In this document: in pieces, positions 1 through 64,000 of the stretch
Layout of the letters: each line of letters starts with the position of its first letter
Numbering within the stretch: the first letter of the stretch is position 1
Assembly (NCBI GenBank): GCA_937146805.1
Contig: CAKZRR010000037.1
Span: forward strand, 1 to 64,000
Length of the DNA: 64,000 nucleotides
Source: an uncultured Owenweeksia sp.
GTDB taxonomy: Bacteria > Bacteroidota > Bacteroidia > Flavobacteriales > Schleiferiaceae
Reading direction: 5' to 3'
Notes under the pieces: model-generated
Databases searched by the model: none
What the model was told of the DNA's origin: nothing
What the model saw: the letters and a program-made list of their open reading frames with translations, nothing else
Program-made: the position numbers and the translations under genes

Positions 1-45
1 GTAAGTTAGTCCTTCTCCTACTATTTTGTTTTGATGTGAAGTCAT
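1..45 (-). CDS. guaB: IMP dehydrogenase, N-terminal fragment at window edge
   Basis: Only the first 15 codons lie in the window. They read MTSHQNKIVGEGLTY from an ATG at 45-43 and stay open to the left edge. The NKIVGEGLTY stretch matches the conserved start of bacterial IMP dehydrogenases, where it is followed by DDVLLVP. GuaB oxidises IMP to XMP with NAD, the first committed step to GMP, in the cytoplasm. A Bacteroidota -7 box (TACATTTG, 78-71) and an inverted repeat (47-69) sit just upstream. The assignment rests on this short N-terminus only, so it is likely but not proven; the flanking sequence to the left would settle it. Confidence 0.72.
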   Translation of the reverse strand, partial: MTSHQNKIVGEGLTY

Positions 46-46
46 G

Positions 47-69
47 ATGCAATTACGTTATAATTGCAT
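47..69. repeat. Inverted repeat with 9-bp arms at the guaB start
   Basis: ATGCAATTA (47-55) and TAATTGCAT (61-69) are perfect inverted arms around a 5-nt spacer. A second palindrome, TTGCATGCAA, overlaps at 64-73. The structure covers the expected transcription start and ends one base before the guaB ATG, so it could be an operator or an mRNA hairpin. Confidence 0.6.
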
Positions 70-70
70 G

Positions 71-78
71 CAAATGTA
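71..78 (-). promoter_or_regulatory. -7 box TACATTTG upstream of guaB
   Basis: On the minus strand positions 78-71 read TACATTTG, an exact match to the Bacteroidota -7 consensus TAnnTTTG. Transcription would start near 64, about 20 nt before the guaB ATG. I see no clear -33 TTG at the usual spacing. Confidence 0.5.
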
Positions 79-374
79 CAACTTATTTAAGATATAATAA
101 TAACATTATAGGTGAATTATAAATGTAACTAAAGTACCTTTACAAGAAGCTTGCTTCTAATACCGTTTCTCAATTGAAATAACCGTTATAAAACACCCTT
201 TTTTCCTTTCCACTTCAATAGAAAAAGAAACCGTAACTAAGGCTATGCTTGATTTTTATATTTCGTTCAAAGAAAAAAATCATCATTTTTCTTTTACAGC
301 TATTTCAATTAAGATATGGTATAACTTCAAAATTTAATGATTATAATATCATTAAAAAGATTGTGTATTTAATA

Positions 375-722
375 CTATCTTCCACGGTAACTACCTCTTC
401 CGCCTCTTGAACCACCTTTACCTCGTCCGTTCATTTTTTGTCCTGCAAAACTTCCAAACTTATAAGTAAAGTTTAGCATAAAATACTGTTCTAAAATGTT
501 ATTTTCTACATCTTGAATGTAAGTTTCTGTTACGGTTCTTCTGTAGCCGTTATTTTTTCCTAGCATATCGTACCCAACTAATGTTAAAGTAGCTTTATTA
601 TCCCATAATTCTATTCCCAATCCAGCATTCCAAAACACGGCATCTCCATCAAAATCGTCACCTACCCTACTGTTATATCTATAGGATACTTTATTGGTAA
701 GAAAAACATTTTTAATCAAAAT
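375..722 (-). pseudogene. C-terminal remnant of an outer-membrane beta-barrel (TonB-dependent-type) protein
   Basis: About 115 codons encode what looks like the last strands of a large Bacteroidota outer-membrane barrel: alternating hydrophobic residues, a GLGIELWDNKATLTL strand pair, YFMLNFTYKFGSF near the end, then a Gly/Arg-rich tail (GRGKGGSRGGRGSYRGR). Such C-termini belong to proteins of 700-1000 residues, but here the reading frame is closed by the TAA (725-723) of the oxidoreductase upstream. The only possible start is a TTG at 719-717, with no signal peptide. I read this as a truncated gene whose 5' part is gone. Translation by readthrough or reinitiation cannot be excluded. Confidence 0.65.
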
Positions 723-1982
723 TTACACATGAATTCCGCCATTTTCTATTGCCTCAATAACCCCCAGCGCTGCTCTTTCTCCCGAAATCATGGCCGCATT
801 CAACGAACCATTAAGCTGAGTATCGCCAGCCAAAAATATTGTGCCTGTCAATCTGGTTTCCGAAGGCAACATTTCGTAATGCAAGTTGGTTAAATTGGGC
901 AAAGCCATCGGAATAGAATAATACTTTAAAAATGTAGCAGATGAAATTCCGCAAAATGCCGAGAGTTCTTGGATTACTTTCTCAATTAACTGATCTCCTT
1001 TCAACCCTTTATTATCAATTACGGTCACAGACAACAACTCATTACTTGAAACTGAGTTTGTTGCTAAACTTGTAGGGTAAAAAATATTATTAATAAGCGC
1101 ATGAGAATCGGGAATCAATCCAATTAATTTCTTATCAATTACCCTTTTTTCTGTTTCAAAATAAAGCGTTTCGCAGGATTTCCATTCGGTAGCTTGGTTT
1201 TTTAAATTTGTTACCAGCGAACTCGCTTCAGTGGCAATAATTGTATAATCACTTGGCAATATTGTTCCATCATTCAACACAACTCGACTTTCGCTTACGA
1301 CATCTACTTTGGAATCAAACTTAAAATTTGTGGATTTTAAATTTTGTTTCAATTGATCGGGTATTGCCCCAATTCCTGATTTTGGAATAGCAGCATCTCC
1401 TTCTCCAAACATTTTATACACAAACTCAAACATCCTACTACTAGTTTCAAGTTTTGTCTCCAAAAAAATTCCACTGAAAAAAGGAGTAAAAAAGCTCGAA
1501 ATCATTTTTTTACTAAATCCATAATTCTGCAGATAAGCTAAAGTTGTTTGTTCTTTTTCTTCAAAAATAGCCTCGATTGATTTCTTTTTCAAATAGCTGT
1601 TAAGCTTTAATATTTTGACCTTATCGCCAATACTTCCTATCCCAGAGGTAAGTGTTGGAAACAAAAGCGATTTATTTCTCAACGGATCGCCAATTATTTT
1701 TTGTTTACCATCCTTAAAAATTGAAGCGCCTGGCAAAAACTTCTGCAACTCCAGCCTCTCGTAATTCAAATATTTTTGAGCAGCAGGATAAGAAGTAAGC
1801 AACACCTGAAAACCGTGATCTAACTGATGGCTATTAATCAAATCTGTTTTCACTCTCCCTCCTACTTTATCCGTTGCCTCAATAATAGTTGGCGAAAAAC
1901 CGTGGTCTTCCAATACTTTTGCAGCAATTAATCCACTTATTCCTGCTCCAATTATATGTATCGCTTGGTTTTGTTTTTTCAT
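723..1982 (-). CDS. FAD/NAD(P)-dependent oxidoreductase of the amine oxidase/phytoene desaturase superfamily
   Basis: The protein opens with a Rossmann dinucleotide fold, [17 protein letters not shown], followed by an acidic [15 protein letters not shown] stretch that is the classic GGR motif of flavin amine oxidases and carotenoid desaturase-like enzymes. The C-terminus carries the second FAD contact [23 protein letters not shown]. Length is about 419 residues from the ATG at 1982, which I prefer because an upstream extension to 2063 is Lys/Arg-rich and precedes the Rossmann start. The substrate is unknown; protoporphyrinogen-, amine- or carotenoid-type substrates are all possible. The stop codon lies directly against the barrel remnant, in the same frame. 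Confidence 0.8.
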
Positions 1983-2473
1983 ATACCTTTTTTTATTTCG
2001 ATTTGCGTGATTTTTATAGCCTCTAGCAAAAGCTAATAACTTTTTAAAAGTCCTCAAAAACAAGCACTTAAAATTAACAAGCCTAAAGCCTTATAAACTG
2101 AGCTACTGTTAATTACTTATTAAAATTTTATGTTGTTTGCTTTTGCTTTTATTCCAATTCAAAAAATATGTTTGTTATGCAAAGCATGTTCTTACTTTTT
2201 ACTTTTGCCTTGTTCACCAAATATTTTGGTTAATTAACTTTAACGTTTCAAATACTTTTCAAAATTACAATCTTAACAGCCCTTCCTAACAATTGTTAGT
2301 TATTTTCGTTTTTAATTATAAATGAACTTGTTAATACATTACAAATTGATAATTACTTGTGAATAACCCTTAAAAATTCAAATTTACAAGCAACCCTTCA
2401 CAATTTTATTAACCTAATTAACAGACTATATTTATTATTAAACATTTAAATTAATTTCCTTTTTAAATTATAT
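1983..2473. promoter_or_regulatory. Long AT-rich divergent region with a -7 box and two palindromes
   Basis: This 491-nt gap separates the leftward oxidoreductase from the rightward MORN gene. A rightward -7 box TACTTTTG lies at 2200-2207. If used, it leaves a leader of about 260 nt before the ATG at 2474. Two palindromes follow: ACCAAA-TAT-TTTGGT (2216-2230) and the perfect 14-mer CTAACAATTGTTAG (2286-2299). I find no coding sequence. The palindromes could be operators, but AT richness makes chance palindromes common. Confidence 0.4.
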
Positions 2474-4030
2474 ATGTATTTAAAACATTGGCTTTTACTC
2501 TCGTTAATTTTCGCTTGCCTACTTTCGTGGTCACAAGCCAAGAATGATAGCGCTGTGTTCACAACCTACCGCTATGAAAGCGGTGCAAAAAGTAGCGAGG
2601 GTTACCTGAACAATGGCAAACCAGATGGATATTGGAAAAGTTTTTATCGCAGTGGTGAATTAAAATCGGAAGGAAACAGAAAAGAGTATTTGTTAGATGG
2701 AGTTTGGAAATTTTATGATCAGCAAGGGGAACAAACTTTGGAAATTAATTATGTAGCCGGAAAAAAAGAGGGTGTTCAAAAATACATAAAAAGGGAAGTA
2801 GTTAGAAAGGAAGAACTCTTTAAAAACGATAGACAAGAAGGGTTTACAAAGGTTTATAATGACAAGGCTCAGTTAATTAAAGAAATTCCATTTATAGAAG
2901 GTGTAGCACACGGAAGAGGTTATGGTTACGATACTAAAGGTGTTATAAACACTTTGTTTAGCTATAGACAGGGTAAAATAACCAAGAAGAGAGAAATTAA
3001 TAGAAAAGATGAACAAAACCAAAAGCAAGGAGTTTGGATGGAGTTTCATGCCAATAGAAATGTAAAGATAGAGGGACTTTACATAAATAATTTAAAACAT
3101 GCTTATTGGAAATATTACCGTAGCAACGGCAACTTATTACGCGTTGAAAAATGGGTAATGGGTGAGTTACAAGATAATGCTCAAGAAACGGTAAAAATTG
3201 AGGTTAGACAAAAGTTTGATCCACTTACAGGTACATTAAGCGCTAAAGGTGCATTTAGAGAAGGTGTTCCGGTAGGTTTACATAAAGAGTATAATAGCAA
3301 GGGAGAAATAATAGCCAGTAAAATTTACGAAGAAGGGATTTTGTTATTTGAAGGATTGGTAGACGAAAAAGGCTGGAAACAAGGTTATTGGAAAGAATTT
3401 TATAAAGATGGAGAACTTAAAGCAGAAGGTTTTTATAAAGATAATTTGAAAACTAAAAAGTGGAAATACTATTATGCAGACAAAAGCTTGGAGCAAATAG
3501 GTTTGTATCAACATGGAATGGCTAATGGTAATTGGGTTTGGTTTTACCCTAATGGGGATACCTTAAGAGTGGAAGAGTATTTTAAAGGAAAAGAAGAAGG
3601 AAGATCGGTAGAGTATAATGATAGTGGAAAGGTGATAGCGCAGGGAGATTATTTGGATGGTTTAAAAGAAGGTGCTTGGTTTTTTGAGATGAACGATCAT
3701 AGAGAAATAGGTAAATACTTTGAAGGAGAGCGTACAGGTAGATGGGTGTATTATTTTTTGGGGGAGGATGAAGTGATATCCTTTGAAGGTGATTATGAAA
3801 ATGGACAAGGTTTTGGAATGCATATTTGGTATTACCCTAATGGAAAAGTGAAAAAACGAGGTAAATACTCAGGTGGTAAAAAAGAAGGTATTTGGGAGTA
3901 TTTTAATGTTTTGGGTGAGCGTGTGGTTACTATTGAATACGAGGCTAACTATGAGATAAAATACAATGGAGAGCGAATAAAATACGGAAGAAAGTATGGC
4001 AAAATAATGGAAAGAGAAGGATTTTACTAG
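2474..4030 (+). CDS. Exported MORN-repeat (YwqK-like) protein
   Basis: The 518-residue protein starts with a signal peptide (MYLKHWLLLSLIFACLLSWSQA) and is then built almost wholly from MORN-type repeats. Units such as DGYWKSFYRSGELKSEG and QGYWKEFYKDGELKAEGFY recur from about residue 30 to 500. MORN repeats form elongated beta-hairpin scaffolds. In Bacteroidota, repeat proteins of this kind are often annotated as YwqK-family antitoxin-like, but nothing here shows antitoxin function and no toxin gene is adjacent. A periplasmic or outer-membrane-facing scaffold role is an inference. Its stop codon overlaps the start of the next gene by one base, so the two are probably co-transcribed. Confidence 0.8.
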   Translation: MYLKHWLLLSLIFACLLSWSQAKNDSAVFTTYRYESGAKSSEGYLNNGKPDGYWKSFYRSGELKSEGNRKEYLLDGVWKFYDQQGEQTLEINYVAGKKEGVQKYIKREVVRKEELFKNDRQEGFTKVYNDKAQLIKEIPFIEGVAHGRGYGYDTKGVINTLFSYRQGKITKKREINRKDEQNQKQGVWMEFHANRNVKIEGLYINNLKHAYWKYYRSNGNLLRVEKWVMGELQDNAQETVKIEVRQKFDPLTGTLSAKGAFREGVPVGLHKEYNSKGEIIASKIYEEGILLFEGLVDEKGWKQGYWKEFYKDGELKAEGFYKDNLKTKKWKYYYADKSLEQIGLYQHGMANGNWVWFYPNGDTLRVEEYFKGKEEGRSVEYNDSGKVIAQGDYLDGLKEGAWFFEMNDHREIGKYFEGERTGRWVYYFLGEDEVISFEGDYENGQGFGMHIWYYPNGKVKKRGKYSGGKKEGIWEYFNVLGERVVTIEYEANYEIKYNGERIKYGRKYGKIMEREGFY

Positions 4031-4596
4031 TGAAGAGAAAGGAAATACAAAAGGGAGATTGGCTTGAACTAGGTAAAGAAGTAAAGTACGATAATCCCTG
4101 GATAAAGGTTACAGAAAGCAAGGTTTTAAACCCTAATGGGGGAGAGGGAATATACGGTGTGGTACACTTCAAAAATTTAGCGATAGGCGTTATACCTATT
4201 GATGAACAGGGTAATACCTGGATTGTTGGTCAACATAGGTTTCCGTTTGATGGTAAATTTACATGGGAAATAATTGAAGGTGGTGGCCCGTTGGAAGAAG
4301 AGCCATTGGAGTCAGCAAAACGAGAATTGCTAGAGGAAGCAGGGATTAAAGCCAACAGTTGGCAGCTAATTCAAGAAATGGAATTGAGTAATTCGGCTAC
4401 CACAGAAAAGGCGATGATTTATGTGGCGAAGGATTTGAGTTTTTTTGATAAACAGCCAGATGAAACGGAAAAATTAGTGATTAAAAAAATAACTTTTAAG
4501 CAGTTATATAGAATGGTACTTACAGGAGAAATAGTAGATAGTCTTACTGTTGCTGGTGTGTTACGTTTAAAAATAATGTTTGATAATACCCTTTAA
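4030..4596 (+). CDS. Nudix hydrolase, ADP-ribose pyrophosphatase-like
   Basis: This 188-residue cytoplasmic protein carries a complete Nudix box from Gly84 to Ile106: the spacing G-x5-E-x7-RELLEEAGI fits the consensus with all catalytic glutamates (99, 102, 103). Upstream WIVGQHRFPF and TWEIIEGG match the substrate-binding strands of ADP-ribose/nucleoside-diphosphate-sugar pyrophosphatases (NudF type). The start is a GTG at 4030 sharing its first base with the preceding TAG; no upstream alternative exists because of that stop. The exact substrate cannot be told from sequence. Confidence 0.88.
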   Translation: MKRKEIQKGDWLELGKEVKYDNPWIKVTESKVLNPNGGEGIYGVVHFKNLAIGVIPIDEQGNTWIVGQHRFPFDGKFTWEIIEGGGPLEEEPLESAKRELLEEAGIKANSWQLIQEMELSNSATTEKAMIYVAKDLSFFDKQPDETEKLVIKKITFKQLYRMVLTGEIVDSLTVAGVLRLKIMFDNTL

Positions 4597-4615
4597 AATA
4601 AGGGGTAGAAAACTT

Positions 4616-4623
4616 TACTTTTG
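4616..4623 (+). promoter_or_regulatory. -7 box TACTTTTG
   Basis: Exact match to TAnnTTTG, 20 nt after the Nudix stop. The expected transcription start near 4630 argues against the TTG at 4634 as start of the next gene and for the ATG at 4676 or 4679. No convincing -33 element. Confidence 0.55.
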
Positions 4624-4675
4624 CACCCAATAATTGCTTTTAAAAGAAAAAGTAGTAAAAAATGTTTTGCTCCAA

Positions 4676-5296
4676 ATGATGTATAAAAATGTAATTTCAA
4701 AATTAGCCCTAGTATTTTTAATAGGTGTTAGTAACGTTGGGTTTTCGCAAGAAACGGAAGAGGTAGAGGAAAAGAATAAACCATCCCTGGAAACAGGAAG
4801 AATAGAGCAACAGTATGATTATTTAGTTACAAAGTCAAATAACTTTCAAGAGTATAAGGTTATAAAAAAAGCATGGGTGGGTATTTTTAAAAATAGCCTT
4901 GCCGATACGCTTGAAGTAAAAGCGAAAGAGAAAAAGGAATTACTAAGTACTATTGGCGAACAGGAAAAGACGATTGGTAGCTTAAATACGGAGATGACAG
5001 CCGTTAAGAATAGCTTGAACTCGGTAGAAGAGGAAAAAAACAACATGGCTTGGTTAGGAATTGCGATGACAAAAGCAACCTACAGAACCATTATGTGGAG
5101 CCTTTTTGGTGTGGTTTGTTTATTATGGATTGTTTTTACGGTGCTATTTAAAAATAGCAATGTGGTAACCAAACAAGCCAAAGGTACTTTGAGTGATGTA
5201 GAGGAGGAGTTTGCGGAGTACAAGAAAAAATCGTTGGAAAGAGAGCAAAAATTAAGAAGAGAGTTGCAAGATGAAATTAATAAGCAACGTTCTTAA
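4676..5296 (+). CDS. Flavobacterial membrane-anchored coiled-coil protein, often misnamed tRNA (guanine-N1)-methyltransferase
   Basis: The product begins with a signal peptide (MMYKNVISKLALVFLIGVSNVGFSQ), continues as a helical/coiled-coil segment, and has one transmembrane helix (TIMWSLFGVVCLLWIVFTVLF). It ends in a charged helix closing with LQDEINKQRS. I recognise this as a protein widespread in Flavobacteriia that databases often label tRNA (guanine-N1)-methyltransferase; no SPOUT knot or SAM site is visible, so that name is not supported. Function unknown. An upstream TTG at 4634 would spoil the signal peptide and fall at the transcription start. The 3' end overlaps the next gene by 26 nt, and the conserved tail argues that the overlap is real. 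Confidence 0.75.
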   Translation: MMYKNVISKLALVFLIGVSNVGFSQETEEVEEKNKPSLETGRIEQQYDYLVTKSNNFQEYKVIKKAWVGIFKNSLADTLEVKAKEKKELLSTIGEQEKTIGSLNTEMTAVKNSLNSVEEEKNNMAWLGIAMTKATYRTIMWSLFGVVCLLWIVFTVLFKNSNVVTKQAKGTLSDVEEEFAEYKKKSLEREQKLRRELQDEINKQRS

Positions 5297-6566
5297 ATTG
5301 AATAGGATAACCGGGTTACTTCTTATAATATTTAGCTTTTTTATTGAAGGTAAACTTAAAGCACAAAGCAGCGAAGAGCTAGTTATATTTACAGAACAAA
5401 GTAGTTTTAGTAAAATTTTTGAGGTAGAAAGTAACAGTCAAACTCAGTTTATAGGAGTATCGGCTTTCTATTTATCGGAAGAGCATAATGGAAAGCTTTT
5501 TTACAGAGTTAACGGTAATAATAACTGGACAGAATGGAAGCTGTTTTATTTAAATAACGAAGGACATACAGAAGGAAGAACTGCCTTTTGGGCGGATCCA
5601 ATTTATGACAGAATTGATGGTATTCAGTTTAAATCGGAAGGAATTAACCACGCGGTAACCTTTAGATTATATAAAGCACAACCCACAAAATTAGGAGTAC
5701 AATCAAAAAAGAACACAGCTATTTGCAGTTGCGCACAACCACTTTTTTGCGACCGATCCTGCTGGTGTAGTAGTTGCCCAGCGGATGTAACCCCTACTCC
5801 TACCACCCCTACTCATGTAATTATTCACCACTCGGCTGGTTTTAATACATCTACAGATTTTAAAGCGGTAATGGCTTATTACTGGGATTTACATGTAAAT
5901 ACCAATGGTTGGGATGATATAGGATACAATTGGTTGATAGACCCCAATGGAGTTGTTTATGAAGGCAGAGGTAGCGGAATTGGAGGCGCACATTTTAGTT
6001 GTATGAACGGAGGAACCACAGGCATTTGCCTTATAGGTAACTTTGTATCTCAAAAACCTAGCGATACAGCTTTAGCCAGTTTAGAGGAGTTATTAGCTTG
6101 GGAAGCGTGCGATAAAAATATTGTTATTCATCAAACAGGTTATCATAATAGTTCGCAATTAAATTTACCCCATTTATCCTCTCATAGAGATGGTAATAAT
6201 GCAACAGTGGGTTGCCCAAAGGGTACTACTTGCCCAGGAGATTCTTTGTATGATTTATTGGGAAATTTAAGAGACAGCTTAGCCGCAAAAACCTGTTTAC
6301 AAGGGGTATCCTTATCAGAAAATGGAATAGTAAATATTTTGAAGGTATATCCTAACCCAGTGGAAGAGTTGTTGAATTTTGAAACGGCTTTTAAAGTTAA
6401 TAGTGTTCTGTTTGTAAACGGTTTGGGGCAATCTTTCGCTGTGAATTTTAGAAGTAAAAGTAACCAGCAGCATATTATTAGTACAGCGCATTTGGATAAA
6501 GGTGTTTATACCTTGGTAGTGATAGGTGATAACGAGGTAAGTCAGCAAGTTTTTATCAAGAAGTAA
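5271..6566 (+). CDS. Secreted N-acetylmuramoyl-L-alanine amidase (PGRP/Amidase_2) with type IX sorting domain
   Basis: A 431-residue exported enzyme predicted to cut the MurNAc-L-Ala bond of peptidoglycan. Signal peptide at 1-31. Residues 37-140 form an unassigned beta domain, followed by a Cys-rich stretch (CSCAQPLFCDRSCWCSSC, 152-169) and a Pro/Thr linker. The PGRP-type amidase domain spans about 181-335, with zinc ligands His187 (IIHHS), His305 (SSHRDG) and Cys321 (TTCPGD) and the typical GYNWLID and YEGRG motifs. The last ~80 residues (VYPNPVEELLNF onward, ending VFIKK) are a type A type IX sorting domain, so the enzyme should be exported across the outer membrane. It may attack other bacteria or remodel shed wall material. 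Confidence 0.9.
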   Translation: MKLISNVLKLNRITGLLLIIFSFFIEGKLKAQSSEELVIFTEQSSFSKIFEVESNSQTQFIGVSAFYLSEEHNGKLFYRVNGNNNWTEWKLFYLNNEGHTEGRTAFWADPIYDRIDGIQFKSEGINHAVTFRLYKAQPTKLGVQSKKNTAICSCAQPLFCDRSCWCSSCPADVTPTPTTPTHVIIHHSAGFNTSTDFKAVMAYYWDLHVNTNGWDDIGYNWLIDPNGVVYEGRGSGIGGAHFSCMNGGTTGICLIGNFVSQKPSDTALASLEELLAWEACDKNIVIHQTGYHNSSQLNLPHLSSHRDGNNATVGCPKGTTCPGDSLYDLLGNLRDSLAAKTCLQGVSLSENGIVNILKVYPNPVEELLNFETAFKVNSVLFVNGLGQSFAVNFRSKSNQQHIISTAHLDKGVYTLVVIGDNEVSQQVFIKK

Positions 6567-6568
6567 AT

Positions 6569-6775
6569 ATGGAGTTTGATTTAGAAGGTGCGGAGTTTAT
6601 ACAGTTAAACAAACTGTTGAAGCGTTTGAGCTGGGTAGAAAGTGGAGGACACGCAAAATACTGTATTGGTGAGGGAGATGTAATAGTGAATGGTGAAGTT
6701 GAAAAAAGATTGCGAAAAAAATTACGCCCTGGAGATAAAGTAGAACTTGAAGAAAACAGGGTGGTAATAAAATAA
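6569..6775 (+). CDS. Small S4 RNA-binding domain protein (YbcJ/YaaA-like)
   Basis: The 68-residue protein is a single S4 domain: FIQLNKLLKRLSWVESGGHAK, then GDVIVNGEVEKRLRKKLRPGDKVEL. Stand-alone S4 proteins of the YbcJ/RlbA type bind structured RNA and are linked to ribosome or tRNA handling. It begins two bases after the amidase stop, so it is probably on the same transcript, although the functions look unrelated. A hairpin with an A run on its left follows; it acts as a terminator mainly for the opposite strand. Confidence 0.8.
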   Translation: MEFDLEGAEFIQLNKLLKRLSWVESGGHAKYCIGEGDVIVNGEVEKRLRKKLRPGDKVELEENRVVIK

Positions 6776-6809
6776 AAAAACCCTTTAAACAGCTAGTGCT
6801 TAAAGGGTT
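6772..6809 (-). terminator. Intrinsic terminator of the DUF2911 gene
   Basis: AACCCTTTAA (6779-6788) pairs with TTAAAGGGTT (6800-6809) as a 10-bp stem around an 11-nt loop. On the minus strand the stem is followed by a run of T (complement of 6774-6780), the layout of a Rho-independent terminator for the leftward gene ending at 6833. Confidence 0.8.
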
Positions 6810-6832
6810 ATACATTCTAGGAAATAAGTAAA

Positions 6833-7348
6833 CTATTTTACCGTAAAGCTTACACGGGTAGTAGCCCAATCCAACATTATATTACCTTCACCGTCAGCAG
6901 TAAATGTCATCATTTCGGTCATCGCGTGTTCCGTAGGTTTTACCTCAAAAGTAGCCACGTTTTTATCGTCTTTGTATTTGTACGCTCCCCATTGTTTGGC
7001 ATCGCTATTTAAAATTACAGTCCACTTATCCTTTCCAGGGATGGTAAAAAGAGCATAGGTACCCGCTTCTACTTTTTGGCCGTTAACAGTAGCTGCTTGA
7101 TTAAAAGTAATGGTGGTAGCTTCGTTGGCACCTGTTCTCCACACTTTTCCGTAAGGTACTAAATCTCCAAAAATTTCACGCCCTTTTACGGATGGCTGGC
7201 TGTAATCAATAGTTACATTTAGTTTGTTTAACGTTAGTTTGGTAGTAGCAGGAGGACTGGGTCTTTTATCTTTATCGCCCATTTGGGCAAACGTTGTGGC
7301 AGCCATAAAAAGGCTTAAAATAGCGGCACTAATAAATCGTAATTTCAT
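6833..7348 (-). CDS. DUF2911 exported protein
   Basis: The 171-residue product has a signal peptide (MKLRFISAAILSLFMAATTFAQ) and then the full DUF2911 pattern: KLNVTIDYSQPSVKGREIFGDL, PYGKVWRTGANEATTITF, GTYALFTIPGKDKWTVILN. This domain is common in Bacteroidota envelope proteins and has no established biochemical role that I know of. A beta-sandwich located in the periplasm is likely. It is transcribed alone, with its own terminator at 6772-6809, and diverges from the redoxin gene at 7481. Confidence 0.88.
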   Translation of the reverse strand: MKLRFISAAILSLFMAATTFAQMGDKDKRPSPPATTKLTLNKLNVTIDYSQPSVKGREIFGDLVPYGKVWRTGANEATTITFNQAATVNGQKVEAGTYALFTIPGKDKWTVILNSDAKQWGAYKYKDDKNVATFEVKPTEHAMTEMMTFTADGEGNIMLDWATTRVSFTVK

Positions 7349-7480
7349 ACTATAGTTTGTTTGTATTAATGTATTTGTGAGTAAGCAAATTTGAAATATT
7401 AAAGGTAGGTATTTTGTAAGCCTACCGACAGATATATTTATGAATAGACTAACCTTTGTAAGGATTTAAAAAAATAGAGA

Positions 7481-8101
7481 ATGAAGAAGATAGTAATGAC
7501 CATGCTAATACTTAGCAGTGGTTTTTTGATAGCCCAAAAAAGCCCAGAGAAATTAGGAATGCAAAACAAAGATTTACCAAAAGGAATTGAGGAAGGAAGC
7601 AAAGTGGCTAATTTTACAGGTAAAAATTTGCAAGGCGAGAATTTCGAATTAAGCCAAGCACTTGAAAAAGGCGCGGTGGTCGTATATTTTTACAGAGGGG
7701 AATGGTGCCCTTTATGTACTCGATATTTTGCCAATCTAATGGATTCACTTTCGTTAATTACCGATAAAGGAGCCACATTTTTAGCGGTATCACCGGAGGG
7801 GAATGCGGCTTTAAAACAAACGGCTGAAAAAGCACCGAAGGGCTTGACGCTTGTTAGTGATGTTGATGGCTCCATCATGAAAATGTTTGATGTAGATTTT
7901 TATGTAACAGAAGACTATCAGAAAAAGGTGAAAACTATGTTGCATACGAGTATTGCTGAAGCAAACCAGCAAAAAGAAGCTGTGCTGCCAGTGCCCGCTA
8001 CGTATGTTTTAGGTAAGGATGGAACAGTGATTTACAGATATTTTGATTACAACTATAAAAAACGAGCGCCTGTTAGTGCCATCATAAATGCTTTGCCGTA
8101 A
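7481..8101 (+). CDS. Periplasmic thioredoxin-fold redoxin (AhpC/TSA-like)
   Basis: After a signal peptide (MKKIVMTMLILSSGFLIAQ) comes a peroxiredoxin/thioredoxin fold. GSKVANFTGKNLQGENFELSQAL leads to the active site YRGEWCPLCTRYFANL with a CPLC pair, then FLAVSPEG and a cis-Pro region VLPVPATYVLGKDG. The CxxC arrangement points to a thiol oxidoreductase or a peroxiredoxin with a resolving cysteine two residues away. Length 206 is usual for this class. A role in periplasmic oxidative stress or disulfide chemistry is inferred; the reductant partner is not encoded nearby. Confidence 0.82.
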   Translation: MKKIVMTMLILSSGFLIAQKSPEKLGMQNKDLPKGIEEGSKVANFTGKNLQGENFELSQALEKGAVVVYFYRGEWCPLCTRYFANLMDSLSLITDKGATFLAVSPEGNAALKQTAEKAPKGLTLVSDVDGSIMKMFDVDFYVTEDYQKKVKTMLHTSIAEANQQKEAVLPVPATYVLGKDGTVIYRYFDYNYKKRAPVSAIINALP

Positions 8102-8164
8102 CCTTAATTTTTACGATAAATACTACTGTTGTAACTTAGTTATTTTTGTAAAAATTTTAAGGAA

Positions 8165-8965
8165 ATGAAAAAGGCAATTTGGTTTGTATTAGTGGCATTA
8201 TTGGCCATTTCAGGGTGTGATAAAAATGACAATACAATTTTGTTATTTTCGGTGGTTGACGACAAAAAGCTGGGCTTACAGGTAAGCCAAGAAATTGCCA
8301 ACGATCCTGCTTATACAATACTTAGTAGAACGCAATATACTGAGGCATATCAGTACTTAGATGCCTTAGTTTTGGAAATTTTAGATGGAGGGGAAATAGC
8401 TTACCGAGACGAGTTTGCTTGGGAAATACATATTTTAGAAGACGATAATACGCTGAATGCTTTTGCTACTCCAGGTGGCTATATTTACGTTTATACTGGG
8501 TTAATCAAGTATTTAGATAATGTAGATGCCTTAGCGGGCGTTATGGGTCACGAAATTGCCCATGCAGATTTACGCCACACTAGTCGCACTATGCAAAAGC
8601 AATATGGAGTTTCTTTATTGTTGAGTGTTATTTTGGGTAATGAAGCAGGTCAATTGGCACAAATGGCAGCACAACTAGCGGGCAATGCTGCGGGCTTAAA
8701 GTTTAGCCGTAGTCATGAAACAGAGTCTGATGAAAGATCAGTGGAGTATTTGGCTACAACCCAGTATGCATGTGATGGAGCCAAATTGTTTTTTCAAAAA
8801 ATAGAGGCCAGCGGACAAGGTGGTGGTACACCGCAGTTTTTGAGTACACACCCAAGCCCGGCTAATAGAATTGCTAATATTGAAGCTAAAGCTACAGAAG
8901 AAGGCTGCGATACACAGCAAGTAGCTAATTCAGGATATGCGGCTTTTCAAGCTAGTCTGCCCTAG
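8165..8965 (+). CDS. M48-family zinc metalloprotease, lipoprotein
   Basis: A 266-residue lipoprotein: the signal sequence ends in a lipobox (LLAISGC, Cys19). The zinc site HEIAH is at 129-133 within GVMGHEIAHADLRH, and the third ligand lies in SRSHETESDERSVEYLA, where M48 proteases carry their glutamate. The layout resembles BepA/LoiP-type outer-membrane quality-control proteases without TPR repeats. It probably acts in the periplasm on misfolded envelope proteins. It is a stand-alone gene with a TATTTTTG box at 8141-8148 close to the start. Confidence 0.88.
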   Translation: MKKAIWFVLVALLAISGCDKNDNTILLFSVVDDKKLGLQVSQEIANDPAYTILSRTQYTEAYQYLDALVLEILDGGEIAYRDEFAWEIHILEDDNTLNAFATPGGYIYVYTGLIKYLDNVDALAGVMGHEIAHADLRHTSRTMQKQYGVSLLLSVILGNEAGQLAQMAAQLAGNAAGLKFSRSHETESDERSVEYLATTQYACDGAKLFFQKIEASGQGGGTPQFLSTHPSPANRIANIEAKATEEGCDTQQVANSGYAAFQASLP

Positions 8966-9020
8966 TATATATTTCAATTATTTAAGGATAAATAGTGCTT
9001 TTTAATTAAGGTAACAATTC

Positions 9021-9028
9021 TATATTTG
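9021..9028 (+). promoter_or_regulatory. -7 box TATATTTG upstream of the iron permease
   Basis: Exact TAnnTTTG match; transcription is expected near 9035, leaving a leader of about 20-30 nt. An 11-bp direct repeat, AAAATTGGTCT, follows at 9039-9049 and 9054-9064, the second copy containing the TTG start codon. Confidence 0.5.
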
Positions 9029-9057
9029 CCAACTATTTAAAATTGGTCTAAATAAAA

Positions 9058-10935
9058 TTGGTCTTGAAAAAGCTACTCCTTCCTTTATTCTTTTTCCTAA
9101 GTTTTTTCAGCTCACAAGCGCAAGGCAATGGGCGCATTTTGGTGCATTTATTAAGTTATTTAGCAGCCGATTATGGCATGGCGGTGCAGGATGGAGAAAT
9201 CATTAGCGAGGCGGAGTTTGCCGAAATGCAAGAGTTTGCGAATAGCATCTATACTCAATCTTCTAATCTACCAGATTCAACGGTAAGCCAGATGGCACTA
9301 TTAATTAATCAGGTTGATGATAAGGTTTCGCAAAAGGAAATTATCGCCAATGTAAGCCGTATTAAAAAGTCGGTCATAAAGGTTTTTCAACTTTCTACAG
9401 CGCCAAGCAAGTTTCCAAACTTAAGCCGTGCAAAACAAAACTATAAGCAGTTATGTACAGCTTGCCATGGCCCAAAGGGTAAAGGAAATGGTTTAGCCGC
9501 AGCTGGATTAGAACCGGCACCAACAAATTTTCACCACCCTGATAAGGCAAACGGCCTCTCTCCTTTTCAAGCTTTTAATACTATAAAATTGGGTGTGGAA
9601 GGCACCAGTATGATAGCTTTTAGTGATTTAAGTGAAGAGGAAACTTGGGACTTAGCTTTTTATGTTTTGCAGTTTTCGCAAAAAGAGCAAGCCGTAAAAA
9701 ACCTGAGTTTAAGTAAATCCATAGGTTTGGAGCAATTGGCCAGTTTAAACAATGTGGAACTGGGCGAATTATACCCTCGTTTAAAAACGGATAAGGAACT
9801 ATTGGCCTTGGCTAGAAATAACCCTGAGAAACTGGCCAAAGCCAACGAGGCCGACTATTGGAGCTTTGCTAAAGAAACGTTGAAAAAATCATCAGACGCT
9901 TATGCGGCTGGCCGTCAAGCGGAATCAAGAGAATGGGCTTTGCAAGCGTATTTAGAAGGGGTGGAACCCATAGAAATGCAACTGGTAGCAAAAGATAAAA
10001 GCTTGGCACAAGCCCTTGAGCAACAATTGGCCACTATGCGTGCCTTAATAGAAGGACAAAAGTCAGCGGCTGAGGTAGCGGTAGCTTATGATGCCTCTGT
10101 GGTGTTGCTTAACCAAGGAGAGGCTTTGGTTAAAGGGAGGGCCTTAAGTGCGTGGTTGAGTTTTGTAATTGCGTTTACAATTATTTTAAGAGAGGGTTTA
10201 GAGGCTGTTTTAGTAATAGTGGCAGTGCTTAGCGTATTAAAGGCAACAGGTTTGGCAAAAGCAAAACCATGGGTACACGGTGGTTGGATAATGGCACTTT
10301 TGAGTGGTTTGGGTTTATGGTGGGCCGCACAAAAGTGGTTTGTTTTTAGTGGCGCACAACGCGAAATTATGGAAGGGCTTATTGCCTTGGTAGCTGTGGC
10401 GGTGTTGCTGTATCTTGGTTTTTGGATGCATTCAAAAACGGAAGCCGGTAAATGGCAACGTTTTGTAAACGATAAAATAGGAGGAATGGCCAAACGCAAT
10501 AATTTGTTGGGTTTAGCGGTACTATCCTTTTTGGTAGTTTTTAGAGAAGCCTTTGAGTCGGTGCTCTTTTTATCGGCTGTAAGCCTAGAGGGCGGACAAG
10601 AAACTAAAGCCGCTTTAGGTGGTGGTGTGGCATTGGCTTTTGTTTTGATTGCCCTAATGGCGGTTTTACTTTTAAAGTTTTCTAAAAAACTCCCTATTTC
10701 ACAATTGTTTAAGTACTCCTCAATTTTGGTGGCAGTACTTGCTTTTGTGCTTACAGGCAAAGGTATTTATGCCTTGCAGGAGGCGGGGTGGTTGCAAATA
10801 AAAATGTTGCCTTTTAACCTTCGTTTTGAGTGGTTGGGTCTTTACCCTACATGGCAAACCACCATAGGGCAAACAGTAATATTATTAGTAATAATACTGC
10901 TTTGGCGTAAGGCGGTTAAACCGCTTAAGGGCTAA
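9058..10935 (+). CDS. Cytochrome c-FTR1 fusion iron permease
   Basis: A 625-residue fusion. A signal peptide (MVLKKLLLPLFFFLSFFSSQAQ) is followed by a helical region and a c-type cytochrome with haem motif CTACH (Cys133, Cys136, His137), YKQLCTACHGPKGKG, and a likely axial Met in GTSMIAF. A linker precedes seven or so transmembrane helices of the FTR1/EfeU type from about residue 365 to the end, with the two iron-binding REGLE-like motifs REGLEAVLV (~378) and REAFESVLF (~497). The attached cytochrome probably couples Fe(II) oxidation to uptake through the permease. No ATG is available: TTG at 9058 is used here, and TTG at 9064 is equally possible. Confidence 0.88.
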   Translation: MVLKKLLLPLFFFLSFFSSQAQGNGRILVHLLSYLAADYGMAVQDGEIISEAEFAEMQEFANSIYTQSSNLPDSTVSQMALLINQVDDKVSQKEIIANVSRIKKSVIKVFQLSTAPSKFPNLSRAKQNYKQLCTACHGPKGKGNGLAAAGLEPAPTNFHHPDKANGLSPFQAFNTIKLGVEGTSMIAFSDLSEEETWDLAFYVLQFSQKEQAVKNLSLSKSIGLEQLASLNNVELGELYPRLKTDKELLALARNNPEKLAKANEADYWSFAKETLKKSSDAYAAGRQAESREWALQAYLEGVEPIEMQLVAKDKSLAQALEQQLATMRALIEGQKSAAEVAVAYDASVVLLNQGEALVKGRALSAWLSFVIAFTIILREGLEAVLVIVAVLSVLKATGLAKAKPWVHGGWIMALLSGLGLWWAAQKWFVFSGAQREIMEGLIALVAVAVLLYLGFWMHSKTEAGKWQRFVNDKIGGMAKRNNLLGLAVLSFLVVFREAFESVLFLSAVSLEGGQETKAALGGGVALAFVLIALMAVLLLKFSKKLPISQLFKYSSILVAVLAFVLTGKGIYALQEAGWLQIKMLPFNLRFEWLGLYPTWQTTIGQTVILLVIILLWRKAVKPLKG

Positions 10936-11052
10936 ACTAGACCTGTTAACAAGTAGCTACTAATCCTACTTTGTGCATAGCTTCTTTCTTTATTTTTAGA
11001 GGGTTTAATTTTTGTTTTAACATTTCCGTTATACATCATAAAACATCTAAAA

Positions 11053-12636
11053 ATGAAAAAGCTAAGTTTTGTAGTGTTCATCAGTTTGTTTGCCTTTGTA
11101 GCCAAAGCCACCGACCAACAAGTTGAATCAACAATTGCCCATGTAACAGTATTTCAGCAAGGAGCACAAGTAATGCGTAGTGCCAAAGTAACGGTAGCCA
11201 AGGGCACACACACCTTGTATTTTAAAGGGTTAACTAACCGTTTAAATACTGAGTCTATTGGTTTAAAAGGCACAGGTGCTCTTACTATTTTGTCTATTAC
11301 GCATCAGCGAAATTTTTTAACCTCCGAGGATAGAAGTGATGAAATGTTGGAGCTGGAAAAGCAAATGGAGTTGATAGATACCCGTTTGCGGGAGATAGAA
11401 TCAGCGGAGCATGGGCTAATTTTAGAACGCGAAGTTTTGGAGGCCAATAGAGCCATTGGCGGAACAGCGGGTGTAAGCACCTTAGAGCTTCAAAAAGCTA
11501 CGGAGTTTGCTCGAAAAATTCGGGAACGAAACGCCTTGGAGTGGTACAATCTAGAAAAAGAGAAAAAGGAAAAACAAGCCGAAAGAAGCAAGTTGCAAAA
11601 ACAATGGAATGTGGCACGGTCGGCTTTTAGCAGTAAATCGGGTGTGGTGGTAGTACGTGTGGAGGCCAGTAAAATTACCGAAGCGCGTTTTGAACTGGAA
11701 TACATTGTGATGGGTGCGGGCTGGCAAAGTAGTTACGATGCTCGAGTAACCGACCTTAGCAAGCCGATAAACTTAACCCATAAAGCCATTATTACTCAAA
11801 ATACTGGGGAGGACTGGACAAACGTAGATCTTACGTTGGCTACGGGAAACCCCTCTGCGGGAGCGCAAATACCTTATATGAAGGTGTGGTACGTAAATTA
11901 TGGAAATTCGGGATATTTTGTAGATAAAGTAAAAGGAAGTTTTGCAAATGCTAAAATAGAGTCGTACGAAGACGACTTAGAAAAAAGTGTGGAAAATCAA
12001 CAGTTTAGCCTAAATCAAAATATTACCCAGCAAGAATACAGCGTTGAGCGCAAGCAGAGCATGGCCAGTGGTAACAGCCCCATTACGGTAGTGCTTCGTG
12101 AGGTTGAGTTAGCGGCTAAATATGAGTACCACGCCAAACCAAGGTTGGATAAAGATGCTTTTTTATTGGCTAAACTCTACGATTGGAATCAATACGATTT
12201 ACTAGATGGCGAGCTATCGTTGTTTAATAATGACACCTACGTGGGAAAATCAATGCTATCAACACAAAACCCCAATGATACTTTAGAGCTTTCGCTAGGG
12301 CGTGATAAGGGTTTAATAGTGCAGCGTGAGCGCGTTTACAACATGCAAGAAAAAACGCTTTTTGGTATTAATAAGATAGATCATTACGTGTGGAAGCTGG
12401 AGCTAAGGAACAATAAAAAGACAGCCGTTAAAATAGTATTGCACGATCAAGTTCCGCTATCTAAAAACGAAGAAATAAAGGTAACCGTGCATCAAACGGG
12501 TGGAGGTAAGTATCAGGAAAAAACAGGGATGATTAGCTGGAGATTAACATTAGACCCAGCTGCAAGCAAAACTTACGAAATAGCCTATGAGGTTAAGTAC
12601 CCAAGAGATAAGGCGAAGACCGTAATGTTTTATTAA
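11053..12636 (+). CDS. MuiA-family (DUF4140/DUF4139) exported protein
   Basis: A 527-residue protein with a signal peptide (MKKLSFVVFISLFAFVAKA). The N-terminal DUF4140 domain (about 25-125: IAHVTVFQQGAQVMRSAKV) is followed by a long coiled coil (about 110-185) and a C-terminal DUF4139 domain (about 210-525: LEYIVMGAGWQSSYDARV, LATGNPS, WKLELRNNKKTAVKIVLHDQ, ISWRLTLDPAASKTYEIAYEVKYP). MuiA was named as a mucoidy inhibitor; the biochemical role is unknown. It is followed after 83 nt by a paralogue carrying an extra inserted module, so this is the plain version of the pair. Confidence 0.87.
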   Translation: MKKLSFVVFISLFAFVAKATDQQVESTIAHVTVFQQGAQVMRSAKVTVAKGTHTLYFKGLTNRLNTESIGLKGTGALTILSITHQRNFLTSEDRSDEMLELEKQMELIDTRLREIESAEHGLILEREVLEANRAIGGTAGVSTLELQKATEFARKIRERNALEWYNLEKEKKEKQAERSKLQKQWNVARSAFSSKSGVVVVRVEASKITEARFELEYIVMGAGWQSSYDARVTDLSKPINLTHKAIITQNTGEDWTNVDLTLATGNPSAGAQIPYMKVWYVNYGNSGYFVDKVKGSFANAKIESYEDDLEKSVENQQFSLNQNITQQEYSVERKQSMASGNSPITVVLREVELAAKYEYHAKPRLDKDAFLLAKLYDWNQYDLLDGELSLFNNDTYVGKSMLSTQNPNDTLELSLGRDKGLIVQRERVYNMQEKTLFGINKIDHYVWKLELRNNKKTAVKIVLHDQVPLSKNEEIKVTVHQTGGGKYQEKTGMISWRLTLDPAASKTYEIAYEVKYPRDKAKTVMFY

Positions 12637-12719
12637 GCTAAGCACCGTTTTTAATTTATCAGGCATCCATTACTCAAAAGGCCTGTCCAAATTATATAAG
12701 AAACCCAAAAACCTGCGAT

Positions 12720-14777
12720 ATGAATTTTAGAAAGATTGTCTTTTTTCTACTCCTCTCCCCTACTTTTTTAATTGCGCAAAGCGAGATAGAGGTAAGTTCA
12801 AAAATTAAAGAAGTAACCATTTTTACATTGGGAGCAGAGGTAACCAGACATGCCGAGATAACGTTAAAAAAGGGCGTAAACGAATATGTTTTCACAGATG
12901 TTTCTTCGGTGCTGGATGAACAATCGGTTCAGTTTAAAGCAGTAGGCAGCTACAGTATTTTATCGTTAAAACACGAGCTGCGATTTGATGAAAACACCTT
13001 GGCAAAAAAAGAACGGGTGGCGGCCATATCAAAGGAATTAAAGCGATTGGGAGAAGAAGTAGAAACGCGTAAAAACGCACTGGCTATTGCGGTTAATGAA
13101 GAGAATGTGGTGATCCAAAATACGGATTATGATATTTGGAGAAACATGGATATGGCACAGCTAAAAGAAGGTGTTGACTTTGTAAAAACCCGTTTAACAG
13201 AAATAAAGGCACGCAAACAAAAATTGCGTTCAGAGATAGACGGTTTATACTATCAAAAACAAAAGTTGACCAACGAGCTACAAGGGCTGCGTATAGCTGA
13301 ATCTAAACCCAAAGGCACGGTGGTAATTAAGATAAAAGCAGAAAGTACTCAAACACTAAAAACTACTTTAAGCTATGTGGTAGCGGATGCAGGCTGGGAA
13401 CCATTTTACGATTTGCGAGTAGAAGACTTGAGCGAGCCACTGCAAGTAGATTACAAGGCTAAAGTGCGCCAAAACACAGGCGAAGAATGGAAGCAGGTAA
13501 AACTAAAATTAAGCACGGGTAACCCTTATGAAGATGGTTCGTTGCCAGAGTTAAAAACTTGGTATGTAAACTATGTTTCGGGTAATTACGGGGGCCGACC
13601 AAGAGCTCCTATTAGCCCACAGAGAACAGGTACCACGGGCTTAATAAGAGGTAATGTAGTAAATGGCAAAACAGGTGAAGCCATAGCCTTTGCTAATGTG
13701 GTAGCGCTAAATGACAAACGCGAATTACTGGAAGGCGTAACCAGTGATATGGATGGAAGCTTTAAGCTAAACCTTACTACACCTGCTACTTATATTGAGG
13801 CATCGTTTATAGGGCTGTACAAGTCAACACTTACCTTACAAAGCAATGAGCGTTTCTACAATTTTAAACTGAATGAAACGCCAGAAAAGTTGGAGGAAGT
13901 GGTAGTTGCCTATGAGCCGGTACTAAAGGAAAAAAGTGGAGAAAATATTTCTGTAAGAGGCGGCAGAGCTGAAGGCACCGCATATTTTATAGATGGGGTT
14001 AAAGTGAGAGGAAGCGTAAACATACCGCAGGCTTCGATAGCCCAAACAGAGGTAATTACTGGAGGGTTACCAGCGCAGTATGGCGATGCAATGGGAGGAG
14101 TGGTTTCCAGTACCAATAGAAGAAATTATAACTCAACAGCGTCAAGTGAATTCAAAATCTCTCAAAACCCTGTTAACCTCAAATTTGAGGTAGCTACTTT
14201 GTATGATATTCCATCGGATGGGGAAGTGTATAAAGTAAAGATGAGCAGTTTTGAAAAAGAAGTAAGCTACACCTACCGCGCCACTCCCAAACTAAATGAG
14301 CATGCCTTTTTAACGGCCACCATGGTAAATTGGGAGAACTTAAACCTGATGAACGGTTTTGCAGGTATTTATTTGGAGGGTACTTACTTAGGTGAAACGT
14401 ATTTAAATGTTGAGAAGGCTACAGATACATTGCAAGTTGACCTAGGCAAAGATGAGAACATTGTAGTGTTGCGCAATCCGGTTCAACTAAAAGAGGCTTC
14501 TCGCTTTTTAAGCGGAAAAAAGGAAGAGCAATTTCACTATCAAATTAAGGTGAGAAATAACAAATCGGCCAATTTAAGACTCATTATTACCGATCAATAC
14601 CCGGTATCGGGTAACAGCCAAATTAGTATAGAAACCCCTGAGGAAACTACCGGCAAACTCAACGAAAAAACAGGCATTATTGTTTGGGATTTCACTTTAG
14701 AACCTCAAGCCGAAAAGACCATGAATGTGCGGTATAACATTCGTTACCCTAAAAGCAGACGGGTTAATTCTAAGTAG
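12720..14777 (+). CDS. MuiA-family (DUF4140/DUF4139) protein with an inserted carboxypeptidase-regulatory and TonB-plug module
   Basis: This 685-residue paralogue has a signal peptide and the same DUF4140-coiled coil-DUF4139 plan as its neighbour. After KTWYVNYVSGNYGG, about 180 residues (roughly 298-478) are inserted. They hold a carboxypeptidase-D regulatory-like domain (LIRGNVVNGKTGEAIAFANV from 308; GVTSDMDGSFKLNL; LNETPEKLEEVVV) and then a TonB-receptor plug-like stretch (YFIDGVKVRGS at 422; AQTEVITGGLPAQYGDAMGG; VVSSTNR at 461). DUF4139 resumes after it (FEVATLYDIPSDGEVYKV). The order regulatory domain-plug is that of SusC-type receptors, but no barrel follows. The frame is clean, so this looks like a true domain insertion. 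Confidence 0.85.
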   Translation: MNFRKIVFFLLLSPTFLIAQSEIEVSSKIKEVTIFTLGAEVTRHAEITLKKGVNEYVFTDVSSVLDEQSVQFKAVGSYSILSLKHELRFDENTLAKKERVAAISKELKRLGEEVETRKNALAIAVNEENVVIQNTDYDIWRNMDMAQLKEGVDFVKTRLTEIKARKQKLRSEIDGLYYQKQKLTNELQGLRIAESKPKGTVVIKIKAESTQTLKTTLSYVVADAGWEPFYDLRVEDLSEPLQVDYKAKVRQNTGEEWKQVKLKLSTGNPYEDGSLPELKTWYVNYVSGNYGGRPRAPISPQRTGTTGLIRGNVVNGKTGEAIAFANVVALNDKRELLEGVTSDMDGSFKLNLTTPATYIEASFIGLYKSTLTLQSNERFYNFKLNETPEKLEEVVVAYEPVLKEKSGENISVRGGRAEGTAYFIDGVKVRGSVNIPQASIAQTEVITGGLPAQYGDAMGGVVSSTNRRNYNSTASSEFKISQNPVNLKFEVATLYDIPSDGEVYKVKMSSFEKEVSYTYRATPKLNEHAFLTATMVNWENLNLMNGFAGIYLEGTYLGETYLNVEKATDTLQVDLGKDENIVVLRNPVQLKEASRFLSGKKEEQFHYQIKVRNNKSANLRLIITDQYPVSGNSQISIETPEETTGKLNEKTGIIVWDFTLEPQAEKTMNVRYNIRYPKSRRVNSK

Positions 14778-14780
14778 CGT

Positions 14781-15077
14781 ATGAGCTTTGGTTTACACGG
14801 CAGAAATATTGGTAAGCGAAAGCCAAAAAAAATGTACGCTTATTTAAAATCGCTGTATGGCGAAGAGCTGGAAATGCACCTAAAGCATGAGCAGCGCGAA
14901 TTGAACAAAACCAAAGAATTTACCGATTACCAACGGCATGAGTTTAAGCGCAAGCTAAAGGAAAGAGTAAAGGAGGATCAACGCAAAATGGCCAAAGCTT
15001 TAGTTCTTTCGGGACTGATAACGCTGCTGGTATTGGCGGCAATTGTATGGTTTTTACGCAGTATGTTTAATTTTTAG
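14781..15077 (+). CDS. Small C-terminally anchored membrane protein
   Basis: A 98-residue product starting 4 nt after the MuiA paralogue and so probably co-transcribed. The first 70 residues are highly charged and helical, rich in Lys, Arg and Glu (LKHEQRELNKTKEFTDYQRHEFKRKLKERVKEDQRK). One transmembrane helix follows (ALVLSGLITLLVLAAIVWFL), ending close to the C-terminus. That makes a tail-anchored inner-membrane protein with its charged part in the cytoplasm. I do not recognise the family. Its 3' end overlaps the convergent gene at 15067 by 11 nt. Confidence 0.65.
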   Translation: MSFGLHGRNIGKRKPKKMYAYLKSLYGEELEMHLKHEQRELNKTKEFTDYQRHEFKRKLKERVKEDQRKMAKALVLSGLITLLVLAAIVWFLRSMFNF

Positions 15078-15492
15078 CCCTTTTTAGATTCCATATATGG
15101 GTTGTTGTTGTAGAGTCAAATGACATTTTAAAGTCCGTTTCGTTTTTTAAGACAATTGGATATGCTATTCCAAGAATCCCTTTTGACTCTTGACCATATC
15201 CAAATAAGAATACACTCTTTTGATTCTTTTCTCGAATCTCCCAAGTCGTGTTGGATTTTCGAACAACACCATCATTTAGGCTGTCAATAAGTATTGCTTT
15301 TCCGCTCTCATATAAATGCAAGTATTGGGAGTGATCTTTTAAACTATCGATGAAATCGTTACGTGTCGATTTTATTCTGATAAACTCAGATTTCCAAACT
15401 TCAGGTAATTTTTCATTTTTGGAAGAAGGATGGCTACAGGAGAATAAAACACTCAATAAAATAAGGAGACATAAGAATACAAGCTTATTCAT
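15067..15492 (-). CDS. Hypothetical lipoprotein
   Basis: A 141-residue product beginning with a lipoprotein signal (MNKLVFLCLLILLSVLFSC, lipobox LFSC). The mature part has beta-rich features (TTWEIREKNQKSVFLFGYG; TTTTHIWNLKRAKN) but I recognise no domain. The alternating SGKAILIDSLNDG and TWEI pattern resembles small lipocalin-like Bacteroidota lipoproteins, a weak guess. Its end overlaps the convergent small membrane-protein gene by 11 nt. Confidence 0.6.
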   Translation of the reverse strand: MNKLVFLCLLILLSVLFSCSHPSSKNEKLPEVWKSEFIRIKSTRNDFIDSLKDHSQYLHLYESGKAILIDSLNDGVVRKSNTTWEIREKNQKSVFLFGYGQESKGILGIAYPIVLKNETDFKMSFDSTTTTHIWNLKRAKN

Positions 15493-15518
15493 GTTTTTAT
15501 AATTATCACCACTCGAAA

Positions 15519-15908
15519 CTACAACTCATACTCAAATCCATAATAATGCTGACCATCCTTTATATCAATCGTCATTGTGCCAGATAAACCAGTTAGCTCT
15601 CCAGTTCCAGAATCGGGCACAACCTCTAGTATAAGTCGGCTTACGGTACCCGCCATTATACCAAAGTGCTGAAGTACAAAACTTCCCTTTTTACCGTTTA
15701 GGCTTGCGGTTGTTTGCTCAATGGCCACATAGCCAGCCGAGCCCTTTACCGGAGTCATCGCGCTAAGCATCTCCCCTTTGCTGCTGCCAGCTAGGTCACC
15801 GTAAAAAGTTTTGTCTATAGACATACGCCCTAGTTGAACACCGTCTTTAGCTTCAGCCGAATGCTCTAAGGGTTGCATTTTTACATCAAAAGTTCCGGTA
15901 ATTTTCAT
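15519..15908 (-). CDS. DUF3224 domain protein
   Basis: A 129-residue cytoplasmic protein without signal peptide, matching DUF3224 end to end: MKITGTFDVKMQPLE, SIDKTFYGDLAGSSKGEML, GSAGYVAIEQTTASLNGKKGSFVLQHFG, and PDSGTGELTGLSGTMTIDIKDGQHYYGFEYEL. The fold is a small beta-barrel related to allene oxide cyclase-like proteins; no activity is established to my knowledge. It lies 26 nt upstream of the lipoprotein gene on the same strand, which may share its transcript. Confidence 0.85.
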   Translation of the reverse strand: MKITGTFDVKMQPLEHSAEAKDGVQLGRMSIDKTFYGDLAGSSKGEMLSAMTPVKGSAGYVAIEQTTASLNGKKGSFVLQHFGIMAGTVSRLILEVVPDSGTGELTGLSGTMTIDIKDGQHYYGFEYEL

Positions 15909-16011
15909 CGTATAATTTTAAAAATAGGAATAACCCAAAAGTAGTTTTTTGTGTAAATACATGCCAGTTAAAAGGCTTTTTTGTGAGATGCTTTTTCTAA
16001 GGCGTAACGTT

Positions 16012-16019
16012 TACCTTTG
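16012..16019 (+). promoter_or_regulatory. -7 box TACCTTTG upstream of the aldehyde dehydrogenase
   Basis: Exact TAnnTTTG match 17 nt before the ATG at 16037. No TTG at the expected -33 distance. Confidence 0.5.
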
Positions 16020-16036
16020 CGCCAAAATTTAATAGC

Positions 16037-17575
16037 ATGAGTGCAGTAAACATACAAAGCATATTAGCGGAACTTGGTGTTTCGCCTGAAAACAACGGAA
16101 CCTCTACCGGTCAAAATCACTTTGGCAGCGGAGATTATATTTCATCTTACTCGCCAGTAGATGGCCAATTGATTGGTAGAGTAAGCAGCAGTACAAAAGA
16201 AGACTACGAAAAGGTAATGGCAGCTAGCCAAGCGGCTTTTAAAACCTGGAGATTAACACCGGCACCGCAACGTGGTGAAATTGTACGCCAATTTGGTGAA
16301 AGGCTTCGCGAAAAGAAAGACGCTTTAGGTCGATTGGTTTCACTTGAAATGGGTAAATCATTGCAAGAAGGCTGGGGCGAGGTTCAAGAAATGATCGATA
16401 TCTGTGACTTTGCCGTGGGTTTAAGTCGTCAGTTGTATGGGCTAACTATGCATAGCGAAAGACCGATGCACCGTATGTATGAGCAATGGCACCCAATGGG
16501 CGTTGTGGGTATTATTTCGGCCTTTAACTTTCCGGTAGCAGTATGGTGCTGGAACACAGCTTTAGCATGGGTTTGTGGTGATGTATGCGTTTGGAAACCA
16601 TCAGAAAAAGCACCTATTTGTGGAATAGCGTGCCAAAATATTTTTGCTAGCGTACTTAAGGATAACGACTTACCAGAAGGTATTTGCGGTTTGATAAATG
16701 GCGATTACCAAGTAGGGGAATGGATGAGCAACGATAAGCGTATGCCATTAATTTCAGCTACTGGATCTACCCGTATGGGTAAATTGGTTGGCGAAGCAGT
16801 AGCCAAGCGTTTGGGTAACTCCCTACTTGAGTTAGGCGGCAACAACGCTATTATTATTACCGAAAATGCGGATTTAGACGCCACCTTAGTGGGGGCTGTA
16901 TTTGGCGCGGTAGGCACGGCTGGTCAGCGATGTACCTCTACACGTAGATTGATTATTCATAGCAGCATGTATGAGGAAGTAAAAGAAAAAATGGTGAAAG
17001 CTTATGGCCAATTAAAAATTGGAAACCCATTAGATACCAACAATCATGTAGGGCCTTTAATTGACACCCAAGCAGTAGAAATGTACCAAAGCGCCATTGA
17101 AAAGGCCAAAACCGAAGGTGGTAACTTTATAGTAGAAGGAGGAGTACTTAGCGGAGATGGTTACGAAAGTGGCTGTTACGTGAAGCCTTGTATTGCAGAG
17201 GTAAAAAATGAATATGAAATTGTATGCAATGAGACCTTTGCCCCTATTTTGTACTTAATTAAGTATGACGATTTGGAGGAAGCGATTGAAATGCAAAATG
17301 CGGTACCACAGGGACTTTCTTCAGCTATTATGACGACTAACATGCGTGAGGCAGAATTGTTTCTATCAGCAGCGGGTAGCGATTGTGGAATTGCCAATGT
17401 AAATATTGGTACCAGTGGTGCCGAGATAGGCGGTGCATTTGGTGGCGAAAAAGAAACAGGTGGTGGCCGCGAAAGTGGTTCGGATGCCTGGAAAGCGTAC
17501 ATGCGCAGACAAACAACTACCATAAACTACTCAAAGGAATTGCCTTTAGCACAAGGTATTAAGTTTGATTTGTAG
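16037..17575 (+). CDS. amaB: Aldehyde dehydrogenase, ALDH7 / alpha-aminoadipic semialdehyde (piperideine-6-carboxylate) dehydrogenase type
   Basis: A 512-residue soluble NAD-dependent dehydrogenase. Diagnostic stretches are GVVGIISAFNFPVAVWCWN, CVWKPSEKAP, the catalytic base region LLELGGNNAIIITENAD and the nucleophile loop VFGAVGTAGQRCTSTRRL (active Cys within GQRCTS). The C-terminal NIGTSGAEIGGAFGGEKETGGGRESGSDAWKAYMRRQT is typical of the ALDH7/antiquitin group, which oxidises alpha-aminoadipic semialdehyde in lysine catabolism. Group-level assignment is firm; the physiological substrate is inferred, since no other lysine-degradation gene is adjacent. Transcription ends at a strong hairpin right after the gene. 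Confidence 0.82.
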   Translation: MSAVNIQSILAELGVSPENNGTSTGQNHFGSGDYISSYSPVDGQLIGRVSSSTKEDYEKVMAASQAAFKTWRLTPAPQRGEIVRQFGERLREKKDALGRLVSLEMGKSLQEGWGEVQEMIDICDFAVGLSRQLYGLTMHSERPMHRMYEQWHPMGVVGIISAFNFPVAVWCWNTALAWVCGDVCVWKPSEKAPICGIACQNIFASVLKDNDLPEGICGLINGDYQVGEWMSNDKRMPLISATGSTRMGKLVGEAVAKRLGNSLLELGGNNAIIITENADLDATLVGAVFGAVGTAGQRCTSTRRLIIHSSMYEEVKEKMVKAYGQLKIGNPLDTNNHVGPLIDTQAVEMYQSAIEKAKTEGGNFIVEGGVLSGDGYESGCYVKPCIAEVKNEYEIVCNETFAPILYLIKYDDLEEAIEMQNAVPQGLSSAIMTTNMREAELFLSAAGSDCGIANVNIGTSGAEIGGAFGGEKETGGGRESGSDAWKAYMRRQTTTINYSKELPLAQGIKFDL

Positions 17576-17592
17576 TAGGCATTTATAAAAGT

Positions 17593-17630
17593 AAAAACCC
17601 CGATAAACTATGTTTATCGGGGTTTTTTTT
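17593..17630. terminator. Bidirectional intrinsic terminator (ALDH / tRNA-Cys)
   Basis: AACCCCGATAAAC (17596-17608) and GTTTATCGGGGTT (17612-17624) form a 13-bp stem with a 3-nt loop. Eight T follow on the plus strand, and five A precede the stem, which are T on the minus strand. It can stop both the dehydrogenase transcript and the leftward tRNA-Cys transcript. Confidence 0.93.
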
Positions 17631-17631
17631 G

Positions 17632-17702
17632 AGGTTCCGAGCGGATTCGAACCGCTGTAGATGGTTTTGCAGACCACTGCCTAGCCACTCGGCCACGGAA
17701 CC
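17632..17702 (-). tRNA. tRNA-Cys (GCA)
   Basis: The minus strand folds as a 71-nt tRNA. Acceptor GGTTCCG (from 17702) pairs with CGGAACC, and the discriminator is U at 17632, as expected for tRNA-Cys. The anticodon loop reads CTGCAAA, anticodon GCA. The T arm is CGGTTCGAATCCG-like. CCA is not encoded. Confidence 0.95.
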
Positions 17703-17720
17703 TTATTATTTTGAAGGCTG

Positions 17721-17750
17721 CAAAAATACTAAAAAATGCAGGTGTTCAAA
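17721..17750 (-). promoter_or_regulatory. Full promoter of tRNA-Cys
   Basis: On the minus strand TTTG (17750-17747), an 18-nt spacer and TATTTTTG (17728-17721) match the Bacteroidota -33/-7 pattern. The start of transcription would be near 17714, some 12 nt before the tRNA 5' end. It lies between the folB stop and the tRNA, so the tRNA need not depend on gltX-folB readthrough. Confidence 0.7.
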
Positions 17751-17754
17751 GGCT

Positions 17755-18111
17755 TTATTTTGATTCGCGCTGTAAAATTACCCGTACCGTTTTAACATCG
17801 CCATTAATTGGGGGGTTGCACTTAGCTACACTCACCTCCGATTTTTGCACGCCTTTAATGTTTTGCAACTGTGTTAAAATGCGTTGCGCCACATGTTCTA
17901 GCAGCTTGGCACGGATGGCCATTTCATCACTTACAATTTTGTTAATAAGCACATAATCAATGGTATCGCTTAGGTCATCGCTTACAGCGGGAATACTTAA
18001 ATCGCCCCATACGCGTACGTTTACCAAATAATCCGAGCCTATTTTGGCTTCTTCTTCTAAGCAGCCATGGTAGGCGTATAGCTTAATATCTTCAACAAAA
18101 ATTTGATCCAT
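17755..18111 (-). CDS. folB: Dihydroneopterin aldolase
   Basis: A 118-residue enzyme of folate synthesis that cleaves dihydroneopterin to 6-hydroxymethyl-dihydropterin and glycolaldehyde. The start IFVEDIKLYAYHGCLEEEAKIG holds the YHG motif with the pterin-site glutamates. DTIDYVLINKIV and LLEHVAQRIL match the family, and the end VSVAKCNPPINGDVKTVRVIL contains the conserved lysine in the K-P region. Its ATG shares one base with the gltX stop, implying translational coupling. Confidence 0.92.
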   Translation of the reverse strand: MDQIFVEDIKLYAYHGCLEEEAKIGSDYLVNVRVWGDLSIPAVSDDLSDTIDYVLINKIVSDEMAIRAKLLEHVAQRILTQLQNIKGVQKSEVSVAKCNPPINGDVKTVRVILQRESK

Positions 18112-19643
18112 TAAGCGGGTAATTTTTCCAGCGAATGCTGCATGCGTTTAAGAGTTTCTTCTTTTCCTAATAGCGCGCAAATTTCAAACATGGAAGGTCC
18201 CATACCCTTTCCGGTAACGGCTAACCTAAAGCCAGGGCCCACTTTACCAAAACCTGTTTCTTTAGCTTCTAAGTAGTTTTTAAAGCAGTTTTCCAAGTCC
18301 TCTGCTGTAAAGCTACTTAGGTTGGCAAATAGCTCGGCTAAGTTTTCTACGTGAGCACGGGCATCTGCGTTCCATTTTTTCTTGAGTGTTTTTTCATCGT
18401 ATTCGCTTGGTGCAGAAAATAAGTAGGCGCCTTCGGTAAAAATATCTTCTACAAAATAGGCGCGCTCCTTAATCAGGGCAACTACGCCTTCAACAAATGC
18501 GGGCGTTGCGCTTATTTGATTTTTTTCAAGCGTAGGCAAAAGTAAGTCAGCAAGTTGTGCATCGCTATAGTTGCGTAGGTATTGTTGGTTAAACCATTTT
18601 GTTTTATCGTGATCGTATTTTGCACCTGCTTTATTTACACGCTCTAAAGAGAAGCTTTCTATTAAATCGTTTAAAGAAAACAGCTCTTGCTCGGTACCAG
18701 GGTTCCAACCTAAAAAGGCCAACATGTTTACAAAGGCTTCTTTAAAATAACCCTGCTCGCGGTAACCCGAAGAAATATTACCGGTTTCTGGATCTGTCCA
18801 CTGTAGTGGAAAAACCGGGAAACCTAAACGGTCTCCATCTCGTTTACTCAGTTTACCGTTGCCATCAGGCTTTAATAGTAGTGGTAAATGGGCAAACTGC
18901 GGGCGTGTACTTTCCCATCCAAAATATTGATATAAAAGAATGTGAAGCGGAGCAGATGGTAACCATTCTTCCCCTCTAATTACATGGCTAATTTCCATTA
19001 AATGGTCGTCCACAATATTGGCTAAATGGTAGGTAGGCATGCCGTCAGATTTAAACAGCACTTTATCATCCATATTATTGGTGTTTACCGAAACCCAGCC
19101 TCTAATAAGGTCTTCAAACTTTACTTCTTCGTTACGAGGTAATTTTATTCTAATAACATAGGGTTCTCCAGCCTCTAACCTAGCCTTGGTTTCGGCTTCG
19201 GGTAGGGTTAAGGAGTTTTTCATTTGGCTGCGCGTAATGTTGTTGTACTGCCAGTTAGGTGTGCCTGCTTTTTTAGCCATTACCCTTACGCGGTCTAGAT
19301 CTTCGGCTGTATCAAAAGCATAGTATGCATGACCAGAGGCAATAAGCTTATCAGCGTAATCGCGGTATAGGTGCTTACGGTCCGATTGGCGATAAGGCCC
19401 AAAATTACCACCTACACTTTGTCCTTCATCGGGCGAAATACCGCACCAGTTTAGGGCGTCAATAATGTATTGCTCGGCACTAGATACCAATCTAGTTTGA
19501 TCGGTGTCTTCCACGCGTAAAATAAAGTCGCCACCATGCTTTTTGGCGAACAAATAATTATATAAAGCGGTACGTACACCACCCATGTGCAATGGGCCGG
19601 TTGGGCTTGGCGCAAAACGAACGCGCACTCTTCGATTACTCAT
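18111..19643 (-). CDS. gltX: Glutamyl-tRNA synthetase
   Basis: A class I synthetase charging tRNA-Glu in the cytoplasm, 510 residues from the ATG at 19643. The HIGH-type signature is RFAPSPTGPLHMGGVRTALYN and the KMSKS-type loop is GKLSKRDGDRLGFPV. The C-terminal anticodon-binding domain ends in a conserved FRLAVTGKGMGPSMFEICALLGKEETLKRM. An upstream in-frame start at 19670 is rejected because it would fall inside the promoter, whose -7 box is at 19675-19668. Confidence 0.96.
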   Translation of the reverse strand: MSNRRVRVRFAPSPTGPLHMGGVRTALYNYLFAKKHGGDFILRVEDTDQTRLVSSAEQYIIDALNWCGISPDEGQSVGGNFGPYRQSDRKHLYRDYADKLIASGHAYYAFDTAEDLDRVRVMAKKAGTPNWQYNNITRSQMKNSLTLPEAETKARLEAGEPYVIRIKLPRNEEVKFEDLIRGWVSVNTNNMDDKVLFKSDGMPTYHLANIVDDHLMEISHVIRGEEWLPSAPLHILLYQYFGWESTRPQFAHLPLLLKPDGNGKLSKRDGDRLGFPVFPLQWTDPETGNISSGYREQGYFKEAFVNMLAFLGWNPGTEQELFSLNDLIESFSLERVNKAGAKYDHDKTKWFNQQYLRNYSDAQLADLLLPTLEKNQISATPAFVEGVVALIKERAYFVEDIFTEGAYLFSAPSEYDEKTLKKKWNADARAHVENLAELFANLSSFTAEDLENCFKNYLEAKETGFGKVGPGFRLAVTGKGMGPSMFEICALLGKEETLKRMQHSLEKLPA

Positions 19644-19667
19644 TGATAAAAAATTACTTTGGGGCGG

Positions 19668-19675
19668 CAAAGGTA
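19668..19675 (-). promoter_or_regulatory. -7 box TACCTTTG upstream of gltX
   Basis: Minus-strand exact match to TAnnTTTG. It puts the transcription start near 19661, leaving an 18-nt leader and deciding the gltX start at 19643. Confidence 0.6.
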
Positions 19676-19693
19676 ATTATCTTCTTTGCTTTG

Positions 19694-19701
19694 TACCTTT
19701 G
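19694..19701 (+). promoter_or_regulatory. -7 box TACCTTTG upstream of DUF4175 gene
   Basis: Exact TAnnTTTG match on the plus strand 64 nt before the ATG at 19766, diverging from the gltX box only 20 nt away. Confidence 0.5.
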
Positions 19702-19765
19702 ATTTTGTGGCAATTAAAACGGAGTATACTTCGTTTAAAAACCATGGCTTGCGAAAACTAAAAAC

Positions 19766-22700
19766 ATGAATTCTATTCTTCAAAATAAACTCGAGGAGTT
19801 TTTACGTAAATATTATCTCAATCAGCTAGTTAGGGGGGCAATATATGCAGTAGGTATAAGCTTAGCCTACTTTTTTGTATTGGCCATAGCCGAGTATTTT
19901 GGTCGCTTTAGTGGCGAAATACGCAAGGTGCTTTTTGTGCTTTTGTGTTTGGGTTTAGGCTTTTTGCTGGTGTATTTTGTAATCATACCACTTTTTAAGC
20001 TTTTTAGGTTGGGTAAGCGGCTTAGCTATAAGCAAGCGGCTCGTATAATTGGGTTTCATTTTAAGGATATTGATGATAAACTGCTAAATACACTAGAGTT
20101 TGATGAAGGTGGATCTAATAATGAGCTTATTAAGGCGAGTGTAGATCAACGGATGGCACAATTAAAACCCATTCCTTTTACGAGCGCGATAGATCTAAGT
20201 CAAAACAAAAAGTATTGGCCTGTGCTGGCTATTCCAGTATTTATTTTTGCGATTTTGGCTGTTAGCGGAAGCTGGAATGTGGTAAGTGAAGGTAGCAAGA
20301 GATTGGTGGCTTATAATACAGAGTTTGTACCTGAGGCACCTTTTACTTTTGATTTGCTCAACGAAAGTTTAGAAACCAAGGAAGGAGAGAGTTTGAAGCT
20401 GGAGCTGGGCGTTAATGGGATGAGTATACCAACCGAGGTTTTTTTGGTAACAGACCTTGGCAAAACTAGAATGGTGAAGAATAAGGAAGGTAACTTCTCC
20501 TTTACCGTTCCTAATTTAAAGGCGTCTTTTTCTTTTAGGTTTGAGGCATTAGGTTTTTTTAGTAAGTCGTTTAACGTTAGCGTATTAGAGGTTCCTAGTA
20601 TTAAATCGCTATTGGTTAATGTTAAGCCTCCAGTCTATACTGGCGTTAAGCCTTTTATCCAAGAAGTCTCGGAATTGAGCGAAGTGCCGGAGGGCAGCAC
20701 GGTGGAGTGGCAGATTTTGGCCAACAAGGCGGATAATGTTTGGTGGTTGTCGGACTCAGCAAAAATTGCTTTTGAGCAGTTAGATATGGGTTTTTCGTTT
20801 AGTAAGGTGATGTTGGAATCCTGTAAATACTCGGTGCATAGCGGCCTTGGTAGCGTAGATAAAACGGTGGTAGGTGATAAAAGTCTAAATGTACTTAAGG
20901 ATGAATTTCCGGTAATTGAGGTGTTTTTTGAGAGAGATAGTATAGAGGCAAATCAAGTATACTTTACAGGCTCGGTAGCCGATGATTATGGTTTATCAAA
21001 ACTTCAGGTGGTGATACACTTGGGTGAGAATAAAATTGTGAAACGTGTGCGCTTACAGGGGTCCGCAAGTTTTCAGCCAATAGGCGATGTATTGCACCTA
21101 GACAGTTTGGTGAGCAAAGATGGAGAGGATGCTAAAGTTTATTTGGAGCTTTGGGATAATGATGGAGTTAATGGGGCTAAAAAGGTGGTTTCTTCTAGTT
21201 ATAGAATTCCGCTTAAAAGCAAGGACCAAAGGCTGGAAGACTTGGATAAGGCCAAGAGCAAGAATCAAAGCCAGCAACAAAATAATCGTAAGGAGTTGGA
21301 CGAATTGACAAAATCCTTAAAGAAATTAAAGGAGGAGTTGAGCCAAAGGAAATCCTTAAAGTTTAATGATAAAAAGCGGTTGGAGCAGTTACTAGAGCAG
21401 CAAGAAAAATATCTAAATAAAGCCAAGGAGCTAGAAAAGGAGTTAGAGGAATTAAGTAAAAAGGAGGATTTGCTTAAGGAGAAGCCAGAGGAGATTAAAG
21501 AAAAGGAAAAGGAGATTGACGAGATGGCCAAAAAAGACGAGGAGGAGTTGGCTAAACTAATGGAAGAGATTCAAGAGCTGATGGAAAAATTAGATTTGAA
21601 GCAGCTGGAAAAGCGTTTGGATAAACTCCAGAAAATGAATGAGGAACAACAACGCCAGGAGGACAGAAGTGATAAAATGAAGGAGGATTTGGAGTTTCAG
21701 AAGGACATCTTGGATCAGGCGGACAAGCTAAATGAGTTGGCTAAGGAGATGGAGAAACTGGCAGATAAGGAGAACGGATTGAATAAGGAGGAAGAGCTGG
21801 AAAAACAGAAGGAAGTGGAGGAAAAGGCCGAAGCGGTTAAGAAGAAGGTAGAGGAGATGAAGAAGGAGAATGACAGTTTTGAAAAAGAGGCCGAAAAGGC
21901 GGGTTTGGATGAAGAAACGGAAGAGATGGAGGATGCTATGAGCGAAAGTGAGCAGGAGTTAAATGATAGTAAAGGTGGTGAGGAGAACGATAGTCAGCAA
22001 AAAGCGGGAGAGAAGATGAAGGAAATGAGCCAATCTATGCAGGATGCTATGATGGGAATGCAATCACAGGCTAATCAAGAGAACATGGAAACGCTACGTC
22101 AAATACTTGATAACCTTGAGTTTTTATCACATGAAGTGGAGGAGCTGAGCGAGCGAAGTAAGAAGATAGAGGCCAATGACCCTAGTTTTAAAGTGCTGCT
22201 GGGTGATCAAAATAGGTTGCTGTTAGGTGCTAAGGTTATTGAGGATAGTTTATTGGCACTAAGTGAAAGAACTCCAAAAGTTAAGGAGGCGGTTTTTAAG
22301 GAGCTGGAAATGATGAGCTCTGAAATGGCAAAGAGTCTTAGTAATTTGCAGGAGTTACGCTCTGCCAAGGCAGCTGGAAACCAACAACATGTTATGACGG
22401 CTTCTAATAATTTGGCTTTAATGCTGGACCAAAGCCTTCAACAAATGATGCAAATGATGGCACAAAGCAAACCTGGACAGCAGCAATGTCAAAAGCCGGG
22501 AAACAAACCAGGTAGTAAGCCAAGCATGTCTCAGTTGGTTAAAGCGCAAGGGGAGCTTGGTAAGGTGATGGGTAAAATGAAACAGGGCAATAAAAAAGGC
22601 GATGGAGAACGAGGAATGAGTGGAAAGGAGTTGGTTAAGACGATAAGCAAGCAGGAACAGCTTCGAAAAGTATTGGAGGAGATGAGTGAAAACCCTGGTA

Positions 22701-23026
22701 AGGATGGAAGCGCAGGGAACTTGCATAAGGCGATAGAGGAGATGAAAAAACTGGAGGAGGAGTTACTTCAAGGTAAGGTGGGCGCCAATTATAAGGAGCG
22801 AATTGAGGAAATTCAAAGCAGAATGTTGGAGCACGAAAAGGCGGAAAGAAAGCAAGAGCAGAGCCCAGAAAGGGAGTCTACAGAGGCGAAGGATTTGCGT
22901 CAAATAAGACAAGAGGAGCTAGACAAATACCTGAAAGAGAAGCGTGGCTCTAAGGAGGGTTTAAGCAGACAACCGGTGTTGTTTAAACGCTATTATAAAA
23001 AGAAATCTAATGAGTATTTTAAGTGA
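19766..23026 (+). CDS. DUF4175 family large membrane-anchored coiled-coil protein
   Basis: A 1086-residue protein. Two or three transmembrane helices lie in the first 180 residues (AVGISLAYFFVLAIAEYF, VLFVLLCLGLGFLLVYFVIIPLF, VLAIPVFIFAILAV). A beta-rich segment with Ig-like character follows (about 190-490). Then comes a very long charged coiled coil of Glu/Lys heptads (about 495-770), and a Gln/Met-rich part (MMQMMAQSKPGQQQC) with more helix. I recognise this as the Bacteroidota DUF4175 family; the function is unknown. The topology suggests an inner-membrane protein whose periplasmic beta part and long helix could span or scaffold the envelope. It overlaps ybeY by 4 nt. Confidence 0.8.
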   Translation: MNSILQNKLEEFLRKYYLNQLVRGAIYAVGISLAYFFVLAIAEYFGRFSGEIRKVLFVLLCLGLGFLLVYFVIIPLFKLFRLGKRLSYKQAARIIGFHFKDIDDKLLNTLEFDEGGSNNELIKASVDQRMAQLKPIPFTSAIDLSQNKKYWPVLAIPVFIFAILAVSGSWNVVSEGSKRLVAYNTEFVPEAPFTFDLLNESLETKEGESLKLELGVNGMSIPTEVFLVTDLGKTRMVKNKEGNFSFTVPNLKASFSFRFEALGFFSKSFNVSVLEVPSIKSLLVNVKPPVYTGVKPFIQEVSELSEVPEGSTVEWQILANKADNVWWLSDSAKIAFEQLDMGFSFSKVMLESCKYSVHSGLGSVDKTVVGDKSLNVLKDEFPVIEVFFERDSIEANQVYFTGSVADDYGLSKLQVVIHLGENKIVKRVRLQGSASFQPIGDVLHLDSLVSKDGEDAKVYLELWDNDGVNGAKKVVSSSYRIPLKSKDQRLEDLDKAKSKNQSQQQNNRKELDELTKSLKKLKEELSQRKSLKFNDKKRLEQLLEQQEKYLNKAKELEKELEELSKKEDLLKEKPEEIKEKEKEIDEMAKKDEEELAKLMEEIQELMEKLDLKQLEKRLDKLQKMNEEQQRQEDRSDKMKEDLEFQKDILDQADKLNELAKEMEKLADKENGLNKEEELEKQKEVEEKAEAVKKKVEEMKKENDSFEKEAEKAGLDEETEEMEDAMSESEQELNDSKGGEENDSQQKAGEKMKEMSQSMQDAMMGMQSQANQENMETLRQILDNLEFLSHEVEELSERSKKIEANDPSFKVLLGDQNRLLLGAKVIEDSLLALSERTPKVKEAVFKELEMMSSEMAKSLSNLQELRSAKAAGNQQHVMTASNNLALMLDQSLQQMMQMMAQSKPGQQQCQKPGNKPGSKPSMSQLVKAQGELGKVMGKMKQGNKKGDGERGMSGKELVKTISKQEQLRKVLEEMSENPGKDGSAGNLHKAIEEMKKLEEELLQGKVGANYKERIEEIQSRMLEHEKAERKQEQSPERESTEAKDLRQIRQEELDKYLKEKRGSKEGLSRQPVLFKRYYKKKSNEYFK

Positions 23027-23451
23027 TACAGTTTAATAATGTGCCAAAATGGTTGCCAGGCACTATGGTTAGTACAAATCTGTGGCTACAAACAATTTGC
23101 GAAGAAAGGGACTGTATGATTGCCAATTTGGTTTACAATTTTGTTGACGATAAGGACATTTTAAGGATTAACCAAGATCATTTGCAGCATGATTATACCA
23201 CGGATATTATAACGTTTCAATATGGTAAAGTTCCAAGAATAAGTGGTGAGGTGTTTATTTCTGTGGATACCGTAAAGGATAATGCTGTGTATATGGGTGT
23301 TGCGAGGGAAGAAGAGTTAGTACGAGTTATGGCGCATGGTTTATTACATCTAATAGGTTTTAATGATGGCACGGAGGAGGAAAAGGGAGTGATGCGTTTG
23401 GAAGAGGAAAAATGTTTATTTTTGCACGCCAAAATTCTGAAAAACAAATAG
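23023..23451 (+). CDS. ybeY: rRNA maturation endoribonuclease
   Basis: A 142-residue metalloenzyme of late 16S rRNA processing. The signature is VMAHGLLHLIGFNDGTEEEKGVM; the first two zinc ligands are the His residues in HGLLH. The third ligand position, His in the classical HGxLHLxGYDH, is Asp-containing here (FND), which I recall as usual in Bacteroidota. DYTTDIITFQYG and GEVFISVDTV are also typical. The start is a GTG overlapping the previous TGA by 4 nt, which indicates coupling. Confidence 0.92.
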   Translation: MIQFNNVPKWLPGTMVSTNLWLQTICEERDCMIANLVYNFVDDKDILRINQDHLQHDYTTDIITFQYGKVPRISGEVFISVDTVKDNAVYMGVAREEELVRVMAHGLLHLIGFNDGTEEEKGVMRLEEEKCLFLHAKILKNK

Positions 23452-23458
23452 TTGATGT

Positions 23459-23474
23459 TGTTTCACATGAAACT
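23459..23474. promoter_or_regulatory. parS-like palindrome upstream of mnmG
   Basis: TGTTTCACATGAAACT differs at two positions from the ParB-binding consensus TGTTTCACGTGAAACA. It sits between ybeY and the mnmG ATG (23481). A second, better copy lies just after mnmG at 25354-25369. Confidence 0.6.
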
Positions 23475-23480
23475 TAAGAT

Positions 23481-25352
23481 ATGATTACGCAAAAATACGA
23501 TGTAATAGTAGTGGGAGCTGGTCATGCGGGTTGTGAAGCAGCGGCAGCGGCAGCAAAGTTGGGCAGCAAAACATTGCTCATAACCATGAACATGCAAACA
23601 ATTGCTCAAATGTCTTGCAATCCTGCAATGGGGGGTGTGGCAAAGGGGCAAATTGTTAGAGAGATTGATGCGCTTGGAGGCTTGAGTGGTGTGGTTACTG
23701 ATAAGACGATGATCCAATTTAGGATGCTAAATCTTAGCAAGGGGCCTGCTATGTGGTCTCCAAGGGTGCAGAGTGATAGGATGCGCTTTGCTGAAGAATG
23801 GAGGCTGCAGTTGGAGTCAATTGAGAATTTGGACTTTTATCAGGAAATGGTGAATGGTCTTATTGTTGAGAATGATAGGGTGGTAGGTGTTGAAACCTCC
23901 ACAGGCCTGCGGTTTGATTCGCAAACGGTAATTCTTACCAATGGCACTTTTTTGAATGGGCTTATTCACATAGGCGAAAAGCAGCTAGGAGGAGGTCGTT
24001 CGGGAGAAAGAGCTTCCAAAGGACTTACGGAGCAACTCGTTTCATTGGGTTTTGAGTCGGGGCGAATGAAGACGGGCACACCACCTAGGGTAGACGGACG
24101 CTCGTTGGATTATAGCAAGATGGAGGAGCAAAAGGGTGATGTAGATCCTGGTAAGTTTAGCTTTTTGGATTCTACATCGGGATTGAAGGAGCAAAGAAGC
24201 TGTCATATCACCTATACTAACTTGAAAACACATGAGTTATTAAGGGAAGGTTTCGACAGAAGCCCTATGTTTAATGGCAGCATTGGTGGCTCGGGGCCGA
24301 GATATTGCCCGAGTGTTGAGGATAAGGTAAATCGATTTGCCGATAAGGATAGACACCAAATTTTTGTTGAGCCTGAGGGCTGGAATACAGTAGAGATTTA
24401 CGTGAATGGTTTTAGCACCAGTTTGCCGCAAGAGGTTCAAATTAAAGCAATGCGTTCTATTGTAGGTTTTGAGAAAGCAAAAATTTTCAGACCGGGATAT
24501 GCTATCGAGTATGATTATTTTCCACCAACACAGTTAAAGCACACTTTGGAGACAAAATTGGTCAAAGGTTTGTTTTTTGCGGGCCAAATCAATGGTACCA
24601 CGGGGTATGAAGAAGCGGCCAGTCAAGGTTTGATGGCGGGGATTAACGCCCATAACTTGGTTAACGATAAGGGTGATTTTATCCTAGGTAGGGATGAAGC
24701 TTACATTGGTGTTTTGATAGACGACCTTATTACCAAGGGAACAGACGAACCGTATAGAATGTTTACTTCTCGGGCGGAGTATAGAATTTTATTGAGACAG
24801 GATAATGCGGACGAGCGTTTAACGGAAAAGGGTTTTGATATTGGTTTGGCAGGACGAGATAGGATGGATGCATTGGAAGCTAAGCGTGCACAAGGTAAGT
24901 TGGTTTATAATTTTGTAAAAAAACATAGCGTTAACCCTGAGGAGGCAAAACCTATGTTAGAGGCCGTTGGCTCTGCACCTTTAAAACAGAAGGTAAAGCT
25001 TGAAAGTGTTTTAGCGAGACCTCAGCTGGGTATTAAGGATTTGGTTCAAATAGAGAGTGTGGCAAGTGATCCCGTTTTTTTAGGTGCTACCACGGAGGTT
25101 TTACAGCAGGTGGAGATAAGAGTGAAGTACCAAGGGTATATAGACAAAGAAAAGCAATCGGCTGAAAGGCTTACAAGGTTAGAGGGACTGAGTATCCCCA
25201 CCAGTTTTGATTACCATGCCTTAAAGAGTTTAAGCTCGGAAGCAAAAGAAAAATTAACTAAAATAAGACCGACCACCATTAGTCAGGCTAAGCGTATTAG
25301 TGGCGTGAGCCCTTCAGACATTAGTGTGATTTTAGTTTTTATGGGTCGCTAA
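23481..25352 (+). CDS. mnmG: tRNA uridine-5-carboxymethylaminomethyl modification enzyme, FAD subunit
   Basis: A 623-residue FAD protein which, with MnmE, makes the (carboxymethyl)aminomethyl modification at U34 of certain tRNAs. The Rossmann motif VIVVGAGHAGCEAAAAAA is at the N-terminus. The family signatures SCNPAMGGVAKGQIVREIDALGG and AGQINGTTGYEEAASQGLMAGINA are intact, as is the C-terminal helical domain that binds MnmE (about 480-623). Length is normal. The gene is flanked on both sides by parS-like palindromes. In many bacteria mnmG lies near the replication origin and parAB. Confidence 0.97.
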   Translation: MITQKYDVIVVGAGHAGCEAAAAAAKLGSKTLLITMNMQTIAQMSCNPAMGGVAKGQIVREIDALGGLSGVVTDKTMIQFRMLNLSKGPAMWSPRVQSDRMRFAEEWRLQLESIENLDFYQEMVNGLIVENDRVVGVETSTGLRFDSQTVILTNGTFLNGLIHIGEKQLGGGRSGERASKGLTEQLVSLGFESGRMKTGTPPRVDGRSLDYSKMEEQKGDVDPGKFSFLDSTSGLKEQRSCHITYTNLKTHELLREGFDRSPMFNGSIGGSGPRYCPSVEDKVNRFADKDRHQIFVEPEGWNTVEIYVNGFSTSLPQEVQIKAMRSIVGFEKAKIFRPGYAIEYDYFPPTQLKHTLETKLVKGLFFAGQINGTTGYEEAASQGLMAGINAHNLVNDKGDFILGRDEAYIGVLIDDLITKGTDEPYRMFTSRAEYRILLRQDNADERLTEKGFDIGLAGRDRMDALEAKRAQGKLVYNFVKKHSVNPEEAKPMLEAVGSAPLKQKVKLESVLARPQLGIKDLVQIESVASDPVFLGATTEVLQQVEIRVKYQGYIDKEKQSAERLTRLEGLSIPTSFDYHALKSLSSEAKEKLTKIRPTTISQAKRISGVSPSDISVILVFMGR

Positions 25353-25353
25353 C

Positions 25354-25369
25354 GGTTTCACGTGAAACG
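25354..25369. promoter_or_regulatory. parS site downstream of mnmG
   Basis: The 14-bp core GTTTCACGTGAAAC (25355-25368) is a perfect palindrome identical to the core of the ParB-binding consensus; only the outermost bases differ. It begins two bases after the mnmG stop codon. Confidence 0.75.
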
Positions 25370-25378
25370 AAAGATAAT

Positions 25379-26257
25379 ATGGAAGTAAAAGATTGCCCCG
25401 TTTGCGGGGCAAAGTCATTTAAGGAAGTGTTTAAAGCGCCTTTTTTTAGAGGTGATGGAGAGTTGTTTGCTATTAAGGAGTGCACTAGCTGTGCTTTTTG
25501 GGTAACAAGCCCTAGGCCCAATGATGAGGATTTAGGAGTTTACTACGAAGCGGGAAACTACATTAGCCATACCAGCAAGAAGGAATCTTTAATAGACCAC
25601 CTTTATGTGGCAGTTCGTAATTATTCGTTAAAACGAAAGCTTTCTTTAATAAATAAGGTGAATAAGGGTGTTGGCGATTTATTGGATTACGGTGCAGGAA
25701 CAGGTCATTTTTTAACGGTAGCAAAAAGTGCAGGCTGGAAAACAGAGGGTGTGGAAATATCCGGAGATGCCAGAGCGGTGGCCGAAAAAGAAAATAAACT
25801 TTCGCTAGTTTCTCCTGAGGAATTTAAATGGTCTTCTACTTACGATGTTGTTTCAATGTGGCATGTGTTGGAGCACCTTCCAGGATTGAATGAGCATCTC
25901 GCAAAATTCTCTAAGGCTTTGAATAAAAATGGTGCGCTTGTTGTTGCTGTTCCAAATCATGAGAGTTATGATGCCAAGGTTTATGGAGAAAGCTGGGCGG
26001 CATTGGATGTGCCTTTGCATTTGTACCATTTTAAAAAGAACAATGTTGAGAAATTAGCATTAAAGCATGGCTTGGTGATGGAGGCAGTGCATAATATGCC
26101 ATTTGATAGTTTTTACGTGAGCATGCTTAGCGAGAAAGTAGCAACGGGTAAAGGAAACATAATAAGAGCGTTTTTTAGAGGTTGGCAAAGTAATCGTAAA
26201 GGAAGAAAGGCGAAAAACATGAGTAGCCTAATATATATATTGCGAAAATCGAATTAG
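25379..26257 (+). CDS. SAM-dependent methyltransferase with N-terminal zinc ribbon
   Basis: The 292-residue protein opens with a four-cysteine knuckle (CPVCG at about 6-10 and CTSCAFW at about 37-43). A class I methyltransferase domain follows: DLLDYGAGTGHFLTVAKSAG (motif I), VEISGDARAVAEKE, DVVSMWHVLEHLPG and GALVVAVPNHESYDAKVYGE. The layout is that of methyltransferases acting on sugars or small molecules (UbiG/CheR-like fold), and in Bacteroidota it commonly follows mnmG. Substrate unknown. The parS site lies just before its ATG. Confidence 0.8.
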   Translation: MEVKDCPVCGAKSFKEVFKAPFFRGDGELFAIKECTSCAFWVTSPRPNDEDLGVYYEAGNYISHTSKKESLIDHLYVAVRNYSLKRKLSLINKVNKGVGDLLDYGAGTGHFLTVAKSAGWKTEGVEISGDARAVAEKENKLSLVSPEEFKWSSTYDVVSMWHVLEHLPGLNEHLAKFSKALNKNGALVVAVPNHESYDAKVYGESWAALDVPLHLYHFKKNNVEKLALKHGLVMEAVHNMPFDSFYVSMLSEKVATGKGNIIRAFFRGWQSNRKGRKAKNMSSLIYILRKSN

Positions 26258-26278
26258 AAGGGCTCTAAAGCCAAAACA

Positions 26279-26310
26279 CCCTTCGCTGGTACAAGGGGTT
26301 AGTTTTTTTT
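26279..26310 (+). terminator. Possible weak terminator after the methyltransferase
   Basis: CCCTT (26279-26283) and AAGGG (26293-26297) form a short stem, followed after five bases by eight T (26303-26310). The stem is short, so support is modest. Confidence 0.4.
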
Positions 26311-26362
26311 AGATAAGGCATTGAACACAGCGACTCCTTTTTCGAGCATAACTATTTGGAAA

Positions 26363-27499
26363 TCAAAAGGTAATGCGCAAAAGATTGGCTAATTTAAAGC
26401 TGACATCTGAATAGATTATTTTTGGGTTGCCATTACGCTCTATTTCATACGAAGCTTCGCTAAGTAATTCAAGAATTTTTGGGATGTTGGCCAAGTGCGT
26501 ATATTTTGAGAAATCTTTTAGAGAAAAGGAGGCTCGATTAAATAAGGCACTGTTTCCATCCGTGAGGCCCAAATTTGCTTGAAGGGCATCTCTGAAACTA
26601 TTCAAAGCAAAAAGTAAAAAGTCTTTAGAAGAGTCTCGATCCATTTTGGACGATTCGTCCACCCATTTAAATATTGATTTTACGTCCGCTTTAAAGCAAT
26701 AACGAACCCAGTCTCTAAAATGGAGGCTGTAATTCTGATATTTTTGCGAGTCTCCGCCCAAGGCAATGGCTTGAGCTAAGTTACCCTTACTTAAAGTGGC
26801 AATTACTTGAGCTGCAGATTCCTGAACGGATAATTCAGAGACTAAGTGGGCTGTAATTTCGGTTGGGCTGTAGGATGGAATTAATGTTTTTTGACAGCGA
26901 CTTGTGATGGTTTGCAAGACCGCTTCAGTGTTTTCGCTCACTAAAATAAAAAAGGTTTTGGCGGGCGGCTCTTCAATTAGTTTTAGGAGTTTGTTTGCTG
27001 CGGTACCATTTAGTTTTTCGGGTAACCACATAATCAATATTTTCTCAAAACCAGAGTAAGACTTAAGCAACAGCTTTTTTACAATATTGTCACTCTCAAA
27101 TTTGCTTATGCTTGCGAGTTTTTTTTCGGCACCCATTTGCGTGGACCATTGCATGGGATCAAAATATATATTTGAACTCATGAGCTCTTTCCACTCGTCT
27201 AAATAATCCGCACTTACGGGCTCTTTTGGTTTAGATTCTTGCTTTACAATGGGATAAACAAAGTGAAGATCGGGGTAGCTAAAGTTTTGAATTTGCTTGC
27301 AACTAAAGCACGATCCACAACTATCATCCTCTTGCTTATTTTGACATAAAATATATTGCGCGTAAGCGATTGCCAAAGCTAAAGCCCCACTACCTGTTTG
27401 GCTATGAAACAATTGTGCATGACTAACTCGACCCGTTTTAACGGTGTTTATAAGGTTTTTTTTAACGGATTGTTTTCCAATAATGGCGGCAAACTTCAT
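26363..27499 (-). CDS. holB: DNA polymerase III subunit delta'
   Basis: A 378-residue clamp-loader subunit of the AAA+ family. RVSHAQLFHSQTGSGALALAIAYAQYILC contains a degenerate P-loop without the GK[ST], as expected for delta', which does not bind ATP. A zinc-type cluster (CGSCFSC) precedes YPDLHFVYP. ANKLLKLIEEPPAKTFFILVSENTEAVLQTITSRCQ includes the SRC arginine finger. The longer C-terminal part is normal for Bacteroidota. It diverges from pgk with a 53-nt gap. Confidence 0.92.
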   Translation of the reverse strand: MKFAAIIGKQSVKKNLINTVKTGRVSHAQLFHSQTGSGALALAIAYAQYILCQNKQEDDSCGSCFSCKQIQNFSYPDLHFVYPIVKQESKPKEPVSADYLDEWKELMSSNIYFDPMQWSTQMGAEKKLASISKFESDNIVKKLLLKSYSGFEKILIMWLPEKLNGTAANKLLKLIEEPPAKTFFILVSENTEAVLQTITSRCQKTLIPSYSPTEITAHLVSELSVQESAAQVIATLSKGNLAQAIALGGDSQKYQNYSLHFRDWVRYCFKADVKSIFKWVDESSKMDRDSSKDFLLFALNSFRDALQANLGLTDGNSALFNRASFSLKDFSKYTHLANIPKILELLSEASYEIERNGNPKIIYSDVSFKLANLLRITF

Positions 27500-27524
27500 G
27501 CTTAAATAATTTCAACTTTAACCC

Positions 27525-27532
27525 TACTTTTG
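27525..27532 (+). promoter_or_regulatory. -7 box TACTTTTG upstream of pgk
   Basis: Exact TAnnTTTG match 20 nt before the pgk ATG at 27553. No clear -33 TTG. Confidence 0.55.
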
Positions 27533-27552
27533 GCAGCTCAAAATTAGACAAA

Positions 27553-28743
27553 ATGAAAACGGTTAGTGATATATCTTTTGAAGGAAAAAGGGTTTTAGTT
27601 AGAGTTGACTTTAATGTACCCTTAAGCGAAGAACTTCAAATAACAGACGATACGCGTATTAAGGCTACCATACCTACTTTAAAGGCTATTATGGCAAACG
27701 GAGGGCGACCCGTGGTTATGTCTCATTTAGGAAGACCAAAAGGGGTAGTTAACCCTAAGTTTAGTTTAAAGCATGTGCAGCAAAGGTTAGCACAACTAAT
27801 GGATTGCGAAGTGCTTTTGGCAAACGATTGCATCGGAAGCGTTGTGGAACAGTTAAGTAAAGAATTAGCAAATAATCAAATGCTTCTTTTAGAAAACGTC
27901 CGTTTTTATAATGAGGAAACGGATGGCGATAGCGAGTTTGCCAAGAAACTAGCCTTAAACGGAGATTATTATGTTAACGATGCTTTTGGAACAGCCCATC
28001 GAGCGCATGCTAGTACAGCTGTAATTGCACAATTTTTTGGTGATAGCAAGTGCTTTGGAAAAGTGATGGCGGCCGAAATAGTGAATGTAGAAAAGGTGCT
28101 AAAAAGTAAGGATAGACCAGTAACGGCCATTGTTGGAGGCGCAAAGGTGTCGTCTAAGTTGGCTGTGCTCGAAAATTTATTAGATCGATTGGATCACTTG
28201 GTGATTGCGGGCGGTATGGCTTTTACCTTTATTAAAGCAAAAGGCGGTAAAGTGGGTAACAGCTTGGTAGAAGATGATTACTTGGCAACGGCCTTGGATA
28301 TTTTGCAGAAAGCAGAAGAAAAGGGCGTTACTATTCACCTACCTGTGGATTCACTTAACGCAGGCAGCTTTAGCAACGAAGCGCAAACAATGGTTTCGGC
28401 TACTAATAGCATACCTGATGGTTGGATGGGGCTAGATGCAGGACCTAAAACTATTGAGGAACTTAAGCCAGTTTTGTTAGAGTCTAAAACCATTTTATGG
28501 AATGGACCAATGGGTGTTTTTGAGTTTTCTACTTTTGAAAATGGCACAAAAAGCGTAGCAGAAATCATTGCACAATCTACCGAAAAAGGCTGCTTTAGCA
28601 TAGTAGGAGGCGGAGATTCGGTAGCTGCTGTAAAACAATTTGGTATGGCGGAAAGGGTAAGCTACGTTTCTACTGGTGGCGGTGCTATGTTAGAGTACTT
28701 AGAAGGAAAGACATTACCTGGTATTGAGGCAATTTTAAATTAA
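27553..28743 (+). CDS. pgk: Phosphoglycerate kinase
   Basis: A 396-residue glycolytic enzyme transferring phosphate from 1,3-bisphosphoglycerate to ADP. GKRVLVRVDFNVPL, VVMSHLGRPKG, LLLENVRFYNEE, NDAFGTAHRAHAST and the C-domain ILWNGPMGVFE and FSIVGGGDSVAAVKQFG are all present. Length is normal. It is a single gene whose 3' end overlaps the convergent cvpA gene by 9 nt. Confidence 0.97.
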   Translation: MKTVSDISFEGKRVLVRVDFNVPLSEELQITDDTRIKATIPTLKAIMANGGRPVVMSHLGRPKGVVNPKFSLKHVQQRLAQLMDCEVLLANDCIGSVVEQLSKELANNQMLLLENVRFYNEETDGDSEFAKKLALNGDYYVNDAFGTAHRAHASTAVIAQFFGDSKCFGKVMAAEIVNVEKVLKSKDRPVTAIVGGAKVSSKLAVLENLLDRLDHLVIAGGMAFTFIKAKGGKVGNSLVEDDYLATALDILQKAEEKGVTIHLPVDSLNAGSFSNEAQTMVSATNSIPDGWMGLDAGPKTIEELKPVLLESKTILWNGPMGVFEFSTFENGTKSVAEIIAQSTEKGCFSIVGGGDSVAAVKQFGMAERVSYVSTGGGAMLEYLEGKTLPGIEAILN

Positions 28744-29247
28744 AGGCAAAGTTGGAAGTACGGGTGCCGAGCTAGTTTTCCAAAGATTACCGATAGTCTC
28801 TGCATATTCAATGAAAAAGGCGAGCAACAAACTGTCCTGTCCTTTAGCACTTTGAGCAAACGAAGAGCCGATGGCAGGGTAGATTAAGTATAAAATTACC
28901 AGTAGGATTAATAACATTTTACAGAAACCAAAAAGGCCACCAAGCAATCTATTTACAAAGCCCAAAGCCATAAATTGTAAGGTTCGGGTAAGCATTTTGC
29001 CTAAGGCATAAAAGGCAAGGGCTACAGCACCAAAAATTAAGAGATAGCTAAAAAGGTGTACCCAAAACTCATCCAGGCCAAAGGTCTCGTGGAGTATAGT
29101 AGAAAGTTGATTGGCGTATTTGGCTGCGGCCAGATAACCTACAACGGTAGCAAGGAGCCCGCTAAGTTGATAAATCAGCCCTTTAATCATTCCACGAACA
29201 AGACCATAAGCAAGCGGGGCAAGTAAAATAAAGTCAATAATATTCAA
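28735..29247 (-). CDS. CvpA family membrane protein
   Basis: A 170-residue inner-membrane protein with four transmembrane helices: FILLAPLAYGLVRGMIKGLIYQLSG, FWVHLFSYLLIFGAVALAFYALGK, FMALGFVNRLLGGLFGFCKMLLILLVIL and the N-terminal block. The pattern MNIIDFILLAPLAYGLVRGMIKGL and LGFVNRLLGGLFG is that of CvpA, named for colicin V production and linked to envelope integrity. It diverges from the small gene at 29290. Confidence 0.85.
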   Translation of the reverse strand: MNIIDFILLAPLAYGLVRGMIKGLIYQLSGLLATVVGYLAAAKYANQLSTILHETFGLDEFWVHLFSYLLIFGAVALAFYALGKMLTRTLQFMALGFVNRLLGGLFGFCKMLLILLVILYLIYPAIGSSFAQSAKGQDSLLLAFFIEYAETIGNLWKTSSAPVLPTLPLI

Positions 29248-29289
29248 AAGGAAGGAAGCTTAAAAGAGCCTAAAGATATTCTTAAAAAT

Positions 29290-29628
29290 ATGAACAGAGA
29301 AGAGCTTAAAAAAGAATGGGATGAATTAGTACTATCGGCCAGCAAAAGGTTTGCTGATGGCGAGGAGATGGATTTAGACGGCATTCTGTTTTTGATAGGG
29401 GTACAAGAATTAGGAATGTCTTTGCGAAAATTCAAAAAAGACGAAAAATTAAACCTTATGCATATCGCTATATGCACGGTTTTAGAACCTTACGGATACT
29501 ATAAATTTATGGGACGAGACCAAGATGGCTGGCCGCATTTTGAGGTAATTGAAAAGTTGCCCGCCCTTAAACCGGGGGAGCAAAGTGTTTTGATGAAGGA
29601 AGCTGTTGTAAAGTACTTTAAAGCTTAG
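29290..29628 (+). CDS. Conserved hypothetical protein
   Basis: A 112-residue soluble protein without signal peptide or membrane segment. It is acidic-helical at the N-terminus (NREELKKEWDELVLSASKRF), has a middle helix ILFLIGVQELGMSLRKFKKDEKLNLMHIAICTVLEPYGYY, and a basic end. I recognise the general look of a Bacteroidota-conserved protein but no named domain. Its start lies 42 nt from the divergent cvpA start and its end overlaps the next convergent gene by 4 nt. Confidence 0.7.
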   Translation: MNREELKKEWDELVLSASKRFADGEEMDLDGILFLIGVQELGMSLRKFKKDEKLNLMHIAICTVLEPYGYYKFMGRDQDGWPHFEVIEKLPALKPGEQSVLMKEAVVKYFKA

Positions 29629-30023
29629 GGGGTGTAAAAGCAACCTCCAGCAACTGGATCAAAAGGTTCAATGTAAACCGTTTTATATACTCTTTTGTTG
29701 GGTCTTAAATAAACCTCGGCACAACCAATTTGCGTAGGAGGTGTAAGCCCGCGAGTGGCCCTTGCTGTAAATACGGCTTGCAAATCGTTTTTAAACTCCA
29801 CTTTTCCGTTATCGTCCGTAAAGCCAATAAAGTGCTCTTTTAGTTTTCCCGTATTATCAGGTGCTAAAATTTGTACCCGTATGTTGGTAACCAATACGCT
29901 GTCTGATAATGTTTTTACACTTATCGTGAAAGGGTATTCCGGGTCTAAATTATCGTTCTTTTCTTTACAGGAAAAAGAAACGGATAAGATACCGATAATT
30001 AGAAGTGTGCCTAAATATTTCAT
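29625..30023 (-). CDS. Ig-like/carboxypeptidase-regulatory-like lipoprotein
   Basis: The 132-residue product has a lipoprotein signal (MKYLGTLLIIGILSVSFSC) and a single beta-sandwich domain: ISVKTLSDSVLVTNIRVQILAP, GFTDDNGKVEFKNDL, ending in PVAGGCFYTP. It is recognisably paralogous to its upstream neighbour at 30033: same length, same TDDNGKVEF/TNENGEVSF core, same Gly-Cys near the end. The two are 9 nt apart and probably co-transcribed. A cell-surface structural or adhesive role is possible; nothing catalytic is visible. Confidence 0.7.
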   Translation of the reverse strand: MKYLGTLLIIGILSVSFSCKEKNDNLDPEYPFTISVKTLSDSVLVTNIRVQILAPDNTGKLKEHFIGFTDDNGKVEFKNDLQAVFTARATRGLTPPTQIGCAEVYLRPNKRVYKTVYIEPFDPVAGGCFYTP

Positions 30024-30032
30024 AAAATAAGA

Positions 30033-30404
30033 TTAATTATCGCAGCCGTTATAAGGGCTAGCCCAAGGTTCTAAATTTACTACCAAAGTGTTATTGCCTT
30101 CTTCAATTCTTGAAAAAGAACAAGTTTTATAAGAGCCCTTAGTTGCAATTACGTCCACCACAATTTCATTGCTAAATGTAAACGAAACTTCGCCATTTTC
30201 ATTGGTTGTGTAGTACAAATCGTCAAACCGGTTGGAGACAGGCGCGTACACTCTAATGGTGGCATTAGAAACACGGGTTTCGTTATTTACCGTAACAATT
30301 ACGTTTAAAACGTAATCATCATTGTTTTTTTCGCAACTAGCGAGGCTAAATAGCCCAGCCGCAAGCAGCACAAAAAACGGTAGAGTTGATAGAAGTCTTT
30401 TCAT
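30033..30404 (-). CDS. Ig-like lipoprotein, paralogue of the downstream gene
   Basis: A 123-residue product starting at the ATG at 30404: lipoprotein signal MKRLLSTLPFFVLLAAGLFSLASC, then a beta-sandwich (YVLNVIVTVNNETRVSNATIRVYAP; TNENGEVSFTFSNEIVVDV; ending SPYNGCDN). A longer open frame runs upstream to 30986 but it lies antisense to pheS and has no coding character, so I reject it. A -7 box TATATTTG at 30444-30437 fits the chosen start. Confidence 0.72.
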   Translation of the reverse strand: MKRLLSTLPFFVLLAAGLFSLASCEKNNDDYVLNVIVTVNNETRVSNATIRVYAPVSNRFDDLYYTTNENGEVSFTFSNEIVVDVIATKGSYKTCSFSRIEEGNNTLVVNLEPWASPYNGCDN

Positions 30405-30436
30405 GAGAGTGCTTAATATTTCACATCTTTGCCGCG

Positions 30437-30444
30437 CAAATATA
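30437..30444 (-). promoter_or_regulatory. -7 box TATATTTG for the lipoprotein pair
   Basis: Exact TAnnTTTG match on the minus strand, with the transcription start expected near 30430, 26 nt before the ATG at 30404. Confidence 0.5.
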
Positions 30445-30480
30445 AAAATTAACGAATAGCCTGCATTTTTAGCGTACTTT

Positions 30481-31506
30481 ATGGAATCTAAAATTAAGAA
30501 ACTACTGGAAGATGTTGAAAGCTTTAATGAGTTAACTGCCGAAAAGGTGGAAGATTTTAGGATAAAGTATTTAGGAAGAAAGGGTTTATTAACTACGTTA
30601 TTCAATGATTTTAAGGCATTACCCTCTGATGAAAAACGCAAGTGGGGAAAACCAATAAATGAGTTAAAGGCAAAAGCAACCAATAAGGTAGCCTCCCTAA
30701 AAGAAAAGCTAAACAGCTCTTCTGATAGTGAAAAAAGTGACCAAAAGGACTGGACTCGCGAGGGCTTGGGCGTTAAATTAGGCTCAAGGCACCCTGTAAA
30801 TCTCGTGAAAAACGAGATTGTAAATATTTTTGAACGCATTGGCTTTAATGTAAGTGAAGGGCCAGAAGTGGAAGACGACTGGCACAACTTTACGGCTCTT
30901 AATTTTCCGGAAGAGCACCCTGCTAGAGATATGCAGGACACGTTTTTTGTGGAACGAAACCCAGATTGGGCGCTAAGAACACACACCAGTAGCGTGCAAG
31001 TACGTATGATGGAAAGTGAAAAACCACCAATTAGGACTATATCACCAGGAAGAGTGTTTAGAAATGAGGCTATTTCAGCTCGTTCTCATTGTATTTTTCA
31101 CCAAATAGAAGGCTTGTATATAGATGAGAATGTAAGTTTTGCGGACTTGAAGCAAACCTTGCTGTATTTTGCTCAGGAGTTTTTTGGTAAGGATACAAAA
31201 ATCAGATTGCGTCCTTCTTATTTTCCATTTACCGAGCCTAGCGCAGAGGTGGATGTTTATTGGGGATTAAAAAATGAAGTAGATTACCGAATGACAAAAG
31301 GCACTGGCTGGCTAGAGGTAATGGGCTGCGGAATGGTAGACCCCAGTGTGTTGGATAATTGTGGTATTGATTCTAAAAAATACAGTGGATATGCTTTTGG
31401 AATGGGCGTAGAGCGAATTGCCATGCAGCGTTTCCAAATTAGCGATATTAGACTGTTATTTGAAAACGATCAGAAGTTTTTAGAGCAGTTTTCTTCAGCT
31501 CTTTAA
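30481..31506 (+). CDS. pheS: Phenylalanyl-tRNA synthetase alpha subunit
   Basis: A 341-residue class II synthetase subunit. The N-terminal coiled coil (1-90) is followed by the catalytic core: HPVNLVKNEIVNIFERIGFNVSEGPEVEDDWHNFTALN, HPARDMQDTFFV, LRTHTSSVQVRMME, HQIEGLYIDENVSFADLKQTL, and the final motif AFGMGVERIAMQRFQISDIRLLFEND. The beta subunit pheT is not adjacent, which is usual for Bacteroidota. Its end overlaps the convergent dehydratase gene by 12 nt. Confidence 0.96.
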   Translation: MESKIKKLLEDVESFNELTAEKVEDFRIKYLGRKGLLTTLFNDFKALPSDEKRKWGKPINELKAKATNKVASLKEKLNSSSDSEKSDQKDWTREGLGVKLGSRHPVNLVKNEIVNIFERIGFNVSEGPEVEDDWHNFTALNFPEEHPARDMQDTFFVERNPDWALRTHTSSVQVRMMESEKPPIRTISPGRVFRNEAISARSHCIFHQIEGLYIDENVSFADLKQTLLYFAQEFFGKDTKIRLRPSYFPFTEPSAEVDVYWGLKNEVDYRMTKGTGWLEVMGCGMVDPSVLDNCGIDSKKYSGYAFGMGVERIAMQRFQISDIRLLFENDQKFLEQFSSAL

Positions 31507-31740
31507 TTGGTCAATTTCACGAGCTAAATCTCGATCTTTTTGGGTTACAACATCTCCGGCATCATGCGTACTTAGGCTAAGTGTAACTTGGTTGTACACA
31601 TTATAAATTTCGGGATGATGCTGATGTTTTTCAGCTAAATCGGCCACACGATTTAAAAAGACAAAGGCCTCTATAAAGTTGGCAAAGCGGTAGTGCTTTA
31701 CCAACTTGTTGTTTTCTTCTGCCCAGCTCATATTAGTCAA
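31495..31740 (-). CDS. Pterin-4a-carbinolamine dehydratase
   Basis: An 81-residue enzyme that dehydrates 4a-hydroxytetrahydrobiopterin formed by aromatic amino acid hydroxylases. The active-site pattern is AEKHQHHPEIYNVYNQVTLSLSTHDAGDVVTQKD, with the paired His and the later His of the PCD family. Length is short but complete. It overlaps pyk by 8 nt on the same strand and converges on pheS. Small PCD-like proteins can also act as transcription coactivators, which sequence cannot decide. Confidence 0.9.
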   Translation of the reverse strand: MTNMSWAEENNKLVKHYRFANFIEAFVFLNRVADLAEKHQHHPEIYNVYNQVTLSLSTHDAGDVVTQKDRDLAREIDQLKS

Positions 31741-33157
31741 TTTGGCTAATCTTAAGCATATTGGTAGTGCCTGATTCTTCTATAGGCATGCTCGCTACTT
31801 TTACAATTAAATCGCCAGAGCTGGCTAAACCGTTGTTAACGGCAATTTGCTTGATTTCTTTAAAGGTATTGTCAGTACTCTCCATATTATCATAATAAAA
31901 GCCCCTAACGCCCCATATAAGGCTTAGCATATTAAGTATAGAGCGATTGGCGGTAAGCACCACAATGTTGGTTTTGGGCCTATGTGATGAAATTTTGAAA
32001 CCTGTATAACCGCTAAAAGTCATTGTAAGAATAGCGGAGGCGCCTACTTGGTCGGCAATTTTACTGGCATTGTAACAAATGGAATCCGTAATAAAACGTT
32101 TGCCTCTAATAGTAGGGGGGTTTTCTTTTTTGGTGGCAACCTGCCCGCTGGCTTCAACATGTTGAATAATTTTAGACATAGCCTCAATAACATCTACGGG
32201 GAATTTACCCACGGAGGTTTCGCCACTTAGCATTACCGCATCGGCACCGTCTAACACGCTGTTAGCCACATCACTTACCTCCGCTCTGGTTGGGGTCATG
32301 CTGTCAATCATGCTTTCCATCATTTGGGTAGCAATAACCACGGGGCGACCCATTTCGTGACATTTGTTTACAATCATTTTTTGAATAAGAGGAACACTTT
32401 GCATCGGAACTTCCACTCCCAAATCTCCTCTAGCTACCATTATGGCATCGGTTTCTTCAATAATCTGCTGAATTTCAACAACCGCTTCGGGTTTTTCTAT
32501 TTTAGAAATTACCTTACAAGGCGCCTTTCTTGAAGCAATAATTTGCTTAAGCTGACGAACGTCTTTTACCGAGCGAACAAATGACAAACCAATCCATTCC
32601 ACCTCATGTTTTAAGGCAACCTCTAAGTCCGCTAGATCTTTTTCGGTAAGGCAGGGTAATGATATTTTGGTGTTGGGAAGGTTTACTCCTTTTTTAGATT
32701 TAAGAGGACCACCGTGAATTACCTGGGCTTTTACGAGGTCGGTTCCGTTGGACTCGGTTACCTCCAGCAAAAGTTTACCATCATCAATCAAAATGCGTTC
32801 ACCCACTGTTACATCTGCTGCAAAACGAGAGTAGGTCATAAACACTTTTTTAGAAGTGCCTATTTCATCTACATTCGAAAACGAAAGAACATCTCCTTTC
32901 TCTAAAACAGCACCTTCTTCTACAACACCTACTCTAAGCTTAGGGCCTTGTAAATCGGCTAAAATGGCAATATTAAAACCATGTTCTTTATTAATATCTC
33001 GTATTTTGGTTATTAGTTCTTCGGCATTTTCGTGGCTACTGTGCGAAAAATTTATTCGAAAAACATTTACCCCTGCCGCAATCAGCTTAAGCAACATTTC
33101 GGTTGAAGATGTGGCGGGGCCAAGTGTGGCAATTATTTTGGTTTTATTGAAATGCAT
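31733..33157 (-). CDS. pyk: Pyruvate kinase
   Basis: A 474-residue glycolytic enzyme making pyruvate and ATP from PEP. KIIATLGPATSS, FRINFSHSSHENAEELI, LADLQGPKLRVG, KVISKIEKPEAVVEIQQIIEETDAIMVARGDLGVEVP, ATQMMESMIDSMTPTRAEVSDVANSVLDGADAVMLSGETSVGKFPV all match. The C-terminal regulatory domain is present to about residue 474. It is preceded on the same strand by the small gene at 33160 and rnc, a usual Flavobacteriia order. Confidence 0.97.
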   Translation of the reverse strand: MHFNKTKIIATLGPATSSTEMLLKLIAAGVNVFRINFSHSSHENAEELITKIRDINKEHGFNIAILADLQGPKLRVGVVEEGAVLEKGDVLSFSNVDEIGTSKKVFMTYSRFAADVTVGERILIDDGKLLLEVTESNGTDLVKAQVIHGGPLKSKKGVNLPNTKISLPCLTEKDLADLEVALKHEVEWIGLSFVRSVKDVRQLKQIIASRKAPCKVISKIEKPEAVVEIQQIIEETDAIMVARGDLGVEVPMQSVPLIQKMIVNKCHEMGRPVVIATQMMESMIDSMTPTRAEVSDVANSVLDGADAVMLSGETSVGKFPVDVIEAMSKIIQHVEASGQVATKKENPPTIRGKRFITDSICYNASKIADQVGASAILTMTFSGYTGFKISSHRPKTNIVVLTANRSILNMLSLIWGVRGFYYDNMESTDNTFKEIKQIAVNNGLASSGDLIVKVASMPIEESGTTNMLKISQID

Positions 33158-33159
33158 AT

Positions 33160-33666
33160 TTAAAGTTCTATAAATAAATTGTCTATAAATTTAGAGTGGC
33201 TAAGGTCTATTTTTTGAAAGGTACGAACATAGCTAGCCCCCTTTAAGCTTTGGTTAATTTTTTTTTCTATTCCCTTGCGAGAAAGGTCATCAAACCATAA
33301 AAAGTAGTCAAAGGCTTTTAAATCATTGACTAAACTTAAGGGTAAAAACTCCTGTGAATACTGGTAGGTTCTCTCTGGTTTGCCTTGGTTATTAAAGCTT
33401 TCGCTGATGTTAACTTCTAGGCTTTTTCGGTTGGCGGTTAAATGCCATTCCATTTTTTCCTGTTCCTGCAAATAAACGTAATCATTAAATGCGTAGGATA
33501 TTTTTTTACGGTAGAGTATTTTTGGGTGTGGGCTAAGTTGTAAGGCAAGGTTAAGCTCTTTGTTTAGCATAAAGCAGAGGCGGTAATCGGGCAACTCGCT
33601 TACAATGCCGTAAACGGTAGCTTCGTTATCGGGCATTACATCATCTAAGGTTAACTTTAAGTTCAT
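33160..33666 (-). CDS. IPExxxVDY-like family protein
   Basis: A 168-residue protein between rnc and pyk, the position of the Bacteroidota IPExxxVDY family. The sequence has the family's look: MNLKLTLDDVMPDNEATVYGIVS, LPDYRLCFMLNKELNLAL, and KAFDYFLWFDDL, although the naming motif itself is not exact here. No catalytic motif or signal peptide is visible. Function unknown. The assignment leans on gene order as much as on sequence. Confidence 0.6.
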   Translation of the reverse strand: MNLKLTLDDVMPDNEATVYGIVSELPDYRLCFMLNKELNLALQLSPHPKILYRKKISYAFNDYVYLQEQEKMEWHLTANRKSLEVNISESFNNQGKPERTYQYSQEFLPLSLVNDLKAFDYFLWFDDLSRKGIEKKINQSLKGASYVRTFQKIDLSHSKFIDNLFIEL

Positions 33667-33670
33667 ACCA

Positions 33671-34393
33671 TTAATTTACAATGCTTCCATAAGCTAGTTT
33701 AGAGGCCTCTTCTTCCGCTTTCTTTTTACTACTGCCACTTCCGGTGGCTACCAACTGGCCATCTACTTTTAGCGATACTTGGTATTTGCGAGAATGACTT
33801 TTGCCCCAGCAACCGGTTATTTCAAAAAGAATAGAGGTTTTTGTTTTTTGCCCCCACTCTAGCAAGGCGCCTTTATGGCTGGAAACACGCGACTCTAATC
33901 GTTGTAAATCTACATGATCTACCATTATAGCACGACTGACAAAGGTTTGGCAAGCTTGGTAACCTCTATCTAAATAAAGGGCACCAACAAGAGCCTCCAA
34001 AGCATCACCATATATTGATTTAGCTTGTACCGTTTTAGAAGTCTTTTTAACTACCAGCTTGTTTAACCCCAAATCTATCCCCAGCTGATTTAAATGTTTT
34101 CGGCTTACAATTTTACTACGCATATTGGTTAAAAAACCTTCATCGCTATCAGGATAAGCTTGATACAAGTAATCAGCAACAATGGCTCCTAAAATAGCAT
34201 CACCAAGGTACTCTAAACGCTGGTTATTATACTTGGTCCCATTACTTTCTTTACTGGCAGAGCTATGGCGAAAAGCCAATTCGTAGAAGCTAATATTTTT
34301 AGGAGGAACTTGGGTAATGCGCTGTATTTCAAAAAAAAAGTTCCCACTCTTTTTAAAAGGGGAACTTAATTTTTTAAAAAAGGTACTAAACAT
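33671..34393 (-). CDS. rnc: Ribonuclease III
   Basis: A 240-residue double-strand-specific endoribonuclease for rRNA and mRNA processing. The signature NQRLEYLGDAILGAIVADYLY carries the metal-binding acidic residues, repeated in SIYGDALEALVGALYLDRGY. The C-terminal dsRNA-binding domain ends ATGSGSSKKKAEEEASKLAYGS. It lies 6 nt after fabF on the same strand, as in many bacteria (acpP-fabF-rnc). Confidence 0.96.
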   Translation of the reverse strand: MFSTFFKKLSSPFKKSGNFFFEIQRITQVPPKNISFYELAFRHSSASKESNGTKYNNQRLEYLGDAILGAIVADYLYQAYPDSDEGFLTNMRSKIVSRKHLNQLGIDLGLNKLVVKKTSKTVQAKSIYGDALEALVGALYLDRGYQACQTFVSRAIMVDHVDLQRLESRVSSHKGALLEWGQKTKTSILFEITGCWGKSHSRKYQVSLKVDGQLVATGSGSSKKKAEEEASKLAYGSIVN

Positions 34394-34399
34394 TCAGTC

Positions 34400-35647
34400 T
34401 TATAGCTTCTTAAATACGATGGATGCATTGTGACCACCAAAACCAAAGGTGTTACTTAAAGCAACATTTACAGTTCGTTCTTGCGCCTCATGAAACGTTA
34501 AGTTCAATTTGGCGTCAATATCAGGATCGTCAGTAAAGTGGTTTATGGTTGGAGGCACTACGTTGTCTTTAATAGACATAATAGCGGCAAAACCTTCTAT
34601 GGCACCAGCTGACCCCAAAAGGTGGCCGGTCATAGATTTAGTTGAGCTGATATTAAGCCCGTAGGCATCGCTGCCAAACACATGCTTAATAGCTTTTAGT
34701 TCTGCTACATCGCCCAGGGGTGTAGAGGTGCCGTGTACATTAATGTAGTCCACCTCATTTGGGTTTAAGTGTGCGTCTCTAAGTGCATTTTCCATCACAT
34801 TTTTAGCACCTAACCCTTCAGGGTGTGGTGCCGTAATGTGGTGGGCATCAGCAGACATTCCTCCACCAATCATTTCGGCATAAATAGTGGCTCCGCGCTT
34901 TTTGGCATGCTCGTATTCTTCTAATACAATAGTAGCAGCACCTTCACCTAAAACAAATCCATCTCTATCCTTATCAAAAGGACGGCTGGCGGTTTCGGGG
35001 CTATCGTTACGCGTACTCATGGCATGCATGGCGTTAAAGCCACCTACACCAGCAACGTTTACACCGGCTTCACTACCCCCTGTTAAACAGGCGTCCATCA
35101 TTCCTAGCCTTATATAATTAAAGCCATCAATAATTGCATTGGTAGAAGAGGCACAGGCAGAAACTGTGGTGAAGTTGGGTCCACGGAAGTTAAATTTCAT
35201 AGAAATTAACCCCGGAGCGATATCGGGAATAATTTTAGGAATAAAGAAAGGATTAAAACGTGGAGTTCCATCCCCTTTAGCATAGTTTTCAGCCTCCGAA
35301 AAGAAGGTTTGAAAACCGCCCATTCCTGAGCCCAAAATTACCCCAACACGGTCACAATTAAATTGAGAATCTAATAGACCACTGTCGTTTACAGCTTCTT
35401 CAGCAGCAACAAGCGCTAAGTGCGAAAAACGATCCATCTTTCGCGCTTCCTTGCGATCTATAAATTGGGTAACATCAAAACCCTTTACCTCACAGGCAAA
35501 CTGGGTTTTAAACTTGGCTGCATCAAAAAGCGTAATAGGCGCGGCTCCGCTCTTTCCGCTTTTCAATCCCTCCCATGTGGAATTGCGGCTGTTACCTAAA
35601 GGCGATAAAGCCCCAAGTCCCGTTACTACTACTCTTTTTAATTCCAT
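34400..35647 (-). CDS. fabF: 3-oxoacyl-ACP synthase II
   Basis: A 415-residue condensing enzyme that elongates fatty acids. The nucleophile is in TTVSACASSTNAI, the two histidines in NVHGTSTPLGD and SMTGHLLGSAGA, and the C-terminus has NTFGFGGHNASIVFKK. The start MELKRVVVTGLGALSPLG is standard. It is downstream of acpP by 21 nt, consistent with one operon. Confidence 0.97.
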   Translation of the reverse strand: MELKRVVVTGLGALSPLGNSRNSTWEGLKSGKSGAAPITLFDAAKFKTQFACEVKGFDVTQFIDRKEARKMDRFSHLALVAAEEAVNDSGLLDSQFNCDRVGVILGSGMGGFQTFFSEAENYAKGDGTPRFNPFFIPKIIPDIAPGLISMKFNFRGPNFTTVSACASSTNAIIDGFNYIRLGMMDACLTGGSEAGVNVAGVGGFNAMHAMSTRNDSPETASRPFDKDRDGFVLGEGAATIVLEEYEHAKKRGATIYAEMIGGGMSADAHHITAPHPEGLGAKNVMENALRDAHLNPNEVDYINVHGTSTPLGDVAELKAIKHVFGSDAYGLNISSTKSMTGHLLGSAGAIEGFAAIMSIKDNVVPPTINHFTDDPDIDAKLNLTFHEAQERTVNVALSNTFGFGGHNASIVFKKL

Positions 35648-35668
35648 AAATAAGGCTAGCCTTAATTG

Positions 35669-35908
35669 TTATTTTGCTCCTTCGATATAAGTTACTGCTT
35701 GCCCAACGGTAGCAATGTTTTCTGCTTGGTCGTCTGGGATTTGAATATCAAATTCCTTTTCGAATTCCATAATAAGTTCTACGGTGTCTAATGAATCAGC
35801 ACCTAAATCGTTCGTAAAACTGGCTTCGTTGGTTACTTCATTTTCATCAACACCTAGTTTGTCAACAATGATTGCTTTTACTTTTGAAGCGATTTCTGAC
35901 ATGGTCAA
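35669..35908 (-). CDS. acpP: Acyl carrier protein
   Basis: A 79-residue acidic carrier of fatty acid synthesis. The 4'-phosphopantetheine attachment Ser is in [19 protein letters not shown]. First gene of acpP-fabF-rnc; it diverges from purN over a 120-nt gap. Confidence 0.97.
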
Positions 35909-36028
35909 ATTGTTTTGTAATTATTAGCTGCAAAGAAAGTAAATTTATCAAATAGCAAACAATAAGTTACTTTCGCATTTACTTGAATAGGTACTATTTT
36001 TAATTTTACATCAATCTCCTAATTTCCC

Positions 36029-36598
36029 ATGAAAAAAATAGCGGTGTTTGCCTCCGGCAATGGCTCTAATACTGAGAATATTATAAACTTTTTTGAAGAG
36101 AATGAGTTGGCGCGAGTGGCCTTGGTTATTAGTAACAAAAAAAAGGCGGGTGTTGTAGATAAATGCAAATTATTGGGGGTACGATGTCTAGTTTTTAGTC
36201 AAGCCGAGCTCGAAAATGGAGCGGTACTTGACAAACTTTTGGATTTAAAGATCGATTTTATCGCCTTGGCCGGTTTTTTAGCGCTGGTTCCAAAACCAAT
36301 TATTGATGCTTTCCCTCAAAAAATTGTAAATATTCACCCTGGCTTATTACCCGAGTATGGCGGCAAGGGGATGTACGGTATTAAAGTGCATCAAGCAGTG
36401 GTAGAAAATGAAGAGGAGGAAACCGGTATTAGCATTCATTATGTAAATGAGAATTTTGATGAAGGCGAGGTTATTTTTGAGGAGGTAATAGAAGTGGACT
36501 TTGAAGACAGCCCAGAAGACTTGGAGTATAAAGTGCAGCAGTTAGAACATCAGCATTACCCGCAGGTACTAGAGTATTTGATAAAAGATTTGGAGTGA
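36029..36598 (+). CDS. purN: Phosphoribosylglycinamide formyltransferase
   Basis: A 189-residue enzyme of purine synthesis moving a formyl group from 10-formyl-THF to GAR. The N-terminus IAVFASGNGSNTENIINFF binds the phosphate; NIHPGLLPEYGGKGMYG carries the catalytic Asn and His; ETGISIHYVNENFDEGEVIFEE carries the Asp. The GKGMYG loop is typical of the Bacteroidota version. Its stop overlaps the rnhA GTG by 4 nt. Confidence 0.95.
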   Translation: MKKIAVFASGNGSNTENIINFFEENELARVALVISNKKKAGVVDKCKLLGVRCLVFSQAELENGAVLDKLLDLKIDFIALAGFLALVPKPIIDAFPQKIVNIHPGLLPEYGGKGMYGIKVHQAVVENEEEETGISIHYVNENFDEGEVIFEEVIEVDFEDSPEDLEYKVQQLEHQHYPQVLEYLIKDLE

Positions 36599-37059
36599 GG
36601 GTAGATATTTATACCGATGGTGGTGCCAGCGGTAACCCCGGCCCTGGAGGTTATGGTGTGGTGATGGAAGCAGGGGGGAAACGCAAAGAACTGAGTGCTG
36701 GTTTTAGGCTCACCACCAATAACCGTATGGAGCTGCTTGCTACCATTATTGCCATGAAGGCTCTAAAGAGGATTAATTTGGAGGTACATATTTATTCGGA
36801 TAGCAAGTACGTTGTAGATGCTATAAATAAAGGATGGCTTTTTAATTGGGAAAAGAAAAACTTTAAGGATAAAAAGAATGTTGACCTATGGCAGTCATTC
36901 CTCCAGGTTTATAGAATCCACAAACCAAAATTACATTGGGTAAAAGGACATAATAATCATCCGCAAAATGAGCGATGTGATTTTTTGGCTGTTAACGCGT
37001 ATAAAACAGGTAAGCTAAAAATAGACAGTGCGTTTGAAACCTCTCAAAAAGAAATATAG
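36595..37059 (+). CDS. rnhA: Ribonuclease HI
   Basis: A 154-residue RNA-DNA hybrid nuclease. The catalytic acids are visible in DIYTDGGASGNPGPGGYG (Asp), NNRMELLATI (Glu), IYSDSKYVVDAI (Asp) and NERCDFLAV (Asp), plus the HWVKGHNNHP active-site His loop. The start is GTG, coupled to purN. Its end overlaps the convergent M23 peptidase gene by 16 nt. Confidence 0.96.
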   Translation: MRVDIYTDGGASGNPGPGGYGVVMEAGGKRKELSAGFRLTTNNRMELLATIIAMKALKRINLEVHIYSDSKYVVDAINKGWLFNWEKKNFKDKKNVDLWQSFLQVYRIHKPKLHWVKGHNNHPQNERCDFLAVNAYKTGKLKIDSAFETSQKEI

Positions 37060-37910
37060 TGTGCCGGGTTAACCGGATTACTGTTGTACCAAAGTTCAAA
37101 ATGAAGGTGCGGACCGGTGCTTAACTCTCCCGAATTTCCAATAATAGCAATAGGCTCTCCGGCTTTTACCATTTCTCCTTGGCGTTTTAATAAAGAAGAG
37201 TTGTGTTTATATACCGAAACAAATTCTCCATTATGCTGTACAATTAGCACATAGCCTGTTTCGGCAGTCCACTCAGCAAATAGTACCATTCCATCTTGGC
37301 AAGATTTAATAACCTCATTCTTTTTGGCTACTACATCTATACCTAAATGATTTTGTTTTGGATTAAAATCTTGAGTAACCAAGCCCTTTACAGGCGTAAA
37401 AAACGAATAGTTGATTAAATCAACACCTTTTTCATTTTCATTAATGTTAAAGCGCTCCTCTTCTTCTACCAAGGCACGCAGCACAGAGTCTTCTTTAATA
37501 ATATTTTGATCTAAAACGGTTGCTACAACGCTATCACTTAATGTGGTATCGGCAAAATTAAGAGTTGGTTTACCTTCTACAATATTTTTTAAGTTGAGTA
37601 AATACCGTTTGTTGTAACTTAATTGCTGCTCTAAAGAATCCGTTTTAAAGGTTATATCCAGTGCCTTTCTGCGCAAGGCGGTGCTGGAGTAACCAGGAAT
37701 GTATTCGCGCAAAGGCGTAAAAGAAATAAGTAAGGCGGTAGAGCTAATTAAAAAAATGATAAGAAAACCCAGCAAGAAAAAAACGTTGAGGCGACTCAGT
37801 TTTAAAGAGAGCTTCTCTTCAAAGGTGTCGTCATTCAAAATTACTAAGCGGTATTTGTTGCGTAGTTTTTGAACTATTTTTTTCTGATTTTGTGGACTTT
37901 GCTTTGCCAT
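37044..37910 (-). CDS. M23 family metallopeptidase (murein endopeptidase-like)
   Basis: A 288-residue inner-membrane-anchored protein from the ATG at 37910. A basic N-terminus leads to one transmembrane helix (LNVFFLLGFLIIFLISSTALLISF), a periplasmic helical region, and a LytM/M23 domain with the zinc ligands in NHLGIDVVAKKNEVI and TGPHLHFELWY. Both ligand motifs are intact, so it can be active or serve as an amidase activator. The upstream in-frame start at 37940 is not needed. Start codons of this gene and the long rightward frame overlap at 37909. Confidence 0.88.
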   Translation of the reverse strand: MAKQSPQNQKKIVQKLRNKYRLVILNDDTFEEKLSLKLSRLNVFFLLGFLIIFLISSTALLISFTPLREYIPGYSSTALRRKALDITFKTDSLEQQLSYNKRYLLNLKNIVEGKPTLNFADTTLSDSVVATVLDQNIIKEDSVLRALVEEEERFNINENEKGVDLINYSFFTPVKGLVTQDFNPKQNHLGIDVVAKKNEVIKSCQDGMVLFAEWTAETGYVLIVQHNGEFVSVYKHNSSLLKRQGEMVKAGEPIAIIGNSGELSTGPHLHFELWYNSNPVNPAHYISF

Positions 37911-38031
37911 GGCCGCAAATATCGCAATACTAGGCACCAATACTCAAATTTTTTTGGAGCTTTTAAAAAAACCAGGCTATTATATTTTTGTCCTTAAGCC
38001 TCAAAAACAGCGCTTCCCTCAAAAAATAAAA

Positions 38032-38039
38032 TATTTTTG
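38032..38039 (+). promoter_or_regulatory. -7 box TATTTTTG upstream of sprE
   Basis: Exact TAnnTTTG match. It places the transcription start near 38046, downstream of the ATG at 37909 but 13 nt before the TTG at 38059, favouring the latter as the sprE start. Confidence 0.5.
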
Positions 38040-38058
38040 CGCTTTTGTAGTTAGTCAA

Positions 38059-40701
38059 TTGAATCTGAAAAAGTCGCAAGCTCTGAAGTACTTTAGGTTA
38101 TTATTTATTCTGGCCATAGCCACGGCTACGCTAAATGGGTGTAAAAAAAGCAAGGACACCTTTACTAGCCGCACGTATCACGGCATGGTGTCTCGTTACA
38201 ACCCCCTTTTTAATGGGCAGCAGGCACTTAAAAGTGGAGAAAGAGCCTTGTCTAATTTGCATGTAGATAAGTATCATGAAATTTTACGTCCGTTTAAAAC
38301 GGGAGAAAAAGAGAATGTAGCCTCTATAAAACCAGATATGGATAGAGCCATTGAGAAAGGCGCCAAGGTTATTCGAGACCATTCTATGCTTATTAAGGGA
38401 AAGCAGCGTAATAAGTTTGTGCCCGAAAGTTACCTACTGATTGGCCAATCGCGCTTTTATAAGTTTGAGTATTTAGAGGCGCTCGAAACTTTTAATTATA
38501 TCATTCAGCAAAATCCAAAATCTGAAATTGGTTTGGTAGCAGAACTTTGGGCCGCGCGCACCGAAACGTCCTTAGGTAATTATATAAGTGCTAAAGAGAA
38601 GTTTGAAAATATTTATAGGAACGAACTACTTCCCAAAAAATTAAAAGGAGATGCTTTTGCGGCTTATGCCGATTTAGAGCTAGATCAAAAAAGATACACA
38701 CCTGCCTACCAATTATTATCTCAAGCCATTGAGCGCACCAAGGATAAGCAGAAAAAAATTAGATGGACTTTTATTATGGCGCAGCTTCAAGCGCAAATTG
38801 GGAATAACCACAAGGCCAGCGAACTTTTTTTAGAGGTAATAAAAAAGGGACCTCCATACGAGTTATTGTTTCAGGCGCAATTGGCTCGGGCCCGAAGTTT
38901 TGATGTAAAGGTGCAGCACCCTAGTATTGTGTTTAAAGATTTAAACAAGATGCTAGAGGATGAAAAAAATGCGGACAACTTAGATCAAGTATATTATGTA
39001 ATGGCTGAGGTGGCGGATAAGTTGGATGATGCCGAAAACGTAATTAAGTATTTGAAGAAATCCGTGCGAAGCAACGTAAATAACCAGAGACAAATAGCGT
39101 TGAGTTATTTATGGTTGGCCGAGCTCAATTTCGAAAGTAAAGTATACCCTTTGGCAGCTGCCTATTACGACAGCACCTTTAGTAACATAAAGGAGGGTAA
39201 CCCAAGATATAAGGAGATAAAAATTAAGAAGGAGAGCTTGGGTGAACTGGTAATTCATATTAATACAATTACCGAGCAGGATAGTTTATTGGCCTTGGCA
39301 GCTTTGCCAATGGGCGAGCGCGAAGAAAAAGTGGACGCCCTTATTGCTCTTAAAAAGCAGAAAGAGGAAGAAAAGAGGGAAAAGGAGGAGAATATAGAGT
39401 TTAATAATTTTAATACTGGAGGAGGAGACGGTGTAGGTAATGCCCAGGCAAGTATTGAAGGTGGTCAATGGTATTTTTACAACATCAACCTGCGATCAAG
39501 CGGTTTACGTGATTTTAATATTAAGTACGGTAACCGAAAGTTAGAGGACAACTGGAGGAGAAAAGATAAGGAGCTGGTTGCAAATTTTGATGAAGGGGAG
39601 CAAGCGGAAGATACTACCGAAGTGACAGAAGGTGGAGAAGACGCAACCGATCAACAAAATGAAGAAAGGAAGAAGTATTTATCTGCTATTCCAACAACAA
39701 AAGAGGCGAAAGAAGGAAGTCACCAAAAAATTAAAAATGCTTTATTGGAGCTTGCTAATATTTATAAAAACAGTTTTCAAGATTACGATGCCTCGGAAAC
39801 GGAATTATTGGATTTTTTAAAGCGTTACCCCGACTACCCTTTAAAGGCAAGGGTTTGGTATAGTTTATATCGCCTTAATGTGCTTGCGCAAGATGAGAAG
39901 GACGCCAACCATTATAAGAATTTGATTCTAAAAAATTATCCCGATACGGAGTACGCAGCATTGTTGTTGGGTAAGCCTTTAAAGGAGACAGATGCTAAAA
40001 TAGCGGAACGCTATTATGCCAAAACGTATGAGGCATACAGCAATAAGGAGTACAATCGAAGCATGGAAATGGCCGATTCTGCTATTGCCAATTTTGGAAG
40101 TACCAAGCAAAGTGCCCAGTTTATGTTGCTAAAAGCCTTAAGTCAAGGCAAGCTTGCTGAAAGAACCAAAATGTTAGAAACGTTAGGAATTATAGTAGGT
40201 AAGTATGGAGATACCGAGCAAGGGAAAAGAGCGCAAAGTATTATTCAAATGCTAACTGCACCTAAGCCATCTGCAAGCGATGATAGTACCAATTTGGCTG
40301 CCGATAATGGGGCAGAAGTGGCAAAAACGAAGTATAAGGACCAACCAAAACAACTTTTTAAATATATTTTAGTGGTGCCCAACACTAAGGTTTTGGTGAA
40401 TGATGTGACCATTCAAATGTCAGATTTTTGTAAGAGTTACTTCCAAAACATTGCCCTCACAACCAAGCAAGTATATATAAGCCCTGAAGAACAAATGGTA
40501 ATGGTAAATGGGTTGCCCAACCAACAAAAAGCCATGCAGTTTATGGATGTTTTAAATCAGCAAAAGCTTTTAGAACAGTTGTTTAAGGGTGAACCAATCA
40601 AACATTTTGTAATTTCGAACTCTAATTTTCAAAAGTTTTATCAAGATAAAGACTTTGAAGGTTACCTTAAATATTTCAACGAAAACTTGAAGAACAACTA
40701 A
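38059..40701 (+). CDS. sprE: Gliding motility / type IX secretion TPR lipoprotein SprE (PorW)
   Basis: An 880-residue lipoprotein if it starts at the TTG at 38059: the signal MNLKKSQALKYFRLLFILAIATATLNGC ends in a lipobox (Cys28). TPR-like helical repeats fill most of the chain, followed by the family hallmark GGQWYFYNINLRSSGLRDFN and LEDNWRRKDKEL. More helical repeats and a C-terminal FVISNSNFQKFYQDKD segment follow. SprE/PorW is an outer-membrane-associated component needed for type IX secretion and gliding. An ATG-started frame from 37909 adds 50 residues before the signal and overlaps the divergent M23 gene. Downstream is bactofilin, a usual arrangement. Confidence 0.88.
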   Translation: MNLKKSQALKYFRLLFILAIATATLNGCKKSKDTFTSRTYHGMVSRYNPLFNGQQALKSGERALSNLHVDKYHEILRPFKTGEKENVASIKPDMDRAIEKGAKVIRDHSMLIKGKQRNKFVPESYLLIGQSRFYKFEYLEALETFNYIIQQNPKSEIGLVAELWAARTETSLGNYISAKEKFENIYRNELLPKKLKGDAFAAYADLELDQKRYTPAYQLLSQAIERTKDKQKKIRWTFIMAQLQAQIGNNHKASELFLEVIKKGPPYELLFQAQLARARSFDVKVQHPSIVFKDLNKMLEDEKNADNLDQVYYVMAEVADKLDDAENVIKYLKKSVRSNVNNQRQIALSYLWLAELNFESKVYPLAAAYYDSTFSNIKEGNPRYKEIKIKKESLGELVIHINTITEQDSLLALAALPMGEREEKVDALIALKKQKEEEKREKEENIEFNNFNTGGGDGVGNAQASIEGGQWYFYNINLRSSGLRDFNIKYGNRKLEDNWRRKDKELVANFDEGEQAEDTTEVTEGGEDATDQQNEERKKYLSAIPTTKEAKEGSHQKIKNALLELANIYKNSFQDYDASETELLDFLKRYPDYPLKARVWYSLYRLNVLAQDEKDANHYKNLILKNYPDTEYAALLLGKPLKETDAKIAERYYAKTYEAYSNKEYNRSMEMADSAIANFGSTKQSAQFMLLKALSQGKLAERTKMLETLGIIVGKYGDTEQGKRAQSIIQMLTAPKPSASDDSTNLAADNGAEVAKTKYKDQPKQLFKYILVVPNTKVLVNDVTIQMSDFCKSYFQNIALTTKQVYISPEEQMVMVNGLPNQQKAMQFMDVLNQQKLLEQLFKGEPIKHFVISNSNFQKFYQDKDFEGYLKYFNENLKNN

Positions 40702-40716
40702 CGCTCTCTTACAATT

Positions 40717-41136
40717 ATGAAGAAGAATAAGGAAATCGTAGAGGCCAATCAGGCCAGCAACCGAATTTTAGCCGGAACGAAAATAGAAGGTGAAATTGTA
40801 TCCGATGGTGATATTCGTGTAGATGGAAGTTTGAAAGGAAATATCCGCATTAGCGGTAAATTGGTAATAGGCGAAAAAGGAACCGTGGATGGTGAAATAC
40901 AATGTGCCAATGCCAATGTTTCGGGCAAACTTACAGGAAAACTGGAAGTAAGCGAGTTATTAACGTTGCAAGCTACAGCCACTGTTCAAGGTGAAGTAAG
41001 CACAGGTAAATTGGCTATTGAGGCGGGAGCTGAGTTTTCAGGCTCTTGTAATATGGGTTCGGTTGTAAGAAATATGAAAAACGGAGGAAAAAATAATAAT
41101 GAAGCCGGAGAGTCAAGAGAAGAGGCCTCGGCCTAG
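40717..41136 (+). CDS. Bactofilin (polymer-forming cytoskeletal protein)
   Basis: A 139-residue protein with the bactofilin right-handed beta-helix at about 15-115: ILAGTKIEGEIVSDGDIRVDGSLKGNIRI, GEKGTVDGEIQCANANVSGKLTGKL, ATATVQGEVSTGKLAIEAGAEFSG. Bactofilins polymerise into filaments that position envelope machinery. It is 15 nt after sprE and its 3' end overlaps atpZ by 38 nt, linking cytoskeleton, secretion and ATP synthase genes on one transcript. Confidence 0.93.
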   Translation: MKKNKEIVEANQASNRILAGTKIEGEIVSDGDIRVDGSLKGNIRISGKLVIGEKGTVDGEIQCANANVSGKLTGKLEVSELLTLQATATVQGEVSTGKLAIEAGAEFSGSCNMGSVVRNMKNGGKNNNEAGESREEASA

Positions 41137-41323
41137 TCCTTTTTTGAAATACACCGGTATGGCTTTTCAAATGGGGTTGATAATTGCCGGAGGTGTAATT
41201 TTGGGCTCTTGGCTGGATGGGCAATACGTAAATGAAACACCATGGTTTACTATAAGCATTGGGCTTTTTTCAATTTTTGCAGCACTGTACCTTACCCTAC
41301 GAGATTTAATTAAAGGCAAATGA
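41099..41323 (+). CDS. atpZ: AtpZ/AtpI-family ATP synthase accessory protein
   Basis: A 74-residue membrane protein with two helices: FLKYTGMAFQMGLIIAGGVILGSWLD and FTISIGLFSIFAALYLTLRDLI. The YTGMAFQM and GSWLD pattern is that of AtpZ, which accompanies F-type ATP synthase genes and is thought to aid assembly or cation handling. The ATG lies inside bactofilin; the stop overlaps the next start by 4 nt. Confidence 0.88.
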   Translation: MKPESQEKRPRPSPFLKYTGMAFQMGLIIAGGVILGSWLDGQYVNETPWFTISIGLFSIFAALYLTLRDLIKGK

Positions 41324-41721
41324 CCGTATCGAAAGCTTTTTTCTTGTTTGCTACAAAGGCCTTATGTTTTGCTTTTTTGCTGGGGCTTATCCACTATTTT
41401 ATTGATCAAAGGTTATCTGTTACGTTACCTTTTCCAGAGATTATCAAGATGTACGGCTTTGTATTCTTTTTGACGAATGCAGCGTATCTTATTATGCTGT
41501 TAGTTGGTAGGCGAGACTTTGATAAGATTGGATTTACATTTTTAGGGTTGGTGATGATAAAAATGATGATGAGTTTTGTTTTTTTATATCCTCTTCTTAA
41601 ATCCTCTAATTATGCTGATAACGAAGTGGTTTTGAATTTTTTTGCAATTTACTTATTGTCGGTTTTCTTTGAAGCCAAAGAGGCCTACAGCCTTATCCGA
41701 AAGGCCCCTTTCTTGCAATAA
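41320..41721 (+). CDS. Four-helix membrane protein of the atp cluster (possibly DUF6168)
   Basis: The 133-residue protein has four transmembrane helices: FFLFATKALCFAFLLGLIHYF, MYGFVFFLTNAAYLIMLLVG, GFTFLGLVMIKMMMSFVFLYPLL and LNFFAIYLLSVFFEAKEAY. It sits between atpZ and atpB, a position occupied in Flavobacteriia by a conserved small membrane protein that I believe is DUF6168; the name is from memory. By position it probably aids ATP synthase assembly, an AtpI-like role. Confidence 0.65.
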   Translation: MTVSKAFFLFATKALCFAFLLGLIHYFIDQRLSVTLPFPEIIKMYGFVFFLTNAAYLIMLLVGRRDFDKIGFTFLGLVMIKMMMSFVFLYPLLKSSNYADNEVVLNFFAIYLLSVFFEAKEAYSLIRKAPFLQ

Positions 41722-41776
41722 AACAAACGGTAAAAGTTTTCCTTTTTTTTCCACTATTCTTTCAAAGATTTATCTC

Positions 41777-41784
41777 TACATTTG
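41777..41784 (+). promoter_or_regulatory. -7 box TACATTTG upstream of atpB
   Basis: Exact TAnnTTTG match; transcription expected near 41791, so atpB can be expressed apart from the sprE-bactofilin-atpZ transcript. It also argues for the ATG at 41823 over the TTG at 41808. Confidence 0.55.
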
Positions 41785-41822
41785 CCCCGATTTTTAAAAA
41801 GGCTAAGTTGATACTTAATAGA

Positions 41823-42974
41823 ATGAGTAAATATTTAAAACTCAGTTATTTAGCGGTTTTCGTGTTGTTGCTGGGATTCTCAGGTAATTTGCAAGCATCA
41901 AACGGAAATGGGCATAATCACGATGAAGAGGATGCTAGGCACTCAGTTGAAGAGCAAGATAGTCATCAGAATGGTGAGGCCTCTGTAAATACGGAGGAAG
42001 ATGTATATGACCCTACACCGGTTGTAATGCATCATATTCAAGATGGGCATGGTTTTCATGTAGCTGGCGATTTTTCTGTTGCGCTACCCGTAATCCTTTG
42101 GACTGACAATGGTTTGGTAACGTTTATGTCTTCTGAGTTTCACCATGATATAACAGGTCATCATGTTGTGGAAAAAAAAGGGATGAGATTTGTGAATTTG
42201 CATGAAGATATCTACCAATTAAATAAAGGAGCGGAGAACATAAAGATGGATGCATCTCATCACCCGGTAAATGCTTCTAAGCCTTTGGATTTCTCGATCA
42301 CCAAAAATGTATTTACACTTTTGCTTGCGGCTTTAATATTGTGCTTAATCTTTCTTACTTCTGCCAAGAAGTATAAAAAAGGAAATGGCCATAAGGTGCC
42401 AAAAGGATTGGCTAGTTTTATGGAGCCACTTGTGGTGTTTGTAAGGGATGATATTGCCAAGCCTAATATTGGAAAAAAGTATGAGCGTTACATGCCTTTA
42501 TTATTGACCATGTTTTTTCTTATCTGGACCTTAAATCTTATTGGATTGGTGCCCTTTTTTCCTGGAAGTGCAAATATGAGTGGTAACATTGCATTTACCT
42601 TTTCTTTGGCAGTGATTACACTTTTAGTAACCAACTTTAGCGGAAACAAAGGGTATTGGAAACATATATTATTACCACCCGTGCCTAAGGCATTGTGGAT
42701 TATTATGATTCCGGTGGAAATTATTGGTGTTTTAACAAAACCGTTCGCATTAATGATTCGTTTGTTTGCCAATATTACGGCAGGTCACATTATCGTATTG
42801 AGTTTAATATCTCTTATTTTTATTTTTAAAACTCCAGCAATGGGATTAGTATCAGTGCCTTTTGCATTGTTTATTTCTGTGTTGGAATTACTAGTGGCTG
42901 CTTTGCAGGCCTATATTTTTACGATGCTCACCGCCTTGTTTATCGGAACAGCCGTTGCGGAGGATCATCATTAA
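41823..42974 (+). CDS. atpB: ATP synthase F0 subunit a
   Basis: A 383-residue membrane subunit forming the ion half-channels. The N-terminus is unusually long, as in Bacteroidota: a signal-like helix, then a His/Glu-rich stretch (NGHNHDEEDARHSVEEQD), and a segment before the first channel helix. The essential Arg is in ALMIRLFANITAGHII. LLTMFFLIWTLNLIGLVPFFPG and ELLVAALQAYIFTMLTALFIG are typical. Start chosen by the promoter and by the signal-like sequence beginning MSKYLKLSYLAVFVLLLG. Confidence 0.95.
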   Translation: MSKYLKLSYLAVFVLLLGFSGNLQASNGNGHNHDEEDARHSVEEQDSHQNGEASVNTEEDVYDPTPVVMHHIQDGHGFHVAGDFSVALPVILWTDNGLVTFMSSEFHHDITGHHVVEKKGMRFVNLHEDIYQLNKGAENIKMDASHHPVNASKPLDFSITKNVFTLLLAALILCLIFLTSAKKYKKGNGHKVPKGLASFMEPLVVFVRDDIAKPNIGKKYERYMPLLLTMFFLIWTLNLIGLVPFFPGSANMSGNIAFTFSLAVITLLVTNFSGNKGYWKHILLPPVPKALWIIMIPVEIIGVLTKPFALMIRLFANITAGHIIVLSLISLIFIFKTPAMGLVSVPFALFISVLELLVAALQAYIFTMLTALFIGTAVAEDHH

Positions 42975-43010
42975 TAACTTGAGTATATATTGTTTAATTA
43001 TAAATCCTGA

Positions 43011-43214
<204 letters not shown>

Positions 43215-43230
43215 TCATTTGGAAAAGAAA

Positions 43231-43268
43231 AAACTGAACCTGCCAACGGTTGGTTGGCAGGTCAGTTT
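43231..43268 (+). promoter_or_regulatory. Strong hairpin between atpE and atpF
   Basis: ACCTGCCAAC (43238-43247) pairs with GTTGGCAGGT (43253-43262), extended by AAACTG/CAGTTT (43231-43236 with 43263-43268) around one bulged A; the loop is 5 nt. No T run follows, so it is more likely a 3' mRNA-protecting or partial attenuation element than a full terminator. Confidence 0.75.
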
Positions 43269-43312
43269 AATTATTCAGACGTACTTTTATTTAAATAGTT
43301 AAGAGATAAAAA

Positions 43313-43807
43313 ATGGATTTAGTTACCCCTGAAATAGGCCTTATTTTTTGGACGACAGTTACTTTTGTTATACTGTTATTCCTTTTGGCAAAATTTGCTT
43401 GGAAGCCCATTCTTAAAGCCGTTAGAGAGCGCGAATCTTTTATTGAAGATGCTATCTCTTCAGCCGATAAGGCACGTGCGGAAATGGAGCAATTGAAATC
43501 GGATAACGAGCAAATTTTAAGAGATGCCCGTGCGGAGCGCGATGGTATTTTAAAAGATGCTCGCGATATGCGCGAAAAAATGATTGTAGAAGCTAAGGGC
43601 CAAGCCAGTACCGAAGCTGCTAAAATAGTGACTCAAGCTAAAGAATTGATTGAAAATCAAAAAATGGCGGCTATCACCGACTTAAAGAATCAGGTAGCGG
43701 GTATGTCAATTGATATTGCCGAAAAAATTATTAGAAAGGAATTGAGTGATAAAGCTAGCCAAGAAACAATGGTGGCCGAGCAGCTTAATGACTTTAAACT
43801 TAACTAA
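43313..43807 (+). CDS. atpF: ATP synthase F0 subunit b
   Basis: A 164-residue peripheral stalk subunit: one N-terminal membrane helix (GLIFWTTVTFVILLFLLAKFAWKPIL) then a long helix rich in Ala, Glu and Lys that dimerises and binds delta. The sequence is standard, including LKAVRERESFIEDAI. Fifteen nt separate it from atpH. Confidence 0.95.
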   Translation: MDLVTPEIGLIFWTTVTFVILLFLLAKFAWKPILKAVRERESFIEDAISSADKARAEMEQLKSDNEQILRDARAERDGILKDARDMREKMIVEAKGQASTEAAKIVTQAKELIENQKMAAITDLKNQVAGMSIDIAEKIIRKELSDKASQETMVAEQLNDFKLN

Positions 43808-43821
43808 AGGCACAAGGAATT

Positions 43822-44376
43822 ATGGTAACCGCTTTAAACAGACGTTACGCTAAATCTCTTTTAGCGTTGGCAGTAGATATGCAGAAGGTTGACGAGGTGA
43901 AAAAAGACATGGATCTTGTTTCGGCTACCGTTAATGCTTCGCGCGATTTAGCGGTATTGCTAAAATCACCTGTTGTTAAAGAGGATAAGAAGACGGCTAT
44001 TATTAAAGGTGTTTTTGAAGGTAAAGTAGGCGATTTAACCCTTAAGTTTTTGCTAATATTGGTTAGCAAGGGTCGCGAATCTCAGTTAGAGGGGATGGCT
44101 GAGGGTTTTCAAAATTTGTACCGTGCCCATAATGGTATTCAGCAGGCGAGCATTACTACGGCCGCAAGCCTAGGAGATGCGCAAAGAACAGACATAAGCG
44201 CCAAGCTTAAAGAAGTGATTGGCAGCAATATTGAGTTAAAAGAAATTATTGACCCTTCTATTATTGGAGGTATTAAGATAAGAGTAGGCGACCGCCAGTA
44301 CAATGGTAGTTTAGCGTACCAATTACAACAGCTGAAAAGACAATTTGAGTCGAATCAGTATGTAGCAGATTTTTAA
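43822..44376 (+). CDS. atpH: ATP synthase F1 subunit delta
   Basis: A 184-residue subunit linking the b stalk to the top of F1. RRYAKSLLALAVDMQKVDEV at the start and the C-terminal DPSIIGGIKIRVGDRQYNGSLAYQLQQLKRQF are the family signatures. Position between atpF and atpA confirms the call. Confidence 0.95.
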   Translation: MVTALNRRYAKSLLALAVDMQKVDEVKKDMDLVSATVNASRDLAVLLKSPVVKEDKKTAIIKGVFEGKVGDLTLKFLLILVSKGRESQLEGMAEGFQNLYRAHNGIQQASITTAASLGDAQRTDISAKLKEVIGSNIELKEIIDPSIIGGIKIRVGDRQYNGSLAYQLQQLKRQFESNQYVADF

Positions 44377-44402
44377 CGAAACCAAGTTAAGGCTAAATAA
44401 AA

Positions 44403-45977
44403 ATGGCAGAAGTAAATCCCGCTGAAGTATCAGCAATTTTAAGACAACAACTTGCAGGATTCAAAAGCGAATCAGAATTAGAAGAAGTTGGAACCGTATT
44501 GCAAGTAGGAGACGGTATAGCCCGTGCCTACGGTTTGGGTAACGCCCAAGCTGGTGAACTTGTTGAGTTTGAAAATGGCCTTAGAGGTATTGTTTTGAAC
44601 TTGGAAGAAGACAATGTTGGTATTGTACTTTTGGGTACGTCAGATAGTATTAAAGAAGGTAGCACCGTAAAACGTACCAACCTAATTGCCTCTTTAAAGG
44701 TAGGTGAAGGTATGGTAGGCCGCGTGGTAGATACTTTGGGTTTACCGATTGATGGTAAAGGGCCTATACAAGGCGAAACTTTTGAAATGCCAATTGAAAG
44801 AAAGGCACCAGGGGTAATTTACCGTGAACCAGTAACAGAACCGTTACAAACAGGTATTAAAGCAATTGACGCAATGGTTCCTGTAGGAAGAGGCCAACGT
44901 GAGTTAATTATTGGTGATCGCCAAACAGGTAAGTCAACCGTAGCTTTGGATACCATTATTAACCAAAAAGAATTTTACGATAGAGGGGAACCTGTATTTT
45001 GTATTTACGTAGCCATTGGTCAAAAAGGATCTACGGTAGCGCAAATTGCAAAAACACTAGAAGATAAGGGGGCGATGGCCTATACGGTTATTGTGGCATC
45101 TAATGCCTCGGATCCTGCTCCTATGCAGTTTTACGCTCCATTTGCAGGTGCTGCAATTGGTGAGTACTTCCGTGATACAGGTCGTCCAGCATTAATTGTA
45201 TATGATGATTTATCAAAGCAAGCGGTAGCCTACCGTGAAGTTTCTTTATTGTTAAGACGTCCTCCAGGTCGTGAGGCATACCCAGGTGATGTATTTTACT
45301 TGCACTCGCGTTTATTAGAGCGTGCAGCTAAGGTGATTAATGATGACACCATTGCTTCGCAAATGAATGACTTGCCAGAATCTTTGAAAGGAAAGGTAAA
45401 AGGAGGCGGTTCTTTAACGGCTTTACCAATTATTGAAACGCAAGCTGGTGATGTTTCTGCTTATATCCCAACCAACGTAATTTCGATTACAGATGGTCAG
45501 ATTTTCTTAGAAAATGATCTTTTCTTGGCTGGTGTACGCCCCGCTATTAACGTAGGTATTTCGGTATCTCGTGTAGGTGGTAACGCCCAAATTAAGTCGA
45601 TGAAAAAGGTATCAGGTACTTTAAAGTTAGATCAAGCTGCTTTCCGTGAACTAGAAGCTTTTGCTAAGTTTGGTTCTGATTTGGATGCCGCAACTATGGC
45701 CGTTATTAATAAAGGTCGTAGAAACGTAGAAATCTTAAAGCAAGGTGTAAACAGCCCCGTATCGGTTGAAGAGCAAATTGCTATTATTTATGCAGGTACT
45801 AAGGCTTTATTAAACAAAGTGCCGGTAAATAAAATTAAGAGCTTTGAGGTAGAGTATATTGACTTTTTGCGCAATAAACACAATGATATTTTGGAAACTT
45901 TACGCTCGGGTAAACTTACCGATGAAGCTACCCAAGTATTGACAAAAGTAGCAGCTGAATTATCTGCAAAATATTAG
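44403..45977 (+). CDS. atpA: ATP synthase F1 subunit alpha
   Basis: A 524-residue nucleotide-binding, non-catalytic subunit. P-loop [13 protein letters not shown], arginine finger region [15 protein letters not shown], and DELSEED-equivalent [12 protein letters not shown] are visible. A short GC hairpin (45989-45994 with 46003-46008) lies between it and atpG. Confidence 0.97.
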
Positions 45978-46026
45978 AAAGGAATAGTGCCCCGCTTAAA
46001 AACGGGGCCAAACTCCCAACTTACAT

Positions 46027-46890
46027 ATGGCCAACTTAAAAGAACTTAGAAATCGTATTGCCTCGGTAGGCTCTACCAAGCAAATTACTTCTGCCATGAA
46101 AATGGTATCAGCGGCTAAGCTTAAGCGCGCCCAAGACGCCATCGTGCGTATGCGCCCTTATGCCGAAAAGCTGGAAGAAATTTTGATGAACCTAAGCGCA
46201 TCGCTAGATTCTAGCGAGGGAGTGTACGCTCGTAAAGTGGAGGTAGAAGAAAAAGTACTTTTAGTAAGTATTGCTTCCAACAGAGGTTTGGCAGGTGCTT
46301 TTAATGCCAACATTGTAAAAGCTACCTCTTTAGAAATCAACAGTAACCCAAATGTAAAGTTTGACGTAATAGCCATTGGTAAAAAACCAAATGAGGTATT
46401 AAGGATAAAAGGCTTTAACGTTATTGGTGAGCACAACAAAATTTACGATGATTTAAGTTTTGATAATGTAGCCGAAGTGGCCATTAGCCTAATGGAGCAT
46501 TTTAAAAACGGAACGTACGACCGAATTTCTTTGGTGTACAACCAGTTTAAAAATGCAGCCGTTCAAAATGTAATGGTAGAGCAGTTTTTACCTGTACGCG
46601 AAGTGGAAGGAGCAGGCAATAGCAACAGCGCAGACTATATTTACGAACCTGCCAAAGAGGAAATTTTGGAAGACTTAATTCCAAAGTCCTTAAAAACGCA
46701 ACTGTTTAAAGCATTATTAGATAGTAATGCCTCAGAACACGGAGCACGTATGACTGCCATGCACAAGGCAACAGACAACGCAACCGAACTACAGAAAGGT
46801 TTAAAACTAGAATACAACAAAGCCAGACAAGCTGCCATTACCAACGAAATTTTAGAAATTGTTGGTGGAGCAGAAGCTTTGGCCGGATAA
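46027..46890 (+). CDS. atpG: ATP synthase F1 subunit gamma
   Basis: A 287-residue rotor shaft. The N-terminal helix LKELRNRIASVGSTKQITSAMKMVSAAKLKRAQ and the C-terminal helix ARMTAMHKATDNATELQKGLKLEYNKARQAAITNEILEIVGGAEAL are classic. It is the last gene of the cluster: beta and epsilon (atpD, atpC) do not follow, and a terminator closes the transcript. Confidence 0.96.
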   Translation: MANLKELRNRIASVGSTKQITSAMKMVSAAKLKRAQDAIVRMRPYAEKLEEILMNLSASLDSSEGVYARKVEVEEKVLLVSIASNRGLAGAFNANIVKATSLEINSNPNVKFDVIAIGKKPNEVLRIKGFNVIGEHNKIYDDLSFDNVAEVAISLMEHFKNGTYDRISLVYNQFKNAAVQNVMVEQFLPVREVEGAGNSNSADYIYEPAKEEILEDLIPKSLKTQLFKALLDSNASEHGARMTAMHKATDNATELQKGLKLEYNKARQAAITNEILEIVGGAEALAG

Positions 46891-46911
46891 TACAACCCAT
46901 TCCCATTATAC

Positions 46912-46945
46912 AAACCCCAATTGGCTATGCTGGTTGGGGTTTTTT
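46912..46945 (+). terminator. Intrinsic terminator of the atp cluster
   Basis: AAACCCCAA (46912-46920) pairs with TTGGGGTTT (46934-46942), with T residues to 46945. It ends the transcript 22 nt after atpG, confirming that atpD and atpC are not part of this operon. Confidence 0.88.
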
Positions 46946-47072
46946 GTTTTTCCGCATTCGCGGGATATATGTGCAATGCCAAATGAAATTCTGTTTCTCA
47001 CAAAAGTGGTACAGAGCCCCTAATTCAAAAAAAATACTTTGTAGTTTCACAACCTAGCAAAGCTGTACTTAT

Positions 47073-48518
47073 TTGAAAGCCCTTAAAACCACTTTACGCG
47101 CCCGCATCTTTTTTTCTATGATGCTGCTTATTCTCGTTTCGTTTTTATTAACGGGTGCCGTTGCATTTTTTGTTTTTAAAGATAAGAATGAAGCCTATCA
47201 TCAAGATCGCTTAAAGCGAAAGGAGTATGCCGTTATTGAGTCTATCGACTATCATTTGCGCGAGAATGCAGATATGAGCCAAGATGTAGATAGCTTGGTA
47301 AAAATGTTTGATAACGAAATTTGTGAGCTGGCCGATATCCACAATTTGGATATTAATATTTACAGCCTAAAAGGGGAGCGGTTAATTACCAGCAACCCTA
47401 CTTTATATGAAACAGGCATGCTAAGAGAAATACTGAGCAGCTCCTTGGTAGACTCTCTACGCTCTAAAGATCGAGAAATTGTAGAGCGCATAAAAAGCGA
47501 TTCGGTTAATTATCTTTCTTCCTACGATTTTATACGCGATTTAAACAACCAGCCGGTAGCCATTATTAACCTACCCTACTTTGATAGTACGGAGGTACAC
47601 AAAAAGGATTTATTGGCCTTTTTAACGCGTTTGGGGGTAGTGTATCTATTGTTGTTTTTAATTTCTATGCTGGTGGCATTTTTATTGGCCAATTACATTA
47701 GTCGTAAGCTGCGCGATTTAGGTCAAAAAATGAAAAGTGTAAGCATCCGTAAAACAAATGCTAAGGTAGAAGGGCGCTTTGATGCCGAAATAGCATCGCT
47801 GGTAGCAGAGTACAACCGAATGCTGGCCGAACTGGAAAAAAGTGCCGTAAAGCTGGCTCAAACCGAACGCGAAAGTGCTTGGAAGGAAATGGCCAAGCAA
47901 GTAGCTCACGAAATTAAAAACCCGCTAACACCTATGCGTTTAAATGTGCAGCGTTTACAGGCCCAGGGAGCCAAACTATCGCCCGAAAGGCTGGACGAGC
48001 TATGTGAGGCTATGTTACATCAAATTGATGCTTTAGGCGGCATTGCCGATGCTTTTTCGCGTTTTGCCACCATGCCTAAATTGCACAAAGAAAAATTTGC
48101 CGTGCAGCAATTAATTCAGCGGGTAACCGCGCTATACCCTCAACATCAAATTGAATTTGTGTGTGACAACCCCAATGCTACCATTGAGGTAGATAAAGAT
48201 CAAATGGTGCGGGTAATGAATAATTTACTGACCAATGCTTTCCAAGCAATCCCTGAAGGGATAAAACCAGAGGTGAAAGTACAGGTAGAGAATGATGAAG
48301 ACAAGGTGCTAATCCGCGTAAGTGATAATGGACAAGGAATTGAACAAGAGCAACTTGCCAAAGTGTTTGAACCACGGTTTACCACCAAAACAAGCGGTAT
48401 GGGCTTGGGTTTATCTATGGTAAAAAATATTATTGAGGGATTTGATGGTGAGATTCAATTGCAATCGAAATGGGGCCAGGGAAGCACTTTTACCATTGTA
48501 CTACCACGTATTAAATGA
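47073..48518 (+). CDS. NtrY-like sensor histidine kinase
   Basis: A 481-residue inner-membrane kinase. Two transmembrane helices (MMLLILVSFLLTGAVAFFVF and LGVVYLLLFLISMLVAFLLAN) bracket a periplasmic sensor of about 150 residues; a HAMP-like linker follows. The phospho-acceptor is His279 (KQVAHEIKNPLTPMRLN), a form typical of NtrY-group kinases. The ATP-binding motifs are MNNLLTNAFQAIPEG, VSDNGQGIEQ and TKTSGMGLGLSMVKNIIEGFDG. The start is a TTG at 47073, since no ATG precedes the first helix. No cognate regulator is adjacent. Confidence 0.9.
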   Translation: MKALKTTLRARIFFSMMLLILVSFLLTGAVAFFVFKDKNEAYHQDRLKRKEYAVIESIDYHLRENADMSQDVDSLVKMFDNEICELADIHNLDINIYSLKGERLITSNPTLYETGMLREILSSSLVDSLRSKDREIVERIKSDSVNYLSSYDFIRDLNNQPVAIINLPYFDSTEVHKKDLLAFLTRLGVVYLLLFLISMLVAFLLANYISRKLRDLGQKMKSVSIRKTNAKVEGRFDAEIASLVAEYNRMLAELEKSAVKLAQTERESAWKEMAKQVAHEIKNPLTPMRLNVQRLQAQGAKLSPERLDELCEAMLHQIDALGGIADAFSRFATMPKLHKEKFAVQQLIQRVTALYPQHQIEFVCDNPNATIEVDKDQMVRVMNNLLTNAFQAIPEGIKPEVKVQVENDEDKVLIRVSDNGQGIEQEQLAKVFEPRFTTKTSGMGLGLSMVKNIIEGFDGEIQLQSKWGQGSTFTIVLPRIK

Positions 48519-48559
48519 CGAATTTCTGAATAGAATTTTTTATCAAAAATCTTGATACC

Positions 48560-48730
48560 GTGGAGGATTATATTCAACTGGATATTTTGAACATGTGGAT
48601 TGGAATTACAGGAGTAACTTCGGCTTACTTGGCCATGATGGTGGTTAAAAAACTAAGCGAAATGGAGGAGGAGTTATTGAGCTTAGAAAAGGAGGAAGAA
48701 TTGAAATTTGCTCAACTTCAACAAGCGTAA
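48560..48730 (+). CDS. Small membrane protein, 56 residues
   Basis: A short frame from GTG at 48560 to TAA at 48728-48730. The product has one hydrophobic helix (MWIGITGVTSAYLAMMVV) followed by an acidic amphipathic helix (KKLSEMEEELLSLEKEEELK). Composition and codon use look coding, and it fills most of the otherwise empty gap between the kinase and the crotonase. I do not recognise a family; single-helix regulators of membrane complexes look like this. Start uncertain (no ATG before the helix except Met12). Confidence 0.5.
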   Translation: MEDYIQLDILNMWIGITGVTSAYLAMMVVKKLSEMEEELLSLEKEEELKFAQLQQA

Positions 48731-48761
48731 AATTGTAAAACAGCGATATTGTATTTTATGG

Positions 48762-48792
48762 TTTGCCCTATGCAAAGCCTTACGTACTTTTG
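48762..48792 (+). promoter_or_regulatory. Complete Bacteroidota promoter upstream of the crotonase
   Basis: TTTG (48762-48765), a 19-nt spacer and TACTTTTG (48785-48792) match the -33/-7 consensus exactly. Transcription is expected near 48799, 19 nt before the ATG at 48818. Confidence 0.8.
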
Positions 48793-48817
48793 AGCCTTCA
48801 AGAAAAAAAGCACAAAC

Positions 48818-49594
48818 ATGAGTTTTCAAAATATCAGCCTTCAGCATCAAAATACCCATAGCCTTATTACCATTACTAGGCCCAAACAACTAAATGCTTT
48901 AAATAAGCAAACTATTGAGGAGTTAAACACTGCTTTACTAGCGTTGCAAGACCGAAATGAAACAAGGGTTGTTATTATTACGGGTGCAGGCGAAAAAGCT
49001 TTTGTGGCTGGAGCCGATATTAAAGAATTTGCTGATTTTGATGTAGCGCAAGGCAAGGAACTGGCAGCCGAAGGACAAAGAAAGTTATTTGATCTGGTGG
49101 CCAACTTCCCAAAGCCGGTAATTGGTGCGGTAAATGGTTTCGCTTTAGGCGGAGGTTTGGAGTTGGCCATGAGTTGCCATATTAGGTTGGCTTCTACTAA
49201 TGCCAAAATGGGTTTGCCCGAAACCAGCTTGGGTGTAATACCAGGTTACGGTGGTACGCAGCGTTTGGCGCGTTTAATTGGCCAAGGCCGAGCTTATGAG
49301 CTTATTTTTACGGCTGGTATGGTAGATGCCCAAAAAGCGTATGAAATGGGTTTGGTAAACCATGTGTACACGCCCGAAGAGTTGCTGGATGCGGCAGCAA
49401 AAATGGCGGGCAAAATAGCGCGCAATTCATCTCAAGCTTTTGCCAGTGCTATACGCGCGGTTAATGCTGGTTTTGAAGACGGTGAAAATGGCTTTGCCGT
49501 GGAGGTAGAGGAATTTGGAAAATGCTTTGGTACCGAAGATTTTAAAGAAGGAACCACCGCCTTTCTAAATAAAACACGCCCTCAGTTTAAGTGA
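48818..49594 (+). CDS. Enoyl-CoA hydratase/isomerase (crotonase)
   Basis: A 258-residue crotonase-fold enzyme hydrating enoyl-CoA, probably in fatty acid degradation. The oxyanion-hole segments AFVAGADIKEFADFD and NGFALGGGLELAMSCHIRLAS are intact, and both catalytic glutamates are in place (LGGGLELAMSC region and GLPETSLGVIPGYGGTQRLARLIG). It overlaps the esterase gene by 4 nt. Confidence 0.92.
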   Translation: MSFQNISLQHQNTHSLITITRPKQLNALNKQTIEELNTALLALQDRNETRVVIITGAGEKAFVAGADIKEFADFDVAQGKELAAEGQRKLFDLVANFPKPVIGAVNGFALGGGLELAMSCHIRLASTNAKMGLPETSLGVIPGYGGTQRLARLIGQGRAYELIFTAGMVDAQKAYEMGLVNHVYTPEELLDAAAKMAGKIARNSSQAFASAIRAVNAGFEDGENGFAVEVEEFGKCFGTEDFKEGTTAFLNKTRPQFK

Positions 49595-50241
49595 GTGCCC
49601 CCCATTACTTTAGTTATACCAAAACGGGACGTTATTATTTAAGTGGCTCGTTAAAGGGTGATTACGATACCGTTTGCTTTGCCTTGCATGGCTATGGGCA
49701 ATTAGCTTCCTATTTTGTTAGGCATTTTAATGCCGAGAAGCTAAGCCGCATATTGTTTGTTGTACCCGAAGCGCCACATCGGTTTTACCTTAGCGGAAGT
49801 AATGGTAGAGTGGGCGCTAGTTGGATGACCAAAGAAGACAGGTTAAAGGATATTGCGGACTATTGTGCCTATTTAGATGAGCTATACCGTTTATTTTTAC
49901 CTCAAATTACCGAGGCAGGTAAAGTGGGCGTGTTGGGCTTTTCGCAAGGGGTAGCAACAGCCTGCCGCTGGCTTACACAAAGTAACTATCATTTTGATTT
50001 TTTGGTAAACTATGCTGGTGTTTTTCCACCCGATTTAGATCCAACAACCTCTTTACAAAAAATGATAAAAATGCCTGTTTGGATGGTGATAGGCAACGAG
50101 GATGAATATATATCGGTGGTAGAGTTTAAAAAGAATGTGGCCGCATGGCGCAACTTGGGTTATCCGCTGCAAAGCAAAATATTTGAGGGCAAACACAAAA
50201 TATATGCACCCGTTTTAGAAACCGTTATTAGTGATTTGTAA
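49591..50241 (+). CDS. Alpha/beta-hydrolase, phospholipase/carboxylesterase family
   Basis: A 216-residue soluble esterase. The oxyanion segment FALHGYGQLASYF, the nucleophile elbow GVLGFSQGVAT (Ser in GFSQG), an acid in VIGNEDEYI and a His in FEGKHKIY complete the triad. It resembles YpfH/EstB-type carboxylesterases. Start GTG at 49591 is coupled to the crotonase stop. Substrate unknown. Converges on Hsp15 with a 14-nt overlap. Confidence 0.85.
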   Translation: MSAPHYFSYTKTGRYYLSGSLKGDYDTVCFALHGYGQLASYFVRHFNAEKLSRILFVVPEAPHRFYLSGSNGRVGASWMTKEDRLKDIADYCAYLDELYRLFLPQITEAGKVGVLGFSQGVATACRWLTQSNYHFDFLVNYAGVFPPDLDPTTSLQKMIKMPVWMVIGNEDEYISVVEFKKNVAAWRNLGYPLQSKIFEGKHKIYAPVLETVISDL

Positions 50242-50593
50242 AATCATCTAAGTCTCTTCTTTCTCTTTTAGTAGGCCTACCCGTACCTCTATCTCTATTA
50301 AAGTTTCGCATTAGTTTAATAAATTCCTGTTTATCCACTTCTTCTTGCGGGGTTTCATCTTTTATATACAGCTCTACCAATTTAGCGCCTACGCGCGATT
50401 TAGGAAAATCGAGCACCTTTAATTGAATCAAAAAACCTTCTTGTCGAATCCGTATTACATCACTAACCTTCAGTTCTTTAGATGGTTTTGAAACGATTTC
50501 GTTTACCGTTATGCGTTCTTTTTTTACTGCCTCGGTAGCCAGCCCACGCGTTTTAAATTTACGCACTGTCCATAAAAATTTGTCTAGGCGCAT
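50228..50593 (-). CDS. hslR: Hsp15-like S4 RNA-binding heat-shock protein
   Basis: A 121-residue protein with an N-terminal S4 domain (MRLDKFLWTVRKFKTRGLATEAVKKERITVNEIVSKPSKELKVSDVI) and a basic C-terminal extension (RGTGRPTKRERRDLDDF). This is the plan of Hsp15, which rescues stalled 50S subunits carrying peptidyl-tRNA. The 3' end overlaps the convergent esterase. Confidence 0.88.
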   Translation of the reverse strand: MRLDKFLWTVRKFKTRGLATEAVKKERITVNEIVSKPSKELKVSDVIRIRQEGFLIQLKVLDFPKSRVGAKLVELYIKDETPQEEVDKQEFIKLMRNFNRDRGTGRPTKRERRDLDDFTNH

Positions 50594-50717
50594 AGTAGCT
50601 TTTTTATAAAATAGTTCCAGTTTAGCAATACTTTAATATTTTAGCGAGTAAAGTGCAAAGAAAACCAATTTAACGGGCTTGCTAAACGAAGCTTCAAACC
50701 GAACCCTTTTCAATAAT

Positions 50718-51410
50718 ATGGAAAAAATTAAATGCATAGTAGTGGACGATGATCCAGTGGCTCGCGAAATGCTGCGTCAAATTATTGGCCAAAACAACCG
50801 ACTAAAATTAATGGGGCTTTATGGTAATGCCATTGAAGCTAAAATGGCCATGGTTAAAAACGAATTGGATCTGGTTTTTTTAGATGTGGAAATGCCTGAA
50901 ATGTCTGGTTTTGAATTGTTGGATAGTTATAAAGACATACCACAGGTGGTAATGGTTTCTGAAAACACTCAATATGCCTTTGAAGCTTTTGAATACGATG
51001 TAACTGATTTTTTATCTAAACCTTTAGACCTAGCCCGCTTTGAAAGAGCCATTAATAAGGTGGAGATTTTTGCGCAAAACCTAGCCGGAAATAATGAAGA
51101 GCTGAATATTGTAATAAAATCTAACGGGGTATTGGTAAAATTGAGCACCAATAGCATTGATTACGTAGAAGCCATGGGCGATTATATAAAAGTAGTAAGT
51201 GGAGACGACTCGTATGTGGTACACAGCACGATGAAGGCCTTTATTGCGCAGCTGCCTTTTAACTTTTTGCGCACGCACAAATCGTATATCGTAAACATGG
51301 AAAAGATTTTAGAGATGGACGATAGCCACGTGGTGGGTGAGTATTTTAACCTGCCGGTAAGCCGCTCTTATAAAAGCGATATTAAGAGCAAGTTTAAAGA
51401 GTTTTTATAG
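50718..51410 (+). CDS. LytTR-family response regulator
   Basis: A 230-residue DNA-binding regulator. The receiver domain has IVVDDDPVAREML with acidic pocket, phospho-Asp in LVFLDVEMPEMSG and the Lys switch in FLSKPLD. A LytTR DNA-binding domain follows, with YVEAMGDYIKVVSGDDSYVVHSTMKAF and FLRTHKSYIVNMEKI. ATG at 50718 is chosen because the frame before it reads through the leader. It converges on a histidine kinase gene, its stop overlapping by 6 nt. Confidence 0.9.
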   Translation: MEKIKCIVVDDDPVAREMLRQIIGQNNRLKLMGLYGNAIEAKMAMVKNELDLVFLDVEMPEMSGFELLDSYKDIPQVVMVSENTQYAFEAFEYDVTDFLSKPLDLARFERAINKVEIFAQNLAGNNEELNIVIKSNGVLVKLSTNSIDYVEAMGDYIKVVSGDDSYVVHSTMKAFIAQLPFNFLRTHKSYIVNMEKILEMDDSHVVGEYFNLPVSRSYKSDIKSKFKEFL

Positions 51411-52727
51411 GCGGTACAGCTCTATCAAAAACTCGGTACCTACATCTATTTTACTTTTAACTATAATTTTTCCACCCAGCATTTCTACTTGGTTTTTTAC
51501 AATAAACAAACCCACACCGCGGCTGTCTATGCTGTCATCGGCATGAAAGGTTTTATACATCTGAAAAACCTTATCGCGGTGCTTTTCTAAGTCAATTCCA
51601 ATTCCATTATCTCTAACGGATAGCATAACTTTGTTGCCCTCTACAAAGCTTTTTACCTGCAGCAAAGGGTCGCGACTTTCGGCTCGGTATTTAATTGCGT
51701 TGCCCACCAAATTTAGCAAAATGCTGTTTAAAAATAAAGGTGAATAATGAATAAATGGATAGTCGCTAAAATCACCTTCTACCTTAGCATTTACTTCTTT
51801 TATTTGAGGAGCTAGTTGCGTTTTTACGTTTTCAAAAGCATCAGCCAATTCTATTTCTTCGGTATCTTTTACCAATTCGCGGTAATCCATCATTATTTGA
51901 GAAAGATCCTCTACCATCACAAATAGCAAGTCCAAACCTTCTAAAAAGTTTTCGCGTAGCTCGGCTCGCTCTTCATCTGTTTCTAGTTTTTCGGCCAATT
52001 GTAAAAGCATTTTTAAACCTGCTACCGGAGATCTTAAATTATGCGATACCATCCTAGCGGTAGATTCCAAGTGTTCGTTTCTGTTTTTTAAACCGGTGTT
52101 GTTGTTCATTAATTGCCGGCTTACCTCAATAGATACGTTGCGCTCCAACTCATAGTGTTTTTTAAATATACTGATAACCAGTGATATAAATAGTATTAAA
52201 AGGATAAGCAATAAGTGCCCGTTAAAGGGAAACTGAATAGCAGGTAATAGCTCGTAATTGTGAATGAGTTGTTCTGGGAAAATATACGCTAAACCATCAA
52301 GTAACAGTAAGTTAATCACCGTAAGGAGAATAAACAAGGGGTGGTCTTTTACTTTTAGTATAGTAAGATCTACCACCACAATTAAAACCAAAAAGTAATG
52401 CGAAACGGGTGTCAGCGCTACGCTCCAGCACCAAGCAATATCGTTAAACAGTAGGGTAAGTAAAATGAAAAAGGATTTGGAGATAAAAAACTTTTGATGA
52501 AACCGAGCTTGGTAAAAAATGATGAGAAAAACGCTGCTAATAACCAATAGCGAGGCACAAATCCAAAAAATATCGCCATTTACAACACTGCCTATTGTAA
52601 CAAAAAAGCTAATCACAAAAAACACGAAAGAGGCCGTGTTAAAAATTTTCTGCTCCAGCATTAATCCTTCTTCGCCCGAAATAAAACGGAGTAAAGAATT
52701 GGTTTGTTTGGTTGAATTGCGAGTCAT
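51405..52727 (-). CDS. Sensor histidine kinase with multi-helix membrane domain
   Basis: A 440-residue kinase from the ATG at 52727. Six or so transmembrane helices form the N-terminal half (FVFFVISFFVTIGSVV; FWICASLLVISSVFLIIFYQA and following). The kinase core has the phospho-acceptor in ARMVSHNLRSPVAGLKML, LNLVGNAIKYRAESRDPLL (N box), VRDNGIGIDLEKHRD and GVGLFIVKNQVEMLGGKI. The membrane part has no obvious ligand domain. A -7 box at 52744-52751 supports this start. It converges tail to tail with the LytTR regulator. Confidence 0.88.
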   Translation of the reverse strand: MTRNSTKQTNSLLRFISGEEGLMLEQKIFNTASFVFFVISFFVTIGSVVNGDIFWICASLLVISSVFLIIFYQARFHQKFFISKSFFILLTLLFNDIAWCWSVALTPVSHYFLVLIVVVDLTILKVKDHPLFILLTVINLLLLDGLAYIFPEQLIHNYELLPAIQFPFNGHLLLILLILFISLVISIFKKHYELERNVSIEVSRQLMNNNTGLKNRNEHLESTARMVSHNLRSPVAGLKMLLQLAEKLETDEERAELRENFLEGLDLLFVMVEDLSQIMMDYRELVKDTEEIELADAFENVKTQLAPQIKEVNAKVEGDFSDYPFIHYSPLFLNSILLNLVGNAIKYRAESRDPLLQVKSFVEGNKVMLSVRDNGIGIDLEKHRDKVFQMYKTFHADDSIDSRGVGLFIVKNQVEMLGGKIIVKSKIDVGTEFLIELYRL

Positions 52728-52743
52728 GGTTGGTTGTTTAAAA

Positions 52744-52751
52744 CAAAGGTA
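52744..52751 (-). promoter_or_regulatory. -7 box TACCTTTG upstream of the histidine kinase
   Basis: Minus-strand exact match to TAnnTTTG; transcription near 52737 fits the ATG at 52727 and excludes an upstream frame start at 52793. Confidence 0.5.
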
Positions 52752-52911
52752 GTTTTTTGATGAAAACAGAGAAGTTTGGAAGCGGTTGTACAAAGATTTA
52801 CGAACCGCAAAATAACTACCTCTAGTGCAAACGGCTTAGTTTTGTAAATTCGAGCTTACAGAAAACAGATTTTTAGTTACGTGACAATTAAGATTAAACT
52901 ACTAAAATACA

Positions 52912-54333
52912 ATGCTAAACTTATTAAAATGTAGTGTAATACTGCTGTTTTGCAGTATTAGCCTTGGTTTACAAGGCCAAGGTTGGGTGTCAGCTCAAGA
53001 AGGTTTTTTAGAGAGCTACCAGCGCAATGGGCGTTTTGATGTACAGTTTAAGGCGGACGGCCCTTTGCAAAAAAACTGGATTTACGGCCATTGGCGCGAT
53101 AGTGACTCTTTGGTGCGTTGCGTTGCTTACCGCGAAGGCGGTAGGTGGGTACCCCTGCCATTTTATGTAGATGGTAACAGTTGGATAGGTGATATTGCCC
53201 AGTATGGTGATACGATGTATTTAGCGGGTTACTTTAATAATTTGGTAATGGACAAGGATTCGAGCACCTTACCTTTTAGTACCTTATTAAAATTTTACAA
53301 CGATAGTTTATGGCGCTCCACGGATACAATAGGCCCTTGTTATGATATGGAGGTGAGTGGTGATACGTTGTTGATGTTGGGCGATTTAATGAACCCTCCT
53401 GGCAGTACGGTGCCTTTAGGTCCTCATATTATGACTGTAAATGGAGGCCAAAGTTGGCAATACCCCTATTCGATACCCTACCCGGGCACGCAGTTTGGTT
53501 TAGCAGGTCCTTGGGATGACCTTACTATACGTAATGGAAGTATTTATGCTTTGAACAGTGACCCAAGTGAAACGGAGGGCGTAGTGCGTTGGGATGGCCA
53601 GCAATGGCATACCTATGGCCCCGGTATATTTGGTATGTGGTCTCAGGTATATCATTATACCTTTCATCAAAATGAGTTGTATATAACGGGAGGTTTCACT
53701 AAAATGGAAGACCCACGCAACCCCGGTGAGTGCATTGCAAAGTGGAACGGCACGGCTTGGGAGTCGGTAGGTGGCGGCACCACCAAGTATGGTTTTTCAC
53801 TTTTATCGCATGATAGTATTTTGTATAACCTTACGGGTTTAAAAGGCTATTATGGCGATGCGTATATACCCTATATAGCGGGTTGGGATGGCGAGCGTTG
53901 GTGTGGTACTCCCACTATAGATGTGGGCGGAGACCGCCCCAAAAGCTTTGGTATTATTAACGATACACTGTTTCTTACGTTTCTTAATCCGCCCAGCGTA
54001 AATGGCGAGCCTCTGGGTTTTGTTAATTATTTTGATGGCGATTACCTACACGGCCCAGGTTCTATTTGCAGCAGTTTGGGCTTGGGTAAAGAAGAAGAAT
54101 TTGAGGAAGAGCTGGAGCTTGTGATTTACCCAAATCCTGCTAAGGATGTTTTGCATTATACCAGCGCCAAAACTGTCAACAAAATAGAAATTGTAAATAC
54201 AGCGGGAATTTTGGTAAAAAGTATTGGGGCACCTCAGGATAAAATTCCAATTTCAGATTTAAAGCCAGGGGTTTACTCGCTACAGTTTACTATTGGTGAA
54301 AAAACGGAATGGCATAAGTTGGTAAAACGTTAA
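52912..54333 (+). CDS. Secreted beta-propeller-like protein with type IX sorting domain
   Basis: A 473-residue exported protein. Signal peptide MLNLLKCSVILLFCSISLGLQGQG. The body holds repeated Trp/Gly blades: RWVPLPFYVDGNSWIGDIAQYGDTMYLAGYF, VRWDGQQWHTYGPG, AKWNGTAWESVGGGTT, AGWDGERWCG. That is the look of a propeller built from short repeats of the WNG-W type. The last 80 residues are a type A sorting domain (VIYPNPAKDVLHYTSAKTV to WHKLVKR), so it is predicted to leave via the type IX system that SprE serves. Function unknown. Confidence 0.75.
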   Translation: MLNLLKCSVILLFCSISLGLQGQGWVSAQEGFLESYQRNGRFDVQFKADGPLQKNWIYGHWRDSDSLVRCVAYREGGRWVPLPFYVDGNSWIGDIAQYGDTMYLAGYFNNLVMDKDSSTLPFSTLLKFYNDSLWRSTDTIGPCYDMEVSGDTLLMLGDLMNPPGSTVPLGPHIMTVNGGQSWQYPYSIPYPGTQFGLAGPWDDLTIRNGSIYALNSDPSETEGVVRWDGQQWHTYGPGIFGMWSQVYHYTFHQNELYITGGFTKMEDPRNPGECIAKWNGTAWESVGGGTTKYGFSLLSHDSILYNLTGLKGYYGDAYIPYIAGWDGERWCGTPTIDVGGDRPKSFGIINDTLFLTFLNPPSVNGEPLGFVNYFDGDYLHGPGSICSSLGLGKEEEFEEELELVIYPNPAKDVLHYTSAKTVNKIEIVNTAGILVKSIGAPQDKIPISDLKPGVYSLQFTIGEKTEWHKLVKR

Positions 54334-54354
54334 AAAACAAAAATTACCGCATAA

Positions 54355-54382
54355 AAAAAGCCACGCAATTGCGTGGCTTTTT
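54355..54382. terminator. Perfect palindromic bidirectional terminator
   Basis: AAAAAGCCACGCAA (54355-54368) and its exact complement TTGCGTGGCTTTTT (54369-54382) form a 28-bp palindrome with A and T runs at the ends. It serves the propeller gene on the plus strand and tRNA-Asn on the minus strand. Confidence 0.92.
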
Positions 54383-54391
54383 GTTTTAGAG

Positions 54392-54465
54392 CTCCTCCTC
54401 TTGGGCTCGAACCAAGGACCCTCTGATTAACAGTCAGATGCTCTAACCAACTGAGCTAAGGAGGA
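54392..54465 (-). tRNA. tRNA-Asn (GTT)
   Basis: The minus strand folds as a 74-nt tRNA. Acceptor TCCTCCT (from 54465) pairs with AGGAGGA, and the discriminator is G at 54392. D arm AGCTCAGTTGGTTAGAGC, anticodon loop CTGTTAA (anticodon GTT) and T arm CTTGGTTCGAGCCCAAG are all standard. CCA is not encoded. Confidence 0.95.
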
Positions 54466-54553
54466 ATGTTTGTTCCGATAAATTTCGGGCTGCAATATTA
54501 GAACCTTTCAACTAATTACACAATATTTGCCGCAAAATAATTTTGAAAAAAAT

Positions 54554-55468
54554 ATGAGTCTTGTAATTGTGGGTACCGTAGCCTTTGATGAGCTAATTAC
54601 ACCTTTCGGAAAATCAGGTAAAATTGTGGGTGGATCAGCTACTTACGCGTCTTTATCGGCTAGTAATTTTGTGGGCGAAACTAAAATTGTTTCTATAGTA
54701 GGAGAAGATTTTCCTGAGGAGCAATTGCAAAAGTTTAAGGAAAAAGGAATTAAGACGGAAGGAATTGAAATCGTAAAAGAGGGTAAAACCTTTTTTTGGA
54801 AAGGAGAATATCATAACGATATGAACAGCCGCGATACTTTAGATACACAACTAAATGTATTGGCAGATTTTAATCCAGCTTTACCGGAAGACTGCAAGGA
54901 AGCCGAATTTTTAATGCTGGGTAATTTAACGCCCGCAGTACAAATGAGTGTGCTAAAGCAGATGAATAAGCGCCCCAAGTTGGTAATTTTAGATACCATG
55001 AACTTTTGGATGGACATTGCTATGGCCGAGCTTAAAGAAGTACTGAAGGAGATTGATGTGCTTACTATTAATGATGAAGAAGCACGCCAGTTGAGTGGTG
55101 AATACTCTTTGGTAAAAGCGGCAGCCAAAATATTTGAAATGGGCCCCAAGTACCTTATTATTAAAAAGGGAGAGCACGGAGCGCTGTTGTTTAGCAAGGA
55201 TGAAGTTTTCTTTGCGCCCGCTTTACCATTAGAGGAAGTATTTGATCCAACTGGAGCAGGAGATTCTTTTGCGGGTGGTTTTATTGGCTATTTAGCCAAA
55301 ACCAGAGATATTTCGTTTGATAACATGAAAAGAGCCGTAATTAACGGATCGGCCATGGCCTCTTTTTGCGTAGAAAAATTTGGCATTCAACGTATAGAGG
55401 GTATCCAAGATGCTGAGCTTAAAGAGCGTTTACGCCAGTTTATTAGCCTATCACAGTTTGATATGTAG
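54554..55468 (+). CDS. PfkB-family sugar/nucleoside kinase
   Basis: A 304-residue ribokinase-fold enzyme. The start LVIVGTVAFDELITPFGKSGKIVGGSATYASLSAS has the GG-x(n)-A substrate region. The C-terminus carries the signature FDPTGAGDSFAGGFIGYLA, whose Asp is the catalytic base. A likely substrate is ribose, fructose phosphate or adenosine; sequence does not decide. The ATG at 54554 is preferred to an upstream TTG at 54527. A near-consensus -7 box (AATATTTG, 54522-54529) precedes it. Confidence 0.85.
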   Translation: MSLVIVGTVAFDELITPFGKSGKIVGGSATYASLSASNFVGETKIVSIVGEDFPEEQLQKFKEKGIKTEGIEIVKEGKTFFWKGEYHNDMNSRDTLDTQLNVLADFNPALPEDCKEAEFLMLGNLTPAVQMSVLKQMNKRPKLVILDTMNFWMDIAMAELKEVLKEIDVLTINDEEARQLSGEYSLVKAAAKIFEMGPKYLIIKKGEHGALLFSKDEVFFAPALPLEEVFDPTGAGDSFAGGFIGYLAKTRDISFDNMKRAVINGSAMASFCVEKFGIQRIEGIQDAELKERLRQFISLSQFDM

Positions 55469-55505
55469 CTATCGTTAAATACGTAAAACAATCTTTAACT
55501 AATTT

Positions 55506-55534
55506 AATCCCGGTTTTTTGCCGGGATTTTTTTT
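55506..55534 (+). terminator. Intrinsic terminator of the PfkB gene
   Basis: AATCCCGG (55506-55513) pairs with CCGGGATT (55521-55528); the T run covers 55527-55534. It isolates the kinase from the sigma factor operon. Confidence 0.9.
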
Positions 55535-55633
55535 ATTTTAAACCCAACCTTTTCGAGCAGCTAAACGTTAGCTAGCTAGTGCGATGAATTTAGTGTGTAA
55601 ATCGCATTACCCTGTGGTTAATTGTTCGGTTGT

Positions 55634-55676
55634 ACCGAGAAGGTTTGTAATGATTTATAAATCTTCTCGGTTTTTT
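55634..55676 (+). promoter_or_regulatory. Terminator-like leader hairpin (candidate attenuator) before the sigma factor gene
   Basis: ACCGAGAAG (55634-55642) pairs with CTTCTCGGT (55663-55671) in a 9-bp stem with a 20-nt loop, and six T follow (55671-55676). It ends only 8 nt before the ATG at 55685. An upstream TTCGGT (55626-55631) can pair with ACCGAG instead, occupying the left arm, so two exclusive structures are possible. Confidence 0.6.
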
Positions 55677-55684
55677 ACCAATTT

Positions 55685-56242
55685 ATGAATATAACTAAGG
55701 AACTGCTAGACGCCTGTATAAAGGAAGAAAGGAAAGCTCAATTTGAGCTTTACAAGCAGTGCTATGCCGTTTTGTTATCGGTATGCCTTAGGTACGAGCG
55801 AAATAAAGAAGATGCGGAGTTTGTATTAAACAAAGTGTTTTATAAAATACTGCTTAACCTCAAAAAATATTCGGAAGACATACCTTTTGAAGCTTGGATA
55901 CGAAGAATTGCGATAAACGCACAAATTGATGAATACCGCAAAAAAAGCCGATCTAAGATAGATTACCATGAACAGCCGCTGGATTTGGCGCCACTTACGG
56001 TAATGGATTATAATGAGGCAGATTTAAAGTTTGATGCGGAGGATTTGGAGTTGATGATAAGATCGTTACCACCGATAAGTCAAAAGGTGTTTAACTTATA
56101 CGTGATAGATGGCTACAGCCATAAAGAGATAGCCGACAAACTGGGTATGAGTGAAGGAACAAGTAAGTGGCACCTAAGCAGTGCTCGCAAAAAGCTTAAA
56201 GCACTTATGCGGAAGTTATTGAATAATGTTGCTGCGATATAA
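55685..56242 (+). CDS. ECF-type RNA polymerase sigma factor
   Basis: A 185-residue sigma-70-family regulator. Region 2 is at about 20-85 (YKQCYAVLLSVCLRYERNKEDAEFVLNKVFYKILLNLKKY, then FEAWIRRIAINAQIDEYRKK). Region 4 (about 125-175) is IRSLPPISQKVFNLYVIDGYSHKEIADKLGMSEGTSKWHLSSARKKLKAL, a clean helix-turn-helix. It is the first gene of a three-gene operon with a membrane-anchored barrel protein and a lipoprotein. The stop and the next ATG are adjacent (overlap of one base). The leader hairpin suggests attenuated or conditional expression. Confidence 0.92.
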   Translation: MNITKELLDACIKEERKAQFELYKQCYAVLLSVCLRYERNKEDAEFVLNKVFYKILLNLKKYSEDIPFEAWIRRIAINAQIDEYRKKSRSKIDYHEQPLDLAPLTVMDYNEADLKFDAEDLELMIRSLPPISQKVFNLYVIDGYSHKEIADKLGMSEGTSKWHLSSARKKLKALMRKLLNNVAAI

Positions 56243-57543
56243 TGACGGAGAAAGAACTGGAAAAACTATTTAAGAGCAAGCTGGATGGCAGAGACTTCCC
56301 GTTTAACCCGGAAAACTGGGAGCGAATGGAAGCGGTGTTGGACGGTCAAAAGCCGTTAGCTGGAGCCTATTATTGGCGCTCGGTAGCGGCTATTTTGCTG
56401 TTTGCTCTTTTTGCGGGCACCTGGGTTTCCCTTCAAAATGCAGATATAATAACTAATCAACCTATAGCGCCCATTGTGCTTGAGGATAAGCAAACTACAT
56501 CTCCGAAAGGAAACAACATTCAAAAGCCAACACAAGCTATTAACTCTCAGGTTAATGATAGCCCAATAAAGGAAGGGATAAACGATGTTGAAAGTTCTTT
56601 AACGGATGAGATGATTAATGAAATCAATCAAAATGAGGTGATTGCTGCCGAGACAGGCGCCACGTCTTCATCAAAAGAATCATCGTATAACAACAATTCG
56701 CAAACAATAAATTCATCGGTTACGGAAAACGCTTTTGCTGCGGCAGCGCTACAGCGTGAAGAAAATGAGTTATTGATGAATGCGGAGCCCAGCATATCCA
56801 CAGGTGCAGAGGGTAGTAGAGTGTTGGATTCGTTGTTAAACCTAGCCCCTAAGGTGCCGCATTACGTGGCTAATTTGGAAACCAGTACCAACTTAAAAGA
56901 GGGAGAAGGTTTTACACCAGATGCTTTAAAGAAATTTGAAAAGCAGCAAACTTGGTTTGTTAAAGGAGGTCCCGTTTTTAATGATTCGTATGTAAACGAT
57001 GAAATGAGCGTGGGTTACCAAGCAGGTGTTGGCTACCAGCTTAACTTTAAATCTAATTGGCGCTTTCAAACCAGTGTTAATTATGTGCAGCTTAATGGCG
57101 TGGGTTTAAATGATAAACAAGACAGTGTTTTATACACTTTCGGAAAACAGGTAATAGAAACCGAGCAGCAAACACAAGCCTTAAAGTATATAGAAATGCC
57201 TTTGCGGATAGCTTATCAAATAAATGCCAAACACAGTATAGGTACAGGCATTTTTGCTGGATACTTAGTAGGATCGGAACAAAAATATACACGATTAAAA
57301 ACCGTGGTAGAAAGCAATACGGTGAGTAACCAAAGTGAACAAAGTAAGGAGTTGAATGAAAACTTGAATCGTTGGAATGTGGGGCTTCACTTTTTTTATG
57401 AGTATAAAATGGCACCAGGGTTAAGCTTAGGGCTTAATGTGCACCAAGGTTTGGCCGATATCAGTAATAATGTTACAGAATCGTATCGCGCAAAGCACAA
57501 AACATTAAATACCCGTGTGGTGTTTAAATACGAACTATTTTAA
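56242..57543 (+). CDS. Anti-sigma-like protein with C-terminal outer-membrane beta-barrel domain
   Basis: A 433-residue protein. The first 44 residues are cytoplasmic-looking, acidic and hydrophilic (KELEKLFKSKLDGRDFPFNPENWERMEAVLDG), resembling the sigma-binding tails of Bacteroidota anti-sigma proteins. One helix (YYWRSVAAILLFALFAGTWVSL, about 44-65) is followed by a long low-complexity Ser/Asn/Glu linker (about 70-230). The C-terminal part (about 235-433) has PorT-like barrel strands: WFVKGGPVFNDSYVN, AGVGYQLNFKSNWRFQTSVNYVQL, HSIGTGIFAGYLVGSEQ, NRWNVGLHFFYEYK, TRVVFKYELF. It may sense the envelope and control the adjacent sigma factor; this is inferred. Confidence 0.75.
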   Translation: MTEKELEKLFKSKLDGRDFPFNPENWERMEAVLDGQKPLAGAYYWRSVAAILLFALFAGTWVSLQNADIITNQPIAPIVLEDKQTTSPKGNNIQKPTQAINSQVNDSPIKEGINDVESSLTDEMINEINQNEVIAAETGATSSSKESSYNNNSQTINSSVTENAFAAAALQREENELLMNAEPSISTGAEGSRVLDSLLNLAPKVPHYVANLETSTNLKEGEGFTPDALKKFEKQQTWFVKGGPVFNDSYVNDEMSVGYQAGVGYQLNFKSNWRFQTSVNYVQLNGVGLNDKQDSVLYTFGKQVIETEQQTQALKYIEMPLRIAYQINAKHSIGTGIFAGYLVGSEQKYTRLKTVVESNTVSNQSEQSKELNENLNRWNVGLHFFYEYKMAPGLSLGLNVHQGLADISNNVTESYRAKHKTLNTRVVFKYELF

Positions 57544-58667
57544 TGAAGAGTAGAATAAAATATATAGGATTTTGGATTTTGGTGTTGGGTCTATGGGCTT
57601 GCACTAAAAATGTAGATGATAAAGGTTCGCAATACCACGAGGACGTTCAGTTTTTTATGGATGCCAATATTGGAGGCTTTCCGGTAGAAATGCGAGCAGG
57701 AGAGAATGGCTATTTTATGAGTACCAGCTACGATTATACCGATGAGGTAGTTACCGTAGAAGGGCATTTGCATCAAGTGGGTGAGCCTTATAAAAATGCC
57801 ATGGTAGTGCGTGTTAGAAGCAGTCAATCTATTGCCAGTTTAAATCAGTTTTCGATGGCTCAGCATATTCAACAAGGCCCGGTAGCTTTTAGAGATGCTA
57901 CCAATTTTAAAGCGCATGCAGGCAATTATCAGCTGTCCTTTTTGGCAGATTCTTCTGCCCTAAACTTTGATTATACTTGGAAATTTGATGATGGCACCTT
58001 GGCCTATAGTGCCGATCCGCAAAGGACAGTACAGGCTACCGATTTTCCAATTTTTAAGGTAACCTGCGAAAGCTCGTACCAAGGATCGTGTATTAACAGC
58101 GTAACCCATTACATTAATGTGGCCAGCGATTGCGATGCCTCCTTTGGTTTGGAAATGTTAGGTGGAACCATGGCAAAGGTGAAGTTTCAAAAGCGAATTG
58201 GAAGTTACCAAACCTTAGAGTGGTTTTTAGATTCTACCCAAGTGTACCCAACCTTTACAGGCGAATTAGACCTAAGTGTGGTGCCGGGTGCCAGCGAAAT
58301 TACTTGTAGAGTTTTGTTTCAAGATAATTGCAGTAAGCTTATTAGCAGATCGTTAGATAGCAATATTCAAAATACTTGTTTAACAGATTTTCGTTACCAA
58401 AAAGAAAAAGTGCGCACCTATGATCCTATGCAGTACGCTACGGTGGTGTTAGATTACTACGATGAAAACGGCAAAAAATTTAGTACCCATTACACAGATG
58501 TGGAGGGTGATTTTAATATCCAAACGATTAATGATTACCTACAAAATGCACAGGGCACGGCTACTTCGCAAATTACCTTTGATACTAAGGCCACACTAAA
58601 AAACAGCGATGGAAGTATTTTAGAACTGAAGGATTGCAATGGTACTTTGGCTTTAGGTCACCCTTAA
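57543..58667 (+). CDS. Lipoprotein of the sigma factor operon
   Basis: The 374-residue product has a lipoprotein signal (MKSRIKYIGFWILVLGLWAC; lipobox LWAC). The mature part has beta-rich stretches and a PKD-like segment (LNFDYTWKFDDGTLAYSADPQRTVQA). Further beta strands and cysteines follow (TCESSYQGSC, CDASFGLEM, CRVLFQDNC, CLTDFRYQ). I recognise no specific family. Start ATG overlaps the previous stop by one base. Cell-surface location is likely, a possible partner or signal-binding module for the barrel protein. The end overlaps the convergent carrier gene by 4 nt. Confidence 0.68.
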   Translation: MKSRIKYIGFWILVLGLWACTKNVDDKGSQYHEDVQFFMDANIGGFPVEMRAGENGYFMSTSYDYTDEVVTVEGHLHQVGEPYKNAMVVRVRSSQSIASLNQFSMAQHIQQGPVAFRDATNFKAHAGNYQLSFLADSSALNFDYTWKFDDGTLAYSADPQRTVQATDFPIFKVTCESSYQGSCINSVTHYINVASDCDASFGLEMLGGTMAKVKFQKRIGSYQTLEWFLDSTQVYPTFTGELDLSVVPGASEITCRVLFQDNCSKLISRSLDSNIQNTCLTDFRYQKEKVRTYDPMQYATVVLDYYDENGKKFSTHYTDVEGDFNIQTINDYLQNAQGTATSQITFDTKATLKNSDGSILELKDCNGTLALGHP

Positions 58668-59167
58668 ACCTCAAATTCAATTAGCACTTCATTTTTTTCA
58701 ACGGCTTTCCCTGTTTGAGCTACAACGGCTTTTACTACTGCATCGTTTTCGGCTTTTAAAATATTTTCCATTTTCATGGCCTCTAATACTATCAGTGGGT
58801 CACCTTTTTTAACTTCAGTACCAGCGCTCACCTCTGTTTTTAAAACTAAACCGGGCATAGGTGCTTTTAAATCGTTTATTGCCGATCCACCTAGGTTTTC
58901 CATTCCCAATTCAGCCAGCAATAAATCAAATTTATCCTTAGCTTCTAGCTCTACTTCTACACCATTTACGCTTAGCGTAAAATGTTTTGTTTCAAAATCG
59001 GCAGCTACAACATGTACCTCATAACTTTTATGGTTTTTAATTAAATGGAATGCCCCATCTTTGTCCACCACATCTAGCTGGTATTCGTTTGAATTAATAA
59101 TACCGCTGGTACCACCATTGTTGGTTTCAACCTTAAATTCGTTATCGCCAATTTTTATTACATGCAT
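58664..59167 (-). CDS. Biotin carboxyl carrier protein (acyl-CoA carboxylase type)
   Basis: A 167-residue carrier. The biotinyl Lys132 is in LIVLEAMKMENILKAEND; the surrounding lipoyl/biotinyl fold runs from KAPMPGLVLKTEV to VLIEFEV. Residues 1-95 are an unassigned beta-rich domain typical of Bacteroidota acyl-CoA carboxylase biotin subunits. The carboxylase and transferase subunits are not adjacent, so acetyl-CoA and propionyl-CoA are both possible. Its start overlaps the divergent gene at 59162. Confidence 0.88.
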   Translation of the reverse strand: MHVIKIGDNEFKVETNNGGTSGIINSNEYQLDVVDKDGAFHLIKNHKSYEVHVVAADFETKHFTLSVNGVEVELEAKDKFDLLLAELGMENLGGSAINDLKAPMPGLVLKTEVSAGTEVKKGDPLIVLEAMKMENILKAENDAVVKAVVAQTGKAVEKNEVLIEFEV

Positions 59168-60934
59168 GCCGTAGTATATTTTAAAAAAGCCTTAAAACAG
59201 AAACGTAACCTTGTTTTAGTAGGCCTGCAAATATGCTGTTTTTTTGCGGCAATTGTAAGCAGTACTTCTTTAAGGGCACAAACTAATATTTTAGAAACAG
59301 AACTTAATTTTTGGTTTGCAGGTGCAAAATCTAGTGGCGAAACACAAAAGTTAAATGCAGGTGCATTGGTATCCTTTAATGTAGAAAAGCCCACGCACCG
59401 AGTAGGTTTTTTAGCCAAGGGGCTCAGCGTACAAAGTATAGAAAGGGTAGAAAGCCCTTTAAAGAGTAAGCTTATTATTAGGCCCAAAGGAGATAGTCTA
59501 ATCATACGGTCAAGCCAACTATTGATAGCGGGTAAGGTGTATCGTTGGTTAGTAAAATACCAGATAGATTTAGGTTTGAGCAGCTATTCAAACTATGTAA
59601 TAAACACTGATAACCTTATTGCCTTCAACTCATTTAATGTAAATAGAAGTGGCGGGCATGGCAACGCGGGCATGTTTTTTCCATCGCTAAGGCGGGATGA
59701 TTTTGTTTTAAAACTGAACTTAAGCGTAACCAAAGGAAAAAGTATAAGCACCAACGGGCGGCTAAGCTTTGTGGTGGATATATCCAAAACCAGGGAAGCG
59801 CAGTTTTGGAACGGTACTCAGGCAGCAAAAGCTTCTGACTTTTATTTAGTAATAGGCTCATTAGAAGAGGAGGATGAGGAAGAAATAGAGCAAGAGCTAT
59901 TGTTGGCAGATATAACCTTGCGTAAAGTAAAAATTGCCCAAAGCAAGGAGTGGTTGTATCCAACTTTGGAGTTTTACGATTTAGACCCAACTCATTTAAG
60001 CGACAGCGAGTATGTATTGGTAGATAGCCTTAGCAATATTGGTTATGCTCCTTTTTTTGTGAGTGCTGAGGAACTAGGAACAGACACGGCAAGCTATGCC
60101 TTAGAACAAGCCTTGTTACTTTATTTATTAGATGGAGATACCGTAAAAGCATCACAGCAACAATGGGAAAAATACAACGAAAAAAGGAGTGCTCAATGGC
60201 AAGAAACAGTGCTTGGTGAAAAATGGAAAAGATGGGAGCAACTTCCGCTTTGGCAAAAGCCAAGGGTGCTAGATTTTAGGCTGCAGCAATGGGTTATTAA
60301 TAACGAGAATCTTTTTGGTGCTATGGATATTGCCCAGTTGGATACCGTGCTTTTTCAACCCATGAAACAGAGTTTGCAGTTTCCAACGGTACATTTTAGC
60401 TATCGCTATGTAGGGGGTGATACTGCCATGTATGTGCATTATAATCAGGATACTAGCCATGCGCCCGTTTATTGGCTACCGGCTCAGGTAAAACTGTACT
60501 CTAGCGATGGCGAAATATTTTTTCACACCCTGGTTTTAAAAGAGGCAAAAGGAAAAATTAAGGTGCCTTACCCCAATGCACCCAGCTATGCAGATGTAAA
60601 TTTTGGTAGTGATTTTATGGGCAATTTTACCCAAACGAAACCTGATGTATATAACCTCTTTTTACTAAATAATGGTGAACAGGCGCATGAACGGAAGGCA
60701 GCATTACAAGCACTCATTTTAACGCAGAATGTAAATTTGAAGTCCACTATTTTGGATATTGCCTTAAGCGACTCGGATGAGGAAATTGTGTTGATGGCTT
60801 TAGCTAATACGGAAGGGCTCAACATTTTTGGAATCACAAAATTAGAGGCCATTTTAAAGCAATTAAGCAAACAAAGTACTACTCCTCAAATTAAAGAAAA
60901 GGCACAAAAATTGGTGCTTAAATATTATCAGTAA
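59162..60934 (+). CDS. Exported protein of unknown function, faintly M1 aminopeptidase-like
   Basis: The 590-residue product has a basic start and a hydrophobic signal (LVLVGLQICCFFAAIVSSTSLRAQ). Beta-rich middle parts, a Trp/Lys-rich helical stretch (QQWEKYNEKRSAQWQETVLGEKW) and a C-terminal helical repeat region (about 500-590: RKAALQALILTQNVNLKSTILDIALSDSDEEIVLMAL) follow. The ordering recalls M1 peptidases (beta saddle, helical domain, beta segment, helical repeats), but I find no HExxH zinc site, so if related it is not catalytic. No firm family. It diverges from the biotin carrier gene with a 6-nt overlap. Confidence 0.55.
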   Translation: MHAVVYFKKALKQKRNLVLVGLQICCFFAAIVSSTSLRAQTNILETELNFWFAGAKSSGETQKLNAGALVSFNVEKPTHRVGFLAKGLSVQSIERVESPLKSKLIIRPKGDSLIIRSSQLLIAGKVYRWLVKYQIDLGLSSYSNYVINTDNLIAFNSFNVNRSGGHGNAGMFFPSLRRDDFVLKLNLSVTKGKSISTNGRLSFVVDISKTREAQFWNGTQAAKASDFYLVIGSLEEEDEEEIEQELLLADITLRKVKIAQSKEWLYPTLEFYDLDPTHLSDSEYVLVDSLSNIGYAPFFVSAEELGTDTASYALEQALLLYLLDGDTVKASQQQWEKYNEKRSAQWQETVLGEKWKRWEQLPLWQKPRVLDFRLQQWVINNENLFGAMDIAQLDTVLFQPMKQSLQFPTVHFSYRYVGGDTAMYVHYNQDTSHAPVYWLPAQVKLYSSDGEIFFHTLVLKEAKGKIKVPYPNAPSYADVNFGSDFMGNFTQTKPDVYNLFLLNNGEQAHERKAALQALILTQNVNLKSTILDIALSDSDEEIVLMALANTEGLNIFGITKLEAILKQLSKQSTTPQIKEKAQKLVLKYYQ

Positions 60935-60951
60935 AAGTGCTAGGCAATCAT

Positions 60952-60959
60952 TAAATTTG
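60952..60959 (+). promoter_or_regulatory. -7 box TAAATTTG upstream of rseP
   Basis: Exact TAnnTTTG match, 64 nt before the rseP ATG at 61024. Confidence 0.4.
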
Positions 60960-61023
60960 CGCCCTTTGTAAAATAAGCAGAGCCTTTTGGCCATTAGGCA
61001 ATACAAAAGGATAAAACATAATT

Positions 61024-62343
61024 ATGGAAATTCTAATCAAAGCTTCTCAGTTTTTTCTGAGCCTTTCTATACTCATCATTCTCCACGAAATGGGCCACTT
61101 TATTCCGGCCAAACTCTTTAAAACTAAAGTGGAGAAATTCTATCTCTTTTTTGACCCTTGGTTTTCACTACTAAAAAAGAAAATTGGTGGTACCGAGTAC
61201 GGCATTGGCTGGTTGCCATTGGGTGGCTATGTAAAAATTGCCGGTATGGTAGATGAAAGCATGGATAAGGAGCAGATGAAGCAGGAGCCAAAACCATGGG
61301 AGTTTAGGTCAAAACCAGCTTGGCAGCGCCTTATTATTATGTTAGGAGGAGTTACCGTTAACGTGATTTTGGCTATTGTGATTTACACAGGTATGATGAT
61401 GTATTATGGCGAAGAATACTTAGCCATGGAGGATGCAAAGTACGGTGTAGTTACAGATAGTACAGCTCAAAATATTGGTTTACAAAATGGAGACAAAGTA
61501 CTTACGGTAGATGGTAAGCCCATTGAGCGTTTTATGCATATCAATAAAGAGATTTTGCTTTCTGAGCAAGGAGCTATTGTAGTGCAGCGTGGAAATGAAA
61601 AGGTAGAAGTATTGTTGGATGACACGGACAAGCGCGACTTAATTCAAGCGAAAAGTGCATTGGTAGCACCACGAAGACCTTACGTAGCGGGCGGTTTTGC
61701 TAAAGACTCTCCCGCCACAACTGCTGGTATGCTAAAGGGAGATAGTGTATATGCCTTAAATGGTAAAACCATGATTTTCTTTGATGAGTATGTGGATGAA
61801 ATTCCGGCCTTTGCGGGAAACGAAATTACTTTGAGTGCCATGAGAGATGGCAAAGAAGTAGAGTTTAATGTAATGGTAGGCGAAGATGGAAAAATAGGTG
61901 TAGGTGCTATGCCTCTGGACTATTTTTACAAGCTAAGCCGAAATAGATACGGATTTTTTGATGCCATACCAGCGGGTATAAAAATGTCCTACAATGTATT
62001 AGGAGATTACATCCGTCAGTTTAAACTAATTGTAAACCCAAAAACAGAAGCTTATAAAGAAGTGGGTGGATTTTTAATGATTGCTGACCAGTTTGATCCG
62101 GTATGGAATTGGCAAAAATTTTGGGGCTTTACAGCGTTTTTAAGCGTGATGTTAGCTTTTTTAAACATATTACCTATACCCGCCTTAGATGGTGGCCACG
62201 TGGTGTTTGTGCTCATCGAAATGATATCGGGTCGTAAACCTTCCGAAAAGGTGCTGGAATACGCTCAAATGGTAGGTTTTGTAATTCTGTTGGGCTTAAT
62301 CGTTTTGGCCAATGGTAATGATATCATCAAACTTTTTAATTAA
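61024..62343 (+). CDS. rseP: Site-2 intramembrane zinc metalloprotease RseP
   Basis: A 439-residue inner-membrane protease that cleaves anti-sigma factors within the membrane. The zinc motif HEMGH is at 21-25 (ILHEMGHFIPAKLF); two PDZ domains lie between (about 130-310: YGVVTDSTAQNIGLQNGDKVLTVDGKPI and FAKDSPATTAGMLKGDSVYALNGK). The C-terminal catalytic motif is NILPIPALDGGHVVF at about 383-397. It is not adjacent to dxr here. Given the sigma factor operon nearby, a link to envelope stress signalling is possible. Confidence 0.94.
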   Translation: MEILIKASQFFLSLSILIILHEMGHFIPAKLFKTKVEKFYLFFDPWFSLLKKKIGGTEYGIGWLPLGGYVKIAGMVDESMDKEQMKQEPKPWEFRSKPAWQRLIIMLGGVTVNVILAIVIYTGMMMYYGEEYLAMEDAKYGVVTDSTAQNIGLQNGDKVLTVDGKPIERFMHINKEILLSEQGAIVVQRGNEKVEVLLDDTDKRDLIQAKSALVAPRRPYVAGGFAKDSPATTAGMLKGDSVYALNGKTMIFFDEYVDEIPAFAGNEITLSAMRDGKEVEFNVMVGEDGKIGVGAMPLDYFYKLSRNRYGFFDAIPAGIKMSYNVLGDYIRQFKLIVNPKTEAYKEVGGFLMIADQFDPVWNWQKFWGFTAFLSVMLAFLNILPIPALDGGHVVFVLIEMISGRKPSEKVLEYAQMVGFVILLGLIVLANGNDIIKLFN

Positions 62344-62345
62344 AG

Positions 62346-62843
62346 ATGACGGCCCAAGAGATAATCGATTCGCTTGGTTTGCAGGAGCACCCTGAGGGCG
62401 GTTATTTTAAGGAGACCTACCGTAGCGTAGGTGAAATTGAAGCGGAGAGTTTAGATGACGCTTACGCGGGAAAACGAAATTATTCCACCGCTATTTACTT
62501 TTTGCTTCAATCTGAAAACTTCTCGGCCTTTCATAAAATTAAGCAAGACGAATTTTGGCACTTCTATAAAGGAACGTGCTTAAAGTTGCATCAAATTTCT
62601 CCGAAAGGAGAGTACAGCACGGTATTAATTGGAGACAATTTATTGGCGGGCGAAGTGCCCCAATATGTGGTGCCAGGTGGTTATTGGTTTGCTGCTGAGG
62701 TAGTAGCACCAAATAGTTTTGCGCTGGTGGGTTGTACCGTTTCTCCAGGTTTCGATTTTGCCGATTTCGTACTTCCTTCTCGCAAAGAGATGAAAGATCT
62801 ATTTCCGCAGCACAGTGCGGTTTTTGATAGGCTTTGTAGGTAG
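62346..62843 (+). CDS. DUF985/cupin-fold protein
   Basis: A 165-residue protein of the DUF985 cupin family. Signature stretches: LQEHPEGGYFKETYRS, RNYSTAIYFLLQSENFSAFHKIKQDEFWHFYKG, YVVPGGYWFAAEVV, GCTVSPGFDFADFVLPS. The His/Asp/Glu residues of HKIKQDEFWHF are a plausible metal site. No enzymatic role is known to me. It starts 2 nt after rseP and may be co-transcribed. Confidence 0.86.
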   Translation: MTAQEIIDSLGLQEHPEGGYFKETYRSVGEIEAESLDDAYAGKRNYSTAIYFLLQSENFSAFHKIKQDEFWHFYKGTCLKLHQISPKGEYSTVLIGDNLLAGEVPQYVVPGGYWFAAEVVAPNSFALVGCTVSPGFDFADFVLPSRKEMKDLFPQHSAVFDRLCR

Positions 62844-62984
62844 AATGAATTAGCTCTAGCTTGAAGATGAAATGAACGTTTCAAAAGCTAACTAGGTCTG
62901 GAAGGGCAAAAAAACGCTCACGCTCCTGTCCTATTCTCTTTTCTTCGATTGTTATTCTAGTAATTAACATCAAAAAATTACATT

Positions 62985-63413
62985 ATGAATATTACGTATG
63001 AATTGAATATCAAGGCTTCGGCAAACACGGTTTATCAGGCAGTAACCACTCAAAAAGGTATTAGCGGTTGGTGGTCTAAAGAGTGTAAGGTAGGAGAAGC
63101 GGTGGGCGAGAAATCACTGTTAAAGTTTAATAAACAAGGCACTATTGTAGAGATGGGTTTTAAAACCCTCAGCTTACATCCCACGAAAGTGGAGTGGGAA
63201 TGTACCGAAAACGCGAACCCGGCCTGGCTTGGCACCAAAATTAGAACGGAAATTAGCGAAGAACAAAACGGCTGTTCAGTGGTTTTTAGTCATGCCGATT
63301 TTGACGAGAAATGGAAGGGGCAAGATCCTTTTGAAATGACAAAAGGTGGCTGGAAACATTTTGTGGCGAGCTTAATCTCGTATTGCGAAAGTGGAGCAGG
63401 GCAACCTTGGTAA
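62985..63413 (+). CDS. SRPBCC (AHSA1/START-fold) protein
   Basis: A 142-residue hydrophobic-ligand-binding fold. Pattern: LNIKASANTVYQAVTTQKGISGWWSKECKVG, followed by KVEWECTEN, GTKIRTEISEEQNGCSVVFSHADF and GGWKHFVASLISYCESGAGQPW. These AHSA1-type proteins bind lipids or assist chaperones. It stands alone, 142 nt after the DUF985 gene; that gap holds no other gene I can support. Confidence 0.83.
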   Translation: MNITYELNIKASANTVYQAVTTQKGISGWWSKECKVGEAVGEKSLLKFNKQGTIVEMGFKTLSLHPTKVEWECTENANPAWLGTKIRTEISEEQNGCSVVFSHADFDEKWKGQDPFEMTKGGWKHFVASLISYCESGAGQPW

Positions 63414-63433
63414 TTTATAACACTTCAAGCCTT

Positions 63434-64000
63434 CTATTGGTCGCGAAGCTTTTCTTTACAGAATTCGATTTTAGTTTTTAAGACAAAACCCTCAGCCGAT
63501 GAGGGTTTTTGTTTTAAGGCCTGTTCAAGGAAAGGTAGCGCCTGTTGGTACTGCTCCAGCTTCATTAAAAACACACCTTGAGTAGCAGGCAGCAAATGGT
63601 AGTTATCCAAACCTTTGTCTAATTGCAAAGCCTCCAATGCTTTTAACGAACTTTCTAAACCTTCGGTTTTACTTTTAATAATGGCCAGGTTTAAGGCAAT
63701 TATAGGATTGGGTTTTAGCTTAGCTAGTAGCTCGTATAATTTATAGATGCTTGTCCAATCGGTTTGCTCAAAGTTAGGTGCCAAGCAGTGCTCTGCGGCA
63801 ATTTGTGCCTCAATATGATAGGTTGAAAGTTGCTCCGTTCCCATAGATTTTTGCAAGTATTGCACCCCTTTATTTATAAGCTCTTTGTTCCATTGGCTTC
63901 TATCTTGATCCTCAAAAAGTACAATGGCGCCATGAACATCTAATCGGGCATCAAAACGTGCGGTATGAAAACACATGAGCGAGAGCAGCGCATAGAGCTT
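63434..64000 (-). CDS. ECF-type sigma factor with C-terminal TPR-like region (COG4941 type), N-terminus outside window
   Basis: The frame is open to the right edge (eight further codons read KLYALLSL before Met at 63976), so the 5' part with sigma regions 2 and 4 is missing. The visible end has LMCFHTARFDARLDVHGAIVLFEDQDRSQWN, which matches the post-HTH segment of COG4941 sigma factors (DUF6596). A TPR-like tail follows (LYELLAKLKPNPIIALNLAI, LLPATQGVFLMKLEQYQQALPFLEQAL). These sigma factors often respond to uncharacterised signals and travel with SRPBCC or YCII-domain proteins; the SRPBCC gene is adjacent, converging. Confidence 0.85.
   Translation of the reverse strand, partial: KLYALLSLMCFHTARFDARLDVHGAIVLFEDQDRSQWNKELINKGVQYLQKSMGTEQLSTYHIEAQIAAEHCLAPNFEQTDWTSIYKLYELLAKLKPNPIIALNLAIIKSKTEGLESSLKALEALQLDKGLDNYHLLPATQGVFLMKLEQYQQALPFLEQALKQKPSSAEGFVLKTKIEFCKEKLRDQ

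Follow-up and report, generated by a model that had tools for sequence, protein, structure and literature searches.

A hypervariable loop of MuiA/DUF4139 proteins in Bacteroidota contains pieces of TonB-dependent receptor N-termini and may act as a receptor-mimicking docking or decoy site

The 64,000-nucleotide contig stretch of an uncultured Owenweeksia sp. analysed here (the window) encodes a MuiA/DUF4140-DUF4139 protein, named P0001, whose DUF4139 domain harbours a receptor-derived insert. The site of this insert in Bacteroidota MuiA proteins is, as judged from the sequences, a hypervariable loop that has repeatedly been filled with N-terminal pieces of TonB-dependent receptors (TBDRs), such as the regulatory (reg) domain, the Ton box and parts of the plug. 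From this pattern we infer, tentatively and at slightly below an even chance, that the P0001 loop functions as a receptor-mimicking docking or decoy loop.

P0001 is a 685-aa ORF on the plus strand (12720–14777), as are all its parts given below. The whole protein matched TIGR02231 with 285.4 bits against the NCBIfam cut-off of 112.6, and the Pfam domain order of DUF4140 followed by DUF4139 was that of a full MuiA-type scaffold. Residues 1–20 (MNFRKIVFFLLLSPTFLIAQ; 12720–12779) were read as a probable signal peptide having no lipobox Cys. DUF4140 spans residues 32–129 (12813–13106; Pfam and structure model). The DUF4139 match covers residues 216–678 and bridges the insert, with one part before it (approximately residues 216–291; 13365–13592) and the other after it (approximately residues 478–678; 14151–14753), as delimited by Pfam and by BLASTP to the neighbouring paralogue P0002. 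The insert holds a CarboxypepD_reg-like domain at residues 309–396 (13644–13907), which was recovered by Pfam (CarbopepD_reg_2, PF13715; 41.5 bits, gathering cut-off 32.2), by the structure model and by Foldseek, and which resembles the N-terminal extension (NTE) of SusC/Oar-type receptors. It is closed by the Ton-box-like peptide LEEVVVAYEP at residues 391–400 (13890–13919), detected with a PSSM made from receptors. The C-terminal part of a plug then follows at residues 405–461 (13932–14102; SVRGGR..YFIDGVKVRGS..GGLPAQYGDAMGG) and scored 27.0 bits against PF07715 with a gathering cut-off of 23.9. Thus, the NTE and Ton box precede the plug part as in TBDRs, and the order of regulatory domain and plug in a MuiA scaffold, proposed earlier from the sequence alone, was confirmed by both profiles matching above gathering inside DUF4139; the peptides quoted in that reading were located at residues 308–321, 422–432 (YFIDGVKVRGS) and 448–460. 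The Plug match was restricted to profile positions 43–107 of 107, and the plug is incomplete, its N-terminal part being absent. As that reading also had it, no barrel is present: DUF4139 instead of a 22-stranded β-barrel follows the plug part, and no barrel family was matched. Furthermore, Pfam gave no PF00207 or MG domain match in P0001, a search for solved homologues by sequence returned only a marginal match to the SusC NTE, and no match was obtained in a defence-system library.

The gene just upstream encodes P0002 (11053–12636, plus strand, 527 aa), a MuiA/DUF4139 paralogue that also contains DUF4140 and DUF4139; both proteins scored 285–287 bits against TIGR02231. The P0002 loop showed no receptor pieces with the receptor PSSM, and neither CarbopepD_reg_2 nor Plug was matched in it by Pfam. 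By BLASTP, residues 3–291 of P0001 align with 1–287 of P0002 and residues 472–680 with 312–520, leaving about 180 extra residues (about 156 net) at one point, as had been noted from the sequence. The further suggestion of a duplication with one modified copy did not hold. On the MuiA scaffold tree P0001 and P0002 belong to two different clades with good support, so P0002 is an old paralogue and a recent tandem duplication with one altered copy was ruled out. An assembly artefact was likewise ruled out, as the insert occurs with identical gene order in an independent MAG of the same genus (L003), in the single-contig genome G393, also of that genus, and in many other Bacteroidota.

The variation at this site was followed across the phylum. 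Among 392 Bacteroidota genomes, DUF4139 spans grouped into an insert-free class and insert classes of various sizes, and many MuiA proteins of the window's own family have some insert. The loop was defined as the stretch between WYVNY (P0001 residue 281) and YTYRATPKL (residue 517) in 101 MuiA proteins and was classified using profiles built from receptors only. Reg and plug together were found in 17 loops, plug without reg in 7, reg only in 35 and neither in 42 (hereafter 'none'). When the loop was removed from the alignment, the insert class changed 22 times on the scaffold tree. The type of piece varied with lineage, being Oar-like (GGLPAQYGD) in the window's family and SusC-type (LYVIDGVPV..LYGSRGANGV) in another family of the same order. 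Some pieces were reordered, as in L109, where VVVTGGTPAQYGDAAG lies ahead of IIVRGTRDDANLVFVDGVRVR, and in L248 and L250 of genus g3, where the plug-type LQGRASGVQ precedes the Ton-box-type peptide. The pieces in the loops that were read always derived from the N-terminal region of receptors.

Ton-box-like and LQGxVAGV-like peptides were scored with the receptor-derived PSSM against shuffled loops. The canonical Ton-box-like LEEVVVAYEP of P0001 was significant against shuffles of its loop (p = 0.007). Such peptides of either kind were present in 25–27 of 33 reg-type loops (~1–2 expected) and in 15 of the 19 loops of g3, a genus of Flavobacteriales, where ~1 was expected and where even short loops contain them. 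They were found in 10 of 33 'none' loops and in 2 of 11 loops of a distant clade that includes non-Bacteroidota. The sequence-only reading had proposed that the module could interact with TonB systems. Because a canonical Ton-box-like peptide ends the reg domain, a relation of P0001 to the Ton system is plausible; a plug module occluding barrels found no support. About one-third of the plug-bearing loops gave no Ton-box signal, and therefore TonB docking cannot account for all of them.

The plug piece of P0001 was found to be 75% identical over 61 aa to a TBDR of about 1,240 aa encoded in the same genome (G000:C17, L119). A best-matching receptor of this size is present once per genome in most relatives; none was recovered from the G392 assembly. 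Of the 19 plugs in the window's genome, no other than the MuiA one is known here to lie outside a receptor, and a single TBDR stands well ahead of the rest in similarity to it; random sampling of the genome's receptors was thus ruled out for the window. When the plug pieces of 18 inserts (13 MuiA, 3 VWA and 2 A2M) were compared with the receptors of 30 genomes and the ranks were corrected by column for receptors that score high against everything, the own receptor ranked first of 30 for 13 of the 18 inserts, and none of 20,000 permutations reached the observed mean own-receptor match. Because relatedness could mislead the permutation test, a four-point comparison was also made, in which the summed identities of MuiA and TBDR within each of two genomes were set against those of the crossed pairs; if the two proteins were old paralogues that never exchanged sequence, both sums should come out alike whatever the species tree. 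For the plug part, 130 MuiA pairs favoured the own receptor and 14 the crossed one, and across all scaffolds the counts were 223 and 16, respectively. These pairs overlap in their genomes and so lack independence; when each genome entered a single pair, a median of 7 of 8 favoured the own receptor, a modest result (sign test, median p = 0.035). Within the clade of P0001, 10 of 10 comparisons of the plug part favoured the own receptor. The mean per column there was 0.172 for the plug as against 0.015 for the reg domain, for which own-receptor matching is about absent; this contrast also controls for composition. The matching can also be seen in stretches common to MuiA and the TBDR of the same genome, namely SVRGGR.EGT.YFIDGVKVRGSVN in the window, NIRGARSEGTVYYVDGVKMRGSVN in G394 and GGRGGEVVY.VDGVK in G425.

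The age of these copies was assessed from codons. Among residues identical between the insert and the own receptor, 510 of 1,288 codons were identical, with 476 expected. In high-identity stretches, which were selected for ≥70% identity and averaged 71% identity in 849 aligned residues, identical codons numbered 236 of 594 against 209 by chance, and 95 of 286 fourfold sites were identical against 80 by chance. Recent gene conversion or a recent copy was not seen, codon agreement being near chance and synonymous sites near saturation. The insert is therefore no recent copy, and matching persists at the amino-acid level, where identity has outlived near-saturated synonymous change as would be expected under selection. 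The slight surplus of identical codons may go back to old copying, and the plug matching can also stem from old, repeated copying off the receptor gene. A close pair of MuiA genes in G393 and G392 (L057 and L058) is informative here. The G393 piece shares about 41% identical codons with its own receptor as compared with 72% between the two MuiA genes; being more diverged from the receptor, it predates the G393/G392 split. The scaffolds of this pair are 92% identical (88% of nucleotides), and only 15 of 49 residues are common in the loop after the Ton box, which indicates that loops also decay fast in some lineages.

In an AlphaFold2 model of P0001, the MuiA scaffold, with long helices paired at approximately residues 91–192, and the reg domain were both predicted with confidence. 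Residues 389–484 were modelled with a pLDDT of ~30 and a plug fold was not predicted; the alignment was shallow and held a single other sequence with this plug piece, so the low pLDDT is weak evidence of disorder. Foldseek against the PDB returned carboxypeptidase-D-like transthyretin-like and Cna-B-type domains, all on the reg domain, and no meaningful match to the rest of the scaffold.

Receptor pieces were also found in exported scaffolds unrelated to MuiA. YfbK-type VWA proteins carry them in G392, G410, G401 and G409, and alpha-2-macroglobulins (A2Ms) in G396 and G409. In A2Ms the pieces lie directly upstream of PF00207; in L141, for example, reg spans 1088–1164 and the A2M domain starts from 1291. 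This position, from an alignment to complement C5, is presumably that of the C5 anaphylatoxin segment and the A2M bait region. In the phylum sample, receptor-like pieces were seen by eye at the bait position in all six A2Ms in which a motif allowed the boundary to be placed, the other 24 A2Ms being unjudged, and most VWA N-termini, also read by eye, hold reg or Ton-box pieces. Ton boxes, reg domains or plug pieces were noted in the bait-position segments of L277, L279, L280, L271, L296, L297, L141 and L143. A reg-like domain and a Ton box, in some cases with a plug as well, were noted ahead of VWA in L300–L315, L142, L127, L172 and L173 (L304 and L314 are examples). In G017, the loop of the VWA protein agrees with that of MuiA at 81 of 119 aa and has another receptor stretch, EVTVYG..L..R.YVGAV.TVTAKEIAKRPV, in common with the A2M loop; outside G017, G409 and G410 such concordance between scaffolds was weak or absent. 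Small exported proteins of about 240 aa, with an N-terminal copy of a TBDR reg domain and what was read by eye as a type IX secretion C-terminal domain, were also observed. The window's genome has a small reg-copy protein (L264, G000:C16:29336-29650) that matches the reg domain of the TBDR at 64% identity, and L266 and L267 are of the same kind. In G406 (C23), the VWA-type protein L268 contains three elements of its own receptor, namely reg, the Ton box and the stretch TTAEDIQNMAVRDIT, and next to it lies a second, short ORF that holds one more copy of reg.

In the mechanism that we tentatively favour, the exported MuiA scaffold would display in its hypervariable loop a mimic of the periplasmic N-terminus of the resident Oar-like TBDR of about 1,240 aa. 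In P0001 the mimic would comprise the reg domain, Ton box and plug peptide, and the model suggests an unfolded peptide tethered to the folded reg domain. The loop would be recognised by whatever reads the receptor N-terminus: the C-terminal domain of TonB would bind it through the Ton box, and the plug peptide may be read by a putative periplasmic factor such as a protease, a chaperone or an incoming bacteriocin or phage protein. By analogy with the A2M bait region, where receptor pieces of this kind also occur, the loop may thereby act as a docking site or decoy. This interpretation would cover both the TonB-docking and the plug-matching data and agrees with the bait position in A2Ms. Several observations argue against it: 42 of the 101 MuiA loops have little or nothing recognisable, parts of the loop degenerate freely in L057/L058, some plug-bearing loops give no Ton-box signal, and the result with disjoint genome pairs is modest. 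The matching of a mimic to its own target was seen at near-saturated synonymous sites, and old copying fits this result too.

SusC cannot do without its NTE and its Ton box (PMC7782687), which, together with Ton-box-type peptides in most reg-type loops (25–27 of 33) and a canonical one in P0001, favours a narrower explanation, namely that reg and Ton box let TonB-ExbBD grip and pull MuiA, as well as VWA and A2M proteins, so that force would reach a non-receptor and the plug would be baggage. The CP domain of PorE, which is NTE-like, was interpreted as a sign of force transduction (PMC12204202). This explanation seems rather unlikely to us, as loops with only a plug or only LQGxVAGV exist and, in the P0001 clade, the own-receptor match lies in the plug part and not in the reg domain. 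Another explanation is that receptor pieces are captured again and again to no functional end, with abundant receptor donors, tolerated soluble N-terminal pieces and overwriting by ectopic recombination. This would account for the uniform kind of donor, the variation in length, the rearranged order in L109, L248 and L250, and the rapid turnover. We consider it distinctly unlikely, given that the amino-acid match is retained at near-saturated synonymous sites, pointing to purifying selection, that the G393 piece still matches its own receptor despite being older than the G393/G392 split, and that the pieces in the loops read always come from the receptor N-terminal region. The sequence-only reading had favoured a plug acting in trans, binding or occluding the barrel of its cognate receptor. 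Close resemblance to a particular receptor encoded in the same genome is a property that pairing with a barrel would require; however, only the C-terminal part of the plug is present, its predicted order is low (pLDDT ~30, from a shallow alignment) and the pieces of relatives are reordered or minimal. A piece not predicted to fold makes a barrel-occluding plug unlikely, and on all these grounds we regard this possibility as highly improbable.

Returning to the mimic interpretation, it may extend beyond MuiA to integrated decoys across the Bacteroidota envelope, in which unrelated scaffolds (MuiA, YfbK-type VWA, the A2M bait and others) would hold copies of the own TBDR N-terminus, matched by selection and serving as bait or docking sites against a reader of the receptor's periplasmic side; we consider this possible and still doubtful. 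In plant NLRs with integrated decoys, a scaffold carries a replica of a different protein, the one actually targeted. The comparison is by analogy only, as the present setting is a bacterial envelope and the attacker is hypothetical. Among the systems nearest to P0001, the MuiA/TIGR02231 family shares the full scaffold of P0001 and P0002, both above cut-off, and differs by the receptor-derived insert of about 180 aa inside DUF4139 of P0001. SusC/Oar-type transporters share the order of NTE, Ton box and plug at their N-termini, with 75% identity over 61 aa in the plug piece, whereas P0001 is without the barrel and the N-terminal part of the plug, and its plug is not predicted to fold. The NTE of SusC-type receptors has no agreed function (PMC7782687). 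The A2M bait region (PMC4498604) is likewise an exposed, variable, disordered loop in an exported scaffold, and receptor pieces occupy the bait position of several Bacteroidota A2Ms; MuiA differs in having neither thioester nor trap, and a protease role for its loop would be by analogy only. PorE offers an NTE-like domain in a non-receptor envelope protein, with a suggested link to a TonB-like force transducer, and the accessible part of that report mentions no plug pieces or receptor matching (PMC12204202). No description of receptor inserts in MuiA/DUF4139 proteins or of plug mimicry was found in the open-access literature, most subscription papers and preprints lying outside this scope, and the pattern of several scaffolds matching the own receptor appears to be undescribed.

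Bacteroidota dominate the gut and much of the sea. If the decoy interpretation is true, it would represent a new kind of system, in which these bacteria have a hidden layer of exported proteins imitating the inner ends of their own receptors. It would also provide a first handle on MuiA/DUF4139 proteins and Bacteroidota A2M bait regions, and would point to a putative factor that reads TBDR N-termini. Because the pieces match the receptor of their own genome, the question can be tested directly through peptide swaps between species.

The genes around the MuiA pair also showed conserved features. Immediately downstream of P0001, a protein of 98 aa whose C-terminal segment is hydrophobic (14781–15077, plus strand), and which the sequence-only reading had proposed as a possible partner, has homologues 3' of insert-bearing MuiA genes in L003 (7927–8232), L057 and L059, with the motif RKPKK..LYGE; it has no known family and is a conserved neighbour by association only. 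Upstream of the pair, a cytochrome-c-like CxxCH segment fused to an FTR1-like permease was recognised by reading at 9058–10935 of the window, and this fusion is kept in the sister genome L003 at 817–2742.
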